From: Candidatus Hebobacterum abditum
GTDB taxonomy: Bacteria; Armatimonadota; Hebobacteria; Hebobacterales; Hebobacteraceae
Assembly: GCA_029821875.1 (NCBI GenBank)
Contig: JALGXW010000012.1
Coordinates: 1 to 64,000, forward strand
Direction of reading: 5' to 3'
Length of the DNA: 64,000 nt
This document shows positions 1 through 64,000 of the stretch, piece after piece. Made by a program: the position numbers and the translations under genes. The notes beneath the pieces were generated by a model. It was not told where the DNA came from. It saw only the letters and a list, made by a program, of their open reading frames with translations, and did not search any database. Within the stretch, counting starts at the first letter, position 1. Each line of letters opens with the position of its first letter.

Positions 1-1
1 G

Positions 2-2161
2 CTGTCGGTATCGGTGGGGATCCTCGTGGACGACTCGATCGTCGTGATCGAGAACATCTACCGTCACCTCAGGCTTGGGGAGAAGCCCAAGGAGGCCGCC
101 TTCAAGGGGCGGACGGAGATCGGCCTGGCGGCCATCGCCATCACGCTGGTGGATGTGGTGGTCTTCGTTCCGATCGCGTTCATGGGAGGGATCACAGGAC
201 AGTTCTTCCGCCAGTTCGGCATCACAGTGGCGATGGTGACGCTGTTCTCGCTGTTCATCGCCTTCACGCTGACGCCGATGCTGAGCTCGCGCTGGTATCG
301 CGAGGAAGACTCGGTGCCGGCCGATCTGGACGAGGGCGAGGGTGAGGCCGGCGCCGGCGGCCTCTTCGCCTGGCTGGACCGGGTCTACGCGAAGCTGCGG
401 GGATTCTACCGGCGGCTGCTCGCGTGGGCGCTGGATCACCGGCTGGCGACCGTTATCATCGGGATCCTCTCGCTTGTTGCGAGCATCGGCATCACCGCAG
501 TCGGCCCCGCCAAGGTCGGATTCCTGGTGGTCATCGGTGTCTTGACGCTGATCGGCCTGGTTGGCGCGGGCTCTGGCGGGCGGTCGGCGGTCATGGTGGG
601 CGGGTGCGTGGCGGCCGCGGTAGCGCTGCTCGTCGCAAGGCCGCTTGGCTTCGAGTTCTTCCCACGGACCGACCAGGGGCAGATCAGCGTCCACGTGGAG
701 CTACCGGCAGGCTCTTCGCTGGCGGCGACGGACCAGGTCGTGAGGGAGATCGAAGAGTTCGTGATGGACGAGGAGCGCTTCCCCGAGGTGGACAGCGTCT
801 TCGCGTCGATCGGCGGAGGGTTGTCGGGAGCATTCGGCGGAGGGGGGACGGGCGCGCCTTACGGCGGCGTGAGAGTGTTCGGCGGAGGGGGGACGGGCGC
901 GCCTTACGGCGGCGTGAGAGTGGTTCTCGTCGACAAGCTCGAGCGCGAGCGGTCGGACATTGACATCGTGGCGAAGATCGATGAGTTCGTGCGGACAATA
1001 CCGGGCGCGACCATCAAGGCGACCTCCTACGAGGGGATGGGCGGGGGCGGACAAGCCCCGGTCAACATCGAGCTGTCAGGGCGCGACATGGGCGAACTCG
1101 TCCGCGTCGCGGAGGCAATCAGGGAACGAGTCGAGGAAGTGCCGGGAACTCTGAATGCGGACATCACATGGAAGGTGGGCAAGCCCGAGGTGCAGGCCCG
1201 GGTGGACCGGTACCGTGCGGCAGATCGAGGGGTGAGCACCTTCCAGGTTGCGCGGGCATTGCGCACGAGCCTCGAAGGGGACACCAGCGCGCGCTACCGA
1301 GAGGGCTCAGACCAATACGATATACGCGTGCGGCTGCGCGAGGTCGATCGTGCCAGCGTGTCCGACATCTCCAATCTTATGGTGGCCTACAACAACGGGC
1401 CGGTCTACGTGGCTGACGTCGCCGATGTGGCGCTGGCGAGCGGGCCCACGAAGATCGACCGGAAGAACCGGCAGCGGATGGTGGCCGTGACGGCCGACCT
1501 CGAGAAGGGATACGCGCTGGGGAATGTGGGTCGGGAGATCGGGGCGGCGATCAGCGATGTCCCGCTCGGCGATGTGTCCGTCCACTTCGGGGGCGAGAGC
1601 GAGATCATGCAGGAGGGGTTCGGCGCGACGCTCATGGCGCTGGGGCTCTCAGTGGTTCTGATCTACATCCTCCTGGCGGCGCTGTTCGAGGGGTACCTGA
1701 GTCCCTTTGTCATCATGTTTGGCCTGCCGATGGCCTTGGTGGGAGCAATCCTGGCGCTTGTGATCGGCGGCAAGACGCTCAGCATCGTGGCGATGATCGG
1801 CATCATCATGTTGATGGGGCTGGTGGGGAAGAATGCCATTCTGCTCGTCGACTACACGAACACGCTACGGAGCCAGGGCATGGCGATGCGGGAGGCGATC
1901 TTAGAGGCTGGCCCGACGCGACTTCGACCTGTGCTGATGACCTCTCTCTCGCTCATCTTCGGGCTGCTCCCCGTGGCCCTTGCGACGGCCCATGGGGGCG
2001 AGGTGCGGTCGCCGATGGCGGTGGCCGTGATCGGCGGAATGGTGCTGAACACGCTTCTGGCGCTCGTCGTGATCCCCGTGCTCTACACCGTGTTCGACGG
2101 CATCGGGACCTCGTTCAACGCCCTTGTTCGCCGCGCCATCGGGCGGGCGCTGGGGCGGTAG
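2..2161 (+). CDS. RND-family efflux transporter, C-terminal two thirds (cut by window start)
   Basis: This is an inner-membrane proton-driven drug/solute exporter of the AcrB/HAE1 type. The reading frame is open from base 2, so the true start lies upstream. The visible 719 residues begin in the TM4 motif (GILVDDSIVVIENI, with the paired Asp residues of the proton relay). They then show the second porter domain (EFFPRTDQGQISV) and the last membrane bundle (MGLVGKNAILLVDYTN), ending in TM12. Two oddities are visible. A perfect 45-bp in-frame duplication lies at 833-922. The stretch at about 440-655 holds three hydrophobic segments where the family normally has a single TM7. The partner membrane-fusion protein would be upstream of the window. 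The family is certain; the substrate is unknown. Confidence 0.93.
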   Translation: MSVSVGILVDDSIVVIENIYRHLRLGEKPKEAAFKGRTEIGLAAIAITLVDVVVFVPIAFMGGITGQFFRQFGITVAMVTLFSLFIAFTLTPMLSSRWYREEDSVPADLDEGEGEAGAGGLFAWLDRVYAKLRGFYRRLLAWALDHRLATVIIGILSLVASIGITAVGPAKVGFLVVIGVLTLIGLVGAGSGGRSAVMVGGCVAAAVALLVARPLGFEFFPRTDQGQISVHVELPAGSSLAATDQVVREIEEFVMDEERFPEVDSVFASIGGGLSGAFGGGGTGAPYGGVRVFGGGGTGAPYGGVRVVLVDKLERERSDIDIVAKIDEFVRTIPGATIKATSYEGMGGGGQAPVNIELSGRDMGELVRVAEAIRERVEEVPGTLNADITWKVGKPEVQARVDRYRAADRGVSTFQVARALRTSLEGDTSARYREGSDQYDIRVRLREVDRASVSDISNLMVAYNNGPVYVADVADVALASGPTKIDRKNRQRMVAVTADLEKGYALGNVGREIGAAISDVPLGDVSVHFGGESEIMQEGFGATLMALGLSVVLIYILLAALFEGYLSPFVIMFGLPMALVGAILALVIGGKTLSIVAMIGIIMLMGLVGKNAILLVDYTNTLRSQGMAMREAILEAGPTRLRPVLMTSLSLIFGLLPVALATAHGGEVRSPMAVAVIGGMVLNTLLALVVIPVLYTVFDGIGTSFNALVRRAIGRALGR
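833..922 (+). repeat. perfect 45-bp tandem duplication inside the RND gene
   Basis: Two identical 45-bp units (833-877 and 878-922) stand head to tail. Each encodes the 15 residues FGGGGTGAPYGGVRV, so the frame is kept. The unit is Gly-rich and lies in the porter domain. The lack of any mismatch suggests a recent event or an assembly error. Confidence 0.97.
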
Positions 2162-2195
2162 CGCCCCGCCGGGGCACGTGAGAGCTTGCCCTGCC

Positions 2196-2225
2196 TTGAC
2201 CGCCTGAACTCGCGTGTGATATACT
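2196..2225 (+). promoter_or_regulatory. sigma70-like promoter for the winged-helix gene
   Basis: TTGACC (2196-2201) and TATACT (2220-2225) are separated by 18 bp. The site lies just after the RND stop codon and about 70 bp before the TTG start at 2295, so it gives that gene its own transcript with a leader of about 60 nt. Confidence 0.65.
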
Positions 2226-2240
2226 CTGGCCACTAAGTGT

Positions 2241-2266
2241 GCATCGGCGCTCCTCCGCGCCGATGC
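2241..2266 (+). promoter_or_regulatory. leader hairpin with an anti-Shine-Dalgarno loop
   Basis: A perfect 9-bp stem (2241-2249 with 2258-2266) closes an 8-nt loop, CTCCTCCG. The loop is complementary to the GGAGG of the ribosome binding site at about 2280-2288 of the next gene. Loop-SD pairing could limit translation. That role is inference; the stem and the complementarity are visible. Confidence 0.5.
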
Positions 2267-2294
2267 AGCGCGTGTCTTTGGGGAGGGATCGCCT

Positions 2295-4148
2295 TTGGCC
2301 GAGACAGCCACTCGGAAGCGCAAGAGAGACCAGAAGGAGCAGGGCTCATTCGCGGTGCGGTATCTCGAAGACATGGTCTTCGAGATGATGCTCAACAGCG
2401 GCCAGGCCGCCAAGTCTCGAGAGATAGCAAACGCCCTCGAAGATAGGATCGAGGTCAGCCCCAAGTTCATCCGGAAGACGCTCTACTACAGCGATCGCTT
2501 TGGCCTCGAGGATCGGCGCTGGAACCTTGCACTCCGTACGGCAATTGACCTGCCCTTCGAGGGCTCGATCGAGCATGCCCTGGCTTCTTACGGGAAGCCG
2601 ATGTCGCTCCGGGCGATCCACAACGAGATGGCGCTCGTGCACCGGCGGCCGGTCGAGTTCTTCGACGACCTGCTGCTCGATACGTTGGGGGGCAGGGACA
2701 AGTACTGGCGGACTCCGGACGGGCTGTGGTGCCTGAGCGACTGGCTACTGGACCTTTCGGAGGCGGACCCTGATAGATGTTTCCTCCGAAACTTCTTCTT
2801 GGAGGCGGCCGAACTGCGCCCCCTCGTGGACGAACTCACGGACACGCGCATGAGTACCGGCCAAGCCCCGGTTGAGATGGCGGTGAAGATCATCCGCCGA
2901 CAAGGCGAGCCGATCCAGAACAGGATCCTCGCGTATATCATCTGGTCTCTGCGGGATGGGGACTTGGACCCGGTCACGTTCCTGCAGGATTGCAGAAACG
3001 AGGAGAGGCTGCTCCTGCTGTCCGGCCCGGCATGGGGGATCGAGGAGTTTGCCGACGACTATCATAAGGAACTTAAGCGCTATTCGCGCAGGGCGGAGAA
3101 GGAGCAGGAGGCGGAGTGGGCCGAGGAGGAGGAGCCGGAAGGTCCGATCATCGTCAGCCCGGCCGACCTCGAAGAGGTATACAAGCACATCCGTCGTCGC
3201 CGGAAGCCGCAGGCTGCGCGGGTGCTGGCCGAGGCGGTCTTTGAGTACGGGCCGGCGTCTCGCCGGTTCCAGGAGGCAGTTGACGCTCTCATGAGCGCGA
3301 TGAGCCTGGACCCGCGGTTTGTCCGCGTGGGCAGCCAGACGTGGACGCTCCCGGACCTGATGCCGAAGCACACGGACAAGGTGCCTTCGGCGCTTCTGCC
3401 AGTGCCGGTGGAGGCCGGCGAGGACGAGCCGGATGCAGAACTGGACGACGAAGGGCTGGAGCAGGTTCTCGTTGCGTGGGTCCACGATCCCAGATACGAG
3501 GACTTCGGGGAAGAGCCCGAGATCGAGATCGGCCCCGAGCAGCAGCCGACGGATGAGCTGCGGTACATCCTGCTGCACGATCATTGGAAGGCCGGGACTC
3601 TCAAGGTCCGGGTCTGTGACCGCCGCTTCTATCCATCCGAGTCAGATCTTGTCTGCGCCACCTTCCTCGACAAGGAAACGAAGAAGTCCTATCCGGTGTG
3701 GCTCAGCTACACCACGTCGCTCCTCTACGAGTTGGGAGACTGGTACAAGGCGCGCAAGCTCATGCCGGGCGCTGTCTTCGTGGTCTCGCCGGGCTCGGTG
3801 CCGGACGAGTTCATCGTGTCCTACGAAGACGAGGTGGACCCCCACGTTGCGCTCGACGACAAGCGGATAAGAAAGCTCAACAAGGCGAGGCGAGAGCTCG
3901 CCAAGGATGCCTCGGTACTCGAGATCATGCAGCATCTGCTCAAGGACCACGAGAAGGGCACATCCTTCATGAACGTGTGGGCCGAGGTGAACGTGGTTCG
4001 CCGTACGGCCCGGCGGATCGTGGCTTCGAACCTCGCCTCCTATCACTGCTTCTACCAGCGGCCTGCCAACTCGGATGTCTGGGTCTTCGACGAGCGAAAG
4101 GTCAGCCAGGGCCGCAAGAAGACCAAGCGGAAGTATCTGAGGCGCTAG
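2295..4148 (+). CDS. tandem winged-helix (HARE-HTH-like) protein of unknown function
   Basis: This 617-residue soluble protein looks like a string of helix-turn-helix/winged-helix modules. Three are visible: about residues 25-85 (SREIANAL then a wing ending WNLALR), about 88-150 (GKPMSLRAIHNEMA, then YWRTPDGLWCLSDW), and about 290-360 (RKPQAARVLAEAVF, then FVRVGSQTWTLPDL). The second resembles HARE-HTH domains. A very acidic linker at about 255-285 and a basic tail (GRKKTKRKYLRR) suggest nucleic-acid contact. The TTG start is chosen because GGGGAGGGA precedes it by about 7 nt and a promoter lies just upstream. gltX follows closely on the same strand. No enzyme motif was found, and a regulatory or RNA/DNA-binding role is only inferred. 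Confidence 0.75.
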   Translation: MAETATRKRKRDQKEQGSFAVRYLEDMVFEMMLNSGQAAKSREIANALEDRIEVSPKFIRKTLYYSDRFGLEDRRWNLALRTAIDLPFEGSIEHALASYGKPMSLRAIHNEMALVHRRPVEFFDDLLLDTLGGRDKYWRTPDGLWCLSDWLLDLSEADPDRCFLRNFFLEAAELRPLVDELTDTRMSTGQAPVEMAVKIIRRQGEPIQNRILAYIIWSLRDGDLDPVTFLQDCRNEERLLLLSGPAWGIEEFADDYHKELKRYSRRAEKEQEAEWAEEEEPEGPIIVSPADLEEVYKHIRRRRKPQAARVLAEAVFEYGPASRRFQEAVDALMSAMSLDPRFVRVGSQTWTLPDLMPKHTDKVPSALLPVPVEAGEDEPDAELDDEGLEQVLVAWVHDPRYEDFGEEPEIEIGPEQQPTDELRYILLHDHWKAGTLKVRVCDRRFYPSESDLVCATFLDKETKKSYPVWLSYTTSLLYELGDWYKARKLMPGAVFVVSPGSVPDEFIVSYEDEVDPHVALDDKRIRKLNKARRELAKDASVLEIMQHLLKDHEKGTSFMNVWAEVNVVRRTARRIVASNLASYHCFYQRPANSDVWVFDERKVSQGRKKTKRKYLRR

Positions 4149-4176
4149 CACGTCCCGCGGAGAGCGGGAGTCGGGA

Positions 4177-5643
4177 ATGAGCAAAGAGATCCGAGTGAGA
4201 ATGGCGCCCGCGCCGACCGGGCGCTTTCATATTGGGACGGCGCGAACGACGCTGTACAACTGGCTGTTCGCGCGCCATCACGGCGGGACCTTCATCCTGC
4301 GGATTGAGGACACCGACCAGTCGCGCTCCAGCCAGGAGAACGTGCGGCAGATCATGGACGCGATCCGGTGGCTGGGGCTGGATTGGGACGAGGGGCCGGA
4401 GGTGGACGGCCCACATGCTCCCTACTTCCAGTCTCAGCGGCTTCAGCTCTACCGCGACGCTGTCGACCGCCTGCTGGCACAGGGCGACGCCTATCCCTGC
4501 TACTGCGCGCCGGTGGAGCTGGAGGAGCGACGGCGGGAGATGCAGCGCCAGGGCATACCGCCGCGCTACGACCGGCGGTGCCGCGACCTGAGCCAACCCG
4601 ATCGCGAGCGACTGGAGGCGGAAGGGCGGCCAAGGGCGATCCGGTTCGCGGTTCCCGACGAGGGCACGACCAGCTGGGACGACCTCGTGCGCGGCCGCGT
4701 CGAGTTCCAGGACTCAGAGTTGGACGACTTCGTTGTCATGAAGTCGGACGGGTTCCCGAGCTACATCCTGGCCTGCGCCGTGGATGACACGGAGATGGCC
4801 ATTACGCACGTGCTGCGGGGGGAGGACTTGATCTCGGGCACTCCTCGGCAGATACACGTCTTCCGAGCGCTGGGCCTGCCGCTGCCGCGGTTCGGCCACC
4901 TGCCGATGATTCTCGCGCCGGATCGGTCGAAGCTGTCGAAGCGACACGGGGCGACGGGAATCGATGAGTATCGGGCCCGAGGCTTCGTGCCGGATGCGAT
5001 GGTGAACTTCATCGCTCTTCTCGGGTGGTCGTCTGGAGATGATCGGGAGATCCTGTCGCGCGGCGAGATGATCGAGGCGTTCTCGATAGAGGGAATCGGG
5101 AAGTCGGGGGCGGTCTTCGACGCCGAGAAGCTTGAGTGGATGAACGGGGTGTACCTCCGACAGATGTCGGCGGAGGAGTACGTGGCGCGTGCGCGGCCCT
5201 TTCTCGAGTCGGCTCTTGGCTCCGTCGCTGAGACCTTCGAGGACGACTACGTGGCCAGAGTGGTGCTCCTGGAGCAGGAGCGCGCCAAGACGCTCGCTGA
5301 GCTTCCGGAGTTGACAGAGTTCTTCTTCCGCGATCCAGAGGAGTACGAGGACAAGGGTGAGCGCAGGTGGTTCCGGCAGGAGGGGGCTGGGGAGGTGCTC
5401 GCGGCAGTGCGGGAGGCATTGCAGGCACTCGATCGCTTCGATGATGCCGCCATAGAGAGCGCCGTACGCGCCGCCGCAGAGAAGCTCGACACAAAGGCCG
5501 GGCCGGTGATCCACACTACGCGGCTGGCGACGACGGGGCGCACGAAGGGACCGGGGCTGTTCGAACTCCTGGCCGTGCTGGGGAAAGAGCGTGTCCTGCA
5601 GCGCCTCGAGCGGGCCGAGCAGTACATCCGCGATCTCGGCTAG
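4177..5643 (+). CDS. gltX: glutamyl-tRNA synthetase
   Basis: This class I aminoacyl-tRNA synthetase charges tRNA-Glu (or also tRNA-Gln if non-discriminating). The HIGH motif appears as FHIGTAR near residue 18 in the context APAPTGRFHIG. The KMSKS motif appears as KLSKRHG near residue 250. A zinc-site pattern CYC...Y...C lies at about 107-133. The C-terminal half is the all-helical anticodon-binding domain. At 488 aa it has full family length, which argues against the short GluQ-RS. The ATG follows the upstream gene by 28 bp, so co-transcription is likely. It ends 14 bp from the convergent prepilin gene. Confidence 0.96.
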   Translation: MSKEIRVRMAPAPTGRFHIGTARTTLYNWLFARHHGGTFILRIEDTDQSRSSQENVRQIMDAIRWLGLDWDEGPEVDGPHAPYFQSQRLQLYRDAVDRLLAQGDAYPCYCAPVELEERRREMQRQGIPPRYDRRCRDLSQPDRERLEAEGRPRAIRFAVPDEGTTSWDDLVRGRVEFQDSELDDFVVMKSDGFPSYILACAVDDTEMAITHVLRGEDLISGTPRQIHVFRALGLPLPRFGHLPMILAPDRSKLSKRHGATGIDEYRARGFVPDAMVNFIALLGWSSGDDREILSRGEMIEAFSIEGIGKSGAVFDAEKLEWMNGVYLRQMSAEEYVARARPFLESALGSVAETFEDDYVARVVLLEQERAKTLAELPELTEFFFRDPEEYEDKGERRWFRQEGAGEVLAAVREALQALDRFDDAAIESAVRAAAEKLDTKAGPVIHTTRLATTGRTKGPGLFELLAVLGKERVLQRLERAEQYIRDLG

Positions 5644-5657
5644 AGGGTCCCCGCGTC

Positions 5658-6149
5658 CTAGGGCTTGAACGGCGGCGTGCGCTTCAGGCGTTCGACGTGG
5701 CCGTCGAGGAAGACGAAGTTCGCAGCGCCCGAGTGACGCAGGTCAGCGTCTCTCTCATCCCCGGTTAGGTTGTCGCCCGCGCGTTTGCTCTCATAGAGCA
5801 GCACGGTCTCGCCGGTATCCTGGGAGTGGACGGGCTTGCCGATAAGGTACTCATTGACGCCGTAGTTGGTGACGCCATCCTGAGGGCCCTGGGGGCAGAG
5901 GAGAATCGGGTCGTCGGGGTCGAGGGCCTTGCCGATGTAGCACCAGCCGCGCGGGACCCCATGGTCGGCGCGCATGCCGAGGGCCAACCCCATCTGTCTC
6001 ATCTGGCTCGCACAGGAGGCGGCGCGAGCGTTCAGCCGAGCACGATAGCCTACTACGAGCACGATGGCCGCGAGGATCATCACGATCGCGATGACGACGA
6101 GAAGTTCGATCAGCGTGAATCCAGAGCGTCCGATGCGGGGAGATGGCAT
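5658..6149 (-). CDS. prepilin-type N-terminal cleavage/methylation domain protein
   Basis: This is a type II secretion/type IV pilus-like pseudopilin of about 163 residues. The start is set at the ATG that places a short basic leader before the processing motif [20 protein letters not shown], which is cleaved after Gly and methylated on Phe. The C-terminal part has the short globular head with [17 protein letters not shown], typical of DUF1559/GspG-like proteins of planctomycete- and armatimonadete-type bacteria. A longer reading frame exists upstream, but its extra 42 residues look non-coding. No other pilus genes are near, so its assembly machinery must be elsewhere. Confidence 0.85.
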
Positions 6150-6241
6150 CCGCAGTGGTATGGGGCTGGGCTTGGCGTGACTATGGTCCGGCCGGCAGAG
6201 ACGGGCTTCCTGGGTGCACCATGTGCAAGCCGCCGGGGGCC

Positions 6242-6400
6242 TCACCGCTTCTTGGGTCGCTCTAGGAAGAGCCACATGACCCCGATCACGACGAGCAGGA
6301 TGCCTGCCCCCAGTGCAATCTTCACTGCATAGGTGACTACTTGCAGCAGGACCCAGGCCGCGATGAGGGCCAGCCCGATTGTTATCAGCGTGCGTGGCAT
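6242..6400 (-). CDS. 52-aa small membrane protein, two TM helices
   Basis: A short gene read on the minus strand encodes a protein starting [10 protein letters not shown] and ending [10 protein letters not shown]. Two hydrophobic stretches (about residues 4-25 and 28-45) are followed by a basic C-terminus, consistent with a helical hairpin in the inner membrane. An ideal AGGAGG (6407-6412) stands 6 nt before the ATG, which supports real translation. It lies upstream of the prepilin gene on the same strand, about 90 bp apart, and could share its transcript. The function is unknown. Confidence 0.7.
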
Positions 6401-6420
6401 ACTCGGCCTCCTTCCTCCGT

Positions 6421-6720
6421 GCGCTTCACTCTGATTCGGCTTTCTCAGCGCTGTGCCCTACTCGCGGATCCGAGATTCACGCCGCGGAGAGGCAGAAGTG
6501 TGCCTCGTGCCTCGCGGCCGCCTTCCTTGCCTTCCTCGGATGGGAGGAGGTCGAAGATGCCCTGCGCCGCCGCGGCTTCGGGCACGTGTGCCGACTGGAG
6601 GCTCCCGTAGTCGCTCCTGGTCAGGGCGGAGCGCGTGCATAGCATCGGGGGTCCAGTCTTTCGAACCATCGCCTTGCGAACCTATCACGTCGGTTGGCCA
6701 CACCTACTGCCCACCTCCGT
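6421..6720. other. intergenic stretch, no gene recognised
   Basis: About 300 bp lie between the small membrane protein gene and the promoter of the polyprenyl synthase gene. Short open frames exist on both strands but lack ribosome sites and protein-like composition. No RNA gene was recognised. Confidence 0.5.
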
Positions 6721-6750
6721 TTGACACTCTCGTCCCCTAGGGCCTATAAT
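6721..6750 (+). promoter_or_regulatory. consensus sigma70 promoter for polyprenyl synthase operon
   Basis: TTGACA (6721-6726) and TATAAT (6745-6750) are both exact consensus hexamers with an 18-bp spacer. A start of transcription near 6757 fits a translation start at 6799 and excludes the longer in-frame ATG at 6694. Confidence 0.85.
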
Positions 6751-6798
6751 CACCTCCATCGTCTGCGCGCTCCTCTGCAACAGTTATTGGGTGCGCGG

Positions 6799-7845
6799 AT
6801 GCGGCGCGCATTGAAGGTGGCGCTTGGCGTGGGCGGCAATCGAGTGAGAGAGAATGGTATACGGTTCGCAGAGGCCTACCCCCCGCTGGCCGGGCTGCTG
6901 GTCAGGACAGAGGCCGCGATGTCGCGGGCGTGGGAGCAAGGAGAGGGCTTCCTGAGTGTCGCTGCCCAGGGCGCGCTTCTTGGCAGAGGGAAGCGGCTGC
7001 GGCCCAGCGTGCTCCTGCTATCGGCGGAGTGTGTGGGCGGCGCCACGGACTCCACAGTGGCTCTGGCAGCGGTCGTCGAGCTCGTACACGCGGCCTCTTT
7101 GATCCACGACGACGTCGTCGACGAAGCACCCCGGCGGCGCGGACGACGGTCGGCCAATGCAATGTGGGGCAGCAAGGTCTCTGTGCTGCTGGGCGACTAC
7201 CTCATCGCGCGGGCGCTGGAGCTCCTGCCTGTGGGGGAGAGAGAGAGGCTCGTTCCGGCTCTCGCGCGAGTCGCCGCCAGCATGTGCTCGGGCCAGATAG
7301 CTGAGCTAACGGCGGCCGGGCGCCCCGTGCCTGAGGCTCAGTATGTTGAGATCGCACGCTCGAAGACAGGCAGCCTCTTCGGCTTCTGCGGCCAGGTGGG
7401 AGCGGAGACGGCAGGGGCCGACGCGTCTCTGGCTGCGGCCCTGTCGGCGTTCGCCGAGAGGTTCGGGGTCGCGTTTCAGTTTGCAGACGACATCCTCGAT
7501 CTCGTAGGCACAGACGGCCAGTCGGGGAAGCCCGAGGGCACGGACCTGACCGAGGGGAAGTTCACGCTTCCGCTGATTCTGGCCGCGAAGACCGGTGGTG
7601 CAGGTGTGTGCGAGCGGCTGGAGGAGGTCGTCTGTCGGGGCCCAATGTCGGAGGCCGACCTCCGGGTCGTGAGAGAGCTGGTCGAGTCGGCGGGGGCCAT
7701 AGAGGCAGCATGGGACAGGGTCAGGGCTTGGTTGGATGCCGCCCGCGAGCAGCTGGAGTGCGTCCCCGACAGCGCCGCGAGGAGCACGCTCGCGGCCGCC
7801 TGCGGCGAGCTGTTTCCTATGCCGGTGATGGCGGAAGAGAGATGA
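6799..7845 (+). CDS. polyprenyl diphosphate synthase (trans-isoprenyl chain elongation)
   Basis: This enzyme condenses isopentenyl diphosphate onto allylic diphosphates to build a C30-C40-type chain for quinones or related lipids. The 348-residue protein shows GKRLRP at about 64-69, the first Asp-rich motif DDVVD at 104-108 and the second DDILD at 230-234. Together these define the all-trans polyprenyl synthase fold. The ATG at 6799 is preferred over 6694 because a perfect promoter lies between them; a TTG at 6787 is also possible. The stop overlaps the next start (ATGA), so the two genes are translationally coupled. Chain length cannot be read from sequence alone. Confidence 0.92.
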   Translation: MRRALKVALGVGGNRVRENGIRFAEAYPPLAGLLVRTEAAMSRAWEQGEGFLSVAAQGALLGRGKRLRPSVLLLSAECVGGATDSTVALAAVVELVHAASLIHDDVVDEAPRRRGRRSANAMWGSKVSVLLGDYLIARALELLPVGERERLVPALARVAASMCSGQIAELTAAGRPVPEAQYVEIARSKTGSLFGFCGQVGAETAGADASLAAALSAFAERFGVAFQFADDILDLVGTDGQSGKPEGTDLTEGKFTLPLILAAKTGGAGVCERLEEVVCRGPMSEADLRVVRELVESAGAIEAAWDRVRAWLDAAREQLECVPDSAARSTLAAACGELFPMPVMAEER

Positions 7846-8996
7846 GCAGAGGCCTTCTTCTGGGAGCGATGGCACTAATGCTCTCGCTGCCGCTTGTGTC
7901 CGGTCGGATGGCGCGGTCCGCCCCGGCCGACCCGCATGCAGCACGGCGGCGAATGGCCTCCCGGTACGAGATCCATGGGCTGGTCGAGAAGGCGGTCGCC
8001 GAGTACCTCAAGGTCCTCGCACAGAGCCCGGAGGACCCACAGGCGAGGCAGCGCGTGAACGCTCTCGTGGCAGCGCAGATGCCGGCCTGGCTGCCGGAGG
8101 AGGCCGAGGCGGCAGCGCCATTCCCGCACGACTCCTTCAAGCTCGAGTTCGAGGCGGCCGACGATTCCGATGATGGTGCGAAGGTTGAGTGCCGGTTGCT
8201 TCTGACGGCGGGCGCCTTCGCGGCTCAGGAGGGGCATCGCTGGGACGAGTTGCACGAAAAGGGCTTCGTACTGGTGGACTACGCCTACGTGTGGCAGCCG
8301 GTGAAGAAGCGCTACGAGGTGAGGGTGGCGGCGCACTGGGAGGACGATGCGCAGACTGAAGTCGCACAGGCCGCGCTGCGGGCGACGTCCGTCCTCTACT
8401 GCCTCGCGCGGGAGCGTCTCGGCCTCGACCCGACGGGTCAATGGGGCGATCCTGTGGACATCTGGGTCACACAGAAGGGCGAACCGGGCGCGCGCGCTCA
8501 GGGCCGCTCGATCTACCTGTACGCGTCACAGACAGCGCGCCCCGTCGGGGAATGGCTACGCGAGGTGGCACACGAGTATGGCCACGTGAGCCTCCCAGGC
8601 ATTGATGGCTTCGAGGACACCGATGACCCGTGGGCCGATGGACACCTCGCGGAGCTGCTATTCCCGAAGTGGCTGGCGACAGACGGGGTGCCGGAGTGGA
8701 TGCCGTGGGAGGTGGAGGCGTGGATGAGCGGCGCCGCGCGGGAGAGAGAACGGCTTCTTTCGGCCTTTCGGGACTCGGGGCTGGACCAAGTTCTGCTCCA
8801 GGGCAAGGACGCGGCGGCGCGCGACCACTTCCTCGGGCTGGCCTTGGACGTCGAAGACCGCCTGGGGCCAGAGAGACTGGCACAGGCGCTGAAGACATGC
8901 CCGCAGGGCACGGCGTTGCAGTTCGTGACAGCGGCCGAGGCAGTGGGGGCCGCGTTCACAAGGGCGCCTGAGCCGGAGGCACTTGGGCCATCCTAG
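7842..8996 (+). CDS. secreted HExxH metalloprotease-like protein
   Basis: This 384-residue protein has an N-terminal hydrophobic signal region (residues 5-20). A short TPR-like helix pair follows at about 40-80 (VEKAVAEYLKVLAQSPEDPQARQ). The C-terminal domain has HEYGH (residues 244-248) followed by LAELLF with a possible third ligand at Glu271, a gluzincin-like zinc site. The start overlaps the synthase stop by 4 bp (ATGA). A longer frame starting at 7608 lies inside the synthase and is rejected. The substrate and any link to prenyl lipids are unknown. The signal and zinc motif are seen; activity is inferred. Confidence 0.8.
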   Translation: MSRGLLLGAMALMLSLPLVSGRMARSAPADPHAARRRMASRYEIHGLVEKAVAEYLKVLAQSPEDPQARQRVNALVAAQMPAWLPEEAEAAAPFPHDSFKLEFEAADDSDDGAKVECRLLLTAGAFAAQEGHRWDELHEKGFVLVDYAYVWQPVKKRYEVRVAAHWEDDAQTEVAQAALRATSVLYCLARERLGLDPTGQWGDPVDIWVTQKGEPGARAQGRSIYLYASQTARPVGEWLREVAHEYGHVSLPGIDGFEDTDDPWADGHLAELLFPKWLATDGVPEWMPWEVEAWMSGAARERERLLSAFRDSGLDQVLLQGKDAAARDHFLGLALDVEDRLGPERLAQALKTCPQGTALQFVTAAEAVGAAFTRAPEPEALGPS

Positions 8997-9061
8997 CGGT
9001 TGCGCTGCCTCGCGGATGTCATCACGTCGATGCGGGACCGCCGCGGCCACCAACGGGCGCT

Positions 9062-9091
9062 TTGCGCCAGCTGTGACTTCTATGCTAGAAT
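9062..9091 (+). promoter_or_regulatory. extended -10 promoter for the dehydrogenase gene
   Basis: TTGCGC (9062-9067), an 18-bp spacer and TAGAAT (9086-9091), preceded by TATGC, form an extended -10 promoter. The same arrangement recurs before rpsB. Confidence 0.55.
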
Positions 9092-9118
9092 CCCTCGATT
9101 TGCCCCCAGGAGGATGTG

Positions 9119-10168
9119 ATGCTGAGGATCGCTGTTATTCCAGGTGATGGAATCGGCCCGGAGGTCGTCAGAGAAGGCCTGAAGGTGCTGGAGGCCGTTG
9201 CCGGGCCGACCGGCCTGGAATACGAGACAACCGAGTTCGATTGGGGTGGGGAGCGCTACCTGGAACAGGGAGAGGCGCGGCCAGAGAACGCCCTGGACAT
9301 CCTGCGCGAGTTCGACGCTATCTACCTCGGTGCGGTGGGACACCCGGACGTGCCGGTCGGCCTAGTGGAGCGGAAGTTGCTGCTCGATCTGCGCTTCGGG
9401 CTGGATCAGTACGTGAACCTGAGGCCTATCAAGCTGTACCCCGGAGTGTGGACGCCGATCAAGGACAAGGGGCCGGAGGATATCGACTTCGTGGTCGTCC
9501 GAGAGAACACCGAGGATCTCTACGTCGGCACTGGCGGATTCAGTCACTACGGGACGCCCGACGAGGTCGCGACACAGGTGGCCGTCTACACGCGCAAGGG
9601 CACGGAGCGCATCATCCGGTATGCCTTCGAGCTGGCGAAGGCGAGAGGCAAGGGCAGGAAAGTAACCGTCGTGGACAAGTCCAACGTGCTCACCTACGGG
9701 CACGACCTGTGGCAGCGCGTTTTCACCGAAGTAGGGGAGGACTACCCCGACATCGAGAAGGACCGCGCCTATGTCGACGCGACCTGCATGTGGATGGTGA
9801 AGAACCCGGAGTGGTTCGACGTCATCGTCACGACGAACATGTTCGGCGACATCATCACCGATCTGGGCGCGATGATCCAGGGAGGCATGGGCGTCGCGGC
9901 TTCCGGCAACATCAACCCCGACGCCACCTCGATGTTCGAGCCCATCCACGGCTCGGCGCCGAAGTACACGGGTCAGAACAAGGCCAACCCAATAGCGTGC
10001 ATCGGAGCGATGCAGATGCTGTTGGAGCACGCCGGCGCCGCCGATGCCGCCGAACGAGTTGACAAGGCCCTGGCCAGCGTCCTCGCCAGCGGCAAGATCG
10101 CCGACCTCTCCGCTGGCAAGTGCCCGCCAACGAGCGAGATTGGGGATATGATCGTGGCGGCCGTCTAG
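9119..10168 (+). CDS. isocitrate/isopropylmalate dehydrogenase-family protein
   Basis: This NAD(P)- and divalent-metal-dependent beta-decarboxylating dehydrogenase has 349 residues. It starts with the family signature [13 protein letters not shown], has the substrate-Arg stretch [13 protein letters not shown] and the proposed catalytic Lys in [10 protein letters not shown]. It also has the metal-binding [17 protein letters not shown] and the cofactor loop [19 protein letters not shown]. It could be 3-isopropylmalate dehydrogenase (leuB) or the tartrate/homoisocitrate subgroup. No leuA, leuC or leuD lies nearby to decide. The ATG at 9119 is chosen because AGGAGG ends 5 nt before it. A strong hairpin 85 bp downstream marks the end of the transcript. 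Confidence 0.9.
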
Positions 10169-10253
10169 GTCCGGGCCAAAGGCGTGCTCATCGAGCCTGA
10201 GGCTTGGCGAGCGCCCTGGGCGGCAGATTGGCCACAAGTTGACCGCACGAGAT

Positions 10254-10278
10254 GGCTCCTGTGCGCGGCACAGGAGCC
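10254..10278 (+). terminator. strong hairpin, probable terminator
   Basis: An 11-bp perfect stem (10254-10264 with 10268-10278) has a 3-nt loop and is followed by a short T-rich stretch (GTTTC). It separates the dehydrogenase gene from the metal-uptake operon. Confidence 0.6.
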
Positions 10279-10348
10279 GTTTCACATCAGGTCCCCAAAT
10301 CTTCGTGCTGGGTTCACACTAACTTCACAGCACTTTCCGAGAATACGT

Positions 10349-10429
10349 ATGGTCAGAGCGGAGGCCGAGTTCTGTCGAGTCTGCGGCCTTTGCTGTATGG
10401 CAGATCGGCGGGGATATGCTCTCGGTTAA
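10349..10429 (+). CDS. possible 26-aa Cys-rich leader ORF (CRVCGLCC)
   Basis: A short open frame begins at ATG 10349 and overlaps the start of the ABC ATPase gene by 14 bp. It encodes MVRAEAEFCRVCGLCCMADR plus six residues, with four Cys in a C-x2-C-x2-C-C cluster that resembles metal-chelating knuckles. The ribosome site is weak. It could be a regulatory leader peptide coupled to the transporter or a chance frame. Its position and Cys content are seen; any function is speculative. Confidence 0.3.
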   Translation: MVRAEAEFCRVCGLCCMADRRGYALG

Positions 10430-11483
10430 GGTCAACAAGCAGCTCCGCGAGTTTCCGCTCGAGATTGCGTTCGACGTCAAGCCGGCGGAAACGCTCGTCA
10501 TCATCGGCCCCAGCGGCTGCGGCAAGACGACGATACTGAACATCATAGCCGGTCTGGTCGAGCCGGATGAAGGGCGGATTGCTCTCGCGGGCGAGGCGCT
10601 GTACGATGCGGCCTCCCGCGTCAGCGTCCCGACCGAGGAGCGCAGAGTCGGCTACGTCTTCCAGGACTTCGCGCTCTTCCCCCACATGACCGTGAGTCAG
10701 AACGTGGCCTATGGCCTCCGGGCCCGGCATCACCCCAAGGGCGAGATACCGGGGAAGGTCGCCGAGGTGCTGCGGCTGCTCGGAATCACTGACCTCGGTG
10801 ATCGCCGCCCGAGTGCCTTGTCGGGCGGGGAACGCCAGCGAGTTGCGCTCGCGCGGGCGATAGCGTGTGACGCGGAGATGCTCCTGCTTGACGAGCCGTT
10901 GGGCTCGCTGGATGCCCAGACGAGAGGCCGCGTCCGCGGCGAACTGCAGCGCATGCTGCGGGTAATCGGCCGCATCGCGATCATGGTCACCCACGACTAC
11001 ATCGACGCCCTTACCTTCGGAGACAGAATCTGCGTGATGGACAGGGGGCGCGTGCTGCAGATGGGTCCCCGAGACCAGCTGCTTCACAACCCGAAGTCCC
11101 GGTTCGTCGCCGAGTTGACGGGCGTCAACTTCTTCGAGGGGACGATATCGGCCGGCTCTGAGGACGGCCTGGCGGAGATCTGGGTGGGAGACAGCTGCCT
11201 CTACGCTGCTTCTGATCAGCGGCAGATGGGCGGCACGCTGGTCGCGTTCTTCCCCAGCGAGGTGACCATCACCAGAGAGCCGCCTGCGAGTTCGGCGCGC
11301 AACGTCTTCCGAACGGAGATACGAGACATCATCCACATGGGCGACAAGGTGCGGCTGTCGCTGAACGGGGCGCTGCCGATGTGCGCTGAGATCACGGCGG
11401 ATGCGCTGGAGGACCTGGAAGTGGGCGAGGGAGACGCCGTCTACGCCTCCCTCAAGGCGACGGCGGTGAAGACCTACAGGTGA
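10416..11483 (+). CDS. molybdate/tungstate-type ABC transporter ATPase (first copy)
   Basis: This 355-residue cytoplasmic nucleotide-binding subunit energises the permease encoded two genes downstream. Walker A is GPSGCGKTT (about residues 31-39). The Q-loop is YVFQDFALFPH, the ABC signature LSGGERQR, Walker B LLLDEPLGSLD and the switch His VTHD. The C-terminal 120 residues form a TOBE/MOP-like regulatory domain as in ModC/WtpC. It opens a five-gene run with gaps of 10, 19, 32 and 7 bp. A second ATPase closes the operon, so the pump could be heterodimeric. Substrate assignment rests on the binding protein and MoaD neighbours. Confidence 0.9.
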   Translation: MLSVKVNKQLREFPLEIAFDVKPAETLVIIGPSGCGKTTILNIIAGLVEPDEGRIALAGEALYDAASRVSVPTEERRVGYVFQDFALFPHMTVSQNVAYGLRARHHPKGEIPGKVAEVLRLLGITDLGDRRPSALSGGERQRVALARAIACDAEMLLLDEPLGSLDAQTRGRVRGELQRMLRVIGRIAIMVTHDYIDALTFGDRICVMDRGRVLQMGPRDQLLHNPKSRFVAELTGVNFFEGTISAGSEDGLAEIWVGDSCLYAASDQRQMGGTLVAFFPSEVTITREPPASSARNVFRTEIRDIIHMGDKVRLSLNGALPMCAEITADALEDLEVGEGDAVYASLKATAVKTYR

Positions 11484-11493
11484 AGGGGTGTAG

Positions 11494-12339
11494 ATGAGAC
11501 GGCACCAGCAACGAGTGGAGCGGCTGATGATGCGACCCAGGAAGCTCATCATCGTCACCGTGCTCTGTGTCGCGGTGGTCGCCGGCGTGCTCGTCTTCGT
11601 TCGGGCGGCAAACGCTGGTACGAACATCAAGGTCCATGCGGGCGCGGGGATACGGCCGCCGCTTGACGAGCTGGGGCGGATGTTCGAGAAGAAGACAGGC
11701 ACTCGCGTGGAGTACAGCTACAAAGGATCGGGCTGCCTGCTGGCAGATATCTGCTTCTCGAAGCAGGGGGACCTCTACATCCCGGGGGAGCAATTCTACG
11801 TCGACCAGGCCAAGGAGCGCGGCTTCATCAAGAAGTCGGCGCTGGTGGCGCAGATGTCCACGGTGCTGATCGTGCAGAAGGGGAATCCGAAGAACATCCG
11901 TGGGCTGAGCGATCTCACCCGGAAGGGGATGCGCGTCGGGATGGGAGACCCCAATGCCGTCGCCGTGGGTCGGGCGGCGAACGAAGTGCTGGTGAAGGCG
12001 AAGCTGCTGAAGCCGGTGGACGAAAACGTCGCGGCGAGGGCGCTGAACGTGGTGGAGCTGGGGATTGGCGTCAAGCTGAAGCACCTGGACGCGGCGATCG
12101 TCTGGGACGCTACCGCGCACCTGTTTAGAGATGATGTGGTGATGATCGAGATACCCGAGGAATGGCGGGTGGAGGCCCCGATCCCTGTCGGACTGCTCAC
12201 GTTCTCCCCGGACCAGGACACGGCGGAGCAGTACCTCAACTTCCTGACCTCCGAGGAGGCGCAGAAGGTATTCCTCAAGCACGGGTACGGTCTGCCGCCG
12301 AAGCCGCAGGAACACGAGCGCGCAGAGAAGCAAGACTGA
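11494..12339 (+). CDS. molybdate/tungstate-like ABC substrate-binding protein
   Basis: This 281-residue extracytoplasmic binding protein has a signal/anchor helix at about residues 17-38 and then a ModA-type fold. It begins IKVHAGAGIRPPLDELGRMF, followed by YSYKGSG, GDLYIPG and later VGMGDPNAVAVGRAA. These match anion-binding proteins that deliver molybdate or tungstate. The normally Ser/Ala-rich segment after GSG carries two cysteines, Cys81 and Cys87, which is unusual. The start has a purine-rich AAGGGG about 6 nt upstream. It lies between the ATPase and the permease. Whether Mo or W (or sulfate) is bound cannot be told from sequence. Confidence 0.88.
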   Translation: MRRHQQRVERLMMRPRKLIIVTVLCVAVVAGVLVFVRAANAGTNIKVHAGAGIRPPLDELGRMFEKKTGTRVEYSYKGSGCLLADICFSKQGDLYIPGEQFYVDQAKERGFIKKSALVAQMSTVLIVQKGNPKNIRGLSDLTRKGMRVGMGDPNAVAVGRAANEVLVKAKLLKPVDENVAARALNVVELGIGVKLKHLDAAIVWDATAHLFRDDVVMIEIPEEWRVEAPIPVGLLTFSPDQDTAEQYLNFLTSEEAQKVFLKHGYGLPPKPQEHERAEKQD

Positions 12340-12358
12340 GTGCCGCGGGGCGGGGAAT

Positions 12359-13417
12359 GTGGGCGGGAGGAACCTGAGCAACCGGCTTTTCGTGGCAGTT
12401 CTGGGGAGCGTGCTGATCGTCTTCTTGGCGGCGGTTGCGCTCATCTTGCTCGGGAACGTCTGGTACCTGGCGGGGGCGGAGAAGGAGGTCACCACAGGCA
12501 GGTGCACCGTCTGTGGGTACCTCTACGACGAAGAGGTGGGGGCTTTCGGGCAAGGCGTTCTGCCAGGGACGCGGTGGCTGGAGATCCTGGCGGAGTGGCA
12601 GTGTCCGTCCTGCAGCGCCGGCCGCGACAAGTTCGAGGAGATCGTTCAGAGGCGAACGGGATGGGACATCCTCCTCGGGAGCCTGCGCAATCCGGAGAAC
12701 CACTTTGCCATAAAGCTCAGCGTGCTGACGGCGGCCATCACGGCTCTGCTGGCAATGGTGGTGGCGATCCCGGCGGCCTACATCTTGTCCCGCTACCGGC
12801 TTCCAGGGGGGCAGGTCATGGACACCATTCTGGACCTGCCAATCGTCCTGCCTCCACCGGTGATGGGAATAAGCCTGCTCATCATATTCAGCACCCCCGC
12901 AGGTCAGATGGTCAACGCACTGACGCCGGAGTGGTTCGTGACCGGTGTCAACAAGGTCTTCACGTTCCTCCTGGGACACGAGATCGAGGATGGGCCCAAC
13001 TGGGTGTACACGACTCGAGGCGTGGTTGTGGCTCAGTTCTTCGTCGCCTGCTCGTTCGGCGTGCGGGCGGTGAAGGCGAGCTTCGATACACTTGGGAGGC
13101 GGCACGAGGACGTGGCCAGGACGTTGGGGTGCACGCAGCGGCAGGCGTTCGTCCGCGTGGTGCTGCCGATGGCGCGCACGGGAATCGTGGCGGGCCTCAT
13201 TATGACGTGGGCGAGGGCGATCGCCGAGTTCGGCCCTATTCTCTTCTTCTGCCAGGCGACGCAGTTCAAGACAGAGGTTATGCCGATCGCAATGTTCCTC
13301 AAGTTCTCGGTGGGACGGCTGGAGTCAGCCATTGCCCTCGTACTCATCATGGTGGCCATGTCGCTAGTGACCCTGCTGACATTCAAGCGGCTGGGCGGAC
13401 AGGGCTATCTCTGGTGA
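12359..13417 (+). CDS. ModB/WtpB-type ABC permease with inserted rubredoxin domain
   Basis: This 352-residue inner-membrane permease has TM1 at about residues 10-32. It is followed, in the loop before TM2, by a full rubredoxin module (residues 47-94). Cys49-x2-Cys52-Gly-Tyr and Cys82-Pro-x-Cys85 are present, with the canonical 30-residue spacing between Cys52 and Cys82, and PGTRW and EW-x-CP are also conserved. From residue 110 on it is a standard permease: TM2 (AIKLSVLTAAITALLA), PIVLPPPVMG, and the EAA loop EDVARTLGCTQRQAFVRVVLP that contacts the ATPases. By the usual topology the rubredoxin loop faces outside the cytoplasm. The GTG start follows GGGGCGGGG. The fusion is clear; its redox role is inference. 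Confidence 0.93.
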   Translation: MGGRNLSNRLFVAVLGSVLIVFLAAVALILLGNVWYLAGAEKEVTTGRCTVCGYLYDEEVGAFGQGVLPGTRWLEILAEWQCPSCSAGRDKFEEIVQRRTGWDILLGSLRNPENHFAIKLSVLTAAITALLAMVVAIPAAYILSRYRLPGGQVMDTILDLPIVLPPPVMGISLLIIFSTPAGQMVNALTPEWFVTGVNKVFTFLLGHEIEDGPNWVYTTRGVVVAQFFVACSFGVRAVKASFDTLGRRHEDVARTLGCTQRQAFVRVVLPMARTGIVAGLIMTWARAIAEFGPILFFCQATQFKTEVMPIAMFLKFSVGRLESAIALVLIMVAMSLVTLLTFKRLGGQGYLW

Positions 13418-13449
13418 TGAGAAAGACGCATTAGGAGAGGTCTACACGC

Positions 13450-13722
13450 ATGATCAAGTTGAGGCTGTTCTCCGCACTGCGGGAGATCGCAGGCGCCAAA
13501 GAGGTCGAAGTCGAGGGAGGCCAACTCTCGATCAAAGAAGCGTTGGAGCAGTTCGCTGGGAAGCACGGCGACAAGGCCCGCAAGACCTTGTTCGACACGC
13601 AGGGCGAGCTTCTACCAAGCGTCTTGCTGCTCGTCAACGGCGAGGCCGCCGAGAGCGGTGGGGCGACCCAGGTCTCCTCAGGAGACACGGTGCAGGTTCT
13701 ACTTCCGACGGCTGGCGGATAG
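13450..13722 (+). CDS. MoaD-like sulfur carrier (molybdopterin synthase small subunit)
   Basis: This 90-residue beta-grasp protein starts IKLRLFSALREIAGAKEVEVEG and ends in the Gly-Gly tail (LPTAGG) that is adenylated and thiocarboxylated in MoaD/ThiS proteins. In the molybdenum or tungsten cofactor pathway it would pass sulfur to the pterin precursor. GGAGAGG lies 9 nt before the ATG. It sits between the permease and the second ATPase of a metal-oxyanion transporter, tying uptake to cofactor synthesis. MoaE and MoeB partners are not in this window. A tungsten-specific MoaD variant is also possible. Confidence 0.88.
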   Translation: MIKLRLFSALREIAGAKEVEVEGGQLSIKEALEQFAGKHGDKARKTLFDTQGELLPSVLLLVNGEAAESGGATQVSSGDTVQVLLPTAGG

Positions 13723-13729
13723 GGAGGAC

Positions 13730-14791
13730 ATGGCGCAACCGGTCGTCCAAGTTCGCGACGTCTCGCTTCGGCTCGGCGATTTCGCCGTGCACGACGCGGA
13801 CATGGACATCCAAGAGCGCGAGTACTTCGTCCTGCTGGGCCCGACGGGGGCCGGCAAGACGGTGTTGCTCGAGTGCATTGCAGGGCTTCACCATCCGGAA
13901 ACGGGAGACATCTACGTCGAAGGCGAGCGTGTGAATGACACCGCACCCGAGGCCCGGGGACTGGGGTATCTGCCTCAGGACTACGCGCTCTTCCCACACC
14001 TGACGGTGGCGCAGAACATCGCATTCGGGATGCGCATCCGCAGGAAGTCGAGGGCCGAGATAGAGCGCAAGGTCGCGCAGCTCGCCGACTTGCTGGGGAT
14101 AACGCACCTGCTGCATCGCAGCCCCGTGAGGCTCAGCGGCGGGGAGAAGCAGAGGTCGGCCCTTGCGCGCGCCCTGGCGATTGAGCCGAGGGTGCTGCTG
14201 CTCGACGAGCCGCTCAGTGCCCTCGACGAGCAAACGCGGGAGGGGCTGTGTGTCGAGCTGCGGCGCGTGCACCAGGAGCTAGGGACCACCACCCTGCACG
14301 TGTCCCACAACTTCGAAGAGACGATGTCGGTGGCCGATAAGATAGGGATCATCCACGAAGGGCGCATCCGCCAGATCGGTACGCCGGAGGAGGTGTTCCG
14401 GCGTCCGAACTCCGAGTTCGTCGCACGATTCGTAAGAAGTGAGAACGTCTTCCGCGGCACCGGCAAGGCCGAGGGTGATCGGCTCGTGGTGCGCTCTGGG
14501 AGCGTCGAGTTCGAGGCCGAGTCCGGGCCGGAGGGCGACGTGTTCCTGACAGTGCGCCCCGAAGAGGTCATGCTGGCGGCCGCTCCCGGCCCTGAGCGCG
14601 CGAACGAACTTGTCGGCCGCATCGCGCGCGTGGTGGACAAGGGGGCCTTCATGCGCGTGGATGTGGAGGCGAGCTTGACGCTCGTCGCGCTCGTCGGCCG
14701 GCGATCCTTCCAGCGGAGCGGCCTAGGAGTCGGCGACGAGGCCGCCGTGTCGTTCGCCCCGGCCTCGGCGCACGTGTTCCCAGCACAGTGA
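13730..14791 (+). CDS. molybdate/tungstate-type ABC transporter ATPase (second copy)
   Basis: This 353-residue ATPase shows Walker A GPTGAGKT (about residues 36-43), Q-loop YLPQDYALFPH, signature LSGGEKQR, Walker B LLLDEPLSALDE and switch His VSHN. It ends in a C-terminal TOBE-like domain of about 100 residues. It is distinct from the first ATPase of the operon, so it is not a recent copy. The ATG follows GGAGG and the preceding moaD stop by 7 bp; an upstream in-frame start inside moaD is rejected. It is the last gene of the operon and ends 67 bp from a convergent gene. It may pair with the first ATPase or serve another permease. Confidence 0.9.
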   Translation: MAQPVVQVRDVSLRLGDFAVHDADMDIQEREYFVLLGPTGAGKTVLLECIAGLHHPETGDIYVEGERVNDTAPEARGLGYLPQDYALFPHLTVAQNIAFGMRIRRKSRAEIERKVAQLADLLGITHLLHRSPVRLSGGEKQRSALARALAIEPRVLLLDEPLSALDEQTREGLCVELRRVHQELGTTTLHVSHNFEETMSVADKIGIIHEGRIRQIGTPEEVFRRPNSEFVARFVRSENVFRGTGKAEGDRLVVRSGSVEFEAESGPEGDVFLTVRPEEVMLAAAPGPERANELVGRIARVVDKGAFMRVDVEASLTLVALVGRRSFQRSGLGVGDEAAVSFAPASAHVFPAQ

Positions 14792-14858
14792 ATCGGGCGG
14801 GCGCTCCCGCATGCTGCCTGTCCGCCGCCCTATGGACGGCCCTTGGCGGCCCGCTTCG

Positions 14859-15704
14859 TCAGGGCGCGCCTTTGGGTCCGTAGGGGTCGGCTAGCACTGT
14901 GTGGCCGATTCTGTCGTGAGCCTTCGCCAGCGCGTCAATCACCTCCACCCACGGCTCGCCGTCGGCCTTGAACAGGCCGCGGTTGGCGCGACGGTCCTCC
15001 GAATCGAAGTCATACCAGATGAACCAGTGGGCGCCGATGATGAACGGCAGGTTGTAGAAGTCAAGCGTCAGGCAGGCCGCCTGCCGGGCGCGGTCGGTCT
15101 GGGTCGGCACGGTCTGCGGCCAGGACCAGTCGAGATCCTCCGGGTCGTTGTAGAGACCGGAGTCGACGGCCGGGATGGACCACTCCCCGATGATGAGAGG
15201 TCGGCCTGACCTCTCATGGATGTATCTCAGGATGCTCTCCGCCTGCCCGCTTAGCCCTGGCTCGTCGTTCGACGGGTAGTAGTTCACGGCCACGGCATCA
15301 TAGGACGAGTAGAGATCGACGTACTCAGTGTCGCCGAACATGAGCCGGGGCGAGAAGACCAGATGGTCGGGATCTTCCTCACGGATGATCCCGAGCGTTA
15401 CTTCTGCGTACTTCTTGACGATCTCACGAGCGAAGAGACGGAAGTCGCCGCTCATCGTGCACTCGCGCCCGGGCGGCTCCGGCCGCTGTGCCACGATCGC
15501 GTCGAACGACTCGAAGTCAGTTTCCCAGGCTCGGTTCAACTCCTCGATCTCGCGGTCGTAGCGCTGCTCTAGGAATGCTCTGAGGGCCTCAGCGCAGTGT
15601 CGGGAGTAGACGTAGCGATGGAGATCCCGGTGAGAGATCTCGTTGTCAGCAAACCACCCCGCATGCCAGGGCTTCCCGCGGACGAGCTTCGCTATCTCCT
15701 GCAC
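14859..15704 (-). CDS. glycoside hydrolase, C-terminal catalytic half (split by amber codon)
   Basis: This is the downstream part of a secreted glycosidase whose first half ends at the TAG at 15714-15716. It continues in the same frame, with only three codons between that stop and the GTG at 15704. It holds the catalytic signatures of a clan GH-A-like barrel: GWFADNE (probable acid/base Glu) and PLIIGEWS (probable nucleophile Glu), as in agarase-like and related families. No ribosome site precedes the GTG, so independent translation is doubtful. The whole gene would give about 610 residues if the stop were read through or is an error. The substrate is unknown. Confidence 0.75.
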   Translation of the reverse strand: MQEIAKLVRGKPWHAGWFADNEISHRDLHRYVYSRHCAEALRAFLEQRYDREIEELNRAWETDFESFDAIVAQRPEPPGRECTMSGDFRLFAREIVKKYAEVTLGIIREEDPDHLVFSPRLMFGDTEYVDLYSSYDAVAVNYYPSNDEPGLSGQAESILRYIHERSGRPLIIGEWSIPAVDSGLYNDPEDLDWSWPQTVPTQTDRARQAACLTLDFYNLPFIIGAHWFIWYDFDSEDRRANRGLFKADGEPWVEVIDALAKAHDRIGHTVLADPYGPKGAP

Positions 15705-15713
15705 CCGAGAACG

Positions 15714-16691
15714 CTAGGCGCGTGCGAAGCCCGGATCGAAGGGATCGGGAAAGGCGTGATTCCGGCCCTGAGGTTCCCCGTTCGCATCGCGCAGGTGGTC
15801 GAAGTCGCCCCACCATGTGCCGGTCTCCATGGAGATGAAGGTGGCGAAAGGCGTCTCGCCGTGTGCCATCAGCTCATCGTTGATCCGCGCCCAGCGCTCG
15901 ATGTCCGTCCAGCCTGCAAGGGAGTTGGCCTTCAGCCGCCGCAGCCAGGACACGTGGCGCCTATCCTTCTCCTCTCTGTCATGGCCGTCGCGATACCATG
16001 GCCCGTCGGTGCCGACGGAGTAGAATGCCTTCCTCGACGGGCTGACGAGCCACCAGACATCGTCTCTGTTCTCTACGCGGAAGTACTTGCCGGGCGCGAA
16101 GTCGTCCGGCGGTTCCAGTCGCGTCACCGGGCCAGGCTCCGCCGGGAATTCCACTGGCGGGGCCTCATCCGCCACCGACAAATCCGCGAAGAAGACCGTG
16201 CCCTCTGTATGGCGACTCAGGCCGAGCCCGAGGCGCGCCGCCTCCGTCCCCGGCGGCAGGCGGCGGAACACGAACTCGAACGGCGTCCATTCCGCGGCCG
16301 GTTCGAGCGTCGTCCTGTCGGCGTGAAGGTATCGTCCATCGGCGTGGTACTGGACCCACACACCACCACACCGCTCCTCGACGTCCTCTGTTCGGTAGAG
16401 ACCCCGGACGGTGCCCTTGAGGAACGGCAGCGGATGGGTGTAGCTGTAACGGGCTGCCCAGCGTCCTGTGTGCCATCGCCCGACCGAGAGGGCCGGGCCC
16501 ACGTCCGGGTCCTCGACGATCTGGAATACGGCTGTTGGTTCCCCGTCAGGCCCGGGCGCAGCGAACGTCTGGGATTCCCAGAGGTCCTTCGCAATCGGCA
16601 GCTTCACTGGCTCGCCCGAGGCAGCGCCCGAGAGAGCGAGAAGCGCGAGAGAGATCATGAGCGCAGGCGTCAGCGAATCTCCGATCGCCAT
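15714..16691 (-). CDS. glycoside hydrolase, N-terminal half (split by amber codon)
   Basis: This 325-residue fragment has a signal peptide (MISLALLALSGAASG). A carbohydrate-binding-like beta domain follows (about residues 50-180, ending FADLSVADE). It ends in the start of the catalytic barrel (FYSVGTDGPWY, MAHGETPFATFI, FPDPFDPGFARA). In related enzymes FPDPFDP is followed directly by the helix now found after the stop, so this is one gene interrupted by an in-frame TAG at 15714-15716 rather than two genes. Alone it lacks both catalytic glutamates. It follows the 880-residue protein gene on the same strand, about 50 bp apart. Confidence 0.75.
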   Translation of the reverse strand: MAIGDSLTPALMISLALLALSGAASGEPVKLPIAKDLWESQTFAAPGPDGEPTAVFQIVEDPDVGPALSVGRWHTGRWAARYSYTHPLPFLKGTVRGLYRTEDVEERCGGVWVQYHADGRYLHADRTTLEPAAEWTPFEFVFRRLPPGTEAARLGLGLSRHTEGTVFFADLSVADEAPPVEFPAEPGPVTRLEPPDDFAPGKYFRVENRDDVWWLVSPSRKAFYSVGTDGPWYRDGHDREEKDRRHVSWLRRLKANSLAGWTDIERWARINDELMAHGETPFATFISMETGTWWGDFDHLRDANGEPQGRNHAFPDPFDPGFARA

Positions 16692-16742
16692 TCCGTCTGG
16701 GTCTCCTGTCCGCGAGGCACGTCCTTACAGGCCGGCCAGTGC

Positions 16743-19385
16743 TTACTTCAGCGCGTCAAGCGCCTCCGTCAGAATGCTGACAGCCGCCCTTTCGCGTTCG
16801 AGCGCTCGTTGGACGGCGCTCGAGCCGGCCAGTCGCCGCGCCTTCGTCCGCCCCGCATTGGAGGGTGCATCGTGCCCCAACTCGTTGTAGAACTCCCGCC
16901 ACGCCGCGTAGGCGGCGCGGTATTCGCGCGCCGCACGGGCGATCTCCTCAGATACTCCCGCCGGGAAGAGGTCGGCGTGAGCGACACGCTCCAGGTACAC
17001 GGCCGTCGAGTTGCGGAGGGTCCACTGCGGGTTGATATCGTGACACGCGCTCCAGTCCTCGTAGGCAGCGGTGTCGGCGCAGTCGGCTGCGTATGCTTCC
17101 ATCGCTTCGAGGCCGAACTTCGCCTTCGGGAACTCGCGCCGCGCGGCCTCGGGAGGTTCGGTGCTCCACGCGGCGAGATCGCGCATGACGCGGACCGCCG
17201 TCTCACGAGGAGGGAGAGGATCGGCGCGGCGCGAAAAGCGGCCGAGTCTATGCGGCCAGTCACTCATCTCTGCCACGAACTTCGGCCACGGCCACCACTC
17301 GGCGATGGTGTCGGGTCCGTCGGCCATGACGAGGACCGTGCGGTCCCCCCTCTCCGGCGCCTCCTGGTACCCACCGATGAGGAGGTTCTCCCAGTACCAG
17401 CCCTTGAGGGGACGGCCCGAGTCGATGCTCTCCTTGATGATCGACCACGCGGCATCCACGTCCTCGAAAGTCACCCACTCGTAGCCGAACCCAGTGGCCT
17501 CCGCGATCCGCCGATCCATGTCGATGTGGAGGTTGGCGTATTTGGGCATGAACTCGCCGGGCTCGTAGGCGAACAACGCCGACGCGCCGGAGACGGCGGA
17601 CACCGTGTCGAAGTCGACATCAGTCCAACCGGCGGCCCGCATTTCGATGAGGTGCATGACGAGGTAGACGCAGGGCTGGGGATAGACGGTATCGGCGAAG
17701 GCGATCTGGTGACTGGCGAGGTCATCAGTGAAGCTCCGGAAATCGTTGGCCACGTTCGCCAACAGCACGGAGCGGCCCATCTCGTCGTCGTCGACGCCCG
17801 TCTCCGCCTTCTCGATCACGCAGATCCGACGGTTGACGCCATCGACTGCCCACAGATTCTCGCCATCGAAGGCGAGGCCGGCGGTTCCGCCCTGGAAGAC
17901 CCGGTCGCCCCAGTCCAGCAGCCTGCCGTCGTAGCTGGTCTTGATGACAGTGTGCGCCCAGAAGTCGGCATGCCAGACGCCATCGGGCGTCGGGGTGAAG
18001 CAGTTCGGCCCCGGCCCGGCGAGGATCTTCAATTGCCGCTCATCCGGGCTTGCCGGCTTCAGTTCTCTCCCCTCCGGGCTTGCCGGGTCGATGACGATGA
18101 TGCCCGGCGAGAACTCATCGACGACCCATATCTTGCCATTGACCTGATTTGCCGCGCCGACCCAGGTCCAGTCGGTTTCGTCGATCGTGATGTCCTGCTT
18201 GATCTCTCCGGTAGCCGCGTCAACCTTGAGCAGCTTCTTCGGATCGCTCTGAGTGACGGCGAGGCAGTCGTCCCACCAGCCGATGGCGACGACGTTGTCG
18301 ACGGGAAGCTCGAGCGTCTTCAGCACTTCGCCGCCGCTGGGGGAGACGGCAATGGCCGAGTTGCTCTCGCGATCATAGACCCAGAGGCGCTCGCCGTCCC
18401 AGGCCATCGTCCAGAGATCAGCGCCGGGCGCGGGGATGGAGCGCACAATCTTCCAGTCCCGGGGCACCGGCGGGAGATCGCGCAGCGTGTCGAAGTAGCC
18501 ATGGGTCTTGAGGGCCCTGAAGACGAACAAGCTGTTGTCGCGCCAGCTGCCGTCCGACCGCTGTCCGCGGAGAAGCATGGGTATCTGCTTTTGCACGAGG
18601 GCGCGGGCCTCGGGTAGATCGATCTGCCCCGACGCGTCGAGAAAGCCGTAGGGGTCGTTGTAGGCGGAGCAGCCGGCGGCATTCATCGAATCGGCCACTC
18701 GACGCATGCCCTCAGCGATGGTAGACGCGGTGTCGACGATGTCGCGTCCGGCCCAGAGCGCGCTCCAGAAGACCTCTGGAGTCCACGGGCATCCTTCCCA
18801 CGGGCCGTTCCACTCCTCGGGGTGCTCCACGTACCACTTGAGCGAGAACATAACTTCGGGAATGTCGCTGCGGCCGAGCAGGCATAATGCGTGGAGGGCG
18901 TAGATGGAGAGAGCGCCATCCTTCTCCACCCACTCGTTTGCATTCTGCCCGGCCCGCTTCTGTCGCAGAAGCGCTTCTACCCCACGCTCGATCTCCGGGG
19001 AATCCGCGGGGAAGCCCAGCTGGAGAAGCCGCAGGATGCGTTCGCCGGTCTCCTTGGTGGTATCTCCGAAGCTCCCGTCCTCGCGCTGCTCGGCCAGAAT
19101 CTCGTCGACCTGTGCCTGGATGATGGCGGCGTCGCCGTCTTTGGGCTGCTCGAAAACGAACGTCCGCACGAGCGCGCCTTGCAGGGAGTCGTCGTTCTCG
19201 ACGAAGGTCATGGGGTCAATGCGGAAGCCACAGGTGAGACCTGTCTTGTGGGTTGGACTCGGCTGGGGAAGAGAGGATGACAAGAGAGCGTCTCCTTCCG
19301 ACGGACTGCTCCCGACAACGACACGAGAACAGGGTCCGGCTGTCAGCAGGACGGCTACAAGCGGGCACAGGAGCCTGGGCGACAT
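16743..19385 (-). CDS. large secreted multidomain protein (cyclase-like repeats plus propeller-like region)
   Basis: This 880-residue exported protein has an N-terminal signal peptide. Three regions are visible. At about 95-300 there are helical repeats like those of squalene-cyclase/prenyltransferase toroids (REDGSFGDTTKETGERILRLL, QRSDGSWRDNSLFVFRAL). At about 315-560 there are beta-propeller-like repeats (LWTMAWDGERLWVYDRES, GLAFDGENLWAVDG). At about 580-880 a region with GGYQEAPERGDRTVLVMADG resembles C39/BtrH-like folds but has no clear catalytic triad. GGAGGGG precedes the ATG by 4 nt. A 30-bp imperfect tandem repeat lies in the propeller part. The function is unknown. A long open frame on the opposite strand here is a shadow. 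Confidence 0.8.
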   Translation of the reverse strand: MSPRLLCPLVAVLLTAGPCSRVVVGSSPSEGDALLSSSLPQPSPTHKTGLTCGFRIDPMTFVENDDSLQGALVRTFVFEQPKDGDAAIIQAQVDEILAEQREDGSFGDTTKETGERILRLLQLGFPADSPEIERGVEALLRQKRAGQNANEWVEKDGALSIYALHALCLLGRSDIPEVMFSLKWYVEHPEEWNGPWEGCPWTPEVFWSALWAGRDIVDTASTIAEGMRRVADSMNAAGCSAYNDPYGFLDASGQIDLPEARALVQKQIPMLLRGQRSDGSWRDNSLFVFRALKTHGYFDTLRDLPPVPRDWKIVRSIPAPGADLWTMAWDGERLWVYDRESNSAIAVSPSGGEVLKTLELPVDNVVAIGWWDDCLAVTQSDPKKLLKVDAATGEIKQDITIDETDWTWVGAANQVNGKIWVVDEFSPGIIVIDPASPEGRELKPASPDERQLKILAGPGPNCFTPTPDGVWHADFWAHTVIKTSYDGRLLDWGDRVFQGGTAGLAFDGENLWAVDGVNRRICVIEKAETGVDDDEMGRSVLLANVANDFRSFTDDLASHQIAFADTVYPQPCVYLVMHLIEMRAAGWTDVDFDTVSAVSGASALFAYEPGEFMPKYANLHIDMDRRIAEATGFGYEWVTFEDVDAAWSIIKESIDSGRPLKGWYWENLLIGGYQEAPERGDRTVLVMADGPDTIAEWWPWPKFVAEMSDWPHRLGRFSRRADPLPPRETAVRVMRDLAAWSTEPPEAARREFPKAKFGLEAMEAYAADCADTAAYEDWSACHDINPQWTLRNSTAVYLERVAHADLFPAGVSEEIARAAREYRAAYAAWREFYNELGHDAPSNAGRTKARRLAGSSAVQRALERERAAVSILTEALDALK
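18027..18086 (-). repeat. imperfect 30-bp tandem repeat within the 880-aa gene
   Basis: Two 30-bp units (18027-18056 and 18057-18086) share CTTC at one end and TCCGGGCTTGCCGG at the other, with 6 mismatches between. They encode the repeated peptide PASPxxRxLK. Confidence 0.85.
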
Positions 19386-19552
19386 GAGCCCCTCCGTCGA
19401 ATTGGGGTAATGTGCTATTCGGGTCCAGCGTCTGTGCTCCTCTCTCGGAACACTACCAGGAGCCTTGGGGGAGGTGCAAGGCGTCGCGTGGAATAGGTAG
19501 CTACTACGTTCGTCACCGCAGCAATGCTTGCAGCTACAAATGGAGCACGAGA

Positions 19553-20326
19553 TTGAGTAAACTCATTCGGACGGACTTCCACATCCACAGCTTCCTGTCG
19601 GACTGTGCCGCTCCCACGGCCACGCTCGAGGCCGTTGTGGCGGCCGGGCGTGAAGCTGAACTGGAAGCGATCGGCATCTCAGACCACGTGTTCTTCGGCC
19701 GCCATCGGGGGAGGCCTGCGATTGCGCGCAGGGCGCTCCCCAGGGAAGTCGATGGCATGAGCGTCTGTGTGGGCTGTGAGGCGGACATGCAGGCCCCGGA
19801 TCGCGTCGCCATAGACGCCGAGTTCGCGGCCGGGCTCGACTACGTGATGGTGTCCGCGAGCCACCTCTATGACCCCGGAGTGGAGCAGGAGTTCATCGAC
19901 GAACCGCGGTCCATGGTTGCATACATGTTGGACCTCATGCGGGGAGCGATCAACCTTGGCTATGTGGACATCATCGTACACCCACTGCACGTCCCCGCGT
20001 GTCGATACTCATTCGCCGACTTCGCAAAGGCGGCAGACGAGGCGAACCTGCGGAGCGTTGCGCGGATGGCCGCCGAGGCCGGGGTCGCCATGGAGTGCAA
20101 TCCGCGCTTCCTCCGGGCGGCGCCCGAGGAGGCGAAGCGGCTGTTTTCGGCGTTCCTCGAGGAAGACTGCATCCTGTCGATCAACAGCGATGCCCACCGC
20201 CCCAGCTCCATCGGCTGCCGCGGCCCGGGGTTTGCCACGGAGGAGGCGCTGCGGGCCCTTGGGATCGACGAGGATCGCCTGTTTCAGATCGGGGAGACCG
20301 CGACACGGGCCCTGCGGAGTCGGTAG
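19553..20326 (+). CDS. PHP-domain phosphoesterase
   Basis: This 257-residue metal-dependent phosphoesterase is of the PHP family (HisK/PolX-like domain). The metal-ligand motifs are in order: TDFHIHSFLSD near the start, GISDHVFF, VGCEAD, VSASHL, VHPLHV, CNPR and the final NSDAHRP. The start is set at TTG 19553, preceded 7 nt by GGAG, because the longer upstream frame has no homology-like content. It is divergent from the 880-residue protein gene. It may be histidinol phosphatase-like, but the his genes lie 10 kb away and the substrate is not determinable. Confidence 0.85.
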   Translation: MSKLIRTDFHIHSFLSDCAAPTATLEAVVAAGREAELEAIGISDHVFFGRHRGRPAIARRALPREVDGMSVCVGCEADMQAPDRVAIDAEFAAGLDYVMVSASHLYDPGVEQEFIDEPRSMVAYMLDLMRGAINLGYVDIIVHPLHVPACRYSFADFAKAADEANLRSVARMAAEAGVAMECNPRFLRAAPEEAKRLFSAFLEEDCILSINSDAHRPSSIGCRGPGFATEEALRALGIDEDRLFQIGETATRALRSR

Positions 20327-20452
20327 CGGCCCCTACTGGGGACGCCTGGAAGGCGCCGCGCCGGCCCGCACCTCCGGGTACAATGTGCCAAGAGTCTCGC
20401 GCGGTGCCTACTCAGCGCTCTGCCGCCGCCCCCGGCACTGCCGCTCAGCGGC

Positions 20453-21733
20453 CTATGGAGGCGCCCCTCCGCCCATGCCTCCCTGTACCGCCCCGGGAAT
20501 CGCCGGCGGAGGAGGGGGAGGCGGTCCCGCGTCCGCTGGATGTGTCGGTTGCCGGCCGGCCCACGGCTTCGTAACGAGCCGAGAGCCCACGACGGTGTGT
20601 GCGCTGACCCACCAGGACTCGTAGGCCGTGCGCCACTCGAGCAGCGAGCTCTGCAGCTCAGGCGGCATGGCGACGAGGAAGGTGCGCGACGTCGGCGGCT
20701 TCCCAGGGATAGGCGGATAGGTTGCGTCAATGCTTATGAAGACTACGCGCGCCGGCGGGGGGCACGGCTCTACCCCAGGCAGTTTCATGCCAAGTGCATT
20801 GCCAGTCAGCCCGGGACTCTGGGTGCCGCTTCCGGCGTAGTCGAACACTACCGTGGTGATATCGAAGTGTCGCGCGCGTGCCTCGGGAGTCCTCCGGTAA
20901 TCCAGCGGCTGCTGCCAGATGCGGTTCGTGTACAGACGCTTGACATCTACTGCCGCCGTGACGGCCTCCCGGTGGGCCGGAGTGAGATCATCGAACGCGA
21001 GCAGGAGCCTGCCCTGCCGGCGGAGCTGTCGCAGTTGGCCAGGAGTGAGCTCGGCATAGAGGCGGTAGATCGAACGTCTCGGCAGCCAGTAGGACCGCAG
21101 GAACGTCACCTCGTTTCTGGCCGTGCGCGTGGCTGAGTAACCTTGTGCCGCAGCCCTCATCTCGTGCTCCCGGATCCGGTCCTGGCTGAGCTGGGGCGCC
21201 GGCGGGCGCGGCCCCCCGGACCAGGCCGTCATCGTCCAGTGGGGGAACAGCGGCAGGCCATCTCGCACCCACTCCACACGCTCGGGTGCGCACGCCACGG
21301 TGAGCTTCTTCCAGGTCTTCTTCTCCGGGCTCTGGAGGCAGAACTCGACAACGTTCTCCTCGCATTCCCAGAGCAGCGTGGACCGGCGAGTCTTATCTTC
21401 ATCCAGGTATTCGGCCGGCGGATCACACCCCCAGCGGGGGACGTTGAACCAGGTGGCGAGCTTGGCGGCGGCCTCATCGTCCAGGTCCTCACCGGAGAAG
21501 TGGACTTTCTCGCCGGAATGCAGCCTTTGGAGATCGGGTGCCGGGAGGGCGGCATAGAGGGCGTAGAGGGGGCCGCACGCCTCGTGCTCCTCCGGCAGGT
21601 AGAGTTCCCAGACGGCTTCCGGCAGGCGAGGGAGTGGCTCTGCGGCTTGTGCTGATGTAATCGCGAGCGGCGTCGCGACGAGGGCCAGCACGGCGATGCA
21701 CGCAGGCGAAACGACAGCACATAGGCGCGCCAT
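20453..21733 (-). CDS. secreted protein of unknown function, Pro/Gly-rich tail
   Basis: This 426-residue protein has a clear signal peptide ending AQAAE. The body has no motif I recognise; it contains four scattered Cys in the first third (about residues 50-155) and basic, aromatic-rich segments. The C-terminus is low-complexity (PPPPPPPAIPGAVQGGMGGG). AAGGGGGA precedes the ATG by 5 nt. It is convergent with the PHP gene and lies downstream of another secreted protein gene on the same strand. The start and reading frame are well supported; the function is unknown. Confidence 0.7.
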   Translation of the reverse strand: MARLCAVVSPACIAVLALVATPLAITSAQAAEPLPRLPEAVWELYLPEEHEACGPLYALYAALPAPDLQRLHSGEKVHFSGEDLDDEAAAKLATWFNVPRWGCDPPAEYLDEDKTRRSTLLWECEENVVEFCLQSPEKKTWKKLTVACAPERVEWVRDGLPLFPHWTMTAWSGGPRPPAPQLSQDRIREHEMRAAAQGYSATRTARNEVTFLRSYWLPRRSIYRLYAELTPGQLRQLRRQGRLLLAFDDLTPAHREAVTAAVDVKRLYTNRIWQQPLDYRRTPEARARHFDITTVVFDYAGSGTQSPGLTGNALGMKLPGVEPCPPPARVVFISIDATYPPIPGKPPTSRTFLVAMPPELQSSLLEWRTAYESWWVSAHTVVGSRLVTKPWAGRQPTHPADAGPPPPPPPAIPGAVQGGMGGGAPP

Positions 21734-21960
21734 GTGTTCCCCCTTCAGTGCGCGAGGTGGGCCGGACTCTCGGCGCAGTGGATTAGACGGTCTACGAGGA
21801 CGAGAAGTTCCGCACGTCGGCGTCTTGTGCGGGTCGTCCCCACAGGTGTCGCTTGCCGGCGCCGCCCCTGCTCAAGAAGGCGGCCGGCCAGGGTCAGTTG
21901 CATCGCGCGCAAGATGCTCTATGGCAACTGGAAGCAGGTGAAAGGGGACGCGGCAACAGA

Positions 21961-21985
21961 GGGGCGGGGCCGTAGGCCCCGCCCC
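21961..21985 (-). terminator. GC-rich hairpin, probable terminator
   Basis: An 11-bp perfect stem of G and C (21961-21971 with 21975-21985) with a 3-nt loop lies 28 bp beyond the stop of the minus-strand gene ending at 22013. There is no clear T run, only CCCCTTTC further on. Confidence 0.55.
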
Positions 21986-22012
21986 CGTGGCTGTGAGGGG
22001 CACTGCAACGGA

Positions 22013-22732
22013 CTACTCGCCTGCCGGGGCCTCCGCACTCTCGGCCGTCTGGGCGTCTTCCGCCTCCGACTCTTCCTGCTTCTCACACTGCGTGTCCGGC
22101 GCCGGCTGGCTGGCGCGCGCCGCCAGGAACTTGGGCACCACCTCGCTGCCGCTGGCGCGGACGAGCTGAGCGAGGAGATCGCCGATGGGCTGGCGAGTCG
22201 TGAGCAGCGCGACAACCAGCTCGTCCTCGTTGGGCCGGATGGCCGCGAAGATCCCTTTGCCTCCCGGCGCAACCATGGCGAGGATGTTCTCCCCGCTGCC
22301 GGTGCGGATCGTGGCGAGACGTGTCCAGCCGCGGGGGGCCATCTTCGCGCCGTAGTAGTCGATGACGTCGAGCTCGGCGGCGGACTCGTCCGTCTTCATG
22401 ACGAGAACGACAACGCGGGACAGACTCTTGACCAGTTCCTTGGCCGGCTCGATGATCGGCTCGGCCATCGCGGCCTGCGGGGGCAAGGCCTGACCGGCCG
22501 CGGCCTGCTGCTTGAACGTGACGGCCGCCTCATCGAGCACGCCACCGATGAGCTGGACGGCTGCCTCTCCATTTACATCGATCTCGACCTCGACGGCGGC
22601 TCCCTCGCACACGAGTTGCTCGACGTCCAGCGGCTCGTCAGCGGCGGCGACTGTAGGCGTTGCCGTCAGGAACGCGCCCGTCAGGGCCGTGGCGACGACA
22701 AGCACGACAGATCCGATCCTACGTACCTCCAT
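22013..22732 (-). CDS. secreted protein of unknown function
   Basis: This 239-residue protein has a signal peptide (VVLVVATALTGAFLTATPTVAAA). An alpha/beta domain follows (about residues 40-200) with IDYYGAKMAPRGWTRLATI and VVALLTTRQPIGDLLAQL, reminiscent of DUF4252-like small envelope proteins. The tail is acidic (about the last 25 residues). The ribosome site GGAGGAGG is strong. It is not assigned to a pathway. A hairpin follows its stop. Confidence 0.7.
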   Translation of the reverse strand: MEVRRIGSVVLVVATALTGAFLTATPTVAAADEPLDVEQLVCEGAAVEVEIDVNGEAAVQLIGGVLDEAAVTFKQQAAAGQALPPQAAMAEPIIEPAKELVKSLSRVVVLVMKTDESAAELDVIDYYGAKMAPRGWTRLATIRTGSGENILAMVAPGGKGIFAAIRPNEDELVVALLTTRQPIGDLLAQLVRASGSEVVPKFLAARASQPAPDTQCEKQEESEAEDAQTAESAEAPAGE

Positions 22733-23003
22733 GCCTTTTCCTCCTCCCTCCTGGAAGGGCGTGATGTTGGAGCTCTGGGCCCATGTCCGGTCGCCCCGAA
22801 CAAGGTCGCCCAGCAGCCACCCTGGCGCTGAACGAAGGTCGCTCGTCTCATAATACGAACGGAGGGGGGGATTGGTTTCAGCATCCTACGTGATTCCGGG
22901 GAGCGCGCCTCGTCCGCTCGGCAGCCCTGGGCAACGCCCTCCAGGGAAGTTGGGGACAAGCGGGGTATGATGCGGTTGACCACTCCGAGATAGGAGGCTC
23001 CGT

Positions 23004-23921
23004 ATGGATGCCCTCACCCAAAGTGTGCGTCGGACAGCCCTGGAGAGCGGCGCCGACCTCGTCGGGTTCGCCCCGATCTCGCGCTTCGAGGGCGCGCCCG
23101 AAGACTGCCACCCCCACACGATCTTCCCGCAGACTCGCAGCGTCGTGGCCGTGGCAGTCAGGCAGCCGCGAGGCACGCTGAAAGCGGCCGAGGAGGGGAC
23201 GTACTTCCAGGCCTATTCGGCCGACGCGTACTGGTATCTGAACGAGGTGCTCGCGATACAGATGCTGCGGGCGATCACGATGGTGCTGGAGGAGGAGGGC
23301 TACACGAGCGTCCCGGTGCACAACCCCTTCCACCCGCATGCCGGTCGACAACTTCGCGACGATCAGCCAGCTGGGCCTGACGGAATCGTATCTCTGCGGG
23401 TGGTGGGGGTGGCCGCTGGTCTGGGAGAGCTGGGGCACTCCAAGGTCTTCCTCACTCCGCAGTTCGGCCCGAGGCAGCGGGTGTTCGCCGTGTTGACGGA
23501 GGCGGAGCTGGAGCCGACACCACTGTTCGCCGGGGAAGTATGCGACGGCTGTCTCGCCTGCGTGCGGGAGTGTGAGGCGTGCGCCATCGGTGAAGAACGC
23601 AGCGTGAAGGTGAGAATAGAGGGCCGCGAGTACTCTCATGCCCCTCTCGATACCGGCAAGTGCGGGCGGGTGCACTGGGGTGTGGATCCGCCCTACTCGC
23701 CGTTCTGGTTGGGAGGCGAACCGGAGGGGGAGGAGCCGGGCTACCACACGTGGCTCAAGCATCGCTTCCGTCATTTCTCCGTCTGCGTTGGGCGGGGATG
23801 TCTCCGCTCGTGTCTCGACCATCTTGAGAGAGCACGGCGGATCGACGCGACGTTCAAAACGCCGCTGATTGAGCGCGAGCGGTACCGCTTTGGCGAAACG
23901 GGCTCCGGCTACAGGGCGTGA
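23004..23921 (+). CDS. QueG-like iron-sulfur protein
   Basis: This 305-residue protein resembles the epoxyqueuosine reductase/reductive dehalogenase-related family. The N-terminal part (SGADLVGFAPISRF) looks like its cobalamin-type domain. The ferredoxin-like motif CDGCLACVRECEACAIG lies near residues 180-195, with further Cys at GKCGRVHW and CVGRGCLRSCLDHL. It is shorter than full QueG and its second cluster is atypical, so it may be a paralogue without tRNA-modifying activity. AGGAGG lies 8 nt before the ATG. It stands alone between divergent and convergent neighbours. Confidence 0.8.
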   Translation: MDALTQSVRRTALESGADLVGFAPISRFEGAPEDCHPHTIFPQTRSVVAVAVRQPRGTLKAAEEGTYFQAYSADAYWYLNEVLAIQMLRAITMVLEEEGYTSVPVHNPFHPHAGRQLRDDQPAGPDGIVSLRVVGVAAGLGELGHSKVFLTPQFGPRQRVFAVLTEAELEPTPLFAGEVCDGCLACVRECEACAIGEERSVKVRIEGREYSHAPLDTGKCGRVHWGVDPPYSPFWLGGEPEGEEPGYHTWLKHRFRHFSVCVGRGCLRSCLDHLERARRIDATFKTPLIERERYRFGETGSGYRA

Positions 23922-23941
23922 GCCCTGGGCGCTGCACGAGA

Positions 23942-23968
23942 ACAGGGGACGGCGAGGCCGTCCCCTGT
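23942..23968. terminator. 12-bp palindrome between convergent genes
   Basis: A perfect 12-bp stem (23942-23953 with 23957-23968) has the loop GAG. It lies between convergent stops and could end transcripts from both sides. It shares the core GGGACGGC/GCCGTCCC with the hairpin at 25077-25104. Confidence 0.6.
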
Positions 23969-24000
23969 AGAGAGGGTAAACCCATTAGCTGGGAGCCGCG

Positions 24001-24855
24001 TCAGTAGTCGGCGACTGGGATCCTGTAGGTGATTCTGGCGAATAGGTCCTGTTCGCCGAGGCCGAGGCCCCCGGGGGAGGCATTGGTCGTGCCGAACTCG
24101 AAGTCGATCTGCCTGTCGATCGGATAGCGGAGCAGGCTGGAGAACACAGGGTCACTCTCGAGGTCGGCGTCCTTGAAGCGATACTCGACGGCGAACGCGA
24201 TATTGTTCTTGAACAGCACTTCCATCCCGAGGAACCACTCCAGTAGGGAGGCGCTGTCGCCGAAGTCCGGGTTCACGCTGAGGTAGTAGATCCCCACGGT
24301 CCCGTCGACGCGTGTGTGGGGCGGTCGGGCCCAGGGCCACTCGCCAGTGTAGGCTGGCACGAGCTGCTTCGTCAACACGAAGTAGGCGCGTAGCGACTCC
24401 GTATCGGTGAAGAACGGCACGTCTTGGTACATGGTCAGGGAGTCGGTCCACCGCCCGAGGCTCATCCCGACAGCAGCATCGAGGCCGCTCCAGAGGCCGC
24501 GTGTCGGCATGATCCCCTCGCGGAACCGATACTTGCCGCCGAATTCCCATACATCGGTGTCCTGGCCATTGGAGGCACGAGTGTACATCGCCCAGAACTC
24601 CGCATCGCTGGAAACGCCTTTGAGGAAGTTGAACGACCACATGGAGACGTCGATATCCTCGAGCCCGTACATAGCCTCGACACGGAAGCTTCGATAGCCG
24701 GCGGCCGTCTGCCATTCATTCACCGGAGCGATGCGAGCCGTCGGCAGCATGACTATGCCGGTCGGACCGGCCACTGACGGGACGACGGCGAGGGCCGAGG
24801 CGCCGCAGGCCGCCAGTAGCGCCCCCGCGAGTGCAAGAGGCAGCCACAATCTCAT
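24001..24855 (-). CDS. outer-membrane-like beta-barrel protein (paralogue A)
   Basis: This 284-residue exported protein has an N-terminal signal region (about residues 3-23). It then has the motif VPSVAGPTGIVMLPTARIAP, followed by alternating aromatic/polar strands (GMEVLFKNNIAFAVEYRFKD) and a C-terminal ARITYRIPV strand. This pattern suggests a beta-barrel of the outer envelope. It is clearly related to the next gene upstream (25182-26033): the same GPTGIV start, the same EYR-x-KD/EDxD segment and the same EIGTTNAxPxGxGL-like end. GGGGAAGG precedes the ATG. The cargo or role is unknown. Confidence 0.75.
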   Translation of the reverse strand: MRLWLPLALAGALLAACGASALAVVPSVAGPTGIVMLPTARIAPVNEWQTAAGYRSFRVEAMYGLEDIDVSMWSFNFLKGVSSDAEFWAMYTRASNGQDTDVWEFGGKYRFREGIMPTRGLWSGLDAAVGMSLGRWTDSLTMYQDVPFFTDTESLRAYFVLTKQLVPAYTGEWPWARPPHTRVDGTVGIYYLSVNPDFGDSASLLEWFLGMEVLFKNNIAFAVEYRFKDADLESDPVFSSLLRYPIDRQIDFEFGTTNASPGGLGLGEQDLFARITYRIPVADY

Positions 24856-25012
24856 TTGCCTTCCCCTTTCTTGGTGCTGATGCCTGTGGGATAGCTGTAG
24901 CGCCCGCCCCAGCGCGAAGGCAAGGCGCGTGTCCAGGCTCTGCTCCGACTAGGACTTCTGTTTCCTCGCACCACCTCCTCCTTGCTCGCTGTCAACCGGG
25001 AGAGGCTGACAC

Positions 25013-25040
25013 ATTCTACCACTCCTGGAGATATCAGCAA
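25013..25040 (-). promoter_or_regulatory. possible promoter for the beta-barrel paralogue A gene
   Basis: Read on the minus strand, TTGCTG (25040-25035) and TAGAAT (25018-25013) are 16 bp apart. A transcript from here would have a leader of about 150 nt before the ATG at 24855. Confidence 0.35.
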
Positions 25041-25076
25041 TAGGGGTGGGGTTGATCGTTCCCTTGGGAGACGCGA

Positions 25077-25104
25077 GCAAGGGACGGCCGCAGCCGTCCC
25101 TTGC
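25077..25104 (-). terminator. 12-bp palindrome after paralogue B, probable terminator
   Basis: A perfect stem (25077-25088 with 25093-25104) has the loop CGCA. It lies 77 bp past the stop of the minus-strand gene ending at 25182 and just upstream of the possible promoter for the next gene. The rest of the 24856-25181 gap shows no gene. Confidence 0.6.
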
Positions 25105-25181
25105 AGATGTCCTTTGCGCGGCAGAGATCTGCCGTCGCTGTCTCGTGCTCCCCGCGCCGGGGGCGAGGGGAGTCAGTTCTT

Positions 25182-26033
25182 CTACGGTCCGCCTAGCGGG
25201 AAGTTGTACCCGAGGCTGATGTAGAAGTTCTGATCGTCCAGGCCGATGCCGCTCGGACCGGCGTTAGTGGTGCCGATCTCGGCCTCCACTTCGGGCGAGA
25301 AAGCGTGGCGGAGCATGGCGGAGAACACGCCGTCCATATCGATGTCGTTGTCCTCCCACCGGTACTCGAGGCCGAAGGTCGTGCCGCCCTCACCGATGAA
25401 CTCCAGGCCGACGAAGGGGGCGGTCAGACTCTCGCTCGAGCCGCCGTCAGGATCGACCTTCATGTACATCAGGCCGAGGCTGCCCAGCATCTGTGTGCCG
25501 CCGTCGCCCCACCCCCAATCGCTGCCGCTCTGGGGCGTGAAGTCCTTGGTGGCGACGATGTAGGCTTTGAGGACTTGCATGTCATCGACGCCAGCGTACA
25601 TGCTCGCCATGCCGGCAAGTGCCGAATCAGACCACGACTCCCAGCTCGCGCCAACGGCCAGGCTGGCCTGGTCCTCGGGCTCGGCCGCCAGCTGCCACTT
25701 GCCGCCCAAGGCCCACATATTGGCGTTCTCGGAGACGGTGGGGCTGTCCTGGTCGGCGAGAGCGTAGGCTGCCCAAAGTTCCGCCTCTTCACTCACGCCG
25801 GTCAGAACGTTCAGCTGCCACTGGTCTACATCGACGCTGTACATCCCCGCCGAGATCTCCTGCTGCTGGTAGATCAACGCGGTCTGCAGTTTGTCAGGTG
25901 GAGCAACCAGAGCATTCGGCGTGCTCACGATGCCCGTCGGTCCTGCCAGGGACGGGATCGCGTGCGCTGCTCCACCGCTGACGGCGATAGCGAACGCCGC
26001 CAGAAGCGTGAGAGTCCACAGGCTTCTCTTCAT
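25182..26033 (-). CDS. outer-membrane-like beta-barrel protein (paralogue B)
   Basis: This 283-residue exported protein has a signal peptide (LWTLTLLAAFAIAVSGGAAHA) and the IPSLAGPTGIVSTPNALVAP motif shared with the neighbouring paralogue. Amphipathic strands follow (FVGLEFIGEGGTTFGLEYRWED), and it ends with FYISLGYNFPLGG, a typical closing strand with aromatic residues. The ATG at 26033 is used because the signal peptide begins there; the longer frame adds 27 unlikely residues. A purine-rich GGAAGG/AGGAGG run precedes it. It is acidic and lower in basic residues than its paralogue, so the two may form different pores. Confidence 0.75.
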   Translation of the reverse strand: MKRSLWTLTLLAAFAIAVSGGAAHAIPSLAGPTGIVSTPNALVAPPDKLQTALIYQQQEISAGMYSVDVDQWQLNVLTGVSEEAELWAAYALADQDSPTVSENANMWALGGKWQLAAEPEDQASLAVGASWESWSDSALAGMASMYAGVDDMQVLKAYIVATKDFTPQSGSDWGWGDGGTQMLGSLGLMYMKVDPDGGSSESLTAPFVGLEFIGEGGTTFGLEYRWEDNDIDMDGVFSAMLRHAFSPEVEAEIGTTNAGPSGIGLDDQNFYISLGYNFPLGGP

Positions 26034-26423
26034 CCTCCTTCCTACCTTCCTTTCTGTGCTGTGATTAGTACTAGCGCAGGCTGTGGAGCCATACGCCAGT
26101 ATCTGATACCACATATTCGCCGCCGGCTACCCACCTCAAAACAGCCGACCTCCTGCCGCGGCATAGACCTACAATCAGCGATTGCCGCCCAAGCGCCCCA
26201 GATTGAGTCCTGAGACTGCATGCGCTCGCTAGGCGATGCGCAGGACCCCACACGGCTGTTCGGCTCGGCCTTGCGGCCGCGCGACGGCTCTCGGCGAAAC
26301 GGCTCTGATTCCCCAGAGGAAGGAGCCGCAGCGCGCACCGGCGTAGCAGTCGGCCTCGCACGCCGCTCACCTGGTCGCGACTCGATGCACGGTCTTCCCT
26401 GAACTCGCCTCGACCTCCTGCTA
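26034..26423. other. divergent intergenic stretch, no gene recognised
   Basis: About 390 bp separate the minus-strand beta-barrel gene from the dnaE promoter. I saw no RNA gene and no protein-like frame with a ribosome site. Confidence 0.5.
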
Positions 26424-26452
26424 TTTACAGAGGTCCAATGCCGTGGTATTAT
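26424..26452 (+). promoter_or_regulatory. sigma70-like promoter for dnaE
   Basis: TTTACA (26424-26429) and TATTAT (26447-26452) are 17 bp apart. The -10 lies downstream of the first in-frame ATG (26438), which supports the later GTG as the dnaE start. The leader would be about 130 nt. Confidence 0.6.
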
Positions 26453-26587
26453 ACCGCCCGCCGGGCAAGACCACCAGTGCCAGATGCAGGAAAAGCGGTC
26501 TGGGCGGCCGCCAAAACCGGCTGGCGCGAGGAGGGTGGCGGCCGGCGCACACAGTACCATCGCAGTCTGCGTCACAAGGAGATCGCC

Positions 26588-29500
26588 GTGGCAGCGCCCG
26601 ACGGCAGCCCTGGATTCGCTCACCTTCACGTGCACAGCGAATACAGCCTCCTGGATGGTGCCTGCCGAATCGATGACCTCGCCAGACGTGCCGCTGAGCT
26701 CCAGCTCCCCGCGCTTGCCCTCACTGACCACGGCGTCCTCTACGGCACCATTGCCTTCTACAAGGCGTGCCGGAAGAGGGGCGTCAAGCCCATCATCGGG
26801 TGCGAGGTCTACGTTGCTCCGCGCAGCCGTTTCGACCGGGAGGGGAAGACCGATTCCGACCTCCGTCACCTCGTGCTCCTGGCCGAGAACGAAGCCGGGT
26901 ACCGCAACCTCATCGCCCTCGTCACCGACAGCAACGTCGAGGGGTTCTACTACAAGCCTCGCATCGACCGCGAGCTGCTCTCCAGGTACGCAGAGGGACT
27001 GATCGGGCTGAGCGCCTGCTTGTCAGGCGAGATCCCGGCCTTGATCCTTCAGGACCGGGAGGACGAGGCGCGCGACCTTGCGGGCCTCTACCGCGACCTT
27101 CTCGGCCCCGATCGGTTCTTCCTGGAACTCCAGGAGAACGGCATCCGGGAGCAGAGGAGGGTCAACGCGAAGCTGATGGAGTTCGCCCGCGACCTCGGGC
27201 TCGGCCTGGTGGCCACGAACGACGTCCACTACACCGCGCGCGACGATGCCCAAACACACGACGTCTTGCTCTGCGTCCAGACGAACTCGACGGTCGAGGA
27301 TACGGAGCGAATGCGCTTCCAGACCGACCAGTTCTACTTCCGTTCGCCACAGGAGATGGCGGAGTTGTTCGGCGAATGCCCGCAGGCGCTCACAGCGACG
27401 GGCGAGATTGCCGCTCGGTGCAGCGTGGAGATGACCTTCGGCGAGGTCGTCTTGCCACACTTCGCGGTGCCGGCGGGGCTGACGGCGGACTCGTACCTGC
27501 GCGAGCTGTGCTATGAGAGGCTGACGGAACGGTATCCGGGAAGCTCGGAGGCGGTCAAGAAACGGGTCGACTACGAGCTTGACATCATCGCGGGCAAGAA
27601 TCTCTCGACCTACATGCTGATAACGTGGGATATCATCCAGTTCGCGAAGGATAGCGGCATTCTCGTGGGGCCGGGCCGCGGCTCGGCGCCGGGGAGTGCC
27701 GTCCTCTATGTTCTCGGTGTCACCGGCGTGGACCCCATCGCACTCGGCATTCCCTTCGAGCGGTTCATCAATCCCGAGCGGATCTCGATGCCGGATGTGG
27801 ACATGGACTTCGAGGACGCGCGCCGGGATGAGGTGATCCGCTACATCGTCGGCAAATATGGCAGCGAGCACGTGGCCCAGGTCATCACCTTCGGCAGCAT
27901 GGGCCCTCGGCTCGCGGTGCGAGACGCCGGCCGGGCGATGAGCATTCCGATTCCTGAGGTAGATCGGATTGCCAAGCAGATCGACGCGACGCGGCCCATT
28001 GAGAAGTCAGTGGCAACGAACCCCGACCTCAAGCGCGAGTACGAGGAAAGCGAAGCCGCGCGGAGACTGATCGACACCGCGCAGGGGATTGAGGGGCTGG
28101 CCCGCCATGGGGGCACGCACGCGGCCGCGGTGGTCATTTCGAAGGAACCCCTGAAGAATGTTGTGCCCCTTCAACGCTCGACGGAGGGGGATGGCCTGAC
28201 GACGCAGTTCGATGGGGTGTCAGTTGGGTCTGTCGGGCTGTTGAAGCTGGACGTGCTCGGCCTGCGGACCCTCACGGTCATGAAGAGAGCATTGCAGCTC
28301 ATCGAACAGAGCCGCGGCGAGAGGATCGACCTCGACGACATACCTTTCGACGACGCGAAGACGTTCGAGTTGCTTGGCAAGGGGGAGACGGCCGGAGTGT
28401 TCCAACTCGAGAGCAGCGGGATGCGGCAGGTTGTGATGGAGCTGAGACCCGACCGGCTCGAAGACATCATCGCCCTGGTCTCTCTCTATCGGCCTGGACC
28501 GATGGCGCGCATTCCGGACTACATTGCAGGCAAGCATGGGACCCGAGAGATCACCTACGCGGACCCGAAGCTCGAACCGGTGCTCAAGGAGACCCATGGC
28601 GTCATCGTCTACCAAGAGCAGGTGATGGAGATCGCCCGGCAGCTTGCCGGGTTCCCCATGGGATCGACTGAGACAGTGCTGTTCGCCATGCGCAAGAAGA
28701 GGCACGAAGACATGGCCCGGCTCCGGGACGAGTTCCTCGATGGCGCGGTCAAGAACGGAGCCGACCGCGGAATCGCCGATGACACCTGGACCCAGATGGC
28801 GGAGTTCGCGGGCTACGGATTCAACAAGGCTCACGCCGCGAGCTATGCCATCAATGCCTACCAGACAGCCTATCTCAAGGCACACTATCCGGCCGAGCTC
28901 ATGGCTGCTCAGCTCACCAGCATTATGGATGACAAGGACAAAGTGGCGGCGTACGTTCAGGAGTGCAGGCGAATGGCAATCGAGGTCCTGCCCCCGGACA
29001 TCAATTACAGCGAGGCTGGCTTCACCGTTGAGGAGGGGAAGATCCGCTTCGGGCTCGCCGCTGTCAAGCATGTTAGCCGGAGTTCGGTCGAGGTGCTGGA
29101 CGCGGAGCGGGAGGCGGGCGGCCCGTTCCAGGACATCTACGAGCTCTGCAGTCGCGCCGAGCCCGGCAAGGTGAGCAAACTGGCGCTCGAGAGCCTCGCC
29201 CGAGCCGGAGCGCTCGGGTCTCTAGCAGGCTCCCGCGCCCAGCAGGTGGCCGCCGCGGACCAGGCGCTGGAATGGGGCGCACGAGTCTGGCGGGATCGGC
29301 AGGCGGGCCAGACGTCTCTCTTCGGCTCGCCCGACGGGAACGGTGCCATCGTACCGCCGTCGCCGCCCCTGCCCCCTGCAGTGGAATTCCCGCCCTCGGA
29401 GCTGCTGGCGCTGGAGAAGGACCGGCTCGGCGCCTATCTGTCCGGCCATCCGCTGGAGGCCATTGAGAGCCAGTTGGCGACAGTTACGACGGCGACGGTC

Positions 29501-30214
29501 CGCGATGTGGTTGCAGGGGCCGTCCAAGGCGACGTGCTCGTCGGCGGCATCATCACCTCGGTGCGCAAGCGCATCACCCGTACCGGGAAGATGATGGCGT
29601 TCTTCACCGTGGAGGATCTCTCCGGCGTAGTCGAGGCGACGCTGCTGCCGGAGGGCTATGAGCGATGTGGGAGCGCGCTCTCGGAACAGGCCGTCGTCAT
29701 CGTGCGCGGCAGGGCCGAACAGGACGACAGGTGGCGGGAAGAGCAAGAGGCCGGAGGCGGGCAGCGTCTGCTGGTGGAGGCGATCTGCTCGCCCGATGAC
29801 GAAGCCGGCTTGGCCGATCTTCGCTTCGCCGGGAACAACCGGCGGAGTTATGGTGTTCGCAATGGGAGAGGCAACCGCGCGGCGCGGCCACCGACGGCGA
29901 ACGCGCAGGCACAGGCGAACGACTCGAAGAACGCGCGCACGGAGAGCGCCAGCCAATCGAAGGATGAACGCGCGGAGGGGAATGGCGGGCGCATCCACAT
30001 CCGCCTCTCGCTGGACGGGGCCGAGGAATCGATGAGCAGGCTCAGAGAGTTGATCGGGCAGTTCTATGGTGAGACCGAGGTGCTGCTTCACATCCAGATG
30101 GGAGAGGGCGAGCGCCGCGTGAAGCTCGGCCGTGAGTTCATGGTCCAGCTGGATGACCGGTTCACGGCGGCAGTGGAGGGGCTGCTGGGCAAGGGCGCGA
30201 TCTGGAGTGAGTGA
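26588..30214 (+). CDS. dnaE: DNA polymerase III alpha subunit
   Basis: This is the replicative polymerase catalytic subunit, 1208 residues. The order is the PHP domain from residue 12 (HLHVHSEYSLLDGAC), then the palm with GPGRGSAPGS and the catalytic pair in PDVDMDFE (Asp403 and Asp405) plus Asp555 in LKLDVLG. The tandem HhH region, the OB fold (VLVGGIITSVRKRITRTGKMMAFFTVED) and a C-terminal clamp-loader-contacting domain follow. A hydrophilic insertion rich in Ala/Asn/Gln lies before the last domain. The GTG start is chosen because AAGGAG is 6 nt upstream and the PHP motif follows at once. The hisD start follows its stop closely. No proofreading exonuclease domain is fused, so this is DnaE rather than PolC. 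Confidence 0.97.
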   Translation: MAAPDGSPGFAHLHVHSEYSLLDGACRIDDLARRAAELQLPALALTDHGVLYGTIAFYKACRKRGVKPIIGCEVYVAPRSRFDREGKTDSDLRHLVLLAENEAGYRNLIALVTDSNVEGFYYKPRIDRELLSRYAEGLIGLSACLSGEIPALILQDREDEARDLAGLYRDLLGPDRFFLELQENGIREQRRVNAKLMEFARDLGLGLVATNDVHYTARDDAQTHDVLLCVQTNSTVEDTERMRFQTDQFYFRSPQEMAELFGECPQALTATGEIAARCSVEMTFGEVVLPHFAVPAGLTADSYLRELCYERLTERYPGSSEAVKKRVDYELDIIAGKNLSTYMLITWDIIQFAKDSGILVGPGRGSAPGSAVLYVLGVTGVDPIALGIPFERFINPERISMPDVDMDFEDARRDEVIRYIVGKYGSEHVAQVITFGSMGPRLAVRDAGRAMSIPIPEVDRIAKQIDATRPIEKSVATNPDLKREYEESEAARRLIDTAQGIEGLARHGGTHAAAVVISKEPLKNVVPLQRSTEGDGLTTQFDGVSVGSVGLLKLDVLGLRTLTVMKRALQLIEQSRGERIDLDDIPFDDAKTFELLGKGETAGVFQLESSGMRQVVMELRPDRLEDIIALVSLYRPGPMARIPDYIAGKHGTREITYADPKLEPVLKETHGVIVYQEQVMEIARQLAGFPMGSTETVLFAMRKKRHEDMARLRDEFLDGAVKNGADRGIADDTWTQMAEFAGYGFNKAHAASYAINAYQTAYLKAHYPAELMAAQLTSIMDDKDKVAAYVQECRRMAIEVLPPDINYSEAGFTVEEGKIRFGLAAVKHVSRSSVEVLDAEREAGGPFQDIYELCSRAEPGKVSKLALESLARAGALGSLAGSRAQQVAAADQALEWGARVWRDRQAGQTSLFGSPDGNGAIVPPSPPLPPAVEFPPSELLALEKDRLGAYLSGHPLEAIESQLATVTTATVRDVVAGAVQGDVLVGGIITSVRKRITRTGKMMAFFTVEDLSGVVEATLLPEGYERCGSALSEQAVVIVRGRAEQDDRWREEQEAGGGQRLLVEAICSPDDEAGLADLRFAGNNRRSYGVRNGRGNRAARPPTANAQAQANDSKNARTESASQSKDERAEGNGGRIHIRLSLDGAEESMSRLRELIGQFYGETEVLLHIQMGEGERRVKLGREFMVQLDDRFTAAVEGLLGKGAIWSE

Positions 30215-30234
30215 GCGTCGGCAAGGGCGTGGCG

Positions 30235-31539
30235 ATGCGAGTAGTGAGGGCAACGGGGAGGTCACCTGAGCGAGTCGTGGCGGAGCTGTCCGCGCCGATT
30301 GCCGCGGAGCTGGCCGAGCAGGAGAAGGGCGTACGAGAGATCGTCGACGCGGTGCGGGCGCGGGGCGATGAGGCGCTGTTGGAGTACGGGCGACGCCTCG
30401 ACTGGCCGGACATGACGGCTGCGGGGATGCGGGTGCGCGAGGCCGAGATCGACGATGCCCTGCAGGCCGTCGGCGACGACTTCCTCCGGGCTGTGGATCT
30501 GGCGGCCGAGCGGGTCCGAGCCTTCCACGAGAAGCAGCTGCCCACGGACTGGTTCGACTGCCGGGTGCCCGGCGCCGTGCTCGGCCAGAAGTTCACCCCC
30601 GTCCAGCGAGTCGGCATCCACGTGCCGGGCCAGAGCGCCGCTCTTCCCTCGTCCCTGATCATGGGTGTCGTGCCGGCACAGGTCGCAGGCGTCGAGGAGC
30701 TTCTGCTCGTCACGCCGCCTCGGCCGGACGGCACGGTCCATCCGGCCATTCTCGCAACAGCCGGTAGGCTCGGGGCCGGGACGATCTTCAAGGTCGGAGG
30801 CGCCCAGGCGATTGCTGCCCTCGCCTACGGGACCGAGACAATCCCCAGGGTCGACAAGATCTTCGGGCCGGGGAGCCCCTGGGTCACGCTGGCCAAGAAG
30901 CTGGTGTACGGCGACGTGGGCATAGAGGGCCTGTACGGCCCGTCGGAGGTCGCAATCATCGCGGACGAGAGCGCAGAGCCGCGGCTGATTGCCGCCGATC
31001 TGCTCGCGCAGGCGGAACATATGAGTGACTCGTCGGTGTTCCTCGTGACGCCTGAGGAGGCACTGATCGAACCCGTGGAAGGCGAGCTGAGGCGGCAGCT
31101 CGAGGCGCTGCCGCGTCGCGAGGTCGCGCAGCATTCTCTGGAGACGTACGGCGCACTCATCGTCGCCGCGGATATGGACCACGCGGTGGACATCGTGAAC
31201 GAGCTCGCGGCGGAGCATGTGCAGGTTTGCACGCGCGAGCCGTTCGCCCTGCTCCCGAAGATCCGAAACGCGGGCGCGATATTCCTGGGCAGCTCGTCGC
31301 CGGTGCCACTCGGCGATTACGTTATCGGACCGTCGCACTGGCTGCCGACGGGCCGCACCGCACGATTCTCTTCGGGGCTCGGCACACTGGATTTCATGAA
31401 GCGGTCGAGCATTGTGTTTGCATCGAAGGCAGCAGTAGCCGATCACGCGGAGGCCGTGAAGCTGCTCGCCGAGCTGGAGGGTCTGGACGGACACATTCGC
31501 GCCGTGCAGGCCCGCCTGGAGAAGCCGAGATCGCGGTAG
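30235..31539 (+). CDS. hisD: histidinol dehydrogenase
   Basis: This enzyme makes the last two NAD-dependent oxidations of histidine synthesis (histidinol to histidine). It has 434 residues. The motifs are IHVPGQSAALPSSLIMGVVPAQVAGV, the glycine-rich KVGGAQAIAALAYGT, FGPGSPWV, the zinc-site region LLAQAEHMSDSS, ELAAEHVQV and GPSHWLPTG. The ATG at 30235 gives the usual N-terminus (MRVVR). A GTG at 30211, just past the dnaE stop, is the alternative. hisB follows at 15 bp. The usual neighbours hisG and hisC are absent here. Confidence 0.96.
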   Translation: MRVVRATGRSPERVVAELSAPIAAELAEQEKGVREIVDAVRARGDEALLEYGRRLDWPDMTAAGMRVREAEIDDALQAVGDDFLRAVDLAAERVRAFHEKQLPTDWFDCRVPGAVLGQKFTPVQRVGIHVPGQSAALPSSLIMGVVPAQVAGVEELLLVTPPRPDGTVHPAILATAGRLGAGTIFKVGGAQAIAALAYGTETIPRVDKIFGPGSPWVTLAKKLVYGDVGIEGLYGPSEVAIIADESAEPRLIAADLLAQAEHMSDSSVFLVTPEEALIEPVEGELRRQLEALPRREVAQHSLETYGALIVAADMDHAVDIVNELAAEHVQVCTREPFALLPKIRNAGAIFLGSSSPVPLGDYVIGPSHWLPTGRTARFSSGLGTLDFMKRSSIVFASKAAVADHAEAVKLLAELEGLDGHIRAVQARLEKPRSR

Positions 31540-31554
31540 CGACAGGAGGCTGAC

Positions 31555-32136
31555 ATGCGGAAGGCTGCGGTCGAGCGGAAGACCAAGGAAACATCGATCT
31601 CGCTCCGCGTGGCCCTCGATGGGAAGGGCGACTGCCGGGCGAAGACGGGCGTTGGCTTCCTCGACCACATGCTCGATCTGTTGGCCCGACATGCCGGCCT
31701 CGATCTCACCGCGGAAGCGGCCGGGGACCTCCGCGTTGACGATCACCACCTTGTGGAAGACGTGGGGATCGTACTCGGGCAAGCGCTGAAGGAAGCCCTT
31801 GGAGACAAAGAGGGGATCACTCGGTACGGCTGGGCGGTCGTGCCGATGGACGAATCCCTCGTGATGTGCGCGGTTGACCTCGGCGGCCGTCCGCATCTGC
31901 ACTATGGCCTCAAGCTGCCCGCCAAGCGCGTGAGGAAGTTCGAGACCGAGCTGATCGAGGAGTTCTACCGCGCGGTCGTGAACTCGGCCGGCATGAACCT
32001 GCATCTGAGGCAGCTTACCGGGCGCAACACACACCACATAATCGAGGCCTCCTTCAAGGCGTTTGCACGGGCGCTCGGGCAGGCCGTGTCGACATCGGGG
32101 CGAGGCGGAGTTCCTTCCACGAAAGGGGTGCTCTGA
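31555..32136 (+). CDS. hisB: imidazoleglycerol-phosphate dehydratase
   Basis: This is the sixth step of histidine synthesis, a manganese-dependent dehydration. The 193-residue monofunctional protein shows [13 protein letters not shown], the metal-binding [11 protein letters not shown] and the mirrored [17 protein letters not shown], the two halves of the duplicated fold. It ends [13 protein letters not shown] as in most homologues. There is no fused phosphatase domain. GACAGGAGG precedes the ATG. The hslV start lies one base past its stop. Confidence 0.97.
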
Positions 32137-32137
32137 G

Positions 32138-32668
32138 GTGCAATCCCACGGGACGACCATTCTGGCCGTGCGGAAGGACGGCCAAACGGCTGTCGTCGGA
32201 GACGGGCAGGTCACCGTCCAGAACACGATCATAAAGCGGGGCGCCCGCAAAGTGCGCCGGCTGTATCAAGATCGCGTCGTCGCGGGTTTCGCAGGAGCGG
32301 CCGGCGATGCCCTTGCGCTCTTCGAGCGATTCGAGGGGAAGCTGGAGGAGCACGCCGGGAATCTGCCGAGGGCGGCCTACGAGCTGGTGAAGGAGTGGCG
32401 CACAGATCGAGCGCTCCGGCGCTTGGAGGCGCTCCTGGTCATCGCGGACAAAGACCACTTGTTCCTCGTATCGGGCAATGGCGACCTCATCGAGCCCGAC
32501 GACGGACTCGTCGGGCTCGGCTCAGGTGGGCCGTACGCGCTGGCGGCGGCCCGTGCCCTCATGGCACATACGGATCTCTCGGCCGAGGAGATCGCGCGCG
32601 AGGCGATGAACATCGCAGCCGACATCTGCATCTACACCAACCGAGAGCTGACGGTAGAAGTGGTGTAG
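32138..32668 (+). CDS. hslV: HslV peptidase subunit of the HslVU protease
   Basis: This 176-residue proteasome-like threonine peptidase forms the double-ring chamber of the two-component ATP-dependent protease. It starts [14 protein letters not shown], where the catalytic Thr is exposed after processing, and has VVGDGQVT and the family pattern [17 protein letters not shown]. Family length is normal. The GTG start one base past the hisB stop is chosen because AAGGGG lies about 10 nt upstream and the Thr context is right. Its partner hslU is not next to it but about 10 kb downstream, beyond a carbohydrate gene block. Confidence 0.95.
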
Positions 32669-32839
32669 CAGCGCGATGACCTGTTGGTGTTCTGCTTCTT
32701 GTGTGTCCTGGATCGCCCCCTGGCCGAATCCGCGACATGACTCTGCTCTCACGACGGGGAAGAACGCGAGACACGCGAGCTACTACAGTCGGCCCTCACG
32801 CATTCTGCATGGGGGTCGGCGACCTGATTGGAGGATCGC

Positions 32840-34336
32840 ATGAGAAGGAGGCGTGGCTTGGGCCAGGTGCTGGCCTGGGGAGGGGCAGTAACGATCGTCG
32901 CGCTCGTATCGCTGGGCTCCATTGGCGCGCTCCCATCGGCCCAGGCGGCCGGGGGCGGACCTGCGACGGCTGCCGCGAGTGTCTACGTAGTATCGCCAAG
33001 CGGGTCGGACGACAACCCGGGGTCGCTCGGAGCGCCTTTCGCAACCATCGCTAAGGCGGCGGAGGTGGTGGCGCCGGGTGACACGGTCATGTTGCGCGGA
33101 GGCATCTACCGCGGGCGCGTAACCTTCACCCGCGGCGGGAGCGCGGCCGAGCCGATCGCTTTCATAGCCTACCAGGCGGAAGTACCAGTCATCGACGGGG
33201 AGGGAGTGGCCGTCGGGGAGCAGGAGGCGCTGGTGACGGTGACAGAGGGCGCCGACCACGTCGCTCTCTCCGGCTTGACCGTGCGCAACTCCTCCGGTGC
33301 GGCGATGAAGATCTATGGCGACCACGCCACGGTAATGGGATGCAAGGTGACAAAGGCCGAGTATCAGGGGATACAGATACGAGGCGCGGCCGGAGTCCGG
33401 TGCATCGGAAACGAGATCTGGAATGTGTGCCGTATGAACGCCGAACGCGAACTCGAAGGCGGATGGCCGGCGGCACTTGCAGCCTGGGAGTCGAAGGAGG
33501 TGTCCTTCATCGGGAACGTGGTCCACGACAACCACGGAGAGGGTATCTCGGTATGGAAAGGCGCGGAGGACTGCGTCATCATGGGCAATCAGGTATACGA
33601 CAACTGGAGCGTGAACGTCTACCTGGACAACGCAAAGCGGGCCCTGGTGGCCGCCAACTTCATCTACAGCACGGCCGACGCATTCCAGTCGCACCGTGAC
33701 CCCGCCATCGGTGTGGCCGTCGCCGATGAGGACTACAGCGAGTGGGGAGACGAGGGCTGGAAGGCCGATGGCGGCGAGCACGTGGTCCGCAACAACATCA
33801 TCCTGAACTGCTCGCGGGGGATAAGCTTCTGGAAGTACGTTCCGGGGTCGGGGGTCAAGGATTGCTCGTTCGTCTACAACACGATCGCGGGGACGTGGGA
33901 ATACGGGATCAGGATATCCGAGGGCGAGAACAGCGGGACGCAGTTCGCCAACAACATCGTTGTGAGCCGTGCCGGCGAGACGCTGTCTGTCACCAAGACC
34001 GGGGGGCTGGCCTTCAGACACAACTTGTTCTGGGACTCAACCGGCAAGCCAAGTGACAAGTTCGGCTGGGGCGGGCAGCGGTTCGACTTCAGGCTGTGGG
34101 AGTCGCAGTCTCGCGAGCTCAAGGCGAACCTGTGGGCCGACCCACAGCTATCAGACACCGCCGCCGGGGAGCCCGATGGCGCCAAGCTGACGCGGGACTC
34201 GCCCGCGATGGACGCTGGCTCCTCGGCCGGCGCCCCGCGCTTCGACTATTGGGGGTATCCGCGCCCGACGGACGGGAACGGCGACCGGATCAGGGCGCCC
34301 GATATCGGGGCGCATGAGTACGGCGCCGAGAGATAG
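32840..34336 (+). CDS. secreted right-handed beta-helix protein
   Basis: This 498-residue exported protein has an Arg-rich, possibly Tat-like N-terminus (MRRRRGLGQV) and a signal peptide ending AQAA. It then has the DUF1565-like opening VYVVSPSGSDDNPGSLGAPFATIAKA. The rest is a parallel beta-helix of repeated rungs (VALSGLTVRNSSGAAMKIYG, VSFIGNVVHDNHGEGISVW, NNIILNCSRGISFW). Such folds occur in polysaccharide lyases (for example PL9) and epimerases. No catalytic residues could be assigned. GGAGG lies 5 nt before the ATG. It begins the carbohydrate block, and the pectate-lyase-like gene follows. Confidence 0.85.
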   Translation: MRRRRGLGQVLAWGGAVTIVALVSLGSIGALPSAQAAGGGPATAAASVYVVSPSGSDDNPGSLGAPFATIAKAAEVVAPGDTVMLRGGIYRGRVTFTRGGSAAEPIAFIAYQAEVPVIDGEGVAVGEQEALVTVTEGADHVALSGLTVRNSSGAAMKIYGDHATVMGCKVTKAEYQGIQIRGAAGVRCIGNEIWNVCRMNAERELEGGWPAALAAWESKEVSFIGNVVHDNHGEGISVWKGAEDCVIMGNQVYDNWSVNVYLDNAKRALVAANFIYSTADAFQSHRDPAIGVAVADEDYSEWGDEGWKADGGEHVVRNNIILNCSRGISFWKYVPGSGVKDCSFVYNTIAGTWEYGIRISEGENSGTQFANNIVVSRAGETLSVTKTGGLAFRHNLFWDSTGKPSDKFGWGGQRFDFRLWESQSRELKANLWADPQLSDTAAGEPDGAKLTRDSPAMDAGSSAGAPRFDYWGYPRPTDGNGDRIRAPDIGAHEYGAER

Positions 34337-34411
34337 GCTGAGCGCGGCTCTCCACTCTCCTCTGGGCGGACGGTCCCGGGCTCCCGGGGCGCGTCCCAGG
34401 AAGGGGGGTCA

Positions 34412-35785
34412 ATGCGCTTCTGGGTCTTCTGTGCGCTTCCCATGGCGTTCCTGCTGATCACCACATCGGCCTGTGGCACGCTGAGAGCGGGGCCGGGTTC
34501 GGATGGCGGCGAAGTGGCTGTGGCGTCGGCCCAGGCTGAGGTGCACGTCCCTGCCTTCCCGGGAGCGGAGGGCTTCGGCGCTGAGACGCCTGGCGGCCGC
34601 GGAGGGCGCGTCATCAAGGTCACCAACCTCAACGCGGGCGGACCTGGTAGCTTGCAGGCGGCCTGCCAGGCGAAGGGGCCGCGGGTCGTGGTGTTCGATG
34701 TGTCGGGAGTGATCCGCGGCGACGTCGAGATCACGGAGCCGTACATAACCATCGCGGGCCAGACCGCGCCGGGTGCAGGCGTCACCATCGCGGGTATGCT
34801 TCGCACGGCGTACCGCACCGGAGATGCGCCGCGAGTCCACGACGTGGTGGTTCGCTTCCTGCGGATGCGCCCGCCGCCCGGGGGCGGCAATCAGGGCGAC
34901 GCAGTGCAGTTCTCGACGGCCGATCGAGCAGTTCTCGATCACCTGTCCTGCTCCTGGGCGGAGGACGAGACGATCGACCTGTTCAGCCATGCCACCAATG
35001 TCACCGTCCAGTGGTGCACGATCGAGGAATCGTCGATGACCGAGGAGCGCGGTGGCGGCCACAACTACGGTTTGATAGCCGGGCCGCGCAGCAAGAACAT
35101 CTCCATACACCACAACCTGTTCGTCCACCATAGGCGGCGGAATCCCGCCATAGGAAGTGGTCCGGCGGACTTCCGCAACAATGTCGTGTACAACTTCCGG
35201 GACGGGTTCTCTCACGAGGGCAACTATCGCACGCCCGGGTTCAACATCATCGGCAACTACTACAAGCCTGGACCCAGTGACTCGCACATCTTCCCGTTTT
35301 GCTTCGAGGGCGAGATTCCGTACTACCTCCGTGACAACTACATCGAGGGCGTGGGCATGATCCAGGATCCGTGGGCGGAGGCCGGCAAGCTCCACGGCCT
35401 CACGTGCTACGCCGACCACGGAGTGAAGCAGGAGACAGAGACCCCGGTCGCCCCTGTCACAACGAGCACTCCCTTCGAAGCCTACGAACTTGTGCTGGCG
35501 CGAGCCGGGTGCTTCCCCCGAGACACGGTTACGGAGCGCATGATCCGCGATACGCGGCAGGGCGCGGGCGAGTGGGGCCGGCACGATCCAGCCGATCTGA
35601 TGGAGGGGCTGAAGACTGTGCCCCCGCGCGCCGACTCAGACGATGACGGCATGCCGGACGACTGGGAGGTCGCACACGGCTTGGACCCGACTCAGGACGA
35701 CTCCTCGCGGGTCATGCAGTCTGGCTACAGCGGGATAGAGGAGTTCGTCAACGAGTTGGCGGGGTCGCTCGCCGGCACCCGATGA
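34412..35785 (+). CDS. pectate-lyase-like secreted protein
   Basis: This 457-residue exported protein has a hydrophobic N-terminus ending TTSACG, which could be a weak lipobox. The beta-helix begins FPGAEGFGAETPGGRGG, the hallmark start of PL1-type polysaccharide lyases. Rungs such as VLDHLSCSWAEDETIDLF and ISIHHNLFVHHRRRNPAIG follow; the latter matches the region that carries the catalytic Arg in PL1. The C-terminal DSDDDGMPDDWE is a thrombospondin type 3-like calcium motif. It probably cleaves pectin-like polymers outside the cell. It lies 75 bp after the beta-helix gene. Confidence 0.87.
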   Translation: MRFWVFCALPMAFLLITTSACGTLRAGPGSDGGEVAVASAQAEVHVPAFPGAEGFGAETPGGRGGRVIKVTNLNAGGPGSLQAACQAKGPRVVVFDVSGVIRGDVEITEPYITIAGQTAPGAGVTIAGMLRTAYRTGDAPRVHDVVVRFLRMRPPPGGGNQGDAVQFSTADRAVLDHLSCSWAEDETIDLFSHATNVTVQWCTIEESSMTEERGGGHNYGLIAGPRSKNISIHHNLFVHHRRRNPAIGSGPADFRNNVVYNFRDGFSHEGNYRTPGFNIIGNYYKPGPSDSHIFPFCFEGEIPYYLRDNYIEGVGMIQDPWAEAGKLHGLTCYADHGVKQETETPVAPVTTSTPFEAYELVLARAGCFPRDTVTERMIRDTRQGAGEWGRHDPADLMEGLKTVPPRADSDDDGMPDDWEVAHGLDPTQDDSSRVMQSGYSGIEEFVNELAGSLAGTR

Positions 35786-35829
35786 GGATGCCTCCCCGCG
35801 TACCCCCTGCTGCGGCCCAGCCCCTCCGC

Positions 35830-35856
35830 TTGACTAAGAACACACGGTGTTAGGAT
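35830..35856 (+). promoter_or_regulatory. possible promoter for the HD-GYP gene
   Basis: TTGACT (35830-35835) is followed 15 bp later by TAGGAT (35851-35856), which is preceded by TG as in an extended -10. The spacer is short, but GGATAC two bases on gives 17 bp. Confidence 0.45.
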
Positions 35857-35958
35857 ACCCGCGAATAGTGGAACAAGTGCTGTGGCACTCGGAAGCTTCA
35901 GATTCGCCCGGGCGGCCACTAGATGCCTGGCCCGCAGGGGGTCAGGGGGGGTATTCGC

Positions 35959-37425
35959 TTGAGCACGCAGTCGAATGGGTCGACGCGTCCGGGGCCCGTG
36001 ATCGTAGGCCAGGAGTACGGCACCGATAGGCGCAGGATGCAGCTGCTGTGGCTCGCCCTGGGGCTGGTCGGGCTCCTTACCTTGGCCCTGGTCATCCTTG
36101 TCGCCTATGGGCTCGAGATCTCCAGTTCTGACTACACGGAGCCCCTGCTGCTCATCGGTCTGCTGGCTCTCGTAACCTGCACGGTGGCCTACTTCGCAGA
36201 CAAGGAGCGCGAGCACCGGGCCGAGAACCGGCGCCTGATCCAGCAGCTCCACGAGACAGCTCAGGCCCTGGACTCCCGCGTCGACCGGCTGAACAAGCTG
36301 TCCGAGACGAGTATGCATCTGGCTGGGTCTCTCGATCTCGACCGCATATCGGAGTTGGTTGTGGGTGCGCTCGTCGATCAGGTCCATGCTGACGCAGCCT
36401 CGCTGGTTCTGCTCGACAGGGCGAAGGGTGAGTACGTCCACAAGCGAAGCTTCGGGCCCCTCGCGGAGAACGGCATCGAATCGGATGACCCCTTCGAGAT
36501 GGCGGCGGCCACCGCCAATGACGGGCCTGCCATCAGGCAGCTGGATGAAGCACCGCCGGTGGCCAAGCAGCTCCAGGCGTGGGACAAGGTCCGGGCTTCC
36601 ATCTCCGCACCTGTGAAGGTGTCGGATATGGTGGACGGCGCGCTGGCGGCGATACGCGAGGAGACCTTCGACACCGAGGACCTCAACCTGCTGACCACGC
36701 TGGCCAACATGTCGAGCAAAGCCATTGAGAGCGCGGAGCTTCACCAGCAGCTGCGAGGGTCCTACTACAGGACTCTGCACGTACTGGCGCGCTCGCTGGC
36801 CGCGCGCGATCCCTACAGCGCGGCCCACGGGGAGGCGGTAACCTGGTTGGCCGACCGGCTGGGACGACACATGGGAGTGGGCGACGAAGACCTGGAGGCC
36901 CTGGGATCCTACGGTCCGCTTCACGACCTCGGGAAGATCGGAGTCTCCGACTCCCTGCTCTCCAAGCAAGGGCCGCTCACCGATGACGAGCAGGCGTTGG
37001 TCCGACAGCACACCCTCATCGGAGAGAGCATTGTCAGGCCGCTAAGCCCGGGCAGCGGGGCGTTGTCGATGATCCGCAGCCACCACGAGCGATGGGACGG
37101 CCAGGGATATCCCGATGGTCTACGAGAGGACCAGATCCCGCTGCTGGCGCGCATCGTTGCCGTCGCCGATGTCTACCACGCTATCATCTCGCACCGGCCC
37201 TACCGCAGCGGAGCAAGCCCCATACAGGCTGTCCAGGAGATAAAGGCGATGTCGGGCACGCAGTTCGATCCGGCGGTGGTTCAGACCCTGGTTCAGCTCT
37301 GGCACGCCGGAGAGCTGGCCGACCCGGCTATCTGGATGGGACAGAGGCCGGAATCGAGCGATATACTCGACCTACCAGCCTCCTTGCCCGCTCCTGTGCC
37401 TCGGTCGTCACCTTCCCCCAACTGA
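35959..37425 (+). CDS. membrane-anchored GAF/HD-GYP phosphodiesterase
   Basis: This protein probably degrades cyclic di-GMP or a related signal. About 488 residues are arranged as two TM helices (about 30-52 and 60-80), a coiled coil (EREHRAENRRLIQQLHETAQAL), a GAF sensor domain (about 110-265) and an HD-GYP domain. The last shows HDLGKIGVSD, HHERWDGQGYPDGL and GTQFDPAVV; the HD pair, HH pair and GYP are intact. The TTG at 35959 is preferred, since a G-rich run lies just upstream. The ATG at 35923 is the alternative. Its position inside the carbohydrate block could mean it senses nutrient or surface state, which is inference. Confidence 0.9.
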   Translation: MSTQSNGSTRPGPVIVGQEYGTDRRRMQLLWLALGLVGLLTLALVILVAYGLEISSSDYTEPLLLIGLLALVTCTVAYFADKEREHRAENRRLIQQLHETAQALDSRVDRLNKLSETSMHLAGSLDLDRISELVVGALVDQVHADAASLVLLDRAKGEYVHKRSFGPLAENGIESDDPFEMAAATANDGPAIRQLDEAPPVAKQLQAWDKVRASISAPVKVSDMVDGALAAIREETFDTEDLNLLTTLANMSSKAIESAELHQQLRGSYYRTLHVLARSLAARDPYSAAHGEAVTWLADRLGRHMGVGDEDLEALGSYGPLHDLGKIGVSDSLLSKQGPLTDDEQALVRQHTLIGESIVRPLSPGSGALSMIRSHHERWDGQGYPDGLREDQIPLLARIVAVADVYHAIISHRPYRSGASPIQAVQEIKAMSGTQFDPAVVQTLVQLWHAGELADPAIWMGQRPESSDILDLPASLPAPVPRSSPSPN

Positions 37426-37620
37426 TCCGCGATCTCTGGCCCGCCCCTCCACGGGCGCTGCGGCCCACGCCGACGCTCTCCGACCCCGACGTGAGCGCTG
37501 CCGCGCGATCCCGGCTCAGCTGCCCGCCGAGTGCCGAGAGGCGCTCTGCCGTGGACCTCGAACACTACCTGCACGAATCCGCGCGGTCCGTGCCCGCGTG
37601 CAGCACAGGGAGGTAGTGCA

Positions 37621-38592
37621 ATGGAGCGGCGAGGGATTCACGTCATGATGGGGGATCGGACCAAGCTCTCGGCAGTCGAGCGTCTTGTCCGGGAGATCGC
37701 ACCATCGCTGGACCTCAATTACGTCATCGTCGAGGTCAACGGCCACTTCGAATACGCGAGTCACCCGGAAGCTTCGGAGCCGAAGTCGATGGCGGCAGCG
37801 GACGCGCAGGGGCTGGCGGAGGCCGCGCGCGCGAAGGGCATCGAACTCGTTCCCATGTACAACTGCCTCGGCCATCAGTCCTGGCGGGACAAGCCGGCGG
37901 CGCTGCTGCGAGCGCATCCGGAGTTCAATGAAGCGCCGGAGCTGGACGCGACGGCGGAGGAGTTCTACTGCATGAGCTGGTGCCCGAACCATCCCGACGT
38001 CAACCCCCTGCTGTTCGACCTCTTCGACGAACTGCTGGCAGCGTTTGGGGCGAAGGCCTTCCACGTCGGCCTGGACGAGGTGTTCGTCCTCGGGCACTGC
38101 CCCCGCTGCAAAGGGACGCCGAATGCGGAGCTGTTCGCCAAGGCGGTGAACGACTACCACGGCCACCTGGTAGGCCGACGAGGGGTGGAGATGCAGATGT
38201 GGGGCGACCGCCTGCTCGACGCTGAGACGATGGGATACGGCTCGTGGGAGAGCAGCGCCAACGACACTCATCAGGCGATAGAGACTGTGTCCTCTGATAT
38301 CGTCATGTGTGACTGGCACTACGAGATCATGGACGATTTCCCGTCGGTCCGCTTCTTCCAGGAGAAAGGCTTCCGCGTCTGGCCGGGCGGCTGGAATAAG
38401 CCGGAGAGCATCGCCAAGCTGATCGAAGTCGCGCGACGGGAGGCGACCCCGAAGATGCTCGGCTATCTCGCGACGACCTGGACGGATGTCGAGAAGGTCG
38501 TGGACGGGCTCAGTGGCAAGCCGATGGAGGACGAGAAGCTCGCGGCAATCGTGAGCGGCGTGAAGCTGGGAGCCGAGCTGGCCCTGGGCTAG
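37621..38592 (+). CDS. GH20-like TIM-barrel glycosidase (cytoplasmic)
   Basis: This 323-residue protein has no signal peptide. The barrel strands include YVIVEVNGHFEY and LVPMYNCLGHQ, and the Asp-Glu pair is in FHVGLDEVFVLGHC. That position matches the catalytic Asp-Glu of family 20 beta-hexosaminidases. Also seen are MQMWGDRLL and MCDWHYEI. It is shorter than typical GH20 enzymes and lacks their N-terminal domain, so it may be a divergent relative. GGGAGG lies 9 nt before the ATG. The 195 bp before it hold no gene. The substrate is unknown. Confidence 0.72.
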   Translation: MERRGIHVMMGDRTKLSAVERLVREIAPSLDLNYVIVEVNGHFEYASHPEASEPKSMAAADAQGLAEAARAKGIELVPMYNCLGHQSWRDKPAALLRAHPEFNEAPELDATAEEFYCMSWCPNHPDVNPLLFDLFDELLAAFGAKAFHVGLDEVFVLGHCPRCKGTPNAELFAKAVNDYHGHLVGRRGVEMQMWGDRLLDAETMGYGSWESSANDTHQAIETVSSDIVMCDWHYEIMDDFPSVRFFQEKGFRVWPGGWNKPESIAKLIEVARREATPKMLGYLATTWTDVEKVVDGLSGKPMEDEKLAAIVSGVKLGAELALG

Positions 38593-38626
38593 CCGCGGCA
38601 GATCGGGCGCAGGCGAGGAGCACTCA

Positions 38627-39928
38627 ATGGGATTCCTCAAGGTCAGTGACGACGCGCGCCACCTGACGCGCCCTGACGGAACACCATTCTTCTACCTAGG
38701 CGACACTTGCTGGGAGTTGTTCCACCGTCTCACTCGGGAAGAGGCCGACGAGTACCTTGAGAACCGCGCACGGCTCAAGTTCACCGTGATCCAGGCAGTT
38801 GTGCTTGCGGAGCTGGACGGGCTGCGAGTGCCAAACCCCTACGGTGATCTTCCGCTGCGCCGCTTGCGCCCAGGGCAGCCCAACGAACCGTACTTCCGGC
38901 ACGTAGACTACATCGTCGACAAGGCCGCTGAGCTCGGCCTGTTCGCGGGAATGCTGCCGACCTGGGGGGACAAGGTCGGGCCGAAGTACTGGGGGGTCGG
39001 GCCGAAGGTCTTCAACCCTAGGAACGCGCGCACATACGGCCGCTTCCTTGGCGAGCGGTACCGCGACAAGCCCATCATCTGGATTCTGGGCGGCGACCGG
39101 CCTGCCAAGACCGAGCCGCTGCGCAGAATCTGGCGGGCGATGGCCGAGGGCCTGAGGGAAGGCGACGAGGGCCGACACCTGATGACCTACCATCCGATGG
39201 GCGGGGTATCCTGTTCGGACTACTGGCCGCCCGACGAGCCGTGGCTCGACTTCCACATGATCCAGTCGGGCCATGCGGCGCGGAATGGTCCGAACCACAG
39301 ACTCGTGCAGGCTGACTACACGCTCGAGCCGACCAAGCCGACGATGGACGGTGAGCCGCGCTACGAGAATCATCCCGTGGCCTTCAAGGAGGGCAGTCCG
39401 CGCTTCGATGACTACGACGTGCGCCAGGCGGCATACTGGGGCCTGCTGGCCGGGGGCTGCGGCCATACATATGGCTGCCACGACATCTGGCAACTCTGGG
39501 AGCCCGGCCGAACGCCTGTGACCTTCGCGCAGACGCCATGGCGCGAGGCCCTCGACCTGCCGGGCGCAGGGCAGATGCAGCACGTGCGTGTGCTCTTCGA
39601 ATCGCGCGCCTTCTCCAAGCTCGTGCCCGATCAGTCGGTCGTCATCTCGGGGCAGGGGAGGGGCATGCACCACATGCGTGCCGCCCGCGCCGACGATGGC
39701 AGCTTCGCCTTCGTCTATGTCCCCACCGGGCGGCCCGTGGGCGTCGATCTCGGCAAGATCGCCGGCGAGCGGGTGATCGCCAACTGGTATGATCCCCGCG
39801 AGGGCACGTGGTGGCGCACGGGAGACTTCCGGCCGCGCGGAACGCGGCAGTTCACGCCCCTCAGCAGCGGCCGCGGGAACGACTGGGTGCTGGTGCTGGA
39901 CGGAGTGGCCGCCGGAGAGGTCTCCTAG
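38627..39928 (+). CDS. GH140-like (DUF4038) glycosidase
   Basis: This 433-residue TIM-barrel protein resembles apiosidase-type family 140 enzymes. It opens HLTRPDGTPFFYLGDTCWELFHRLTREEAD, has PIIWILGGDRP and HMIQSGH, and the region around LVQADYTLEPTKPTMDGEPRYENHP fits the conserved Glu of the fold. The C-terminal beta-sandwich (DGSFAFVYVPTGRPVGVDLGKIAG) matches the collagen-binding-like domain found in the family. No signal peptide is present. It shares the palindromic CTAG with the stop of the convergent gene. It probably acts on side chains of plant polysaccharides taken up by the cell. Confidence 0.85.
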   Translation: MGFLKVSDDARHLTRPDGTPFFYLGDTCWELFHRLTREEADEYLENRARLKFTVIQAVVLAELDGLRVPNPYGDLPLRRLRPGQPNEPYFRHVDYIVDKAAELGLFAGMLPTWGDKVGPKYWGVGPKVFNPRNARTYGRFLGERYRDKPIIWILGGDRPAKTEPLRRIWRAMAEGLREGDEGRHLMTYHPMGGVSCSDYWPPDEPWLDFHMIQSGHAARNGPNHRLVQADYTLEPTKPTMDGEPRYENHPVAFKEGSPRFDDYDVRQAAYWGLLAGGCGHTYGCHDIWQLWEPGRTPVTFAQTPWREALDLPGAGQMQHVRVLFESRAFSKLVPDQSVVISGQGRGMHHMRAARADDGSFAFVYVPTGRPVGVDLGKIAGERVIANWYDPREGTWWRTGDFRPRGTRQFTPLSSGRGNDWVLVLDGVAAGEVS

Positions 39929-41142
39929 AGCATCCGCGTCGATTCGCAGAAGAACCTGACTCGATCCAGCCGCGTGTCAGGCGTGAACGGACTGCCTGGG
40001 GAGAGGGCAAACCTGCCTCTCCTGCCGGCCACGTCAATCTGCCGCTCCACCTCGCGGAGGAGTTCTTCGTCGGAGGCCTTCTCGATGAAGGGGGCGTCGA
40101 CGTTGCCATAGAGGACGCGGTCCGGCCCCATCACCCTCCGCACCTCGGCCAGGTCGATGCCGTACTCCTTCCGGTCCTCCTCGAAGGAGAGGGCCTTCCA
40201 TGGCAGCTGCTTCAGGTCCTCCAGCAGCTGCATGAGGTCGCCCGAGAAGTAGAACACCGTCCGGAAGCCGCGGGACTCGTAGAACTCGAGCGTCTGCTCC
40301 GTGTAAGGGAAGACGAACTCGCGGTACATGGCCGGGGAGATGAGGTCAGCCGAGGACAGGCACTCCTCCACGAAGACTATGCCTACCCCAAGTCTCTCAG
40401 CCGCCGCGAGGCGGGCGCTCGGACGCGGCAGCCCTCCGGCCAGGAGCTTGTGCGTTCTGTCCGGGTCCTCGACCAGCGAAGTCATCATCCCCTGGAAGCC
40501 GAGCAGGCCGAGCAATTCTATGTACGGCGAACTGCAGGACTCGTAGAGCGGGAGCTCACCCGGGTGTCGGTCGAGCAGCGCTCGGGCCACCTCGTAGCGT
40601 CCGGAGGCCAGCTCCCGATCCACCTCCTCTGGCGTCGGCTCGGAAGACGGAGTGTCCGCACGGGCAATGACCTCTTCCAGTTGATCCGCGTGGTAGCCGC
40701 GCTGCCACAGCCCGTAGTAGTGGGAAGCCCTCTCCTGCACCTGGCGGGACGCATAAGTGGCACGATCGGGCGGCAGCCAGCTCTCCTCTCCCTCGTGGGA
40801 GACCCAGTACAGGTCCGCCCCACGACGGATCACTGTCGCCCCCGATGCCTGGTCTTCTGACTGCCGGCGAGGCAGTGCGAGCCAGGCGGGAGGCGGGTAG
40901 CAGTCGTCGAGAGTCTCGGTGAGAATGCTCAACTCCAGGCCGAGGTAAGTCCCGTAGTCGACGGGCACTCGCTCGACTCCAGCATCATCCATGAGGTGGC
41001 GCCATTTGTCGTGGCGAAGCTTCATCCAGTGGAACTCGAGCGGCCCAAGCCCTTCGTAGACAGGTGCAACGGGGACGAAGGGCGCGGAGCGGCCGTTGAG
41101 GACTTGACTCAGCGGGTCCAGAGGCGATTCCGAGGTTGACAC
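39925..41142 (-). CDS. uroporphyrinogen decarboxylase-like protein (corrinoid methyltransferase family)
   Basis: This 405-residue protein has the URO-D barrel. It shows LYESCSSPYIELLGLLGFQGMMTSLVEDPD, IVFVEECLSSADLISPAMYREFVFPYTEQTL, FYFSGDLMQLLEDLKQLPWKALSFEE, and a C-terminal YGNVDAP. These proteins outside heme synthesis are usually methyltransferases acting with corrinoid proteins, or are uncharacterised. No corrinoid protein gene lies near. The GTG start has only a weak AAGAGC upstream. A second, more distant URO-D-like protein is at 62126. Confidence 0.82.
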   Translation of the reverse strand: MSTSESPLDPLSQVLNGRSAPFVPVAPVYEGLGPLEFHWMKLRHDKWRHLMDDAGVERVPVDYGTYLGLELSILTETLDDCYPPPAWLALPRRQSEDQASGATVIRRGADLYWVSHEGEESWLPPDRATYASRQVQERASHYYGLWQRGYHADQLEEVIARADTPSSEPTPEEVDRELASGRYEVARALLDRHPGELPLYESCSSPYIELLGLLGFQGMMTSLVEDPDRTHKLLAGGLPRPSARLAAAERLGVGIVFVEECLSSADLISPAMYREFVFPYTEQTLEFYESRGFRTVFYFSGDLMQLLEDLKQLPWKALSFEEDRKEYGIDLAEVRRVMGPDRVLYGNVDAPFIEKASDEELLREVERQIDVAGRRGRFALSPGSPFTPDTRLDRVRFFCESTRML

Positions 41143-41252
41143 AGTATCTGCTCTTTCGGCCGGCAGAGGCAGGCCTGGACTCAGCGACCGGTGGTTCGAC
41201 GCGCCGAGGGCAGACGCCTGCCGAGTAGCCGGCCGAGTCGGACGGGCCTGGC

Positions 41253-42140
41253 GTGTCTCACTACTCTGAGGAGGCAGGGCAATTGCACGCGCTCTCGATC
41301 TGGCAGAGGGGCACTGAGGTCAACGCGGTGGCGGCGGAGGCGCTGAAGCAGGGAGCGGACTGCCTCGACGCGGTGGAGGCCGCGCTGCGTTTCAGCGAAG
41401 ACGACGTCCGGGATTCCAGCACCGGAAGGGGGGGCTTGCCGAATGCCGCCGGGCAGGTGGAATTGGACGCCGCGATCATGTTCGGCCCGACGGCAGAGGC
41501 TGGCGCTGTGGGAGGGCTCCGCAGGACGAGCCAGGCGATCTCGGTCGCGCGGCGGGTGATGGAGGAGACACCGCACATGCTGCTCGTAGGGGAGGGAGCC
41601 GAGACCTTCGCCCGGCAGCAGGGCTTCGACGAGTCGGATCTGCTGACCGACGACAGCGCCGCAAAGTGGCAGGAATGGCGTCGAGGAAGAGGGGGGGCCG
41701 ACCCGGAACGCCATGATACGATGGCCACCCTCGCCATCGATGGCAGGGGCCAGATCGCAGGGGGCGTGACCACAAGCGGAACGCCCTTCAAACTCCCGGG
41801 CCGCGTTGGCGACAGCGCCATCATAGGCGCGGGTCTTTACGTCGATCAGGGCGTCGGCGCAGCCGCTGCAACAGGGGTAGGAGAGGAGGCCATCAGGGTC
41901 TCTGCATCCTTCCTTGTGGTTGAGCTGATGCGGTCGGGTCTCTCGCCCGATGCTGCATGCCGACGAGCCTTGGAGCGCCTCCTCTCCAGCCATCCGGCCT
42001 CGGCTGAGAGGCAGCTGGCTCTCGCCGCCCTGCGGGCCGACGGTGCAGCGGGGGGCGGGAGCGTCAAGCCTGGGTTTGCCTACGCCTACTTCGACGGAGG
42101 CCACAACCGCCTCGTGCAAGTGGGTTCGGTTCTCGACTAG
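41253..42140 (+). CDS. N-terminal-nucleophile glycosylasparaginase/isoaspartyl peptidase
   Basis: This Ntn hydrolase cleaves itself before a Thr to become active. The 295-residue protein has the family opening (GADCLDAVEAALRFSEDD, GGLPNAAGQVELDAAIMFG). The cleavage site lies before Thr156 in HDTMATLAID, followed by GGVTTSG and the glycine-rich GRVGDSAIIGAGLYVD. It likely removes Asn from glycopeptides or cleaves isoAsp dipeptides. No signal peptide is seen, and the start (GTG) lacks a good ribosome site. It lies between the URO-D-like gene and a small gene on the other strand. Confidence 0.9.
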   Translation: MSHYSEEAGQLHALSIWQRGTEVNAVAAEALKQGADCLDAVEAALRFSEDDVRDSSTGRGGLPNAAGQVELDAAIMFGPTAEAGAVGGLRRTSQAISVARRVMEETPHMLLVGEGAETFARQQGFDESDLLTDDSAAKWQEWRRGRGGADPERHDTMATLAIDGRGQIAGGVTTSGTPFKLPGRVGDSAIIGAGLYVDQGVGAAAATGVGEEAIRVSASFLVVELMRSGLSPDAACRRALERLLSSHPASAERQLALAALRADGAAGGGSVKPGFAYAYFDGGHNRLVQVGSVLD

Positions 42141-42200
42141 TCCACCAGGCCGGAGGTGTTCGCGACACGCACCGGCAGCGGCCCGGGTGATTCGACCAGA

Positions 42201-42383
42201 CTATTCGCCGCCTTCGAGCCGGGCGGCTGTCTCCGCCTCTCTCTCCAGTGCAAGGAGCGTTAGATCGTCGATCTGGTGAGAGAGCTCCTCCTGCTTCGGG
42301 GGCGGCGTCGCCGGCTTGCGGGGCAGCCTGAGCTTCTTGTTCTCGAGCAGCCAGTCCCAGATACTGCCGAATTCTTGACTCAT
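42201..42383 (-). CDS. 60-aa small protein, unknown
   Basis: The frame starts MSQEFGSIWDWLLENKKLRL, continues with a Pro-rich patch and ends in an acidic helix (LALEREAETAARLEGGE) suited to a coiled coil. AGAGGA lies 3 nt before the ATG. Codon use (GC-rich third positions) looks like real coding DNA. A perfect 13-bp palindrome lies just upstream, between it and hslU. The function is unknown. Confidence 0.5.
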   Translation of the reverse strand: MSQEFGSIWDWLLENKKLRLPRKPATPPPKQEELSHQIDDLTLLALEREAETAARLEGGE

Positions 42384-42412
42384 CTTCCTCTGCGCGGGTC
42401 TCAGCGAGATGA

Positions 42413-42443
42413 TGTGGCGTCTCCCTGGGTGGGAGACGCCACA
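42413..42443. promoter_or_regulatory. 13-bp perfect palindrome between divergent genes
   Basis: The stem 42413-42425 pairs with 42431-42443 around a 5-nt loop (TGGGT). It lies between the 60-aa gene and hslU, so it could be an operator or a leader hairpin of the minus-strand gene. Confidence 0.5.
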
Positions 42444-42550
42444 GCGAGCGTACCCCGAACAGCCGCAGGTTACACCTCAGCGCCGAGACTGTCCAGGGCG
42501 GAGAAGCGCGCCAGGCCTTGGCGAGCTCTGGCTCGCGCCGAAAGCTGGAT

Positions 42551-42561
42551 TGTGCTAGAAT
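42551..42561 (+). promoter_or_regulatory. extended -10 element for hslU
   Basis: TGTGC followed by TAGAAT (42556-42561) is an extended -10. The -35 region (TCGCGC at 17 bp) is poor. A start near 42568 lies only about 4 nt before the ATG at 42572. Confidence 0.45.
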
Positions 42562-42571
42562 GACACCTGCC

Positions 42572-44008
42572 ATGACCATCAAGGCGAATCAGACACCACA
42601 CAGGCAGCTCGAGGAGCTGACTCCCCGTCGCATCGTTGAGGCGCTGGACAAGTACATCGTGGGACAGGCCGAGGCGAAGCGTTCTGTCGCGATCGCGCTC
42701 CGCAACCGCATGCGAAGGCAGCTTCTGTCGGATGACATGAGAGACGAGGTAATCCCGAAGAACATACTCATGATAGGACCCACCGGCGTCGGCAAGACGG
42801 AGATCGCACGACGGCTCGCGCGGCTGGTGCGGGCGCCGCTCGTGAAGGTGGAGGCCAGCAAGTACACTGAGGTAGGCTACGTCGGACGGGACGTGGACTC
42901 CATGGTTCGCGATCTCGTGGAGGCGTCTGTGCGGATGGTCCGGGGGGAGAAGGTGGAGGAGGTGCGCGGCCAGGCCGAGGCCCGCGCCACCGACCGTCTG
43001 CTGGAGGCGCTGCAGCGCCGAGGCGGCAGCGCAGGCGGGCGCATGCAGTCGATCGGCGACGCGATGGCGGCCATGCTCCAGCAGCGCCCGGCCGAGGCCG
43101 AGCGAGCCGAAGAGCCAACCGAGGATGATGACACCCGCGAGTCGCTGCGGGAGCGTCTCCTGGCCGGTGAGCTCGACACACAGATGGTCGAGATCGAGGT
43201 GGAGGAGAACCGCTTCCTGGCCTTCCCCGTGTTCTCGGGTCAGGGGATGGAGGAGCTGGGCATCAACCTACAGGACATGCTCGGCGGCATGTTCCCGAAG
43301 CAGCGTCGGCGGCGCAGCGTCACGGTGGCCGAGGCGCGTCGCATCCTGCTCGACCAGGAGGCCGAGCGGATGATCGACATGGACCAGGTGACCGGCGAGG
43401 CGGTGGGCCGGGCCGAGCAGTCCGGCATCATCTTCATAGACGAGATGGACAAGATCGCCGGGCGAGAGCGCACACTCGGGGGCCCGGATGTGAGCCGCGA
43501 GGGCGTGCAGCGCGGGCTTCTGCCTATCGTCGAGGGATCGACGGTGATGACGAAGTACGGGCCGGTGCAGACCGACCATATCCTGTTCGTTGCGGCCGGC
43601 GCCTTCCACGCCTCTAAGCCATCCGATCTCATCCCGGAACTCCAGGGCCGCTTCCCGCTGCGAGTCGAGCTAAGCGCTTTGGGCGAGGAGGACTTCATCC
43701 GGATCCTCAACGAGCCTGAGAACTCGCTGATAAAGCAGTACACGGCACTCATGGGAACCGAGGGTGTCGAACTGGAGTTCACCCCTGAGGGGGTGGCCGA
43801 GATCGCGCGCATCGCCGCCCAGGTCAACGAGCAGACGGAGAACATCGGCGCGCGTCGGCTGCACACCGTCATGGAGCGGCTCCTGGAGCAGATCTCCTTC
43901 GAAGCCTCGGATATCTCTCCCGCCCATGTCAAGATCACGGCCGAATACGTCCGCGAGCAGCTCGCGCATGTGGTGAAGGACCTCGACCTGACGCGGTACA
44001 TTCTGTAG
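42572..44008 (+). CDS. hslU: HslU ATPase subunit of the HslVU protease
   Basis: This 478-residue AAA+ unfoldase feeds substrates into the HslV peptidase. It opens [21 protein letters not shown]. Walker A is GPTGVGKTE (about 69-77). An I-domain lies at about 115-245, with the charged, low-conservation part typical of HslU. Walker B is [13 protein letters not shown], and sensor 2 ([16 protein letters not shown]) and the C-terminal DLTRYIL that docks into HslV are present. The ATG at 42572 is chosen; an earlier ATG overlaps the -10 box. No Shine-Dalgarno site precedes it, so translation may be leaderless. Confidence 0.96.
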
Positions 44009-44191
44009 GCTTCGAGTCGCCCGTCCGCCGCCCTCGCGCGGCATCGGTGTCATGCAGCCGCGACCGGCGGATTCTGCAGTGTCGCCGACCCCCGCCCCCG
44101 CTGCACCGCATCTCAGTGCGTCTCGGTTTTGTGGAATAGGCTGCCTGAGAGACGGCACTTCTTGGGAGCACAACAGGAGGGAGACGACTCC

Positions 44192-46213
44192 ATGGAGGCA
44201 GCCGGGCATTCGACCGCGTCACGGGCGCAGGGCGCTTCCGCGCGCCGCCTGGATGGCATTGCCTGCGGCTTCCTCTTCTTGGTCTCGCTGCTGGCCTACC
44301 TCCGCACGATGCGGCCGACCTTTGGCTGGGGGGATTCGAGCGAGCTGATCACGGCCGCCTACCACTTGGGCAACGGACACGCGCCGGGCTATCCGACGTG
44401 GATGCTCATCATGCATCCCTTCAGTCGCATCCCGGTCGGCGATGTGGCCTTCCGGGTCAACTTCGCGACCGCGCTGCTGGGCGCAGTGGCGGTCGCGCTC
44501 CTCTACCTCGTCTACCGGACCATCTCGGGCAATCGGATCGCGGCCTTCATCGCCGCGCTTACGTTCGCATTTGCCGCGACGTTCTGGGATCAGACGACGG
44601 AGGCCGAAGTCTATACGCTCCACGTCTGCCTCGCCGCCGCCATCATCCTGGTTCTGTTTGCCTGGCGGGTGACCGGTCGGGATCGCTGGCTCTTCCTGCT
44701 CTCATGGGTGGTCGGCATCAGCCTGGGGAACCACGCGCTTACGGCATTGATGGTGCCGGCGATCCTCTATCTCGTATGGGCGGAGAAGGGAAGGCGCTTC
44801 TTCACACTGCGGCGGGTGGCGGCCTGCGCGGGGCTGTGTCTGCTCGGCCTGTCGGTCTATGCGTACGAGCCGATCCGTGCCACTGCGAACCCGCCGCCTC
44901 ATCTCAACAACCCGCACAACTTGGTGGAGTTCTGGGCCCAGCTCACGGCGCCGGGCGCTCGGCACTCGATGTTCGACCGCGGTTGGGTGGTGCCGCTGCA
45001 TCGAGCGCTGATCCACACTGGGCGGCTGTCAACTGAGTTCACGCTCCTCGGCTGCGCGCTCGCCCTATTCGGTCTTGGGTTGCTGTGGCGACGGGACCGG
45101 AAGCTCGCGGTCTTCCTGCTGTTGATCGGGCTCTTCGATGTCGCCTACGCCGTCAACTTCAGCATCTTCGATATCTACGTCTACTACCTGCCGCTGCATA
45201 TCGTGTGGGCGGCGTTCATATCGGTGGGGATTGTGGGCGCACTGGCCTTGGCAGGCCGGGCGATGTCGCGGCTCCAACGGGGGCTGGTCTCGCCGACACC
45301 TGGCTGGCGATACGGTCCTGCCACCGTCCTGCTGATGGTGTTGCCGGTGATGCAGTTCACGGGCAACCTCCATCGCGTGGACGGGAGCCAAGACTACGGC
45401 TCCGAGCTGTTCGCGCGAGAAGTGATGGGCATAGCCGAACCGGGCGCTCTCATACTGGCCGACTGGTGGACGATCGCTCCGATGGGGTACCTCAAGTACA
45501 TTGACGGGGAGCGGCCGGATCTCATCATGTTCGCCGCACCATCCCTCCACTCTGACGAGGGTTTCATCGACTTCGCACAGGAGGACTTCCTCCGCAGCTA
45601 CCCGGCGGTGTACTTCGTCGAGATGCTGACATACCGCATGACCTTGCTGCGTGAGAAGACGTACATGGTCCCGCAGGGGCCGGTCTATCGGGTGTTCCTC
45701 GATCGCCCGCCGCGGGAGGAGGTGCTCGCCGACGTGGCCGGGAGGCCGGTAGCCCGGTTCGGCGACCAAGTGGGCCTCGTGAGGGTGGACCTGTCGCCCG
45801 GGGAGCTGCGGCCCGGCAAGAGCTTGCCCTTCGCTCTCTACTGGACTCCCCTCGCTGGCTATGAAGGGGCGCCATTGCAGGCCATCTTCGTCTTGGAGAG
45901 CGAGCAGGGCGAGCGCATATGGCTGGAGAGCAACCTCCTTGGGCACGACCTCTGCCCGTTGACGGATTGGCAGCCGGGCGAGGTGCTCAGGGAAGAACAC
46001 CGCATCTACCTTCCGGATCCGGTCCCTTCGGGCGGGTATGATCTGTTCGTGCGAGTGCGGGAGCGTGGGTCATCGAAGTGCCTGGCCTGCGATCGTCCCT
46101 ACGGCGACCGCAACCCGCGTGACTACCATATCGCTCGCATCTCCGTCGCGGATCCGGAGCCGACTTCGGACGAGGGCCGCATTCCGACCGCTGTAGCGAT
46201 GCTGCGGCCGTGA
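44192..46213 (+). CDS. DUF2723-type polytopic membrane protein (GT-C-like)
   Basis: This 673-residue protein begins with about ten TM helices. The first outer loop carries GDSSELITAAYHLGNGHAPGYPTW, the acidic motif of DUF2723/PMT-like GT-C glycosyltransferases that use lipid-linked sugars. WDQTTEAEVYTLH follows in the second loop. The C-terminal 250 residues form a soluble domain (SLPFALYWTPLAGYEGAPLQ) likely outside the cytoplasm. It probably glycosylates proteins or lipids at the membrane. AGGAGG lies 11 nt before the ATG. It stands between hslU and the rpsB cluster. Confidence 0.85.
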   Translation: MEAAGHSTASRAQGASARRLDGIACGFLFLVSLLAYLRTMRPTFGWGDSSELITAAYHLGNGHAPGYPTWMLIMHPFSRIPVGDVAFRVNFATALLGAVAVALLYLVYRTISGNRIAAFIAALTFAFAATFWDQTTEAEVYTLHVCLAAAIILVLFAWRVTGRDRWLFLLSWVVGISLGNHALTALMVPAILYLVWAEKGRRFFTLRRVAACAGLCLLGLSVYAYEPIRATANPPPHLNNPHNLVEFWAQLTAPGARHSMFDRGWVVPLHRALIHTGRLSTEFTLLGCALALFGLGLLWRRDRKLAVFLLLIGLFDVAYAVNFSIFDIYVYYLPLHIVWAAFISVGIVGALALAGRAMSRLQRGLVSPTPGWRYGPATVLLMVLPVMQFTGNLHRVDGSQDYGSELFAREVMGIAEPGALILADWWTIAPMGYLKYIDGERPDLIMFAAPSLHSDEGFIDFAQEDFLRSYPAVYFVEMLTYRMTLLREKTYMVPQGPVYRVFLDRPPREEVLADVAGRPVARFGDQVGLVRVDLSPGELRPGKSLPFALYWTPLAGYEGAPLQAIFVLESEQGERIWLESNLLGHDLCPLTDWQPGEVLREEHRIYLPDPVPSGGYDLFVRVRERGSSKCLACDRPYGDRNPRDYHIARISVADPEPTSDEGRIPTAVAMLRP

Positions 46214-46311
46214 GGGCCGCCAGCTCCCTGCTATCTTGCCGCGCCGCAAGCGAGCTCTCACCTGACGTCCTTTGATGGCCTCAATGGGGTCCTCGTGAGC
46301 ACGGTCGGGTC

Positions 46312-46341
46312 TTGCGCCGCGCGGCTTTCTTGTGCTACACT
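46312..46341 (+). promoter_or_regulatory. promoter for rpsB-tsf
   Basis: TTGCGC (46312-46317), an 18-bp spacer and TACACT (46336-46341), preceded by TGTGC, form an extended -10 promoter. The -35 and spacer are the same as in the promoter at 9062-9091. Confidence 0.6.
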
Positions 46342-46536
46342 CCCATGAACGGCCGCGCCTCGCTTAACGGGGATCGTGGGCCGTTTGGCGCGCCCTTGTC
46401 CTCATAGGGTCGGGGCGCGGCGGGAATCCAATCTTCGGCGTGCTGTGGTGTCCCAGTTCGCGCATGTCGCGCAGTCGCAGCGCGGATGAACAGCTCGCCC
46501 CGATGATGGGGCACGCCGCCCGAAAGGGGAGTAACC
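46342..46536 (+). promoter_or_regulatory. long rpsB leader, possible S2 autoregulatory RNA
   Basis: About 195 nt separate the promoter from the TTG start of rpsB without any coding frame. Short GC-rich complementary segments are visible, for example CGCGCCC near 46390 with GGGGCGCG near 46412. Ribosomal protein S2 leaders often bind S2. I did not recognise a specific published motif. Confidence 0.4.
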
Positions 46537-47484
46537 TTGCCTCTCGTGACCATGAAAGAGCTGTTGGAGGCCGGAGTCCATTTCGGCCACCAGACCCGCC
46601 GTTGGAACCCGAAGATGAAGCGGTTCATCTATGCCGGGCGCAACGGCATCTACATCATTGACCTTCACCAGACGCTGAAACGCCTCGAGACCGCCTACCA
46701 ATTCGTCGAGCAGGTAGCCGCGGAAGGGGGGAAAGTCCTGTTCGTCGGTACCAAGAAGCAGGCCCAGGACGCCGTGCGGGAGAGCGCCGCGCGCTGCGAG
46801 ATGTTCTACGTCACCGAGCGTTGGCTCGGCGGCATGCTGACCAACCACAGCACCATCAACCAGCGGATCGAGCGGCTGCGCGAGCTGCGCAAGATGGAGG
46901 AGGACGGCAGCCTCTCTCAGCTCCCGAAGAAAGAAAGGAATCGCCTCATAGACTTGAGGGTCAAACTTGAGCGGTTCCTCTCCGGCATCGAGGACATGGG
47001 TGGGGTGCCGGATGCGGTCTTCATTGTGGATCTGAAGCAGGAGCGCATCGCGCTGTTGGAGGCGAGACGGCTGAAGATCCCAGTGGTCGCGATAGTGGAC
47101 ACGAACTGCGACCCGGACGAGGTGGACTATCCGATTCCAGGCAACGATGACGCCATACGTGCGATCAGGCTCATGGCCGGGAAAATGGCGGACGCGGTCA
47201 TGGAAGGCCGCGCCGAGCATGAGAGCCGACAGGCCGAAGCGGAGGCCGCGGCTGAGCGGGAGAAGGCGGTCGCGGTAGCGGTGGAATCCGGTGAGGGGGC
47301 CGCGGATGAGGCGGGCTGGGAAGCCGGTGACCTCGAGGCCGAACCGGCAGCAGCCACTGTAACGGCCGAGGAAGTGGAGCCGGCGCCGCCGAGCGAGGAG
47401 GAACCTGCAGCGGCTGAGGTGGGGACAGAGTCTGAGGCCGAACCAGCCCGAGAGTTCACAGGCGGCGAGGCGGAGCTCACCTGA
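46537..47484 (+). CDS. rpsB: 30S ribosomal protein S2
   Basis: This protein of the small ribosomal subunit head/platform junction has 315 residues. It starts [26 protein letters not shown], which fixes the TTG start at 46537; AAGGGGAG lies 6 nt upstream. Conserved segments include [35 protein letters not shown] and [12 protein letters not shown] with [12 protein letters not shown]. The last 85 residues are an Ala/Glu-rich acidic extension beyond the usual length of about 230, of unknown role. tsf follows, as in most bacteria. Confidence 0.97.
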
Positions 47485-47534
47485 ACGCAGTTGAGTGAGC
47501 TCGCGCGTTTCCCAGACCGTAAGGAGGCCTGCAA

Positions 47535-48140
47535 GTGGCAGTAACAGCACAACACGTTCAGGAACTCCGCCGAAAGACGGGCGCAGGCATCATGGACTGC
47601 AAGAAGGCGCTCACCGAGTGCGGGGGCGACATGGAGCAAGCTGCCGTGCTGCTCCGCAAGCAGGGCGCCGCGCGGGCGGACGCGAGGCTCTCTCGTGAGA
47701 CAAGCGAGGGAGCAGTATCGTCCTACATACACGCCGGCGGCAAGATTGGCGTGCTCGTCGAGGTGAACTGCGAAACAGACTTCGTCGCGCGGACGGAGGA
47801 GTTCCAGGAACTTGCCTTCAACCTGGCAATGCACATTGCCGCTGAGAACCCGCGGTACTTGCGGTCCGAGGATGTGCCGGACGATGTCCTCGAGAAGGAG
47901 AAGGACGTGTTCCGCGCCCTGGCTCAGACGGAGGGCAAGCCGGAGAAGGTGATCGACCGCATCGTCGACGGGCGGCTGAAGAAGTTCCTCTCGGAGGTCT
48001 GCCTGCTGGATCAGCCCTATGTTCGGGATGACCAAATGACAGTGGGAGGGCTGATCAAGGAAGCCATCGGCCGCCTAGGCGAGAACATCAGCGTCCGCCG
48101 ATTCGTGCGCTATCAGCTGGGTACGGAAGACGGGGGCTGA
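47535..48140 (+). CDS. tsf: elongation factor Ts
   Basis: This is the nucleotide exchange factor for EF-Tu. It has 201 residues, the short form with a single core subdomain. The N-terminal UBA-like domain has [19 protein letters not shown], followed by [12 protein letters not shown] and the EF-Tu contact [13 protein letters not shown]. The GTG start follows AAGGAGG by 8 nt. It lies 50 bp after rpsB and before pyrH in the classic order. Confidence 0.97.
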
Positions 48141-48160
48141 GGCAGGTCCAGGAGGTCGAG

Positions 48161-48874
48161 GTGGCGGAACTGCCCTACAGGCGAGTTGTCCTGAAGCTCA
48201 GCGGCGAGGCCTTCGCTGGGCATGCCGGGTTCGGGATCGATCCCGACGTGGTGCACCGCATCGGCGGCGAGGTGAAGGAGGCGCGCGAGCTGGGGGTGGA
48301 GCTTGGAGTCGTCGTCGGGGCCGGGAACTACTTGCGGGCGCGCTCCAACTCTCTCCACGACATAGAGCGCACGACCGCCGACTACATGGGGATGCTTGCC
48401 AGCGTCCTGAACTGTCTGGCATTGCAGGCGGCGCTGGAGACTCTGGGCGTCGACACGCGACTTCAGTCAGCGATCGAGATCCGCGAGGTCGCAGAGCCAT
48501 ACATCAGGCGTCGCGCGATACGCCACCTGGAGAAGGGACGCGTCGTGATCTTCGCGGCCGGCACTGGGAATCCGTACTTCACCACCGATACCGCGGCCGC
48601 TCTGCGCGCGGCGGAAATCGGCGCCGGGGCCCTGCTGAAGGCTTCCACTGTCGACGGGATATACGACAGCGATCCGAAGACCAACGCTTCGGCCAAGAAG
48701 CTGGAGAGCCTGACCTATCTGGACGCCTTGCGCGCTGGACTCAAGGTGATGGACGCGACGGCCGTGTCCCTGAGCATGGACACGAAGATTCCAGTCATCG
48801 TCTTCGACCTGCGGACCTCGGGGAACATCAAGCGCGTGCTGCTGGGGGAGAAGATAGGGAGCACCATTAGCTGA
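48161..48874 (+). CDS. pyrH: UMP kinase
   Basis: This 237-residue hexameric kinase phosphorylates UMP to UDP in pyrimidine and cell-wall precursor supply. It shows [24 protein letters not shown], the adenine/UMP region [38 protein letters not shown] and [16 protein letters not shown] lies 6 nt before the GTG start. It is usually inhibited by UTP and activated by GTP, a family property not visible here. It lies between tsf and frr. Confidence 0.97.
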
Positions 48875-48897
48875 GCGTCTCAACGGGAGGAATGCCT

Positions 48898-49464
48898 ATG
48901 CCGGATGCAGTGCAGCTGCTAATGAGAGAGACGGATAGGCATATGCTCGAAGCCATCGAGGCGGTCAAGCGGGAGTTCAGCCTGATACGCACCGGCCGGG
49001 CCAATCCTGCGATTCTCGACCGCATCCGCGTCGAGTACTACGGCCAAATGATGTCCGTGAAGCAAGTGGCGACCATCAGCGCACCCGAGCCTCGACTGCT
49101 CATGATATCTCCCTGGGATAAGCAGATGGCCAAGCCGATCGTGGATGCTATCACGAGCTCGGACCTGGGGCTGAACCCTCAAAGCGACGGGAACATCATC
49201 AGAGTGCCGCTCCCTCAGCTGACGACTGAGCGCCGGAAGGAGCTGGCGAAGATGGTCACCCGCAAGACTGAGGAGGGGAGAGTCTCCATCCGGAACATTC
49301 GCAGAGACACAGTGGAGCGGCTGCGAGGAATGCAGAAGGACGGGAAGATGTCGGAGGACGATCTGCGCCGCTTCCAGGATCAGGTACAGAAGATCACCGA
49401 CGGGCACGTCAAGCAGCTCGAGAGCGTGGAAAAGGACAAAGAGCGGGAGATCATGGAGGCATGA
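48898..49464 (+). CDS. frr: ribosome recycling factor
   Basis: This 188-residue factor splits ribosomes after termination together with EF-G. Family signatures are FSLIRTGRANPAILDRIRVEYYG, ISAPEPRLLMISPWDK, LGLNPQSDGNIIRVPLP, and LTTERRKELAKMV. The ATG at 48898 is preferred because GGGAGG lies 7 nt upstream; the ATG at 48892 would be only 1 nt from it. Its stop overlaps the next small frame (ATGA). Confidence 0.97.
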   Translation: MPDAVQLLMRETDRHMLEAIEAVKREFSLIRTGRANPAILDRIRVEYYGQMMSVKQVATISAPEPRLLMISPWDKQMAKPIVDAITSSDLGLNPQSDGNIIRVPLPQLTTERRKELAKMVTRKTEEGRVSIRNIRRDTVERLRGMQKDGKMSEDDLRRFQDQVQKITDGHVKQLESVEKDKEREIMEA

Positions 49465-49679
49465 GGGCTCCCTGCGTGATCGGACGGCAGTTGCCACAAG
49501 CGGAGGCGATCCTCGGAGTGGCCGGCCTGCGCGCCGCTCTGGTGAAAGAGACGCGGTCGCCCAAAGGCGCCCCCAGTGGGCCGCTACGTGTCGTGCGCCA
49601 GCGCGACATCTCCGAGGGGATCGAGCTTGTGACGGCAGCGTCGCTCCCCCTTGTCGAAAGGAAAGACTGTCACGACTAG
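49461..49679 (+). CDS. 72-aa small protein between frr and uppS
   Basis: The ATG overlaps the frr stop (ATGA) and its end overlaps the uppS start, so it would be translationally coupled on both sides. The C-terminal LRVVRQRDISEGIELVTAASLPL looks like a small beta-rich fold. Such small uncharacterised frames occur at this position in other bacteria, as far as I recall. It lacks its own ribosome site. It is possibly a real gene and possibly chance. Confidence 0.5.
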   Translation: MRAPCVIGRQLPQAEAILGVAGLRAALVKETRSPKGAPSGPLRVVRQRDISEGIELVTAASLPLVERKDCHD

Positions 49680-50439
49680 CGCGACGGATCAGCCAGCCTT
49701 CGAGCAGCTCAAGCGGCGGATCGATTCGTCGCGCGTACCCGCCCACATAGCTGTCATAATGGACGGGAACGGCAGGTGGGCTCAGCAACGGCAACTCTCG
49801 CGTCTGGAGGGCCATCGTGCCGGCCGTCGAAGCGCCCGCGAAGCCATTCAGGCCAGCGATGAGATCGGCGTCCAGGTCCTCACCCTGTACACGTTTTCAG
49901 CAGAGAACTGGAGCCGACCGGAGGCCGAGGTCGCCGCGCTGATGGGGCTGATCGAGCACGCTCTCCGCGAAGAGGTCGATGATCTCCATAGGAGGAACGC
50001 GCGGGTGCGACTTCTCGGCGACCCGGCGCCTCTGCCTTCCTCCCTCAGAGCCGAGCTGGACCGTGTGGAAGAACTCACCGCCGACAACACCGGGCTCGTG
50101 CTTCAGCTCGCCATCAACTACGGCGGCCGGCAGGAGATACTGCATGCGGCGTTCGCCCTGGCGGCAGAGGCAGCGGCCGGCCGGGCCGAGGTCGGAGAGC
50201 TGGACGAGTCGCACTTCACGCGACATCTCTACCGCCCGGACGCGCCCGATCCCGACCTACTCATCCGAACCGGAGGCGAGCTTCGAGTGTCTAACTATCT
50301 GTTGTGGCAGATTGCCTACGCCGAGATATATGTGACGCCGGTGCTGTGGCCGGACTTCAGAGGCTCGCACCTGTGCGAGGCCGTGCTAGACTACCAGCGC
50401 CGTGAACGGCGCTTTGGCGGGGTACAGAATGTCACGTAA
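49651..50439 (+). CDS. uppS: undecaprenyl diphosphate synthase (cis-prenyltransferase)
   Basis: This enzyme makes the C55 carrier lipid of cell-wall synthesis. The catalytic Asp lies in IMDGNGRWA (near residue 36), followed by GHRAGRRSAREAI, TLYTFSAENWSRP, LAINYGGRQEI and the signature DLLIRTGGELRVSNYLLWQ. There is no good start codon with a ribosome site: TTG at 49651 is the only in-frame option before the fold, and GAAAGGA lies just inside it. It lies in the conserved frr-uppS-dxr-rseP cluster. Confidence 0.94.
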   Translation: MSKGKTVTTSATDQPAFEQLKRRIDSSRVPAHIAVIMDGNGRWAQQRQLSRLEGHRAGRRSAREAIQASDEIGVQVLTLYTFSAENWSRPEAEVAALMGLIEHALREEVDDLHRRNARVRLLGDPAPLPSSLRAELDRVEELTADNTGLVLQLAINYGGRQEILHAAFALAAEAAAGRAEVGELDESHFTRHLYRPDAPDPDLLIRTGGELRVSNYLLWQIAYAEIYVTPVLWPDFRGSHLCEAVLDYQRRERRFGGVQNVT

Positions 50440-50890
50440 GAGCTGGGGCAAAGTGGGGGTCATCGTGGGGGTGCTTGTGGCCCTGCTGGCACTCGATGTC
50501 TTCATCTCCCTCGAGGGACTGCCCGTGCTGGCAGCGCTGCTCGGGTTCGCCTTCCTTGTCACAAACCGCCCCCGACTCTGGCTCAAGGAGCACGATCGGG
50601 CCGGGGCGGCTCTGCTGCCGTTCCTGGCCGCTGCCTTCGTCCTCCTGCTCGGGTTCACGCGTGGACGCGATCTCTCCCAGGGTGGTCTGCTCCTGATCAC
50701 CTTGGCCCTCGTGTTCGACATCCTGCTTGCAGCGCTTGCGCTGATCGGAGAAGCGAGCAAGCGTGGGCTGAAGGGGGCGGGGGAGTTCCTCGGCCTGGCT
50801 GGCCTCGGGCTCGCCCTGGGCTTCGTTCTGTCGCTGGTCTTCCTCGTGGAGATGGGTCGGCTGGGTGGCACGAGCCTGGCCGGGCCCTGA
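50429..50890 (+). CDS. 153-aa integral membrane protein in the cdsA position
   Basis: The protein has five hydrophobic segments (about residues 8-28, 32-48, 58-78, 85-108 and 120-143) with short loops and almost no conserved polar residues. Its start overlaps the uppS stop by 11 bp and dxr starts 9 bp after its end, so it is firmly inside the operon. In many bacteria this slot holds cdsA (phosphatidate cytidylyltransferase). This protein is much too short and shows no CdsA signature at its C-terminus. The function is unknown. Confidence 0.78.
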   Translation: MSRKSWGKVGVIVGVLVALLALDVFISLEGLPVLAALLGFAFLVTNRPRLWLKEHDRAGAALLPFLAAAFVLLLGFTRGRDLSQGGLLLITLALVFDILLAALALIGEASKRGLKGAGEFLGLAGLGLALGFVLSLVFLVEMGRLGGTSLAGP

Positions 50891-50898
50891 ACAGCTCG

Positions 50899-52068
50899 AT
50901 GGCCAGTGTCAAGTCGATCTCCGTCCTCGGGTCCACTGGGTCCATAGGTCGCCAGGCGCTGGACGTAGTCGACTCCTTTCCTGACAGGTTCCGCGTCGTT
51001 GCGCTTGCCTGCCGGAGCTCCGCAGAGGAGATCATCCTGCAGGCCCGGCGATTCCGCCCGCAGCTCGTCGCGGTGGAGGAGGAGAAGGCCGCGAAGACGG
51101 TTCGTGAGACGCTAGGACGGGATGGCATGCAGGTGGTTGTCGGCTCGGAGGGCATCGCGGAGTGCGCGGTGCTTCCCGGCGCTGACATCGTGGTCGCAGC
51201 AGCCGCAGGAGTAGCCGGTCTGGCCCCCGTGTGGGAGGCAGTCCGTGCCGGCAAGACGGTGGCGCTCGCCAACAAGGAGCCGCTGGTCGTCGCCGGCCAC
51301 CTCATTGTCATGGAGGCGGCGCGCTCCGGCTCACATATTCTGCCAGTAGATAGCGAGCACTCTGCTATATTCCAGTCCCTTCTGGGTCAACGCCGGGAGT
51401 CCGTGGCGCGCGTGCTCCTCACGGCCTCCGGGGGCGCGTTCAGAGACCTGGACCAGGTGGCGCTCGCGCGGGTGACTCCGCAACAGGCTCTGGCCCATCC
51501 GACCTGGAAGATGGGCCCGAAGGTGACAGTGGACTCAGCGACGCTGATGAACAAGGGCTTGGAGCTGATCGAGGCGCGCTGGCTCTTCGACCTGAGGCCC
51601 GACATGCTTGACGTCGTTCTGCACAGAGAGAGCATTGTGCACAGCCTGGTGGAGTTCGTCGATGGCAGTGTCATCGCGCACCTCGCGCGGCCCGACATGA
51701 GGCTGCCCATTCAGTTCGCACTGAGCTACCCGGAGAGGCTTCCCCGGGGTGACCCGCCGCCCGATCTTGCGGAGTTGGGCGGGCTGCACTTCGAGCGGTT
51801 CGACACTCAGCGGTGGCCCTGCGTCGGGCTTGCGAGGAAGGCGATCGAAACGGGGGGCACGGCCCCGGCGGCGCTCAACGCCGGAGACGAGGTGGCCGTC
51901 GAGTGGTTTCTCCAGGGGAAGGTAACCTTCAGTGCCATCCCTCGCATCATCGAGCACGCTGTGACGACACACGAAGTGGGCGCCGGAGAATCGGTGGAAG
52001 AGCTACTGGCCGTGGACAGGCGGGTTAGAGACGTGCTGGAGGAGGGCCCGGCGAGGTGGACGTCGTGA
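50899..52068 (+). CDS. dxr: 1-deoxy-D-xylulose 5-phosphate reductoisomerase
   Basis: This is the second step of the MEP isoprenoid pathway, NADPH- and metal-dependent. The 389-residue protein has the nucleotide motif VLGSTGSIGRQALDV (about 8-22), ALANKEPLVVAG and the metal/substrate loop PVDSEHSAIFQ. It also has WKMGPKVTVDSATLMNKGLELIEA and, in the C-terminal domain, ALNAGDEVAVEWFL. ATG at 50899. The rseP start lies inside its end. It feeds isopentenyl diphosphate to uppS and the prenyl synthase at 6799. Confidence 0.97.
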   Translation: MASVKSISVLGSTGSIGRQALDVVDSFPDRFRVVALACRSSAEEIILQARRFRPQLVAVEEEKAAKTVRETLGRDGMQVVVGSEGIAECAVLPGADIVVAAAAGVAGLAPVWEAVRAGKTVALANKEPLVVAGHLIVMEAARSGSHILPVDSEHSAIFQSLLGQRRESVARVLLTASGGAFRDLDQVALARVTPQQALAHPTWKMGPKVTVDSATLMNKGLELIEARWLFDLRPDMLDVVLHRESIVHSLVEFVDGSVIAHLARPDMRLPIQFALSYPERLPRGDPPPDLAELGGLHFERFDTQRWPCVGLARKAIETGGTAPAALNAGDEVAVEWFLQGKVTFSAIPRIIEHAVTTHEVGAGESVEELLAVDRRVRDVLEEGPARWTS

Positions 52069-53144
52069 GCAGCATTGTCAACGCCGCGCCAAGCGTCGCG
52101 GCCATACTCCTGGCGTTCGGGCTGATCGTGCTCGTCCATGAAGCCGGTCACTTCCTGGCCGCGCGCGCCTGCGGGATGGCCGTCTACGAGTTCTCGATCG
52201 GCTTCGGCCGGCCCCTGCTGTTCTGGTTCAGGCGCGGCCAGACTCAGTACTCCTTTCGCTTGTGGCCCTTCGTGAGCTACGTCCGCGTGGCAGGGATGGA
52301 GCCGAACGACGATCACCCACAGGGGTTCCACCGCAAGTCGCGTTTCGCCCAGGCCTTCGTGCTGGCCACTGGCTCGCTGATGAACTTCGTCCTCGCCGTT
52401 GCCATCTACGTCTTCATGGGTGCGGTCATAGGGCTGCCGGTGGGAGACAAGATGATCGAGAGAGTCGAGCCCGACACACCGGCGGCCCGCGTGGGGATTC
52501 AGCCTGGAGACCGGATCGTGGGGCTCAATGGGGATCTCGACCTGTCGCTCGACGAGATTCGAGAGCAGATACAGGACAGTCCGGGCAAGCCTATCGACCT
52601 GGAGGTCGACCGGGACGGGGAGCTTCTCACGATCGAGATTACCCCGATGACCAAGACCGGCTATGACCTGAAGGGCCTGAGGCTGACGCAAGTGCCGCTG
52701 GGGTTGGTGGGAGTCTATTTCCATACCAGTCGGCAGCGGAAGCCGATCGGTGAGTCGATTGTCCTGGGCTTCAAGCAGACTGTCGGTATGATCCAGCTTC
52801 AGGCTGCTGGGATCCTGGGCATCCTCGCCCGGAGGGTGCCGGCAGAGGCGAAAGGGCCAATCGGCGTCGTACACGTCATGTACGGGCAGGCCCAGAGTGG
52901 CTGGTTGGACTTCCTCTTCACTTTCGCCGCCATCACGATCGCGATCGGGTTCCTTAACCTGCTGCCGATTCCTCCCTTGGATGGCAGCCGTCTCGTCATC
53001 GTGGCCCTCGAGGGGATCCGGAGGAAGCCCTTCGACAAGCAGAAGGAGAGCATTGTCCACCTGATTGGCCTGGCGCTGTTCCTGGCCTTGGTCGTGCTGC
53101 TGACCTACCAGGATATTCTCGGCATAATCGCCGGTGGGGAGTAG
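52056..53144 (+). CDS. rseP: site-2 intramembrane zinc metalloprotease (RseP/RasP family)
   Basis: This enzyme cleaves membrane-embedded regulators such as anti-sigma factors. The 362-residue protein has the zinc motif HEAGH (residues 28-32) in TM1, GRPLLFWFRRGQTQYSFRLWPFVSYVRVAGM, and one PDZ domain (about 125-205). The C-terminal LLPIPPLDGSR carries the Asp ligand. A single PDZ makes it closer to RasP than to E. coli RseP, which has two. The GTG start overlaps the dxr end by 13 bp. It ends the cluster, 7 bp from a convergent gene. Confidence 0.95.
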   Translation: MDVVSSIVNAAPSVAAILLAFGLIVLVHEAGHFLAARACGMAVYEFSIGFGRPLLFWFRRGQTQYSFRLWPFVSYVRVAGMEPNDDHPQGFHRKSRFAQAFVLATGSLMNFVLAVAIYVFMGAVIGLPVGDKMIERVEPDTPAARVGIQPGDRIVGLNGDLDLSLDEIREQIQDSPGKPIDLEVDRDGELLTIEITPMTKTGYDLKGLRLTQVPLGLVGVYFHTSRQRKPIGESIVLGFKQTVGMIQLQAAGILGILARRVPAEAKGPIGVVHVMYGQAQSGWLDFLFTFAAITIAIGFLNLLPIPPLDGSRLVIVALEGIRRKPFDKQKESIVHLIGLALFLALVVLLTYQDILGIIAGGE

Positions 53145-53151
53145 CTCGGCG

Positions 53152-54237
53152 CTAGGGCGAGGAGGGCAGTTCCACCCACTTGCCCGTGCGATTCGAGGTC
53201 TCGATTGCGTCCACTACGTGAAGGGTCTGAGCCCCTTCTTGGAAGGTGGCGACACAGTCCGGCTTCTCCTCACCGCGGAGGTAGGCCGCGATGTCGCGGA
53301 ACATGCGGTTCAGCGCCTCCTCGGGACGGCCGAACTCCTTCGCTTCGATCGGCAGGTCCGTGACTCGCGCCGACTCCGGCGCGAGAGCGAGTCTGGCCGA
53401 CGGCGTGAACTCGCCCCTGCCCTGGAGCCACTGCAGCAGGGACGGCGACTCGTATATGAGCTGCCCGCGATCGCCCTCGATCTCTATCACCTGATTGCGT
53501 CTTGCGTTCCAGCTGAACTTCGCCGAGCCAATCCCCGCGCCGGCGAACTCGAGGAGAGTCCAGCACTCGTCCGGTACATCCGCTTTGCGACGTCGACCGC
53601 CCACCTCACCCGGCCGGATCGGGACAAGGGTCTTGCACCGGCCGAGCACGCGTCTGATGGGCCCGACCCACCAGGTCATGAGGTCGACGACGTGAGCGCC
53701 GAGATCGGCGACAACGCCGGCGCCGGCGAGCTTGCGCTGGAAGCGCCACCGGAGCGGCTCGTCGCGCATGTCGACACCCCAACTCGCCGTCACGCTGACG
53801 ACCCGGCCGATCTGGCCGGAGCTGGCAGCTGTCTTCATCGCGATCGAGGCCGGGGAGAAGCGATAGGGAACGAAGGTCACGTGCCTGACCCCCGCCGCCT
53901 CGGCCAGGCGATACAGGTCGGCCGCCTCCGCGCCGTTCATGGCAAGGGGCTTGTCGCAGATGACGTGCTTCCTGGCCCTGATCGCCTCGTGCACGAACTC
54001 AGCGTGAGTGCTGTTGGGAGTGACGACCGCAACCGCATCCAGATAGGGGATCTTCAGGAGATCCTCGAAGTTCCGGGTCGAGACCGGGATGCCGAACTTC
54101 TGCGCCATCGCCGCGGCCCGCTCGAGTCGGCGGCTGAAGACACCGACGATCTCGACGTCAGGATTGGATTGCATCCCGATCGCGTACTGCTCCCCAAACC
54201 CGGTGCCCGCTATGGCTACCCTCAGCTTCTGTGCCAC
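53152..54237 (-). CDS. Gfo/Idh/MocA-family oxidoreductase
   Basis: This 361-residue NAD(P)-dependent sugar/polyol dehydrogenase-type protein has the Rossmann start LRVAIAGTGFGEQYA. It then has AVAVVTPNSTHAEFV, the family EKP motif variant HVICDKPLAMN, and the C-terminal beta domain with GGVVADLGAHVVDLMTWW, where Asp and His are the usual catalytic positions. The GTG at 54237 is chosen because AGGAG precedes it and a promoter lies 40 bp upstream; the longer frame is non-coding in look. The substrate is unknown. Confidence 0.9.
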   Translation of the reverse strand: MAQKLRVAIAGTGFGEQYAIGMQSNPDVEIVGVFSRRLERAAAMAQKFGIPVSTRNFEDLLKIPYLDAVAVVTPNSTHAEFVHEAIRARKHVICDKPLAMNGAEAADLYRLAEAAGVRHVTFVPYRFSPASIAMKTAASSGQIGRVVSVTASWGVDMRDEPLRWRFQRKLAGAGVVADLGAHVVDLMTWWVGPIRRVLGRCKTLVPIRPGEVGGRRRKADVPDECWTLLEFAGAGIGSAKFSWNARRNQVIEIEGDRGQLIYESPSLLQWLQGRGEFTPSARLALAPESARVTDLPIEAKEFGRPEEALNRMFRDIAAYLRGEEKPDCVATFQEGAQTLHVVDAIETSNRTGKWVELPSSP

Positions 54238-54280
54238 CCCGTGTCTCCTCGCCCTGCTCGGGAAGATGACGACGGCCCGC

Positions 54281-54291
54281 ATTATAGCACA
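54281..54291 (-). promoter_or_regulatory. extended -10 for the Gfo/Idh/MocA gene
   Basis: Read on the minus strand the site is TGTGC followed by consensus TATAAT (54286-54281). The -35 region is poor. It shares the TGTGCTA core with the hslU and rpsB promoters. Confidence 0.5.
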
Positions 54292-54482
54292 GACTCGGCT
54301 GCGACCTCGGAGGGGCGCCTGAAGTGAGGTTTCCGGGAATGGGGGGCACAGATCGGCGGCCTGAGCCGACCCGAAGCGGCTTCCCGCGTGCAGGCAGGGG
54401 CCGTTGGTGGCAGTAAGCAGCCATCGGGAGGTCAGGTTCAAACGCCCGCGGGTACACGCTCAGCGGCCGGGGCGGCCCGCGA

Positions 54483-54758
54483 CTACTCCCGGGTCACTCC
54501 TCGGATGGTGATGACTGAGTTCCGCGTGCCAAACTCGTTTGGCGCGGACTCAGCCTTCGGGTCCTCGATCCACTCACCGTCGACCATGAACTTGTATTCA
54601 TACCTGCCCGGCGGCAGCGACACCATGGCTGCGAAGGTTCTGCTCCGCGGCTTCATGCGGTCCATGACGAGAGGCCGGGCCTGCCAGTCGGTGAAATCTC
54701 CTACCAACTTCACATCTTTTGCCCTGCGCGCAAGAAGGCTGAAAAGGATCCGTTTCAT
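54483..54758 (-). CDS. stand-alone CBM48/AMPK-type glycogen-binding protein
   Basis: This 91-residue protein is one early-set Ig-like domain. VKLVGDFTDWQ, MVSLPPGRYEYKFMVDGEWIEDPKA and APNEFGTRNSVITI match the CBM48/AMPK glycogen-binding module almost from end to end. GGAGGAG lies about 6 nt before the ATG at 54758. The longer frame upstream adds 18 unlikely residues. It is not fused to any enzyme, and no glycogen gene is near. It may bind alpha-glucan or act as a scaffold or sensor. Confidence 0.85.
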   Translation of the reverse strand: MKRILFSLLARRAKDVKLVGDFTDWQARPLVMDRMKPRSRTFAAMVSLPPGRYEYKFMVDGEWIEDPKAESAPNEFGTRNSVITIRGVTRE

Positions 54759-54983
54759 GCCCACTCCTCCACTGATCCCCAGCGCTCGGGGACTCCTCGG
54801 AGACGCTACCAATCCTCATCAGTGGTGTCAACAAAGGGCCCTCGCGCGCTGTTCGATTGCCTCTACATGCGGCACCGATCTCCCTTTCATGCCGTCCACG
54901 CTCCCGCGCGCCGATTCGACGGCAACGGAGGAGAACCATGGGCAGTCGAGGTAAAGGCAGAGGAGAAGCTGGGGGCTGCAGCC

Positions 54984-56597
54984 ATGGCAGAACTGAGCGG
55001 AAGAGCGGACATCATCATACGTAACGGTCGTGTTGTGGACGGCACGGGTGCATCGGCCAGGCGCGCGGACGTCGCGGTGAAGGACAAACGCATCGTCGCG
55101 CTGGGCGAGCTCGGCCACGCGGAAGCCGAATCGGTGCTCGACGCGACGGGCCTTGCAGTAGCGCCGGGCTTCATCGACATGCACACCCACTCCGACCTGT
55201 CGCTCTTGATCAACCCGCGGGCGGAGAGCAAGCTGCGTCAGGGAGTGACCACCGAGGTCATCGGGCAGTGCGGCTTCTCTCCTGCGCCGGCGCCGGGGCC
55301 GCGAGCCGATGCTGTCCGGGCCATCTTCGGGGTGTGGGGGAAGGAGGTGGACTGGAGCTGGGGCTCCTATGGCGAGTACCTCGACGCCCTCCGAGAGGCC
55401 GGCACGTCTGTCAACGTAGTGCCCGTGGTGGGGCACGGCGTGCTGCGAACCGGCGTGATGGGGGAGGAGAACCGGCCGCCGTCGGCGGCCGAACTCGACG
55501 AGATGCGGGCCGCGGTACGGCGGGCAATGGAGGAGGGCGCACTCGGCATGTCGAGCGGCCTCGCCTACGCGCCCGGGATGTTTGCAGATACGGAAGAGCT
55601 AACTGCGCTGGCGGCGGAGGTAGGTGTGCTGGGTGGGATCTACTTCAGCCACATCCGAGGAGAGGACGAGAGACTGTCGACTGCTGTCTCGGAGGCAATC
55701 GAGACGGGTCGGCGGGCGGCCGTTCGGGTCCAGATCTCACATCTGAAGGCCGAAGGCCAGAGGAACTGGGGCAGCACGGAGGCGGCTCTGGAGCTCATCG
55801 ACAGGGCCGGAGCGGATGGCGTTGACGTAGGCTTCGACGCCTATCCCTACATAGCATGGAATACAGGTCTGGCCCAGCTCCTGCCCGCGTGGGCTCGTGA
55901 GGGAGGGCGTGAGGCTGTTCTCAGCCGCCTCAGGGAGCCCGCCATGCAGGTGCGCCTCGTCGGTGAGTTGGCGGACGCCGCCCAGGCGGACCCTGGTCGT
56001 TGGGAACGCCGCTTGCTCGCCTCAGCAGGCACGGAGGCGAACCGTCCGCTCCAGGGGAAGACGATCGCCGAGATCGCCAGGCTCCGTGGCAGGCCGCCGG
56101 AGCAAACCGTGCTGGACTTGCTCATTGAGGAGAAGACTGACGCCGGTATGGTAGGCTTCGGAATGAGCGAGGAGGACGTGTGGCGCGTCCTCGCACACCC
56201 GTTGGCAACCATCGGCTCGGACTCCGCCTCTCAGGCCCCCTACGCGGTGTTGGGCAAGTCGCACCCCCATCCGCGGACGTACGGCACGTTTGCGCGCGTG
56301 CTCGGGCACTACGCCCGGGAGCAGGGGCTGTTTCCGCTCGAAGAGGCGGTGGCCAAGATGACCGGCCGCGCGGCCGCGCGCCTCGGCCTGAGCGATCGCG
56401 GAATCATCGCGCCAGGCATGGCGGCCGACATCGTCGTCTTCGATCCGCAGACGATCGTAGACAAGGCCACTTTTGAGAAGCCGCACCAGTATGCGGCCGG
56501 TGTGCGCTGGGTCATCGTCAATGGGGTGGTGGAACTGGACGGCGGCGAGCACCGAGAGAAGCGGCCGGGGAAGGTGCTGGTCCGTTCACGTCCGTAG
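54984..56597 (+). CDS. N-acyl-D-amino-acid deacylase (D-aminoacylase)-like amidohydrolase
   Basis: This 537-residue amidohydrolase begins ADIIIRNGRVVDGTGA. It has the metal site GFIDMHTHSD, the conserved GQCGFSPAPAPG, VGHGVLRTGVMG, HIRGEDERL, SHLKAEGQRNWG, GFDAYPYI and GSDSAS. It ends with GIIAPGMAADIVVFDPQTI, as in D-aminoacylases. It hydrolyses N-acyl-D-amino acids or related dipeptides (family knowledge; the substrate here is inferred). An AGGAGAAG lies 13 nt before the chosen ATG. It is divergent from the CBM48 gene. Confidence 0.9.
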   Translation: MAELSGRADIIIRNGRVVDGTGASARRADVAVKDKRIVALGELGHAEAESVLDATGLAVAPGFIDMHTHSDLSLLINPRAESKLRQGVTTEVIGQCGFSPAPAPGPRADAVRAIFGVWGKEVDWSWGSYGEYLDALREAGTSVNVVPVVGHGVLRTGVMGEENRPPSAAELDEMRAAVRRAMEEGALGMSSGLAYAPGMFADTEELTALAAEVGVLGGIYFSHIRGEDERLSTAVSEAIETGRRAAVRVQISHLKAEGQRNWGSTEAALELIDRAGADGVDVGFDAYPYIAWNTGLAQLLPAWAREGGREAVLSRLREPAMQVRLVGELADAAQADPGRWERRLLASAGTEANRPLQGKTIAEIARLRGRPPEQTVLDLLIEEKTDAGMVGFGMSEEDVWRVLAHPLATIGSDSASQAPYAVLGKSHPHPRTYGTFARVLGHYAREQGLFPLEEAVAKMTGRAAARLGLSDRGIIAPGMAADIVVFDPQTIVDKATFEKPHQYAAGVRWVIVNGVVELDGGEHREKRPGKVLVRSRP

Positions 56598-56655
56598 ACA
56601 CGGCGGCCAGTACCAAGGCGCTGCCCGCCCGAGTAGTTCTCGCGTTGACGGAGCG

Positions 56656-57750
56656 CTACTCGATCTCCTCGGTCTCGTACTGCCTGCTTCCGAGCCCGAT
56701 CTCGGCCGCTGTCTCGACCTGCAGGTAGGGATCCTTGCGCCAGATCTTCCAGAAGAGATGGCCCTCTTCCTCGGCCATCTTGATCTGGTCTGGCAAGGCC
56801 CCCTCGATGTAGTTCTCGTGCTTGATGGAATCGAGAGCGGCCTGCTCGACGGAGACGATGTCGTCGGATGCCATGATCCCGATGTCAGGCACCAGCGACG
56901 GAGTGCTGAAGCCCCAGCAGTCGCACAAGGGGGTGATACTCGTCAGCACCGTGATGTAGAAGATGCGGTTGGGCTCGAAGGTATCGAGCACGGCTTTCGT
57001 CGTCCTGGCCATGCCCTCCTGGAAGTAGCGAATGCCTTCCTCGCGGATCTCTATGGCGTGCTCGGGGCACGAGGTCACACAGTGCATGCAGTAGCGGCAG
57101 TGGTGCAGGAAGACGTTGAACTCGCCCTCGTCGCTGAAGGAGATCGCGCCGCCGGGGCAGTTCTCCTGGCAAATGTAGCAGTGCCGACAGGCCTCCTTGT
57201 CCCAGGAGAACTCTGTGTCCATGAGGGCGTGAATCCATCCCCGCGTCTCCACGCTCACACACCCCATGGCGATGTTCTTGATCGCGCCGCCGAAGCCGCA
57301 GTGTCCGTGCCCCTTGCCGTGGCTGAACACGATCATCGCGTCGGCATCTGCGATGTTCCCCGAGACCTGGATCTTCTCGAGCGAGCGGTAGCCGATCTCC
57401 TTCTCGACACAGTACTTGTCGGCGACCCCGCCGACCGGGATGATGGGTGCGCCGATCACCTCCTCGGTGTAGCCCCGTGCCTTGGCTGCTGACATCGAGA
57501 AGGACCCGTCGGTGCAGAACGGCTCCGCGCCGGCATCCTTCAGGCGGGACACCAGGAGACGGGCGAAGAGGGGATGAATCGTGGTATAGCCGAGATGACC
57601 TCCCACATGCATCTTCACGGCTACCCGCTTCTCGTCGAACATCGACTTCAGGTCGATCTTGTCGAGCATTCTGCCGAACTTCGCGGGCAGCGTGTCGTCG
57701 GCAGAGAGCTTCGTCACCTTCGCTGATGCGAAGTACACCTTACTTGACAT
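56656..57750 (-). CDS. DUF362 protein with two 4Fe-4S clusters
   Basis: This 364-residue protein joins a DUF362 domain (VYFASAKV, VAVKMHVGGHLGYTTIHP, FSHGKGHGHCGFGGAIKNIAMGC) to a ferredoxin-like segment. That segment has two cluster motifs, CRHCYICQENCPGG and CRYCMHCVTSCPEHA, at about residues 190-235. It ends with a second half of the DUF362 fold. Such proteins are presumed redox proteins of unknown substrate. The ATG at 57750 has GGAG 10 nt upstream, and a promoter lies about 150 bp away. The longer frame upstream is rejected. Confidence 0.88.
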   Translation of the reverse strand: MSSKVYFASAKVTKLSADDTLPAKFGRMLDKIDLKSMFDEKRVAVKMHVGGHLGYTTIHPLFARLLVSRLKDAGAEPFCTDGSFSMSAAKARGYTEEVIGAPIIPVGGVADKYCVEKEIGYRSLEKIQVSGNIADADAMIVFSHGKGHGHCGFGGAIKNIAMGCVSVETRGWIHALMDTEFSWDKEACRHCYICQENCPGGAISFSDEGEFNVFLHHCRYCMHCVTSCPEHAIEIREEGIRYFQEGMARTTKAVLDTFEPNRIFYITVLTSITPLCDCWGFSTPSLVPDIGIMASDDIVSVEQAALDSIKHENYIEGALPDQIKMAEEEGHLFWKIWRKDPYLQVETAAEIGLGSRQYETEEIE

Positions 57751-58175
57751 GGTTTCACTACTCCGTGCTGTTCTGGCAGTGGCCCGGCAGGTGCTCGTTT
57801 GACGCATCCAGCCGTGCGCCTTCAGAGACCTCACACCGTGCCTCAGGCCATAGACGACCGGGCGACAAACCGTCTCTCGCCCGGTCGGCCTGTGGCGACT
57901 CTATCATGGCGTCGGACGGAGTGTCAACATCGGAAGGCTCCGCTTTGTGCACGCGTCACAGGAAGCCGACCACTGCATAGCTCTGCCGACGGAGATGCGG
58001 GCGGCCGGCCGAGGGGAGGGGGCGCATATTGGATGCACCGGCCGACGATAGATGCTCCTGGCGTCGTTTCGGCCAAGTTGCGGAGATGAGCAGGCAGGGA
58101 GCGCCCGGATACTGGGCGAAGCACTGGGCAACCGGCGAGACCGCGGCTTGGCTGCGGCGGACTCGGAGAGGCCAG
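57751..58175. other. divergent intergenic stretch, no gene recognised
   Basis: This 425-bp gap separates the minus-strand DUF362 gene from the plus-strand HhH protein gene. Apart from the promoter at 57898-57927 I saw no gene; short frames lack ribosome sites. Confidence 0.5.
57898..57927 (-). promoter_or_regulatory. sigma70-like promoter for the DUF362 gene
   Basis: Read on the minus strand, consensus TTGACA (57927-57922) and TAGAGT (57903-57898) are 18 bp apart, and TG one base before the -10 makes it extended. Confidence 0.6.
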
Positions 58176-58799
58176 ATGAGCGAGAAGAGTGGATTCGATG
58201 GGCTGGGAATAGACCGCAGCGCAGTGGATGCGCTTGGGCGCGCTGATATCCACACCCCACAGCAGCTGAGCGAAGCCGATGCTGAGGCCGTGGCGATGGC
58301 TTCGGGCATTCCGGCCGAGCGCATTCGCGACTGGCAGCAGCGGGCGCGGAAGGCCGGGGCGAAGCCGGCTACGAGCCCCGTTGCGAAGGGCTGGCTCATA
58401 GGGATCGTCGGTGTGGCCCTCGCGCTCGTGCTTGGCTGGATCCTCATGTCCATTGGCTCCGCCCGCATACGCGAGGCCGCTCAAGCCAAGGCGACGGCGG
58501 AGTCCAAACTCGAGATCGCGGTGTCGTTCGTGGCAGCTGATGCGGTCGAGGAGATCAGGAAGGCGCGACTGGCGCTCCACAACAACAACTGGGGCAGTGC
58601 GGCGACAACGCTGTCGAGGGTGGAGGACAAGATAACCATCATGGGGCAGATCGCTGCCAGTAGCCGAAGGGGGGAGATCGACACGCTGCGGGGCGAGCTG
58701 GCGGAGCTGCAGCAGGCCGTGAGCGATCAATCGAAGGACACGACAGAGCGACTCGACGCGCTGGAGGCGTCTCTGGCCGCGTTGACTCAGCAGGAGTAG
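58176..58799 (+). CDS. membrane protein with HhH (DUF4332-like) head and coiled-coil tail
   Basis: This 207-residue protein has three parts. A helix-hairpin-helix-like N-terminal domain (about residues 8-58: VDALGRADIHTPQQLSEADAEAVAMASGI) comes first. One TM helix follows (WLIGIVGVALALVLGWILMSI). The tail is a long alpha-helical region with heptad character (LRGELAELQQAVSDQSKDTTERLDALEASL). The ATG has GAGAGG upstream. It is convergent with the PNPOx-like gene, 12 bp apart. The function is unknown. Confidence 0.78.
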   Translation: MSEKSGFDGLGIDRSAVDALGRADIHTPQQLSEADAEAVAMASGIPAERIRDWQQRARKAGAKPATSPVAKGWLIGIVGVALALVLGWILMSIGSARIREAAQAKATAESKLEIAVSFVAADAVEEIRKARLALHNNNWGSAATTLSRVEDKITIMGQIAASSRRGEIDTLRGELAELQQAVSDQSKDTTERLDALEASLAALTQQE

Positions 58800-58811
58800 G
58801 CCCCGGCAGCG

Positions 58812-59360
58812 CTATGTTCGCGGCACGTTGCGCTTGCCGCTCCAGGAGTCGATATCGAGGCGGTAGACTGCCGTCCGCGCGAGGCCCTCGGGCTTGATGG
58901 GCTCGTAGCCCTCGCCGCATTGAAGTTCGGAGAAGTACTTCTCCAGGAGCAGACGCAAGCCGCGAGTCGCCTCTTCCTCGTCTTCGAGCACGCGAACTTC
59001 CCCAAAGGCAGTCACGCTCTCGTACTCGACGTCGAAACCTGATGCCCTCCCGGACGGAAGGAGCTTCCCCATGGTGAAGGCATTGAGGCAGATGCGCGGG
59101 TTTTGCGCGACGTTGGAGAAGAGTCGTCCGGCACGTCCGGTATGGAAGTAGATGCAGTGCGACCGCGCATCGTAGGCGAAGATCAGCGGCGTCGCGAAGG
59201 GCTGACCGCCCGACTCGCTGGCAACGGTGCAATTCACCGCGGCCTCGAGGAACGAACGTATCCACGCTTCGTCCGCCACCGCACGGTCTCGTCGCCTGAC
59301 GCGGCTAATGTCCTGTCCCTCTCTCCCCGGGAGATCTTGGGAGCCTCCATTGTGATCCAT
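58812..59360 (-). CDS. pyridoxamine 5'-phosphate oxidase-like flavin-binding protein
   Basis: This 182-residue split-barrel protein belongs to the PNPOx-like/NimA-like group. Segments CTVASESGGQPFATPLIFAYD, IYFHTGRAGRLFSNVAQNPRICLNAF, YESVTAFGEVRVLEDEEEA and YRLDIDSWSGKR match the FMN-binding fold. It is too divergent for true PdxH. It could bind FMN, F420 or heme and act in detoxification. GGAG lies about 10 nt before the ATG. Confidence 0.87.
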   Translation of the reverse strand: MDHNGGSQDLPGREGQDISRVRRRDRAVADEAWIRSFLEAAVNCTVASESGGQPFATPLIFAYDARSHCIYFHTGRAGRLFSNVAQNPRICLNAFTMGKLLPSGRASGFDVEYESVTAFGEVRVLEDEEEATRGLRLLLEKYFSELQCGEGYEPIKPEGLARTAVYRLDIDSWSGKRNVPRT

Positions 59361-59423
59361 CGCGTCGGCACTCCTCTTGAGGATTGGCGGTGCGCGCCAG
59401 GGCCAGCTGGCGCGAGGAAAGCA

Positions 59424-59452
59424 AGCCGCCCGGGCTGTTTCGCCGGGCGGCT
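59424..59452 (-). terminator. terminator after the broken oxidoreductase gene
   Basis: A 10-bp perfect stem (59424-59433 with 59443-59452) has a 9-nt loop containing GTTTC. In the minus direction it is followed by TGCTTTCC. It lies 26 bp past the stop of the gene ending at 59479. Confidence 0.65.
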
Positions 59453-59478
59453 GTTGGTCTACTCGGCTCCAGCGCGAG

Positions 59479-60440
59479 CTACAGCGTGACGACCTTGCCT
59501 GACTCCATGGAGTTGGTGGCCGCCAGGCAGAGCTCGACGGCGAACTTCGCCTCCTCGGCCGTCACAGTGGCCGGCTTCTCGCCCTTGTCCAGGCAGTCGA
59601 CAAAGTAGTTGACCTCCACGAAGTACCCGCCGAGGGCCTCGATATTGCCAGCCGTGCCCGCGGACCCTACCGACGGGACTTCGGGCTGCGGCACCTCGGG
59701 GTGGGCGACGCCCCCATCTGCCGCCGCAACGAGGACGCTCGGCGCCAGCCGCGAGCTGAACTCGATCGTGCCGCCTTCGAGGTGGATCTTGAGGCCCATC
59801 GTGAAGGGGAACTCGGCCGCCATCTCCAGGCAGCCCTCGGCGAACCCGACGCCTCCCCCGGCGTGGCCGGTCGTCGTCGTGAAGACAGTGTCCAGACCGC
59901 CTGTCTTCGTCTTTACCCCGCTCGCGTAGATCGCCTTAGGCTTCCCAAGCATCCAGGCGATGAGGTCGAGGTCATGGATGTGCAGGTCGAGCACGGCTCC
60001 GCCGCTGAGCTTCGGGTCGAAGAGCCACTCGTTCCAGGACCAAGTGGGCGGAGGCGACAGCCGCGTCGCGCTCATCCACTTGATTGCCCTGTCATGAACT
60101 CCACGCCGGCCTTCTGGGCGGCCGCTATCATCGCGTCGCAGTCGGCAGGAGTAAGGGCCATGGGTTTCTCGCAAAGGACATGCTTCTTCGCCGCGGCCGC
60201 CGCCTCGACCGCCTCTCGGTGGAGGTAAGTGGGCATGCAGATGTCCACCATGTCGATATCCGAGGCAAGCATCTCCTCCAAAGATGCATACGCCGTGGCG
60301 CCGTACATATCGGCGAACTTCGTGCGCCGATCCTCCTCGGGATCGCAAACCGCTGCCAGCTCGGCATTGGGAATCGCGGCGTGGCACTGGGCGTGGGTGC
60401 CGCCCATGAACCCTAGTCCGGCAAGTCCAACACGGACCAT
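59479..60440 (-). pseudogene. Gfo/Idh/MocA oxidoreductase broken by internal deletion and frameshift
   Basis: The first half (60440 down to about 60082) encodes VRVGLAGLGFMGGTHAQCHA, HVLCEKPMAL and GVEFMTGQ, then stops in frame (end 60072). The second half continues in another frame from about 60092 with AIKWMSATRLSPPPTW, GGAVLDLHIHDLDLIAWML and the normal C-terminus. In relatives about 25 residues lie between these points, so a deletion of about 70-80 bp plus a frame shift is inferred at 60082-60092. Each half alone lacks either the NAD fold or the substrate domain. An intact paralogue is at 53152-54237. The start has AAGGAAGG upstream. Confidence 0.82.
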
Positions 60441-60605
60441 TGAGCCAACCCCCTTCCTTTCTGTCGCAGGCGCAACAGCGCCCGAAGCAACGGGATTCTA
60501 TTGCTCCCGCCGCGAGGTGTCAAGCGCCGACGCGAGCGCGCGCGGCTGGCGAACGGATGCAGTTGACGATATACCGCGGGAGCGAGCGAACCCCTGCAGC
60601 GGCGA

Positions 60606-61922
60606 TCAGGAGGCAGAGCGGAGTGTGCGGGAGACGTCCGGCATGAGAAGAGCGGAGACGAGCGCGGCCGCGCCGCCGGCTGACATCAGGAGGAACACGG
60701 TGGTGAAGCTGAGCCAATTGAGAAGCAAGCCAATCAGAAGGGCGCCGAGCGCTCCTGGAAGTGTGCACAGGTGGAAGACTCCCAAGTAGCGCGGGCGATG
60801 GGCGTGGTCGGCCAGCTCGAAGAGGCAGTTCGTGGATCCCATCCACATGGCACCGATGCTGGAACCACCCGAAAGAAACACGACGGCAAACAGATACGGC
60901 AGGGCGCTTCTCAACGCTGGCACTGCCTGCACTGTAGCCGGGATCACGACCGCTAGCAGTGGGGTCATCATCACCATGAGCCCGGCGCCGCGAAGTACCG
61001 CGCGCGGGCCGCGACTGTCGTTCAGGTATCCCCAGAGGATGCTAGCAACAGCGCCTCCAATGGTCATCGCCCAGATATAGATGCCGGCGGTGGCTTCGGG
61101 GACGCCAAGCTCGTGCTTCGCAAACACGACGTAGAACGACATCGCGAAGGCAATGCCGAAGCCGAAGAGGGCAGTGACGACCAGGGCTCGGAAGGCCGGC
61201 TGGCCGCGGAGCATCGGCATGATTCCCCTCAGGATGGAGCCAAATGACTGCGGGCGGTCGAGTGCCGGGCGGATCGGCTCTCGCACGAGCCAACAGCCGA
61301 TGGTCGACAGAGCGAGAGAGACCGCCACGGCGGTGAAGAGCAATGTGTAGTCCACAGGGAAGCCAGGGCCGCTCGGCCCCAAGACCCACCGCACTACGAA
61401 GCCCACGCCGAAGGCCGAGATAGCTGTGGTAAACTGCATGGTGCCGAAGAACCGGCCCCGCAGCCGTGAGGGAATGGACTTGGCGATGATGTCGTTCCAG
61501 GAAATCCCGAGGAAGCCGTTCCCGAGCGAGATGCAGGAGTAGCCGATGACGAGGAACCAGATGACCACCGCAGCGTCATCGACGCCGACCAGCCAGAGAT
61601 AGATGACAAATGCGAAGAAGGGAAAGCGCCCAAAGAGGACCGGCCATCGTAGAAAGGGGAGCTTGTGGGGCCGGTGCCCGAGCACGGCCGCCATGAAGAC
61701 CTGGGGCAGCTTCCAGCCGACCTGCTGAACCACGGAGATGGCGCCGATGACGACGGTGGACGGCGTCAGTCGGCCGATGAAAAGTGGCAGCACAGCGGCA
61801 GGGTCCACCCAGGCGAGTCCGGCCATGAAGAACGTGGACTCGGTGACGATCACCGCGAAGTTCCAGCGGGTGTGCTCCCGCGGGCGTGGCTGTGCAGAGC
61901 TCTGCTCGGTTGGTGTTGTCAA
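60606..61922 (-). CDS. major facilitator superfamily transporter
   Basis: This 438-residue inner-membrane carrier has about twelve hydrophobic helices. A loop between TM2 and TM3 is basic (GHRPHKLPFLRWP), and a conserved loop SIPSRLRGRFFGTMQFTTAISAFG resembles the motif near TM5. The central cytoplasmic loop is at about residues 215-240. The TTG start at 61922 has only a weak AGGCAG upstream, so the true start could be further in. The substrate is unknown. Its position next to sugar oxidoreductase and UroD-like genes hints at a metabolite taken up for catabolism, which is inference. Confidence 0.87.
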   Translation of the reverse strand: MTTPTEQSSAQPRPREHTRWNFAVIVTESTFFMAGLAWVDPAAVLPLFIGRLTPSTVVIGAISVVQQVGWKLPQVFMAAVLGHRPHKLPFLRWPVLFGRFPFFAFVIYLWLVGVDDAAVVIWFLVIGYSCISLGNGFLGISWNDIIAKSIPSRLRGRFFGTMQFTTAISAFGVGFVVRWVLGPSGPGFPVDYTLLFTAVAVSLALSTIGCWLVREPIRPALDRPQSFGSILRGIMPMLRGQPAFRALVVTALFGFGIAFAMSFYVVFAKHELGVPEATAGIYIWAMTIGGAVASILWGYLNDSRGPRAVLRGAGLMVMMTPLLAVVIPATVQAVPALRSALPYLFAVVFLSGGSSIGAMWMGSTNCLFELADHAHRPRYLGVFHLCTLPGALGALLIGLLLNWLSFTTVFLLMSAGGAAALVSALLMPDVSRTLRSAS

Positions 61923-62125
61923 CGGTGAACTGCCTACTCGAGATCGGGAGTTCGTTACGGGGGCCTGTTAGGCTCGGGCGAAGCGGACTCCTTCCGGCGG
62001 GCACATGGCGTCCCGCCTGGGGCTGCTGTTCGCCCGCGCCATGTGGCCAGAGGTCACGGCGCTGAGACCCCAGAAGACAGTGGCTCGCCGGCGTTCGCGG
62101 GCAACGAAGGCAGTGAGAGGCAGGC

Positions 62126-63229
62126 ATGCTGTGTAGGCCGGACTTCGATGAGATCATCCCTCGGCTGAAGGCCTGGTGGCAGGGCGAGGTCCACGACCGC
62201 GCCTGTATGGCGGTCTATGCTCCCAGCGGAAGACCGCGCAGGGAGATCCTACCTCCTAGCTCCATCGCGGAGCAGTGGACCGACCCCGACTACGTCTTTG
62301 AGTCGCGGGAGGCCGAGCTCGGATCAATCTATCACGCGGGGGAAGCGATTCCAGTCTTCCGGCCGGGGTTGGGACCGGACACCTTCTCCGCCCTGCTCGG
62401 AGCAGAGCTTGAGTTCACAGCGGACACCTCCTGGGCGCGGCCGGTCGTACAGGACTGGAACTCTCCGCCCCTGTTCGAGATAGACAGACAGTCATCTGCC
62501 TGGCAGTGGTACCGCCAGATGTATGAGCTGGCGGCAGAGCGCGCCCCTGGCAGGTACCTCGTCGCGCCGCCGGACTGCCACTCGGGCGGGGACTGCCTGC
62601 TCGCGATGAGAGGCGGCACTCCGCTCTGCATGGATCTCTACGATCATCCTGAGGCTGTGCGCGCCGCCATGGGCAAGCTGGAGCGAGCGGTCGTCGAGTT
62701 CCACGAGACGTTCTTCTCCTTGATTGAGCGAACCGGGCAGCAGGGACACACATGCTGCAATCTGAAGGTCTGGTCGCCGGGGCGCTCGCAGATGATGCAG
62801 CTCGACCTGCTGGCCTTGATCTCGCCGCGGCAGTTCGAGGACTTCTTCTATCGCGAGCTCGAAGTCCAGACCGAGGTGCTAGACAGCGCGATCTTCCACC
62901 TCGACGGGCCGGATGCCATCAAGCACTTGCCGATCCTGTACGAATTGATGACGCAGAGCCGACTGAAGGGAGATGGCGAGAGGAGATTCGGGTTGGTTGG
63001 CATCCAGTGGGTGCCGGGCGCGGGGAACTATCCTATGAGCAAGTGGATTCCGCTCCTCAGAGACATTCAGAAGAACGGTGCGAACATCTGGGTCCATTGT
63101 GATGCCGACGAGGTTGAGCTGATGCTCCGCGAACTCTCCTCGCGCGGGCTGTTCATCACGACCGGAGCGGAGTCGCCCGAGCACGCGGATGACCTCGTGC
63201 GTCTCGCGGAGCGGCTCACACACGACTGA
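62126..63229 (+). CDS. second uroporphyrinogen decarboxylase-like protein
   Basis: This 367-residue protein is likely a divergent URO-D-barrel protein. It opens FDEIIPRLKAWWQGEVHDRACMAVYAPSG and has LLAMRGGTPLCMDLYDHPEAV. CCNLKVWSPGRSQMMQLDLLALISPRQFEDFFYRELE and FHLDGPDAIKHLPILYEL correspond to the substrate face. It ends IWVHCDADEVELMLRELSSRGLFITTGAESPEHAD. Family members often act with corrinoid proteins or are uncharacterised. GAGGCAGG precedes the ATG. It shares little direct sequence with the URO-D-like protein at 39925. Confidence 0.78.
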   Translation: MLCRPDFDEIIPRLKAWWQGEVHDRACMAVYAPSGRPRREILPPSSIAEQWTDPDYVFESREAELGSIYHAGEAIPVFRPGLGPDTFSALLGAELEFTADTSWARPVVQDWNSPPLFEIDRQSSAWQWYRQMYELAAERAPGRYLVAPPDCHSGGDCLLAMRGGTPLCMDLYDHPEAVRAAMGKLERAVVEFHETFFSLIERTGQQGHTCCNLKVWSPGRSQMMQLDLLALISPRQFEDFFYRELEVQTEVLDSAIFHLDGPDAIKHLPILYELMTQSRLKGDGERRFGLVGIQWVPGAGNYPMSKWIPLLRDIQKNGANIWVHCDADEVELMLRELSSRGLFITTGAESPEHADDLVRLAERLTHD

Positions 63230-63348
63230 GACCGCGTCGCGACTCCGATACGAGAGAGGCCGTGCATCCTCTTCATTGCATGAGGGCAATCTGGTAGACT
63301 TTGTGTCCTGTAGCACGAGTGCACAGCAGAGCGATCAGGAGGGGCATT

Positions 63349-64000
63349 GTGGCACGTGACAGCACGGGGAGGCAACTGAGTGGTCGACGAGCGGCCGGGC
63401 TCGGCCAGCGCTGGGGACGGCCCGTGCGCTGTTGGCTTGGCATTCTCGCAACACTCACGCTTTCGGTCGCCTTCCTCGCCGCGGCAGCGGCAGGAGACGC
63501 GGTCAAGCTTCTCCCTGGGCCGGATTCGGTGCCCGGCTGGACGCTGAAAGAAGAGCCGCGGACCTACCGGCCCGATGATCTCTACGAGTACATCGACGGC
63601 AATGCGGATCTCTTCCTCTCCTATGGCTTCGTGCAGGTCACCGTGGGCGATTACGCTCCCACCGATGGTAGTGAAGGGTGGATCACCGTCGACGTCTATG
63701 ACATGGGCGCGCCACTCCACGCCTTCGGAGTCTACCGGGCTGAAAGGGCCGAGGGAGTTGACGCCGTGGAGGTCGGCACGGAGGGATACGCCTCCGACGG
63801 GATGTTCGCGTTCTGGAAGAGCCAGTACTACGTCAAGGCGCTGATGATTGACGGGGACGCGGCCGACACCGCGCAGCTCCTGGTCGAGAAGACAGTCGAC
63901 GGCATCTGCGGTGCCGCGGAAATGCCGGCGGAGCTTGAGCGGCTCCCCGCGGACCGGCGCGTTCCCGACAGCGAGCGCTACCTGAAGACGAGCGCCCTGG
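63349..64000 (+). CDS. DUF6599-like secreted protein, cut by window end
   Basis: The frame is open to the last base. It has an N-terminal basic stretch and signal helix (WLGILATLTLSVAFLAAAAAG), then GWTLKEEPRTYRPDDLYEYIDGNADLFLSYGF and VDVYDMGAPLHAFGVYRAER. These are the hallmark of DUF6599 proteins, found in several environmental phyla and of unknown role. AGGAGG lies 6 nt before the GTG start. A weak -10 (TAGACT at 63295-63300) lies upstream. The 217 visible residues cover the first part of the domain. Confidence 0.85.
   Translation, partial: MARDSTGRQLSGRRAAGLGQRWGRPVRCWLGILATLTLSVAFLAAAAAGDAVKLLPGPDSVPGWTLKEEPRTYRPDDLYEYIDGNADLFLSYGFVQVTVGDYAPTDGSEGWITVDVYDMGAPLHAFGVYRAERAEGVDAVEVGTEGYASDGMFAFWKSQYYVKALMIDGDAADTAQLLVEKTVDGICGAAEMPAELERLPADRRVPDSERYLKTSAL

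Follow-up and report, generated by a model that had tools for sequence, protein, structure and literature searches.

In the genome of Candidatus Hebobacterum abditum, the permease of an ABC importer resembling molybdate and tungstate transporters carries a complete rubredoxin domain between its first and second transmembrane helices (TM1 and TM2), and the identical fusion point is found in three separately assembled Armatimonadota genomes belonging to two genera of the class Ca. Hebobacteria. The gene lies in a stretch of 64,000 nucleotides, referred to here as the window; G000 denotes the genome from which the window comes, while the copies in G001 and G003 sit on separate contigs. It is tentatively suggested that the domain, a periplasmic rubredoxin insertion acquired a single time, serves as an Fe(Cys)4 module that responds to redox state and influences docking or gating. 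As proposed, a Mo/W-type importer permease would have gained an intact rubredoxin once, in the periplasmic TM1-TM2 loop, where the first and last strands of the domain, antiparallel to each other, would fix it in place and leave hardly any flexible linker. The rubredoxin would carry Fe(Cys)4 in a reducing periplasm and would sit on the face where the binding protein docks; the oxidation state of the metal center would alter docking or gate opening, and uptake of Mo or W oxyanions would thereby follow ambient redox conditions.

The fused permease, its domain and its operon

The original prediction of an oxyanion-type ABC permease with a rubredoxin between TM1 and TM2 is borne out by hmmscan. 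Within the single frame 12359-13417, PF00301 matches residues 48-92 (E 2e-15, 57 bits; cut-off 23) and PF00528 matches residues 137-341 (49.6 bits; cut-off 26.4). The four cysteines (49, 52, 82, 85) and the PGTRW and PIVLPPPVMG motifs lie where they had been placed; residues 47-94 had been given for the module, but the insert as a whole extends over about residues 42-98 (Table 1). In a search of PDB sequences, the insert taken by itself matches free rubredoxins (7e-16), and the permease core matches the Mo/W and sulfate/molybdate permeases 2onk and 3d31. The hydropathy pattern fits a six-helix arrangement, and the EAA loop is kept across 15 aligned homologues. The description of the permease as ModB/WtpB-type stands as a likeness and not as a strict class, with scores under the equivalog cut-offs of ModB (TIGR02141, 131.3 bits against 182.6) and WtpB (NF040839, 128.1 against 340) and also under that of the best full-length model, TIGR01581 (Mo_ABC_porter / NifC-like, 190 against 210.3); the term thus denotes resemblance.

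Table 1. Features of the fused permease gene and its operon (window positions; residues are those of the permease).
Feature	Position	Strand	Evidence or remarks
ATPase 1	10416..11483	+	ABC_tran + TOBE; best NCBIfam WtpC, ModC, under cut-off
ModA-like substrate-binding protein	11494..12339	+	TIGR01256 modA, 91.3 bits vs cut-off 62.5; PF13531
Permease with inserted rubredoxin domain	12359..13417	+	GTG start, 352 aa, one open frame
TM1, N-in	12392..12448 (residues 12-30)	+	Hydropathy peak 3.04, positive N-terminus
Inserted stretch	12482..12652 (residues 42-98)	+	Fused G000/G001/G003 aligned vs G002/G006/G007 (6-residue linker)
Rubredoxin domain, Cys49/52/82/85	12500..12634 (residues 48-92)	+	PF00301, 57-61 bits across copies
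TM2	12722..12778 (residues 122-140)	+	Hydropathy
PIVLPPPVMG motif in TM3	12839..12868	+	Reading of translation and homologue alignment
TM3-TM4 extracytoplasmic loop	12905..13018	+	Homologue alignment
EAA-type cytoplasmic coupling loop	13085..13153 (residues 243-265)	+	Homologue alignment
MoaD/ThiS-like small protein, GG end	13450..13722	+	TIGR01687, 58.4 bits vs cut-off 49.5; PF02597
ATPase 2	13730..14791	+	ABC_tran + TOBE_2; best NCBIfam WtpC, 389.9 bits, cut-off 440; likely start taken as ATG at 13730

The placement of the TM1-TM2 loop outside the cytoplasm, put forward in the original prediction, agrees with a topology check in which the hydropathy profile, the positively charged N-terminus and the EAA loop on the cytoplasmic side concur on an N-in arrangement with the rubredoxin in the periplasm; homology to 2onk and 3d31 is consistent with this. 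An Omp85 protein is encoded in G000, which implies an outer membrane and a periplasm, and neither DsbB nor VKOR was detected in this 95% complete MAG, so exported thiols may stay reduced and capable of binding metal. Together, the presence of Omp85 and the failure to detect DsbB or VKOR suggest a periplasm without the usual disulfide-forming system. The TM3-TM4 periplasmic loop, on the same side of the permease as the rubredoxin, is elaborated too: it is about 25-40 residues longer in Hebobacteraceae than in homologues from other Armatimonadota.

The rubredoxin domain itself is well preserved. A set of hallmark residues, picked on the basis of what is generally known of rubredoxins (four Cys, GY, Y, D, G, PGT, W, W, P, F), is present and invariant in all three fused copies (16/16), while 19 of the 47 domain positions vary (hypergeometric P = 2e-5); the rubredoxin core is about 60% identical between genera. 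The insert is constrained, but more loosely than the permease core (dN/dS 0.20-0.32 against 0.05-0.15), at a dS of about 0.75 across genera. Structure prediction, which had been proposed as a check, recovered the rubredoxin fold with modest confidence: an AlphaFold model of a 149-residue segment from three sequences (mean pLDDT 63) has strands at residues 41-49, 55-57 and 92-100, and its rubredoxin part (pLDDT about 55-75) matches rubredoxin structures with TM-score ~0.8 at 1.8-2.0 Å. An AlphaFold model of the whole protein had a mean pLDDT of 41.7, too low for it to be of use. In the segment model the first and last antiparallel strands continue without a break into TM1 and into the helix ahead of TM2, which probably holds the domain rigidly.

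Three metal-proximal residues, T50, S84 and A87, are invariant in the fused copies; at two of them, A87 and S84, the free rubredoxin encoded in the same genome has Val and Leu instead. Their equivalents in C. pasteurianum rubredoxin, positions 44 and 41, affect potential and solvent access (PMC10130062), and the fused rubredoxin is accordingly predicted to have a potential unlike that of the free protein. Most members of the Hebobacteraceae have one free rubredoxin; in G003 the fused copy is the sole rubredoxin found. The sequence CxxCGY is near-universal in rubredoxins, and the fused copies keep its Gly, while free rubredoxins of the family have CxxCTY or CxxCVY (G000, G001, G006 and G002), those of G000, G001 and G002 being of the CxxCTY type.

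The five-gene order ATPase 1, ModA-like binding protein, permease, MoaD-like protein, ATPase 2 is kept in G003, G002, G007 and G008, and the parts of the operon held on the contigs of G001, G004 and G006 follow the same order; orthologues of ATPase 1 are found in G003, G002, G007, G006 and G008. The ModA-like protein has an N-terminal signal peptide or anchor (ANA-G). Aldehyde ferredoxin oxidoreductase (AOR), a tungsten-type enzyme family, is encoded in 11 of the 14 genomes of the class, including all eight Hebobacteraceae and the order relative G008. Because the operon has MoaD and a permease close to ModB/WtpB and the genomes have AOR, Mo/W uptake is the likely job of the operon with or without rubredoxin.

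Some further features of the locus may be recorded. One permease and a MoaD-like gene are flanked by two different, apparently intact ATPases (about 37% identical), both kept in every complete orthologous operon of Hebobacteraceae and in G008, which suggests a mixed-ATPase importer or alternative ATPases. The ModA-like protein has two cysteines in a presumed ligand-site motif, GSGCLLADIC, which is family-wide with or without the insert, the second cysteine being missing in G008. These cysteines were considered as partners of the rubredoxin, a role left unsupported by their occurrence in rubredoxin-less orthologues. The 64-kb window has no Rfam match, hence no known Moco/Tuco riboswitch. Two large frames on the reverse strand, 16743-19385 and 20453-21733, have no Pfam match at 1e-5; the former continues at the same place in G001.

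Distribution and history of the fusion

A search for rubredoxin-permease fusions was run on 291 Armatimonadota genomes and returned three copies and no further one: besides the source gene, that of G001, of the same genus (96% identity), and that of G003, of another genus (82%). The class was described from anoxic Guaymas and Bohai sediments (PMC10290634). The permease occurs in 8 of its 14 genomes, with the rubredoxin in three and without it in four (G002, G006, G007 and G008); the contig of the eighth, G004, ends before the insertion region, so its state is not readable there. A contig scan beyond the phylum with narrow peptide patterns matched solely the same lineage, viral contigs held no fused copy, and no phage or plasmid record had a rubredoxin recognizably joined to a permease; a match over 80% or more of the query occurred at one place there, a ModB 25% identical to it. 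Among the genomes searched the fusion is confined to one lineage, the searches outside Armatimonadota being weak.

The insertion is clean. The fused copies read NVWYLAGA-[EKEVTTG..rubredoxin..EEIVQRR]-TGWDI around the site, and the sister genera NVWYLAQA-EATEGQ-SGWDI, NVVYLAGA-EGPEGE-SGWEL and NVWYLAEA-KDSLGK-SGWSI; about 57 residues thus replace a 6-residue linker, and since orthologous operons of sister genera carry that linker, the insertion is lineage-specific. All three fused genomes appear to be MAGs, in which an assembly or binning artefact might join a rubredoxin gene to a permease gene, but such an origin is hardly credible given three assemblies from two genera, a frame open throughout, an identical insertion point and a divergence of 4-18% between copies. 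The original prediction had named an assembly join or a decayed module as outcomes that would overturn it. Homologues lacking the cysteines lack the whole module, and those bearing the module keep all four; join and decay alike are ruled out by three independent copies with conserved hallmarks.

The fused permease differs in its phylogeny from genes around it. RpoB groups G003 with G002 and not with the source genus (96/87), and AOR does so more weakly (90/73); MoaD and ATPase 2 of the fusion-bearing G003 contig also place G003 with G002, the alternative being rejected (AU p = 0.009-0.016). The permease, in contrast, groups G003 with the source genus (99.7/99), and a species-like tree is rejected for it (AU p = 0.0002-0.0003, with p = 0.01 in the case of the mildest alternative); one alternative with G006, represented by just 119 residues of the permease, survives the test (p = 0.054). 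A simple vertical history of the cassette of binding protein and permease is rejected by these topology tests, and because its history differs from those of MoaD, ATPase 2, RpoB and AOR, the cassette has probably passed from one lineage to another while the order of the operon stayed conserved. Given the likeness between the cassettes of G002 and G007, the exchange may have occurred at G002; the direction may have been either that of a rubredoxin version into G003 or of a rubredoxin-less version into G002.

Possible roles of the rubredoxin

The presence of the domain in three genomes only, its faster evolution than the permease and the orthologues without it in sister genera could indicate a free rubredoxin gene spliced in laterally or neutrally and tolerated without function. 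This is quite improbable, since a tolerated passenger should have lost cysteines or core residues, while all 16 hallmarks were kept despite the dS between genera, and the cassette carrying the domain was apparently exchanged between lineages and retained.

Conservation of the hallmarks proves solely that the fold and metal site are kept, and a structural Fe or Zn site needs the same residues. It is quite plausible, then, that the metal does no more than steady a small, rigid domain whose role is to reshape the face where the binding protein docks or to cover the mouth of the translocation path. The rigid join through the domain's own terminal β strands would suit such a structural module, as would the conservation of fold residues while much of the surface varies, and the enlarged TM3-TM4 loop points to a trend of periplasmic elaboration in the family. 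Rubredoxin between TM helices is also tolerated in engineered receptors of solved structure (4mbs, 5vbl and others). Added periplasmic domains play such roles in other importers, for example MalF P2. A purely structural role, however, does not need a full canonical rubredoxin, and the metal-proximal positions are conserved in the fused set.

A redox-responsive module is slightly favored over this structural one. Points in its favor are the invariance of the hallmarks, the dN/dS of the insert, the fold model, the outside topology, the periplasm with no DsbB or VKOR detected, the operon with ModA-like and MoaD genes, AOR and the metal-proximal residues; against it, sister genera with the same operon and AOR lack the domain, and evolution has been faster in the insert than in the permease core. 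Next to the fused permease gene, no reductase or oxidase that could be its partner was found. The bolder form of this proposal, in which the Fe(Cys)4 state gates Mo/W uptake and the protein would be the first ABC importer in nature to have a redox switch built in on its periplasmic side, is somewhat unlikely. The metal-proximal conservation and the anaerobic sediment habitat (PMC10290634) would also suit a tethered periplasmic electron carrier, either with the permease as a mere anchor or acting on the oxyanion itself (its thiolation or reduction state, in sulfidic sediment). That role is very unlikely, with no neighboring redox partner, an operon otherwise purely of transport and MoaD genes and no redox step needed in known Mo/W uptake. 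Redox-coupled uptake, with electron transfer as part of transport, also belonged to the original prediction and is the least probable element of it, since known relatives take up oxyanions of Mo(VI) and W(VI) and do not reduce them.

Regulation of ABC importers usually acts from the cytoplasm, as in trans-inhibition through TOBE domains. If the redox-responsive reading is true, an extracytoplasmic redox-active metal domain in a permease would offer a new, external control of metal uptake and would be a rare instance in nature of a rubredoxin at work beyond the cytoplasm; as a redox switch, it would let Mo or W be imported only in a given redox window. The sister genera offer a ready control, the operon being the same in versions that have the domain and versions that lack it, and make the functional question directly testable by domain swap.

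Comparison with known systems

The original prediction knew of no described system of this kind, and limited searches of the open-access literature likewise gave no natural precedent: nothing relevant was found there on rubredoxin in ABC permeases or in Mo/W transport, and neither that literature nor solved structures held a natural transporter with an inserted rubredoxin, the inserts in solved structures being solely engineered receptor chimeras and an AtSWEET13 fusion. ModB/WtpB permeases (2onk_C, Archaeoglobus ModB; 3d31_C) share with the fused permease the six-helix PF00528 core, the EAA loop and the oxyanion-type motif, and their systems likewise have an operon with a ModA-like binding protein and ModC/WtpC-like ATPases; the differences here are the insert of about 57 residues between TM1 and TM2, scores under the curated cut-offs, two distinct ATPases and the MoaD-like gene. 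Compared with free rubredoxins (PF00301), the fused domain has the same hallmarks, spacing and fold but is embedded between TM helices, is predicted to be extracytoplasmic, and lacks the GDP loop and the proline of LPDDW; unlike the free rubredoxin of the same genome, it has Ala and Ser as two of its metal-proximal residues. The membrane-anchored RubA of oxygenic phototrophs and fusions of AlkB with rubredoxin (8f6t) also place a rubredoxin on a membrane protein, as terminal fusions in other protein families and not as insertions in a transporter. Engineered receptor-rubredoxin chimeras (4mbs, 5vbl, 6bd4) do have a rubredoxin spliced between two TM helices, although these are artificial crystallization aids in receptor loops, without a biological role. 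The P2 loop of MalF is likewise an extra periplasmic domain in an importer permease, with a different fold, no metal and another location.
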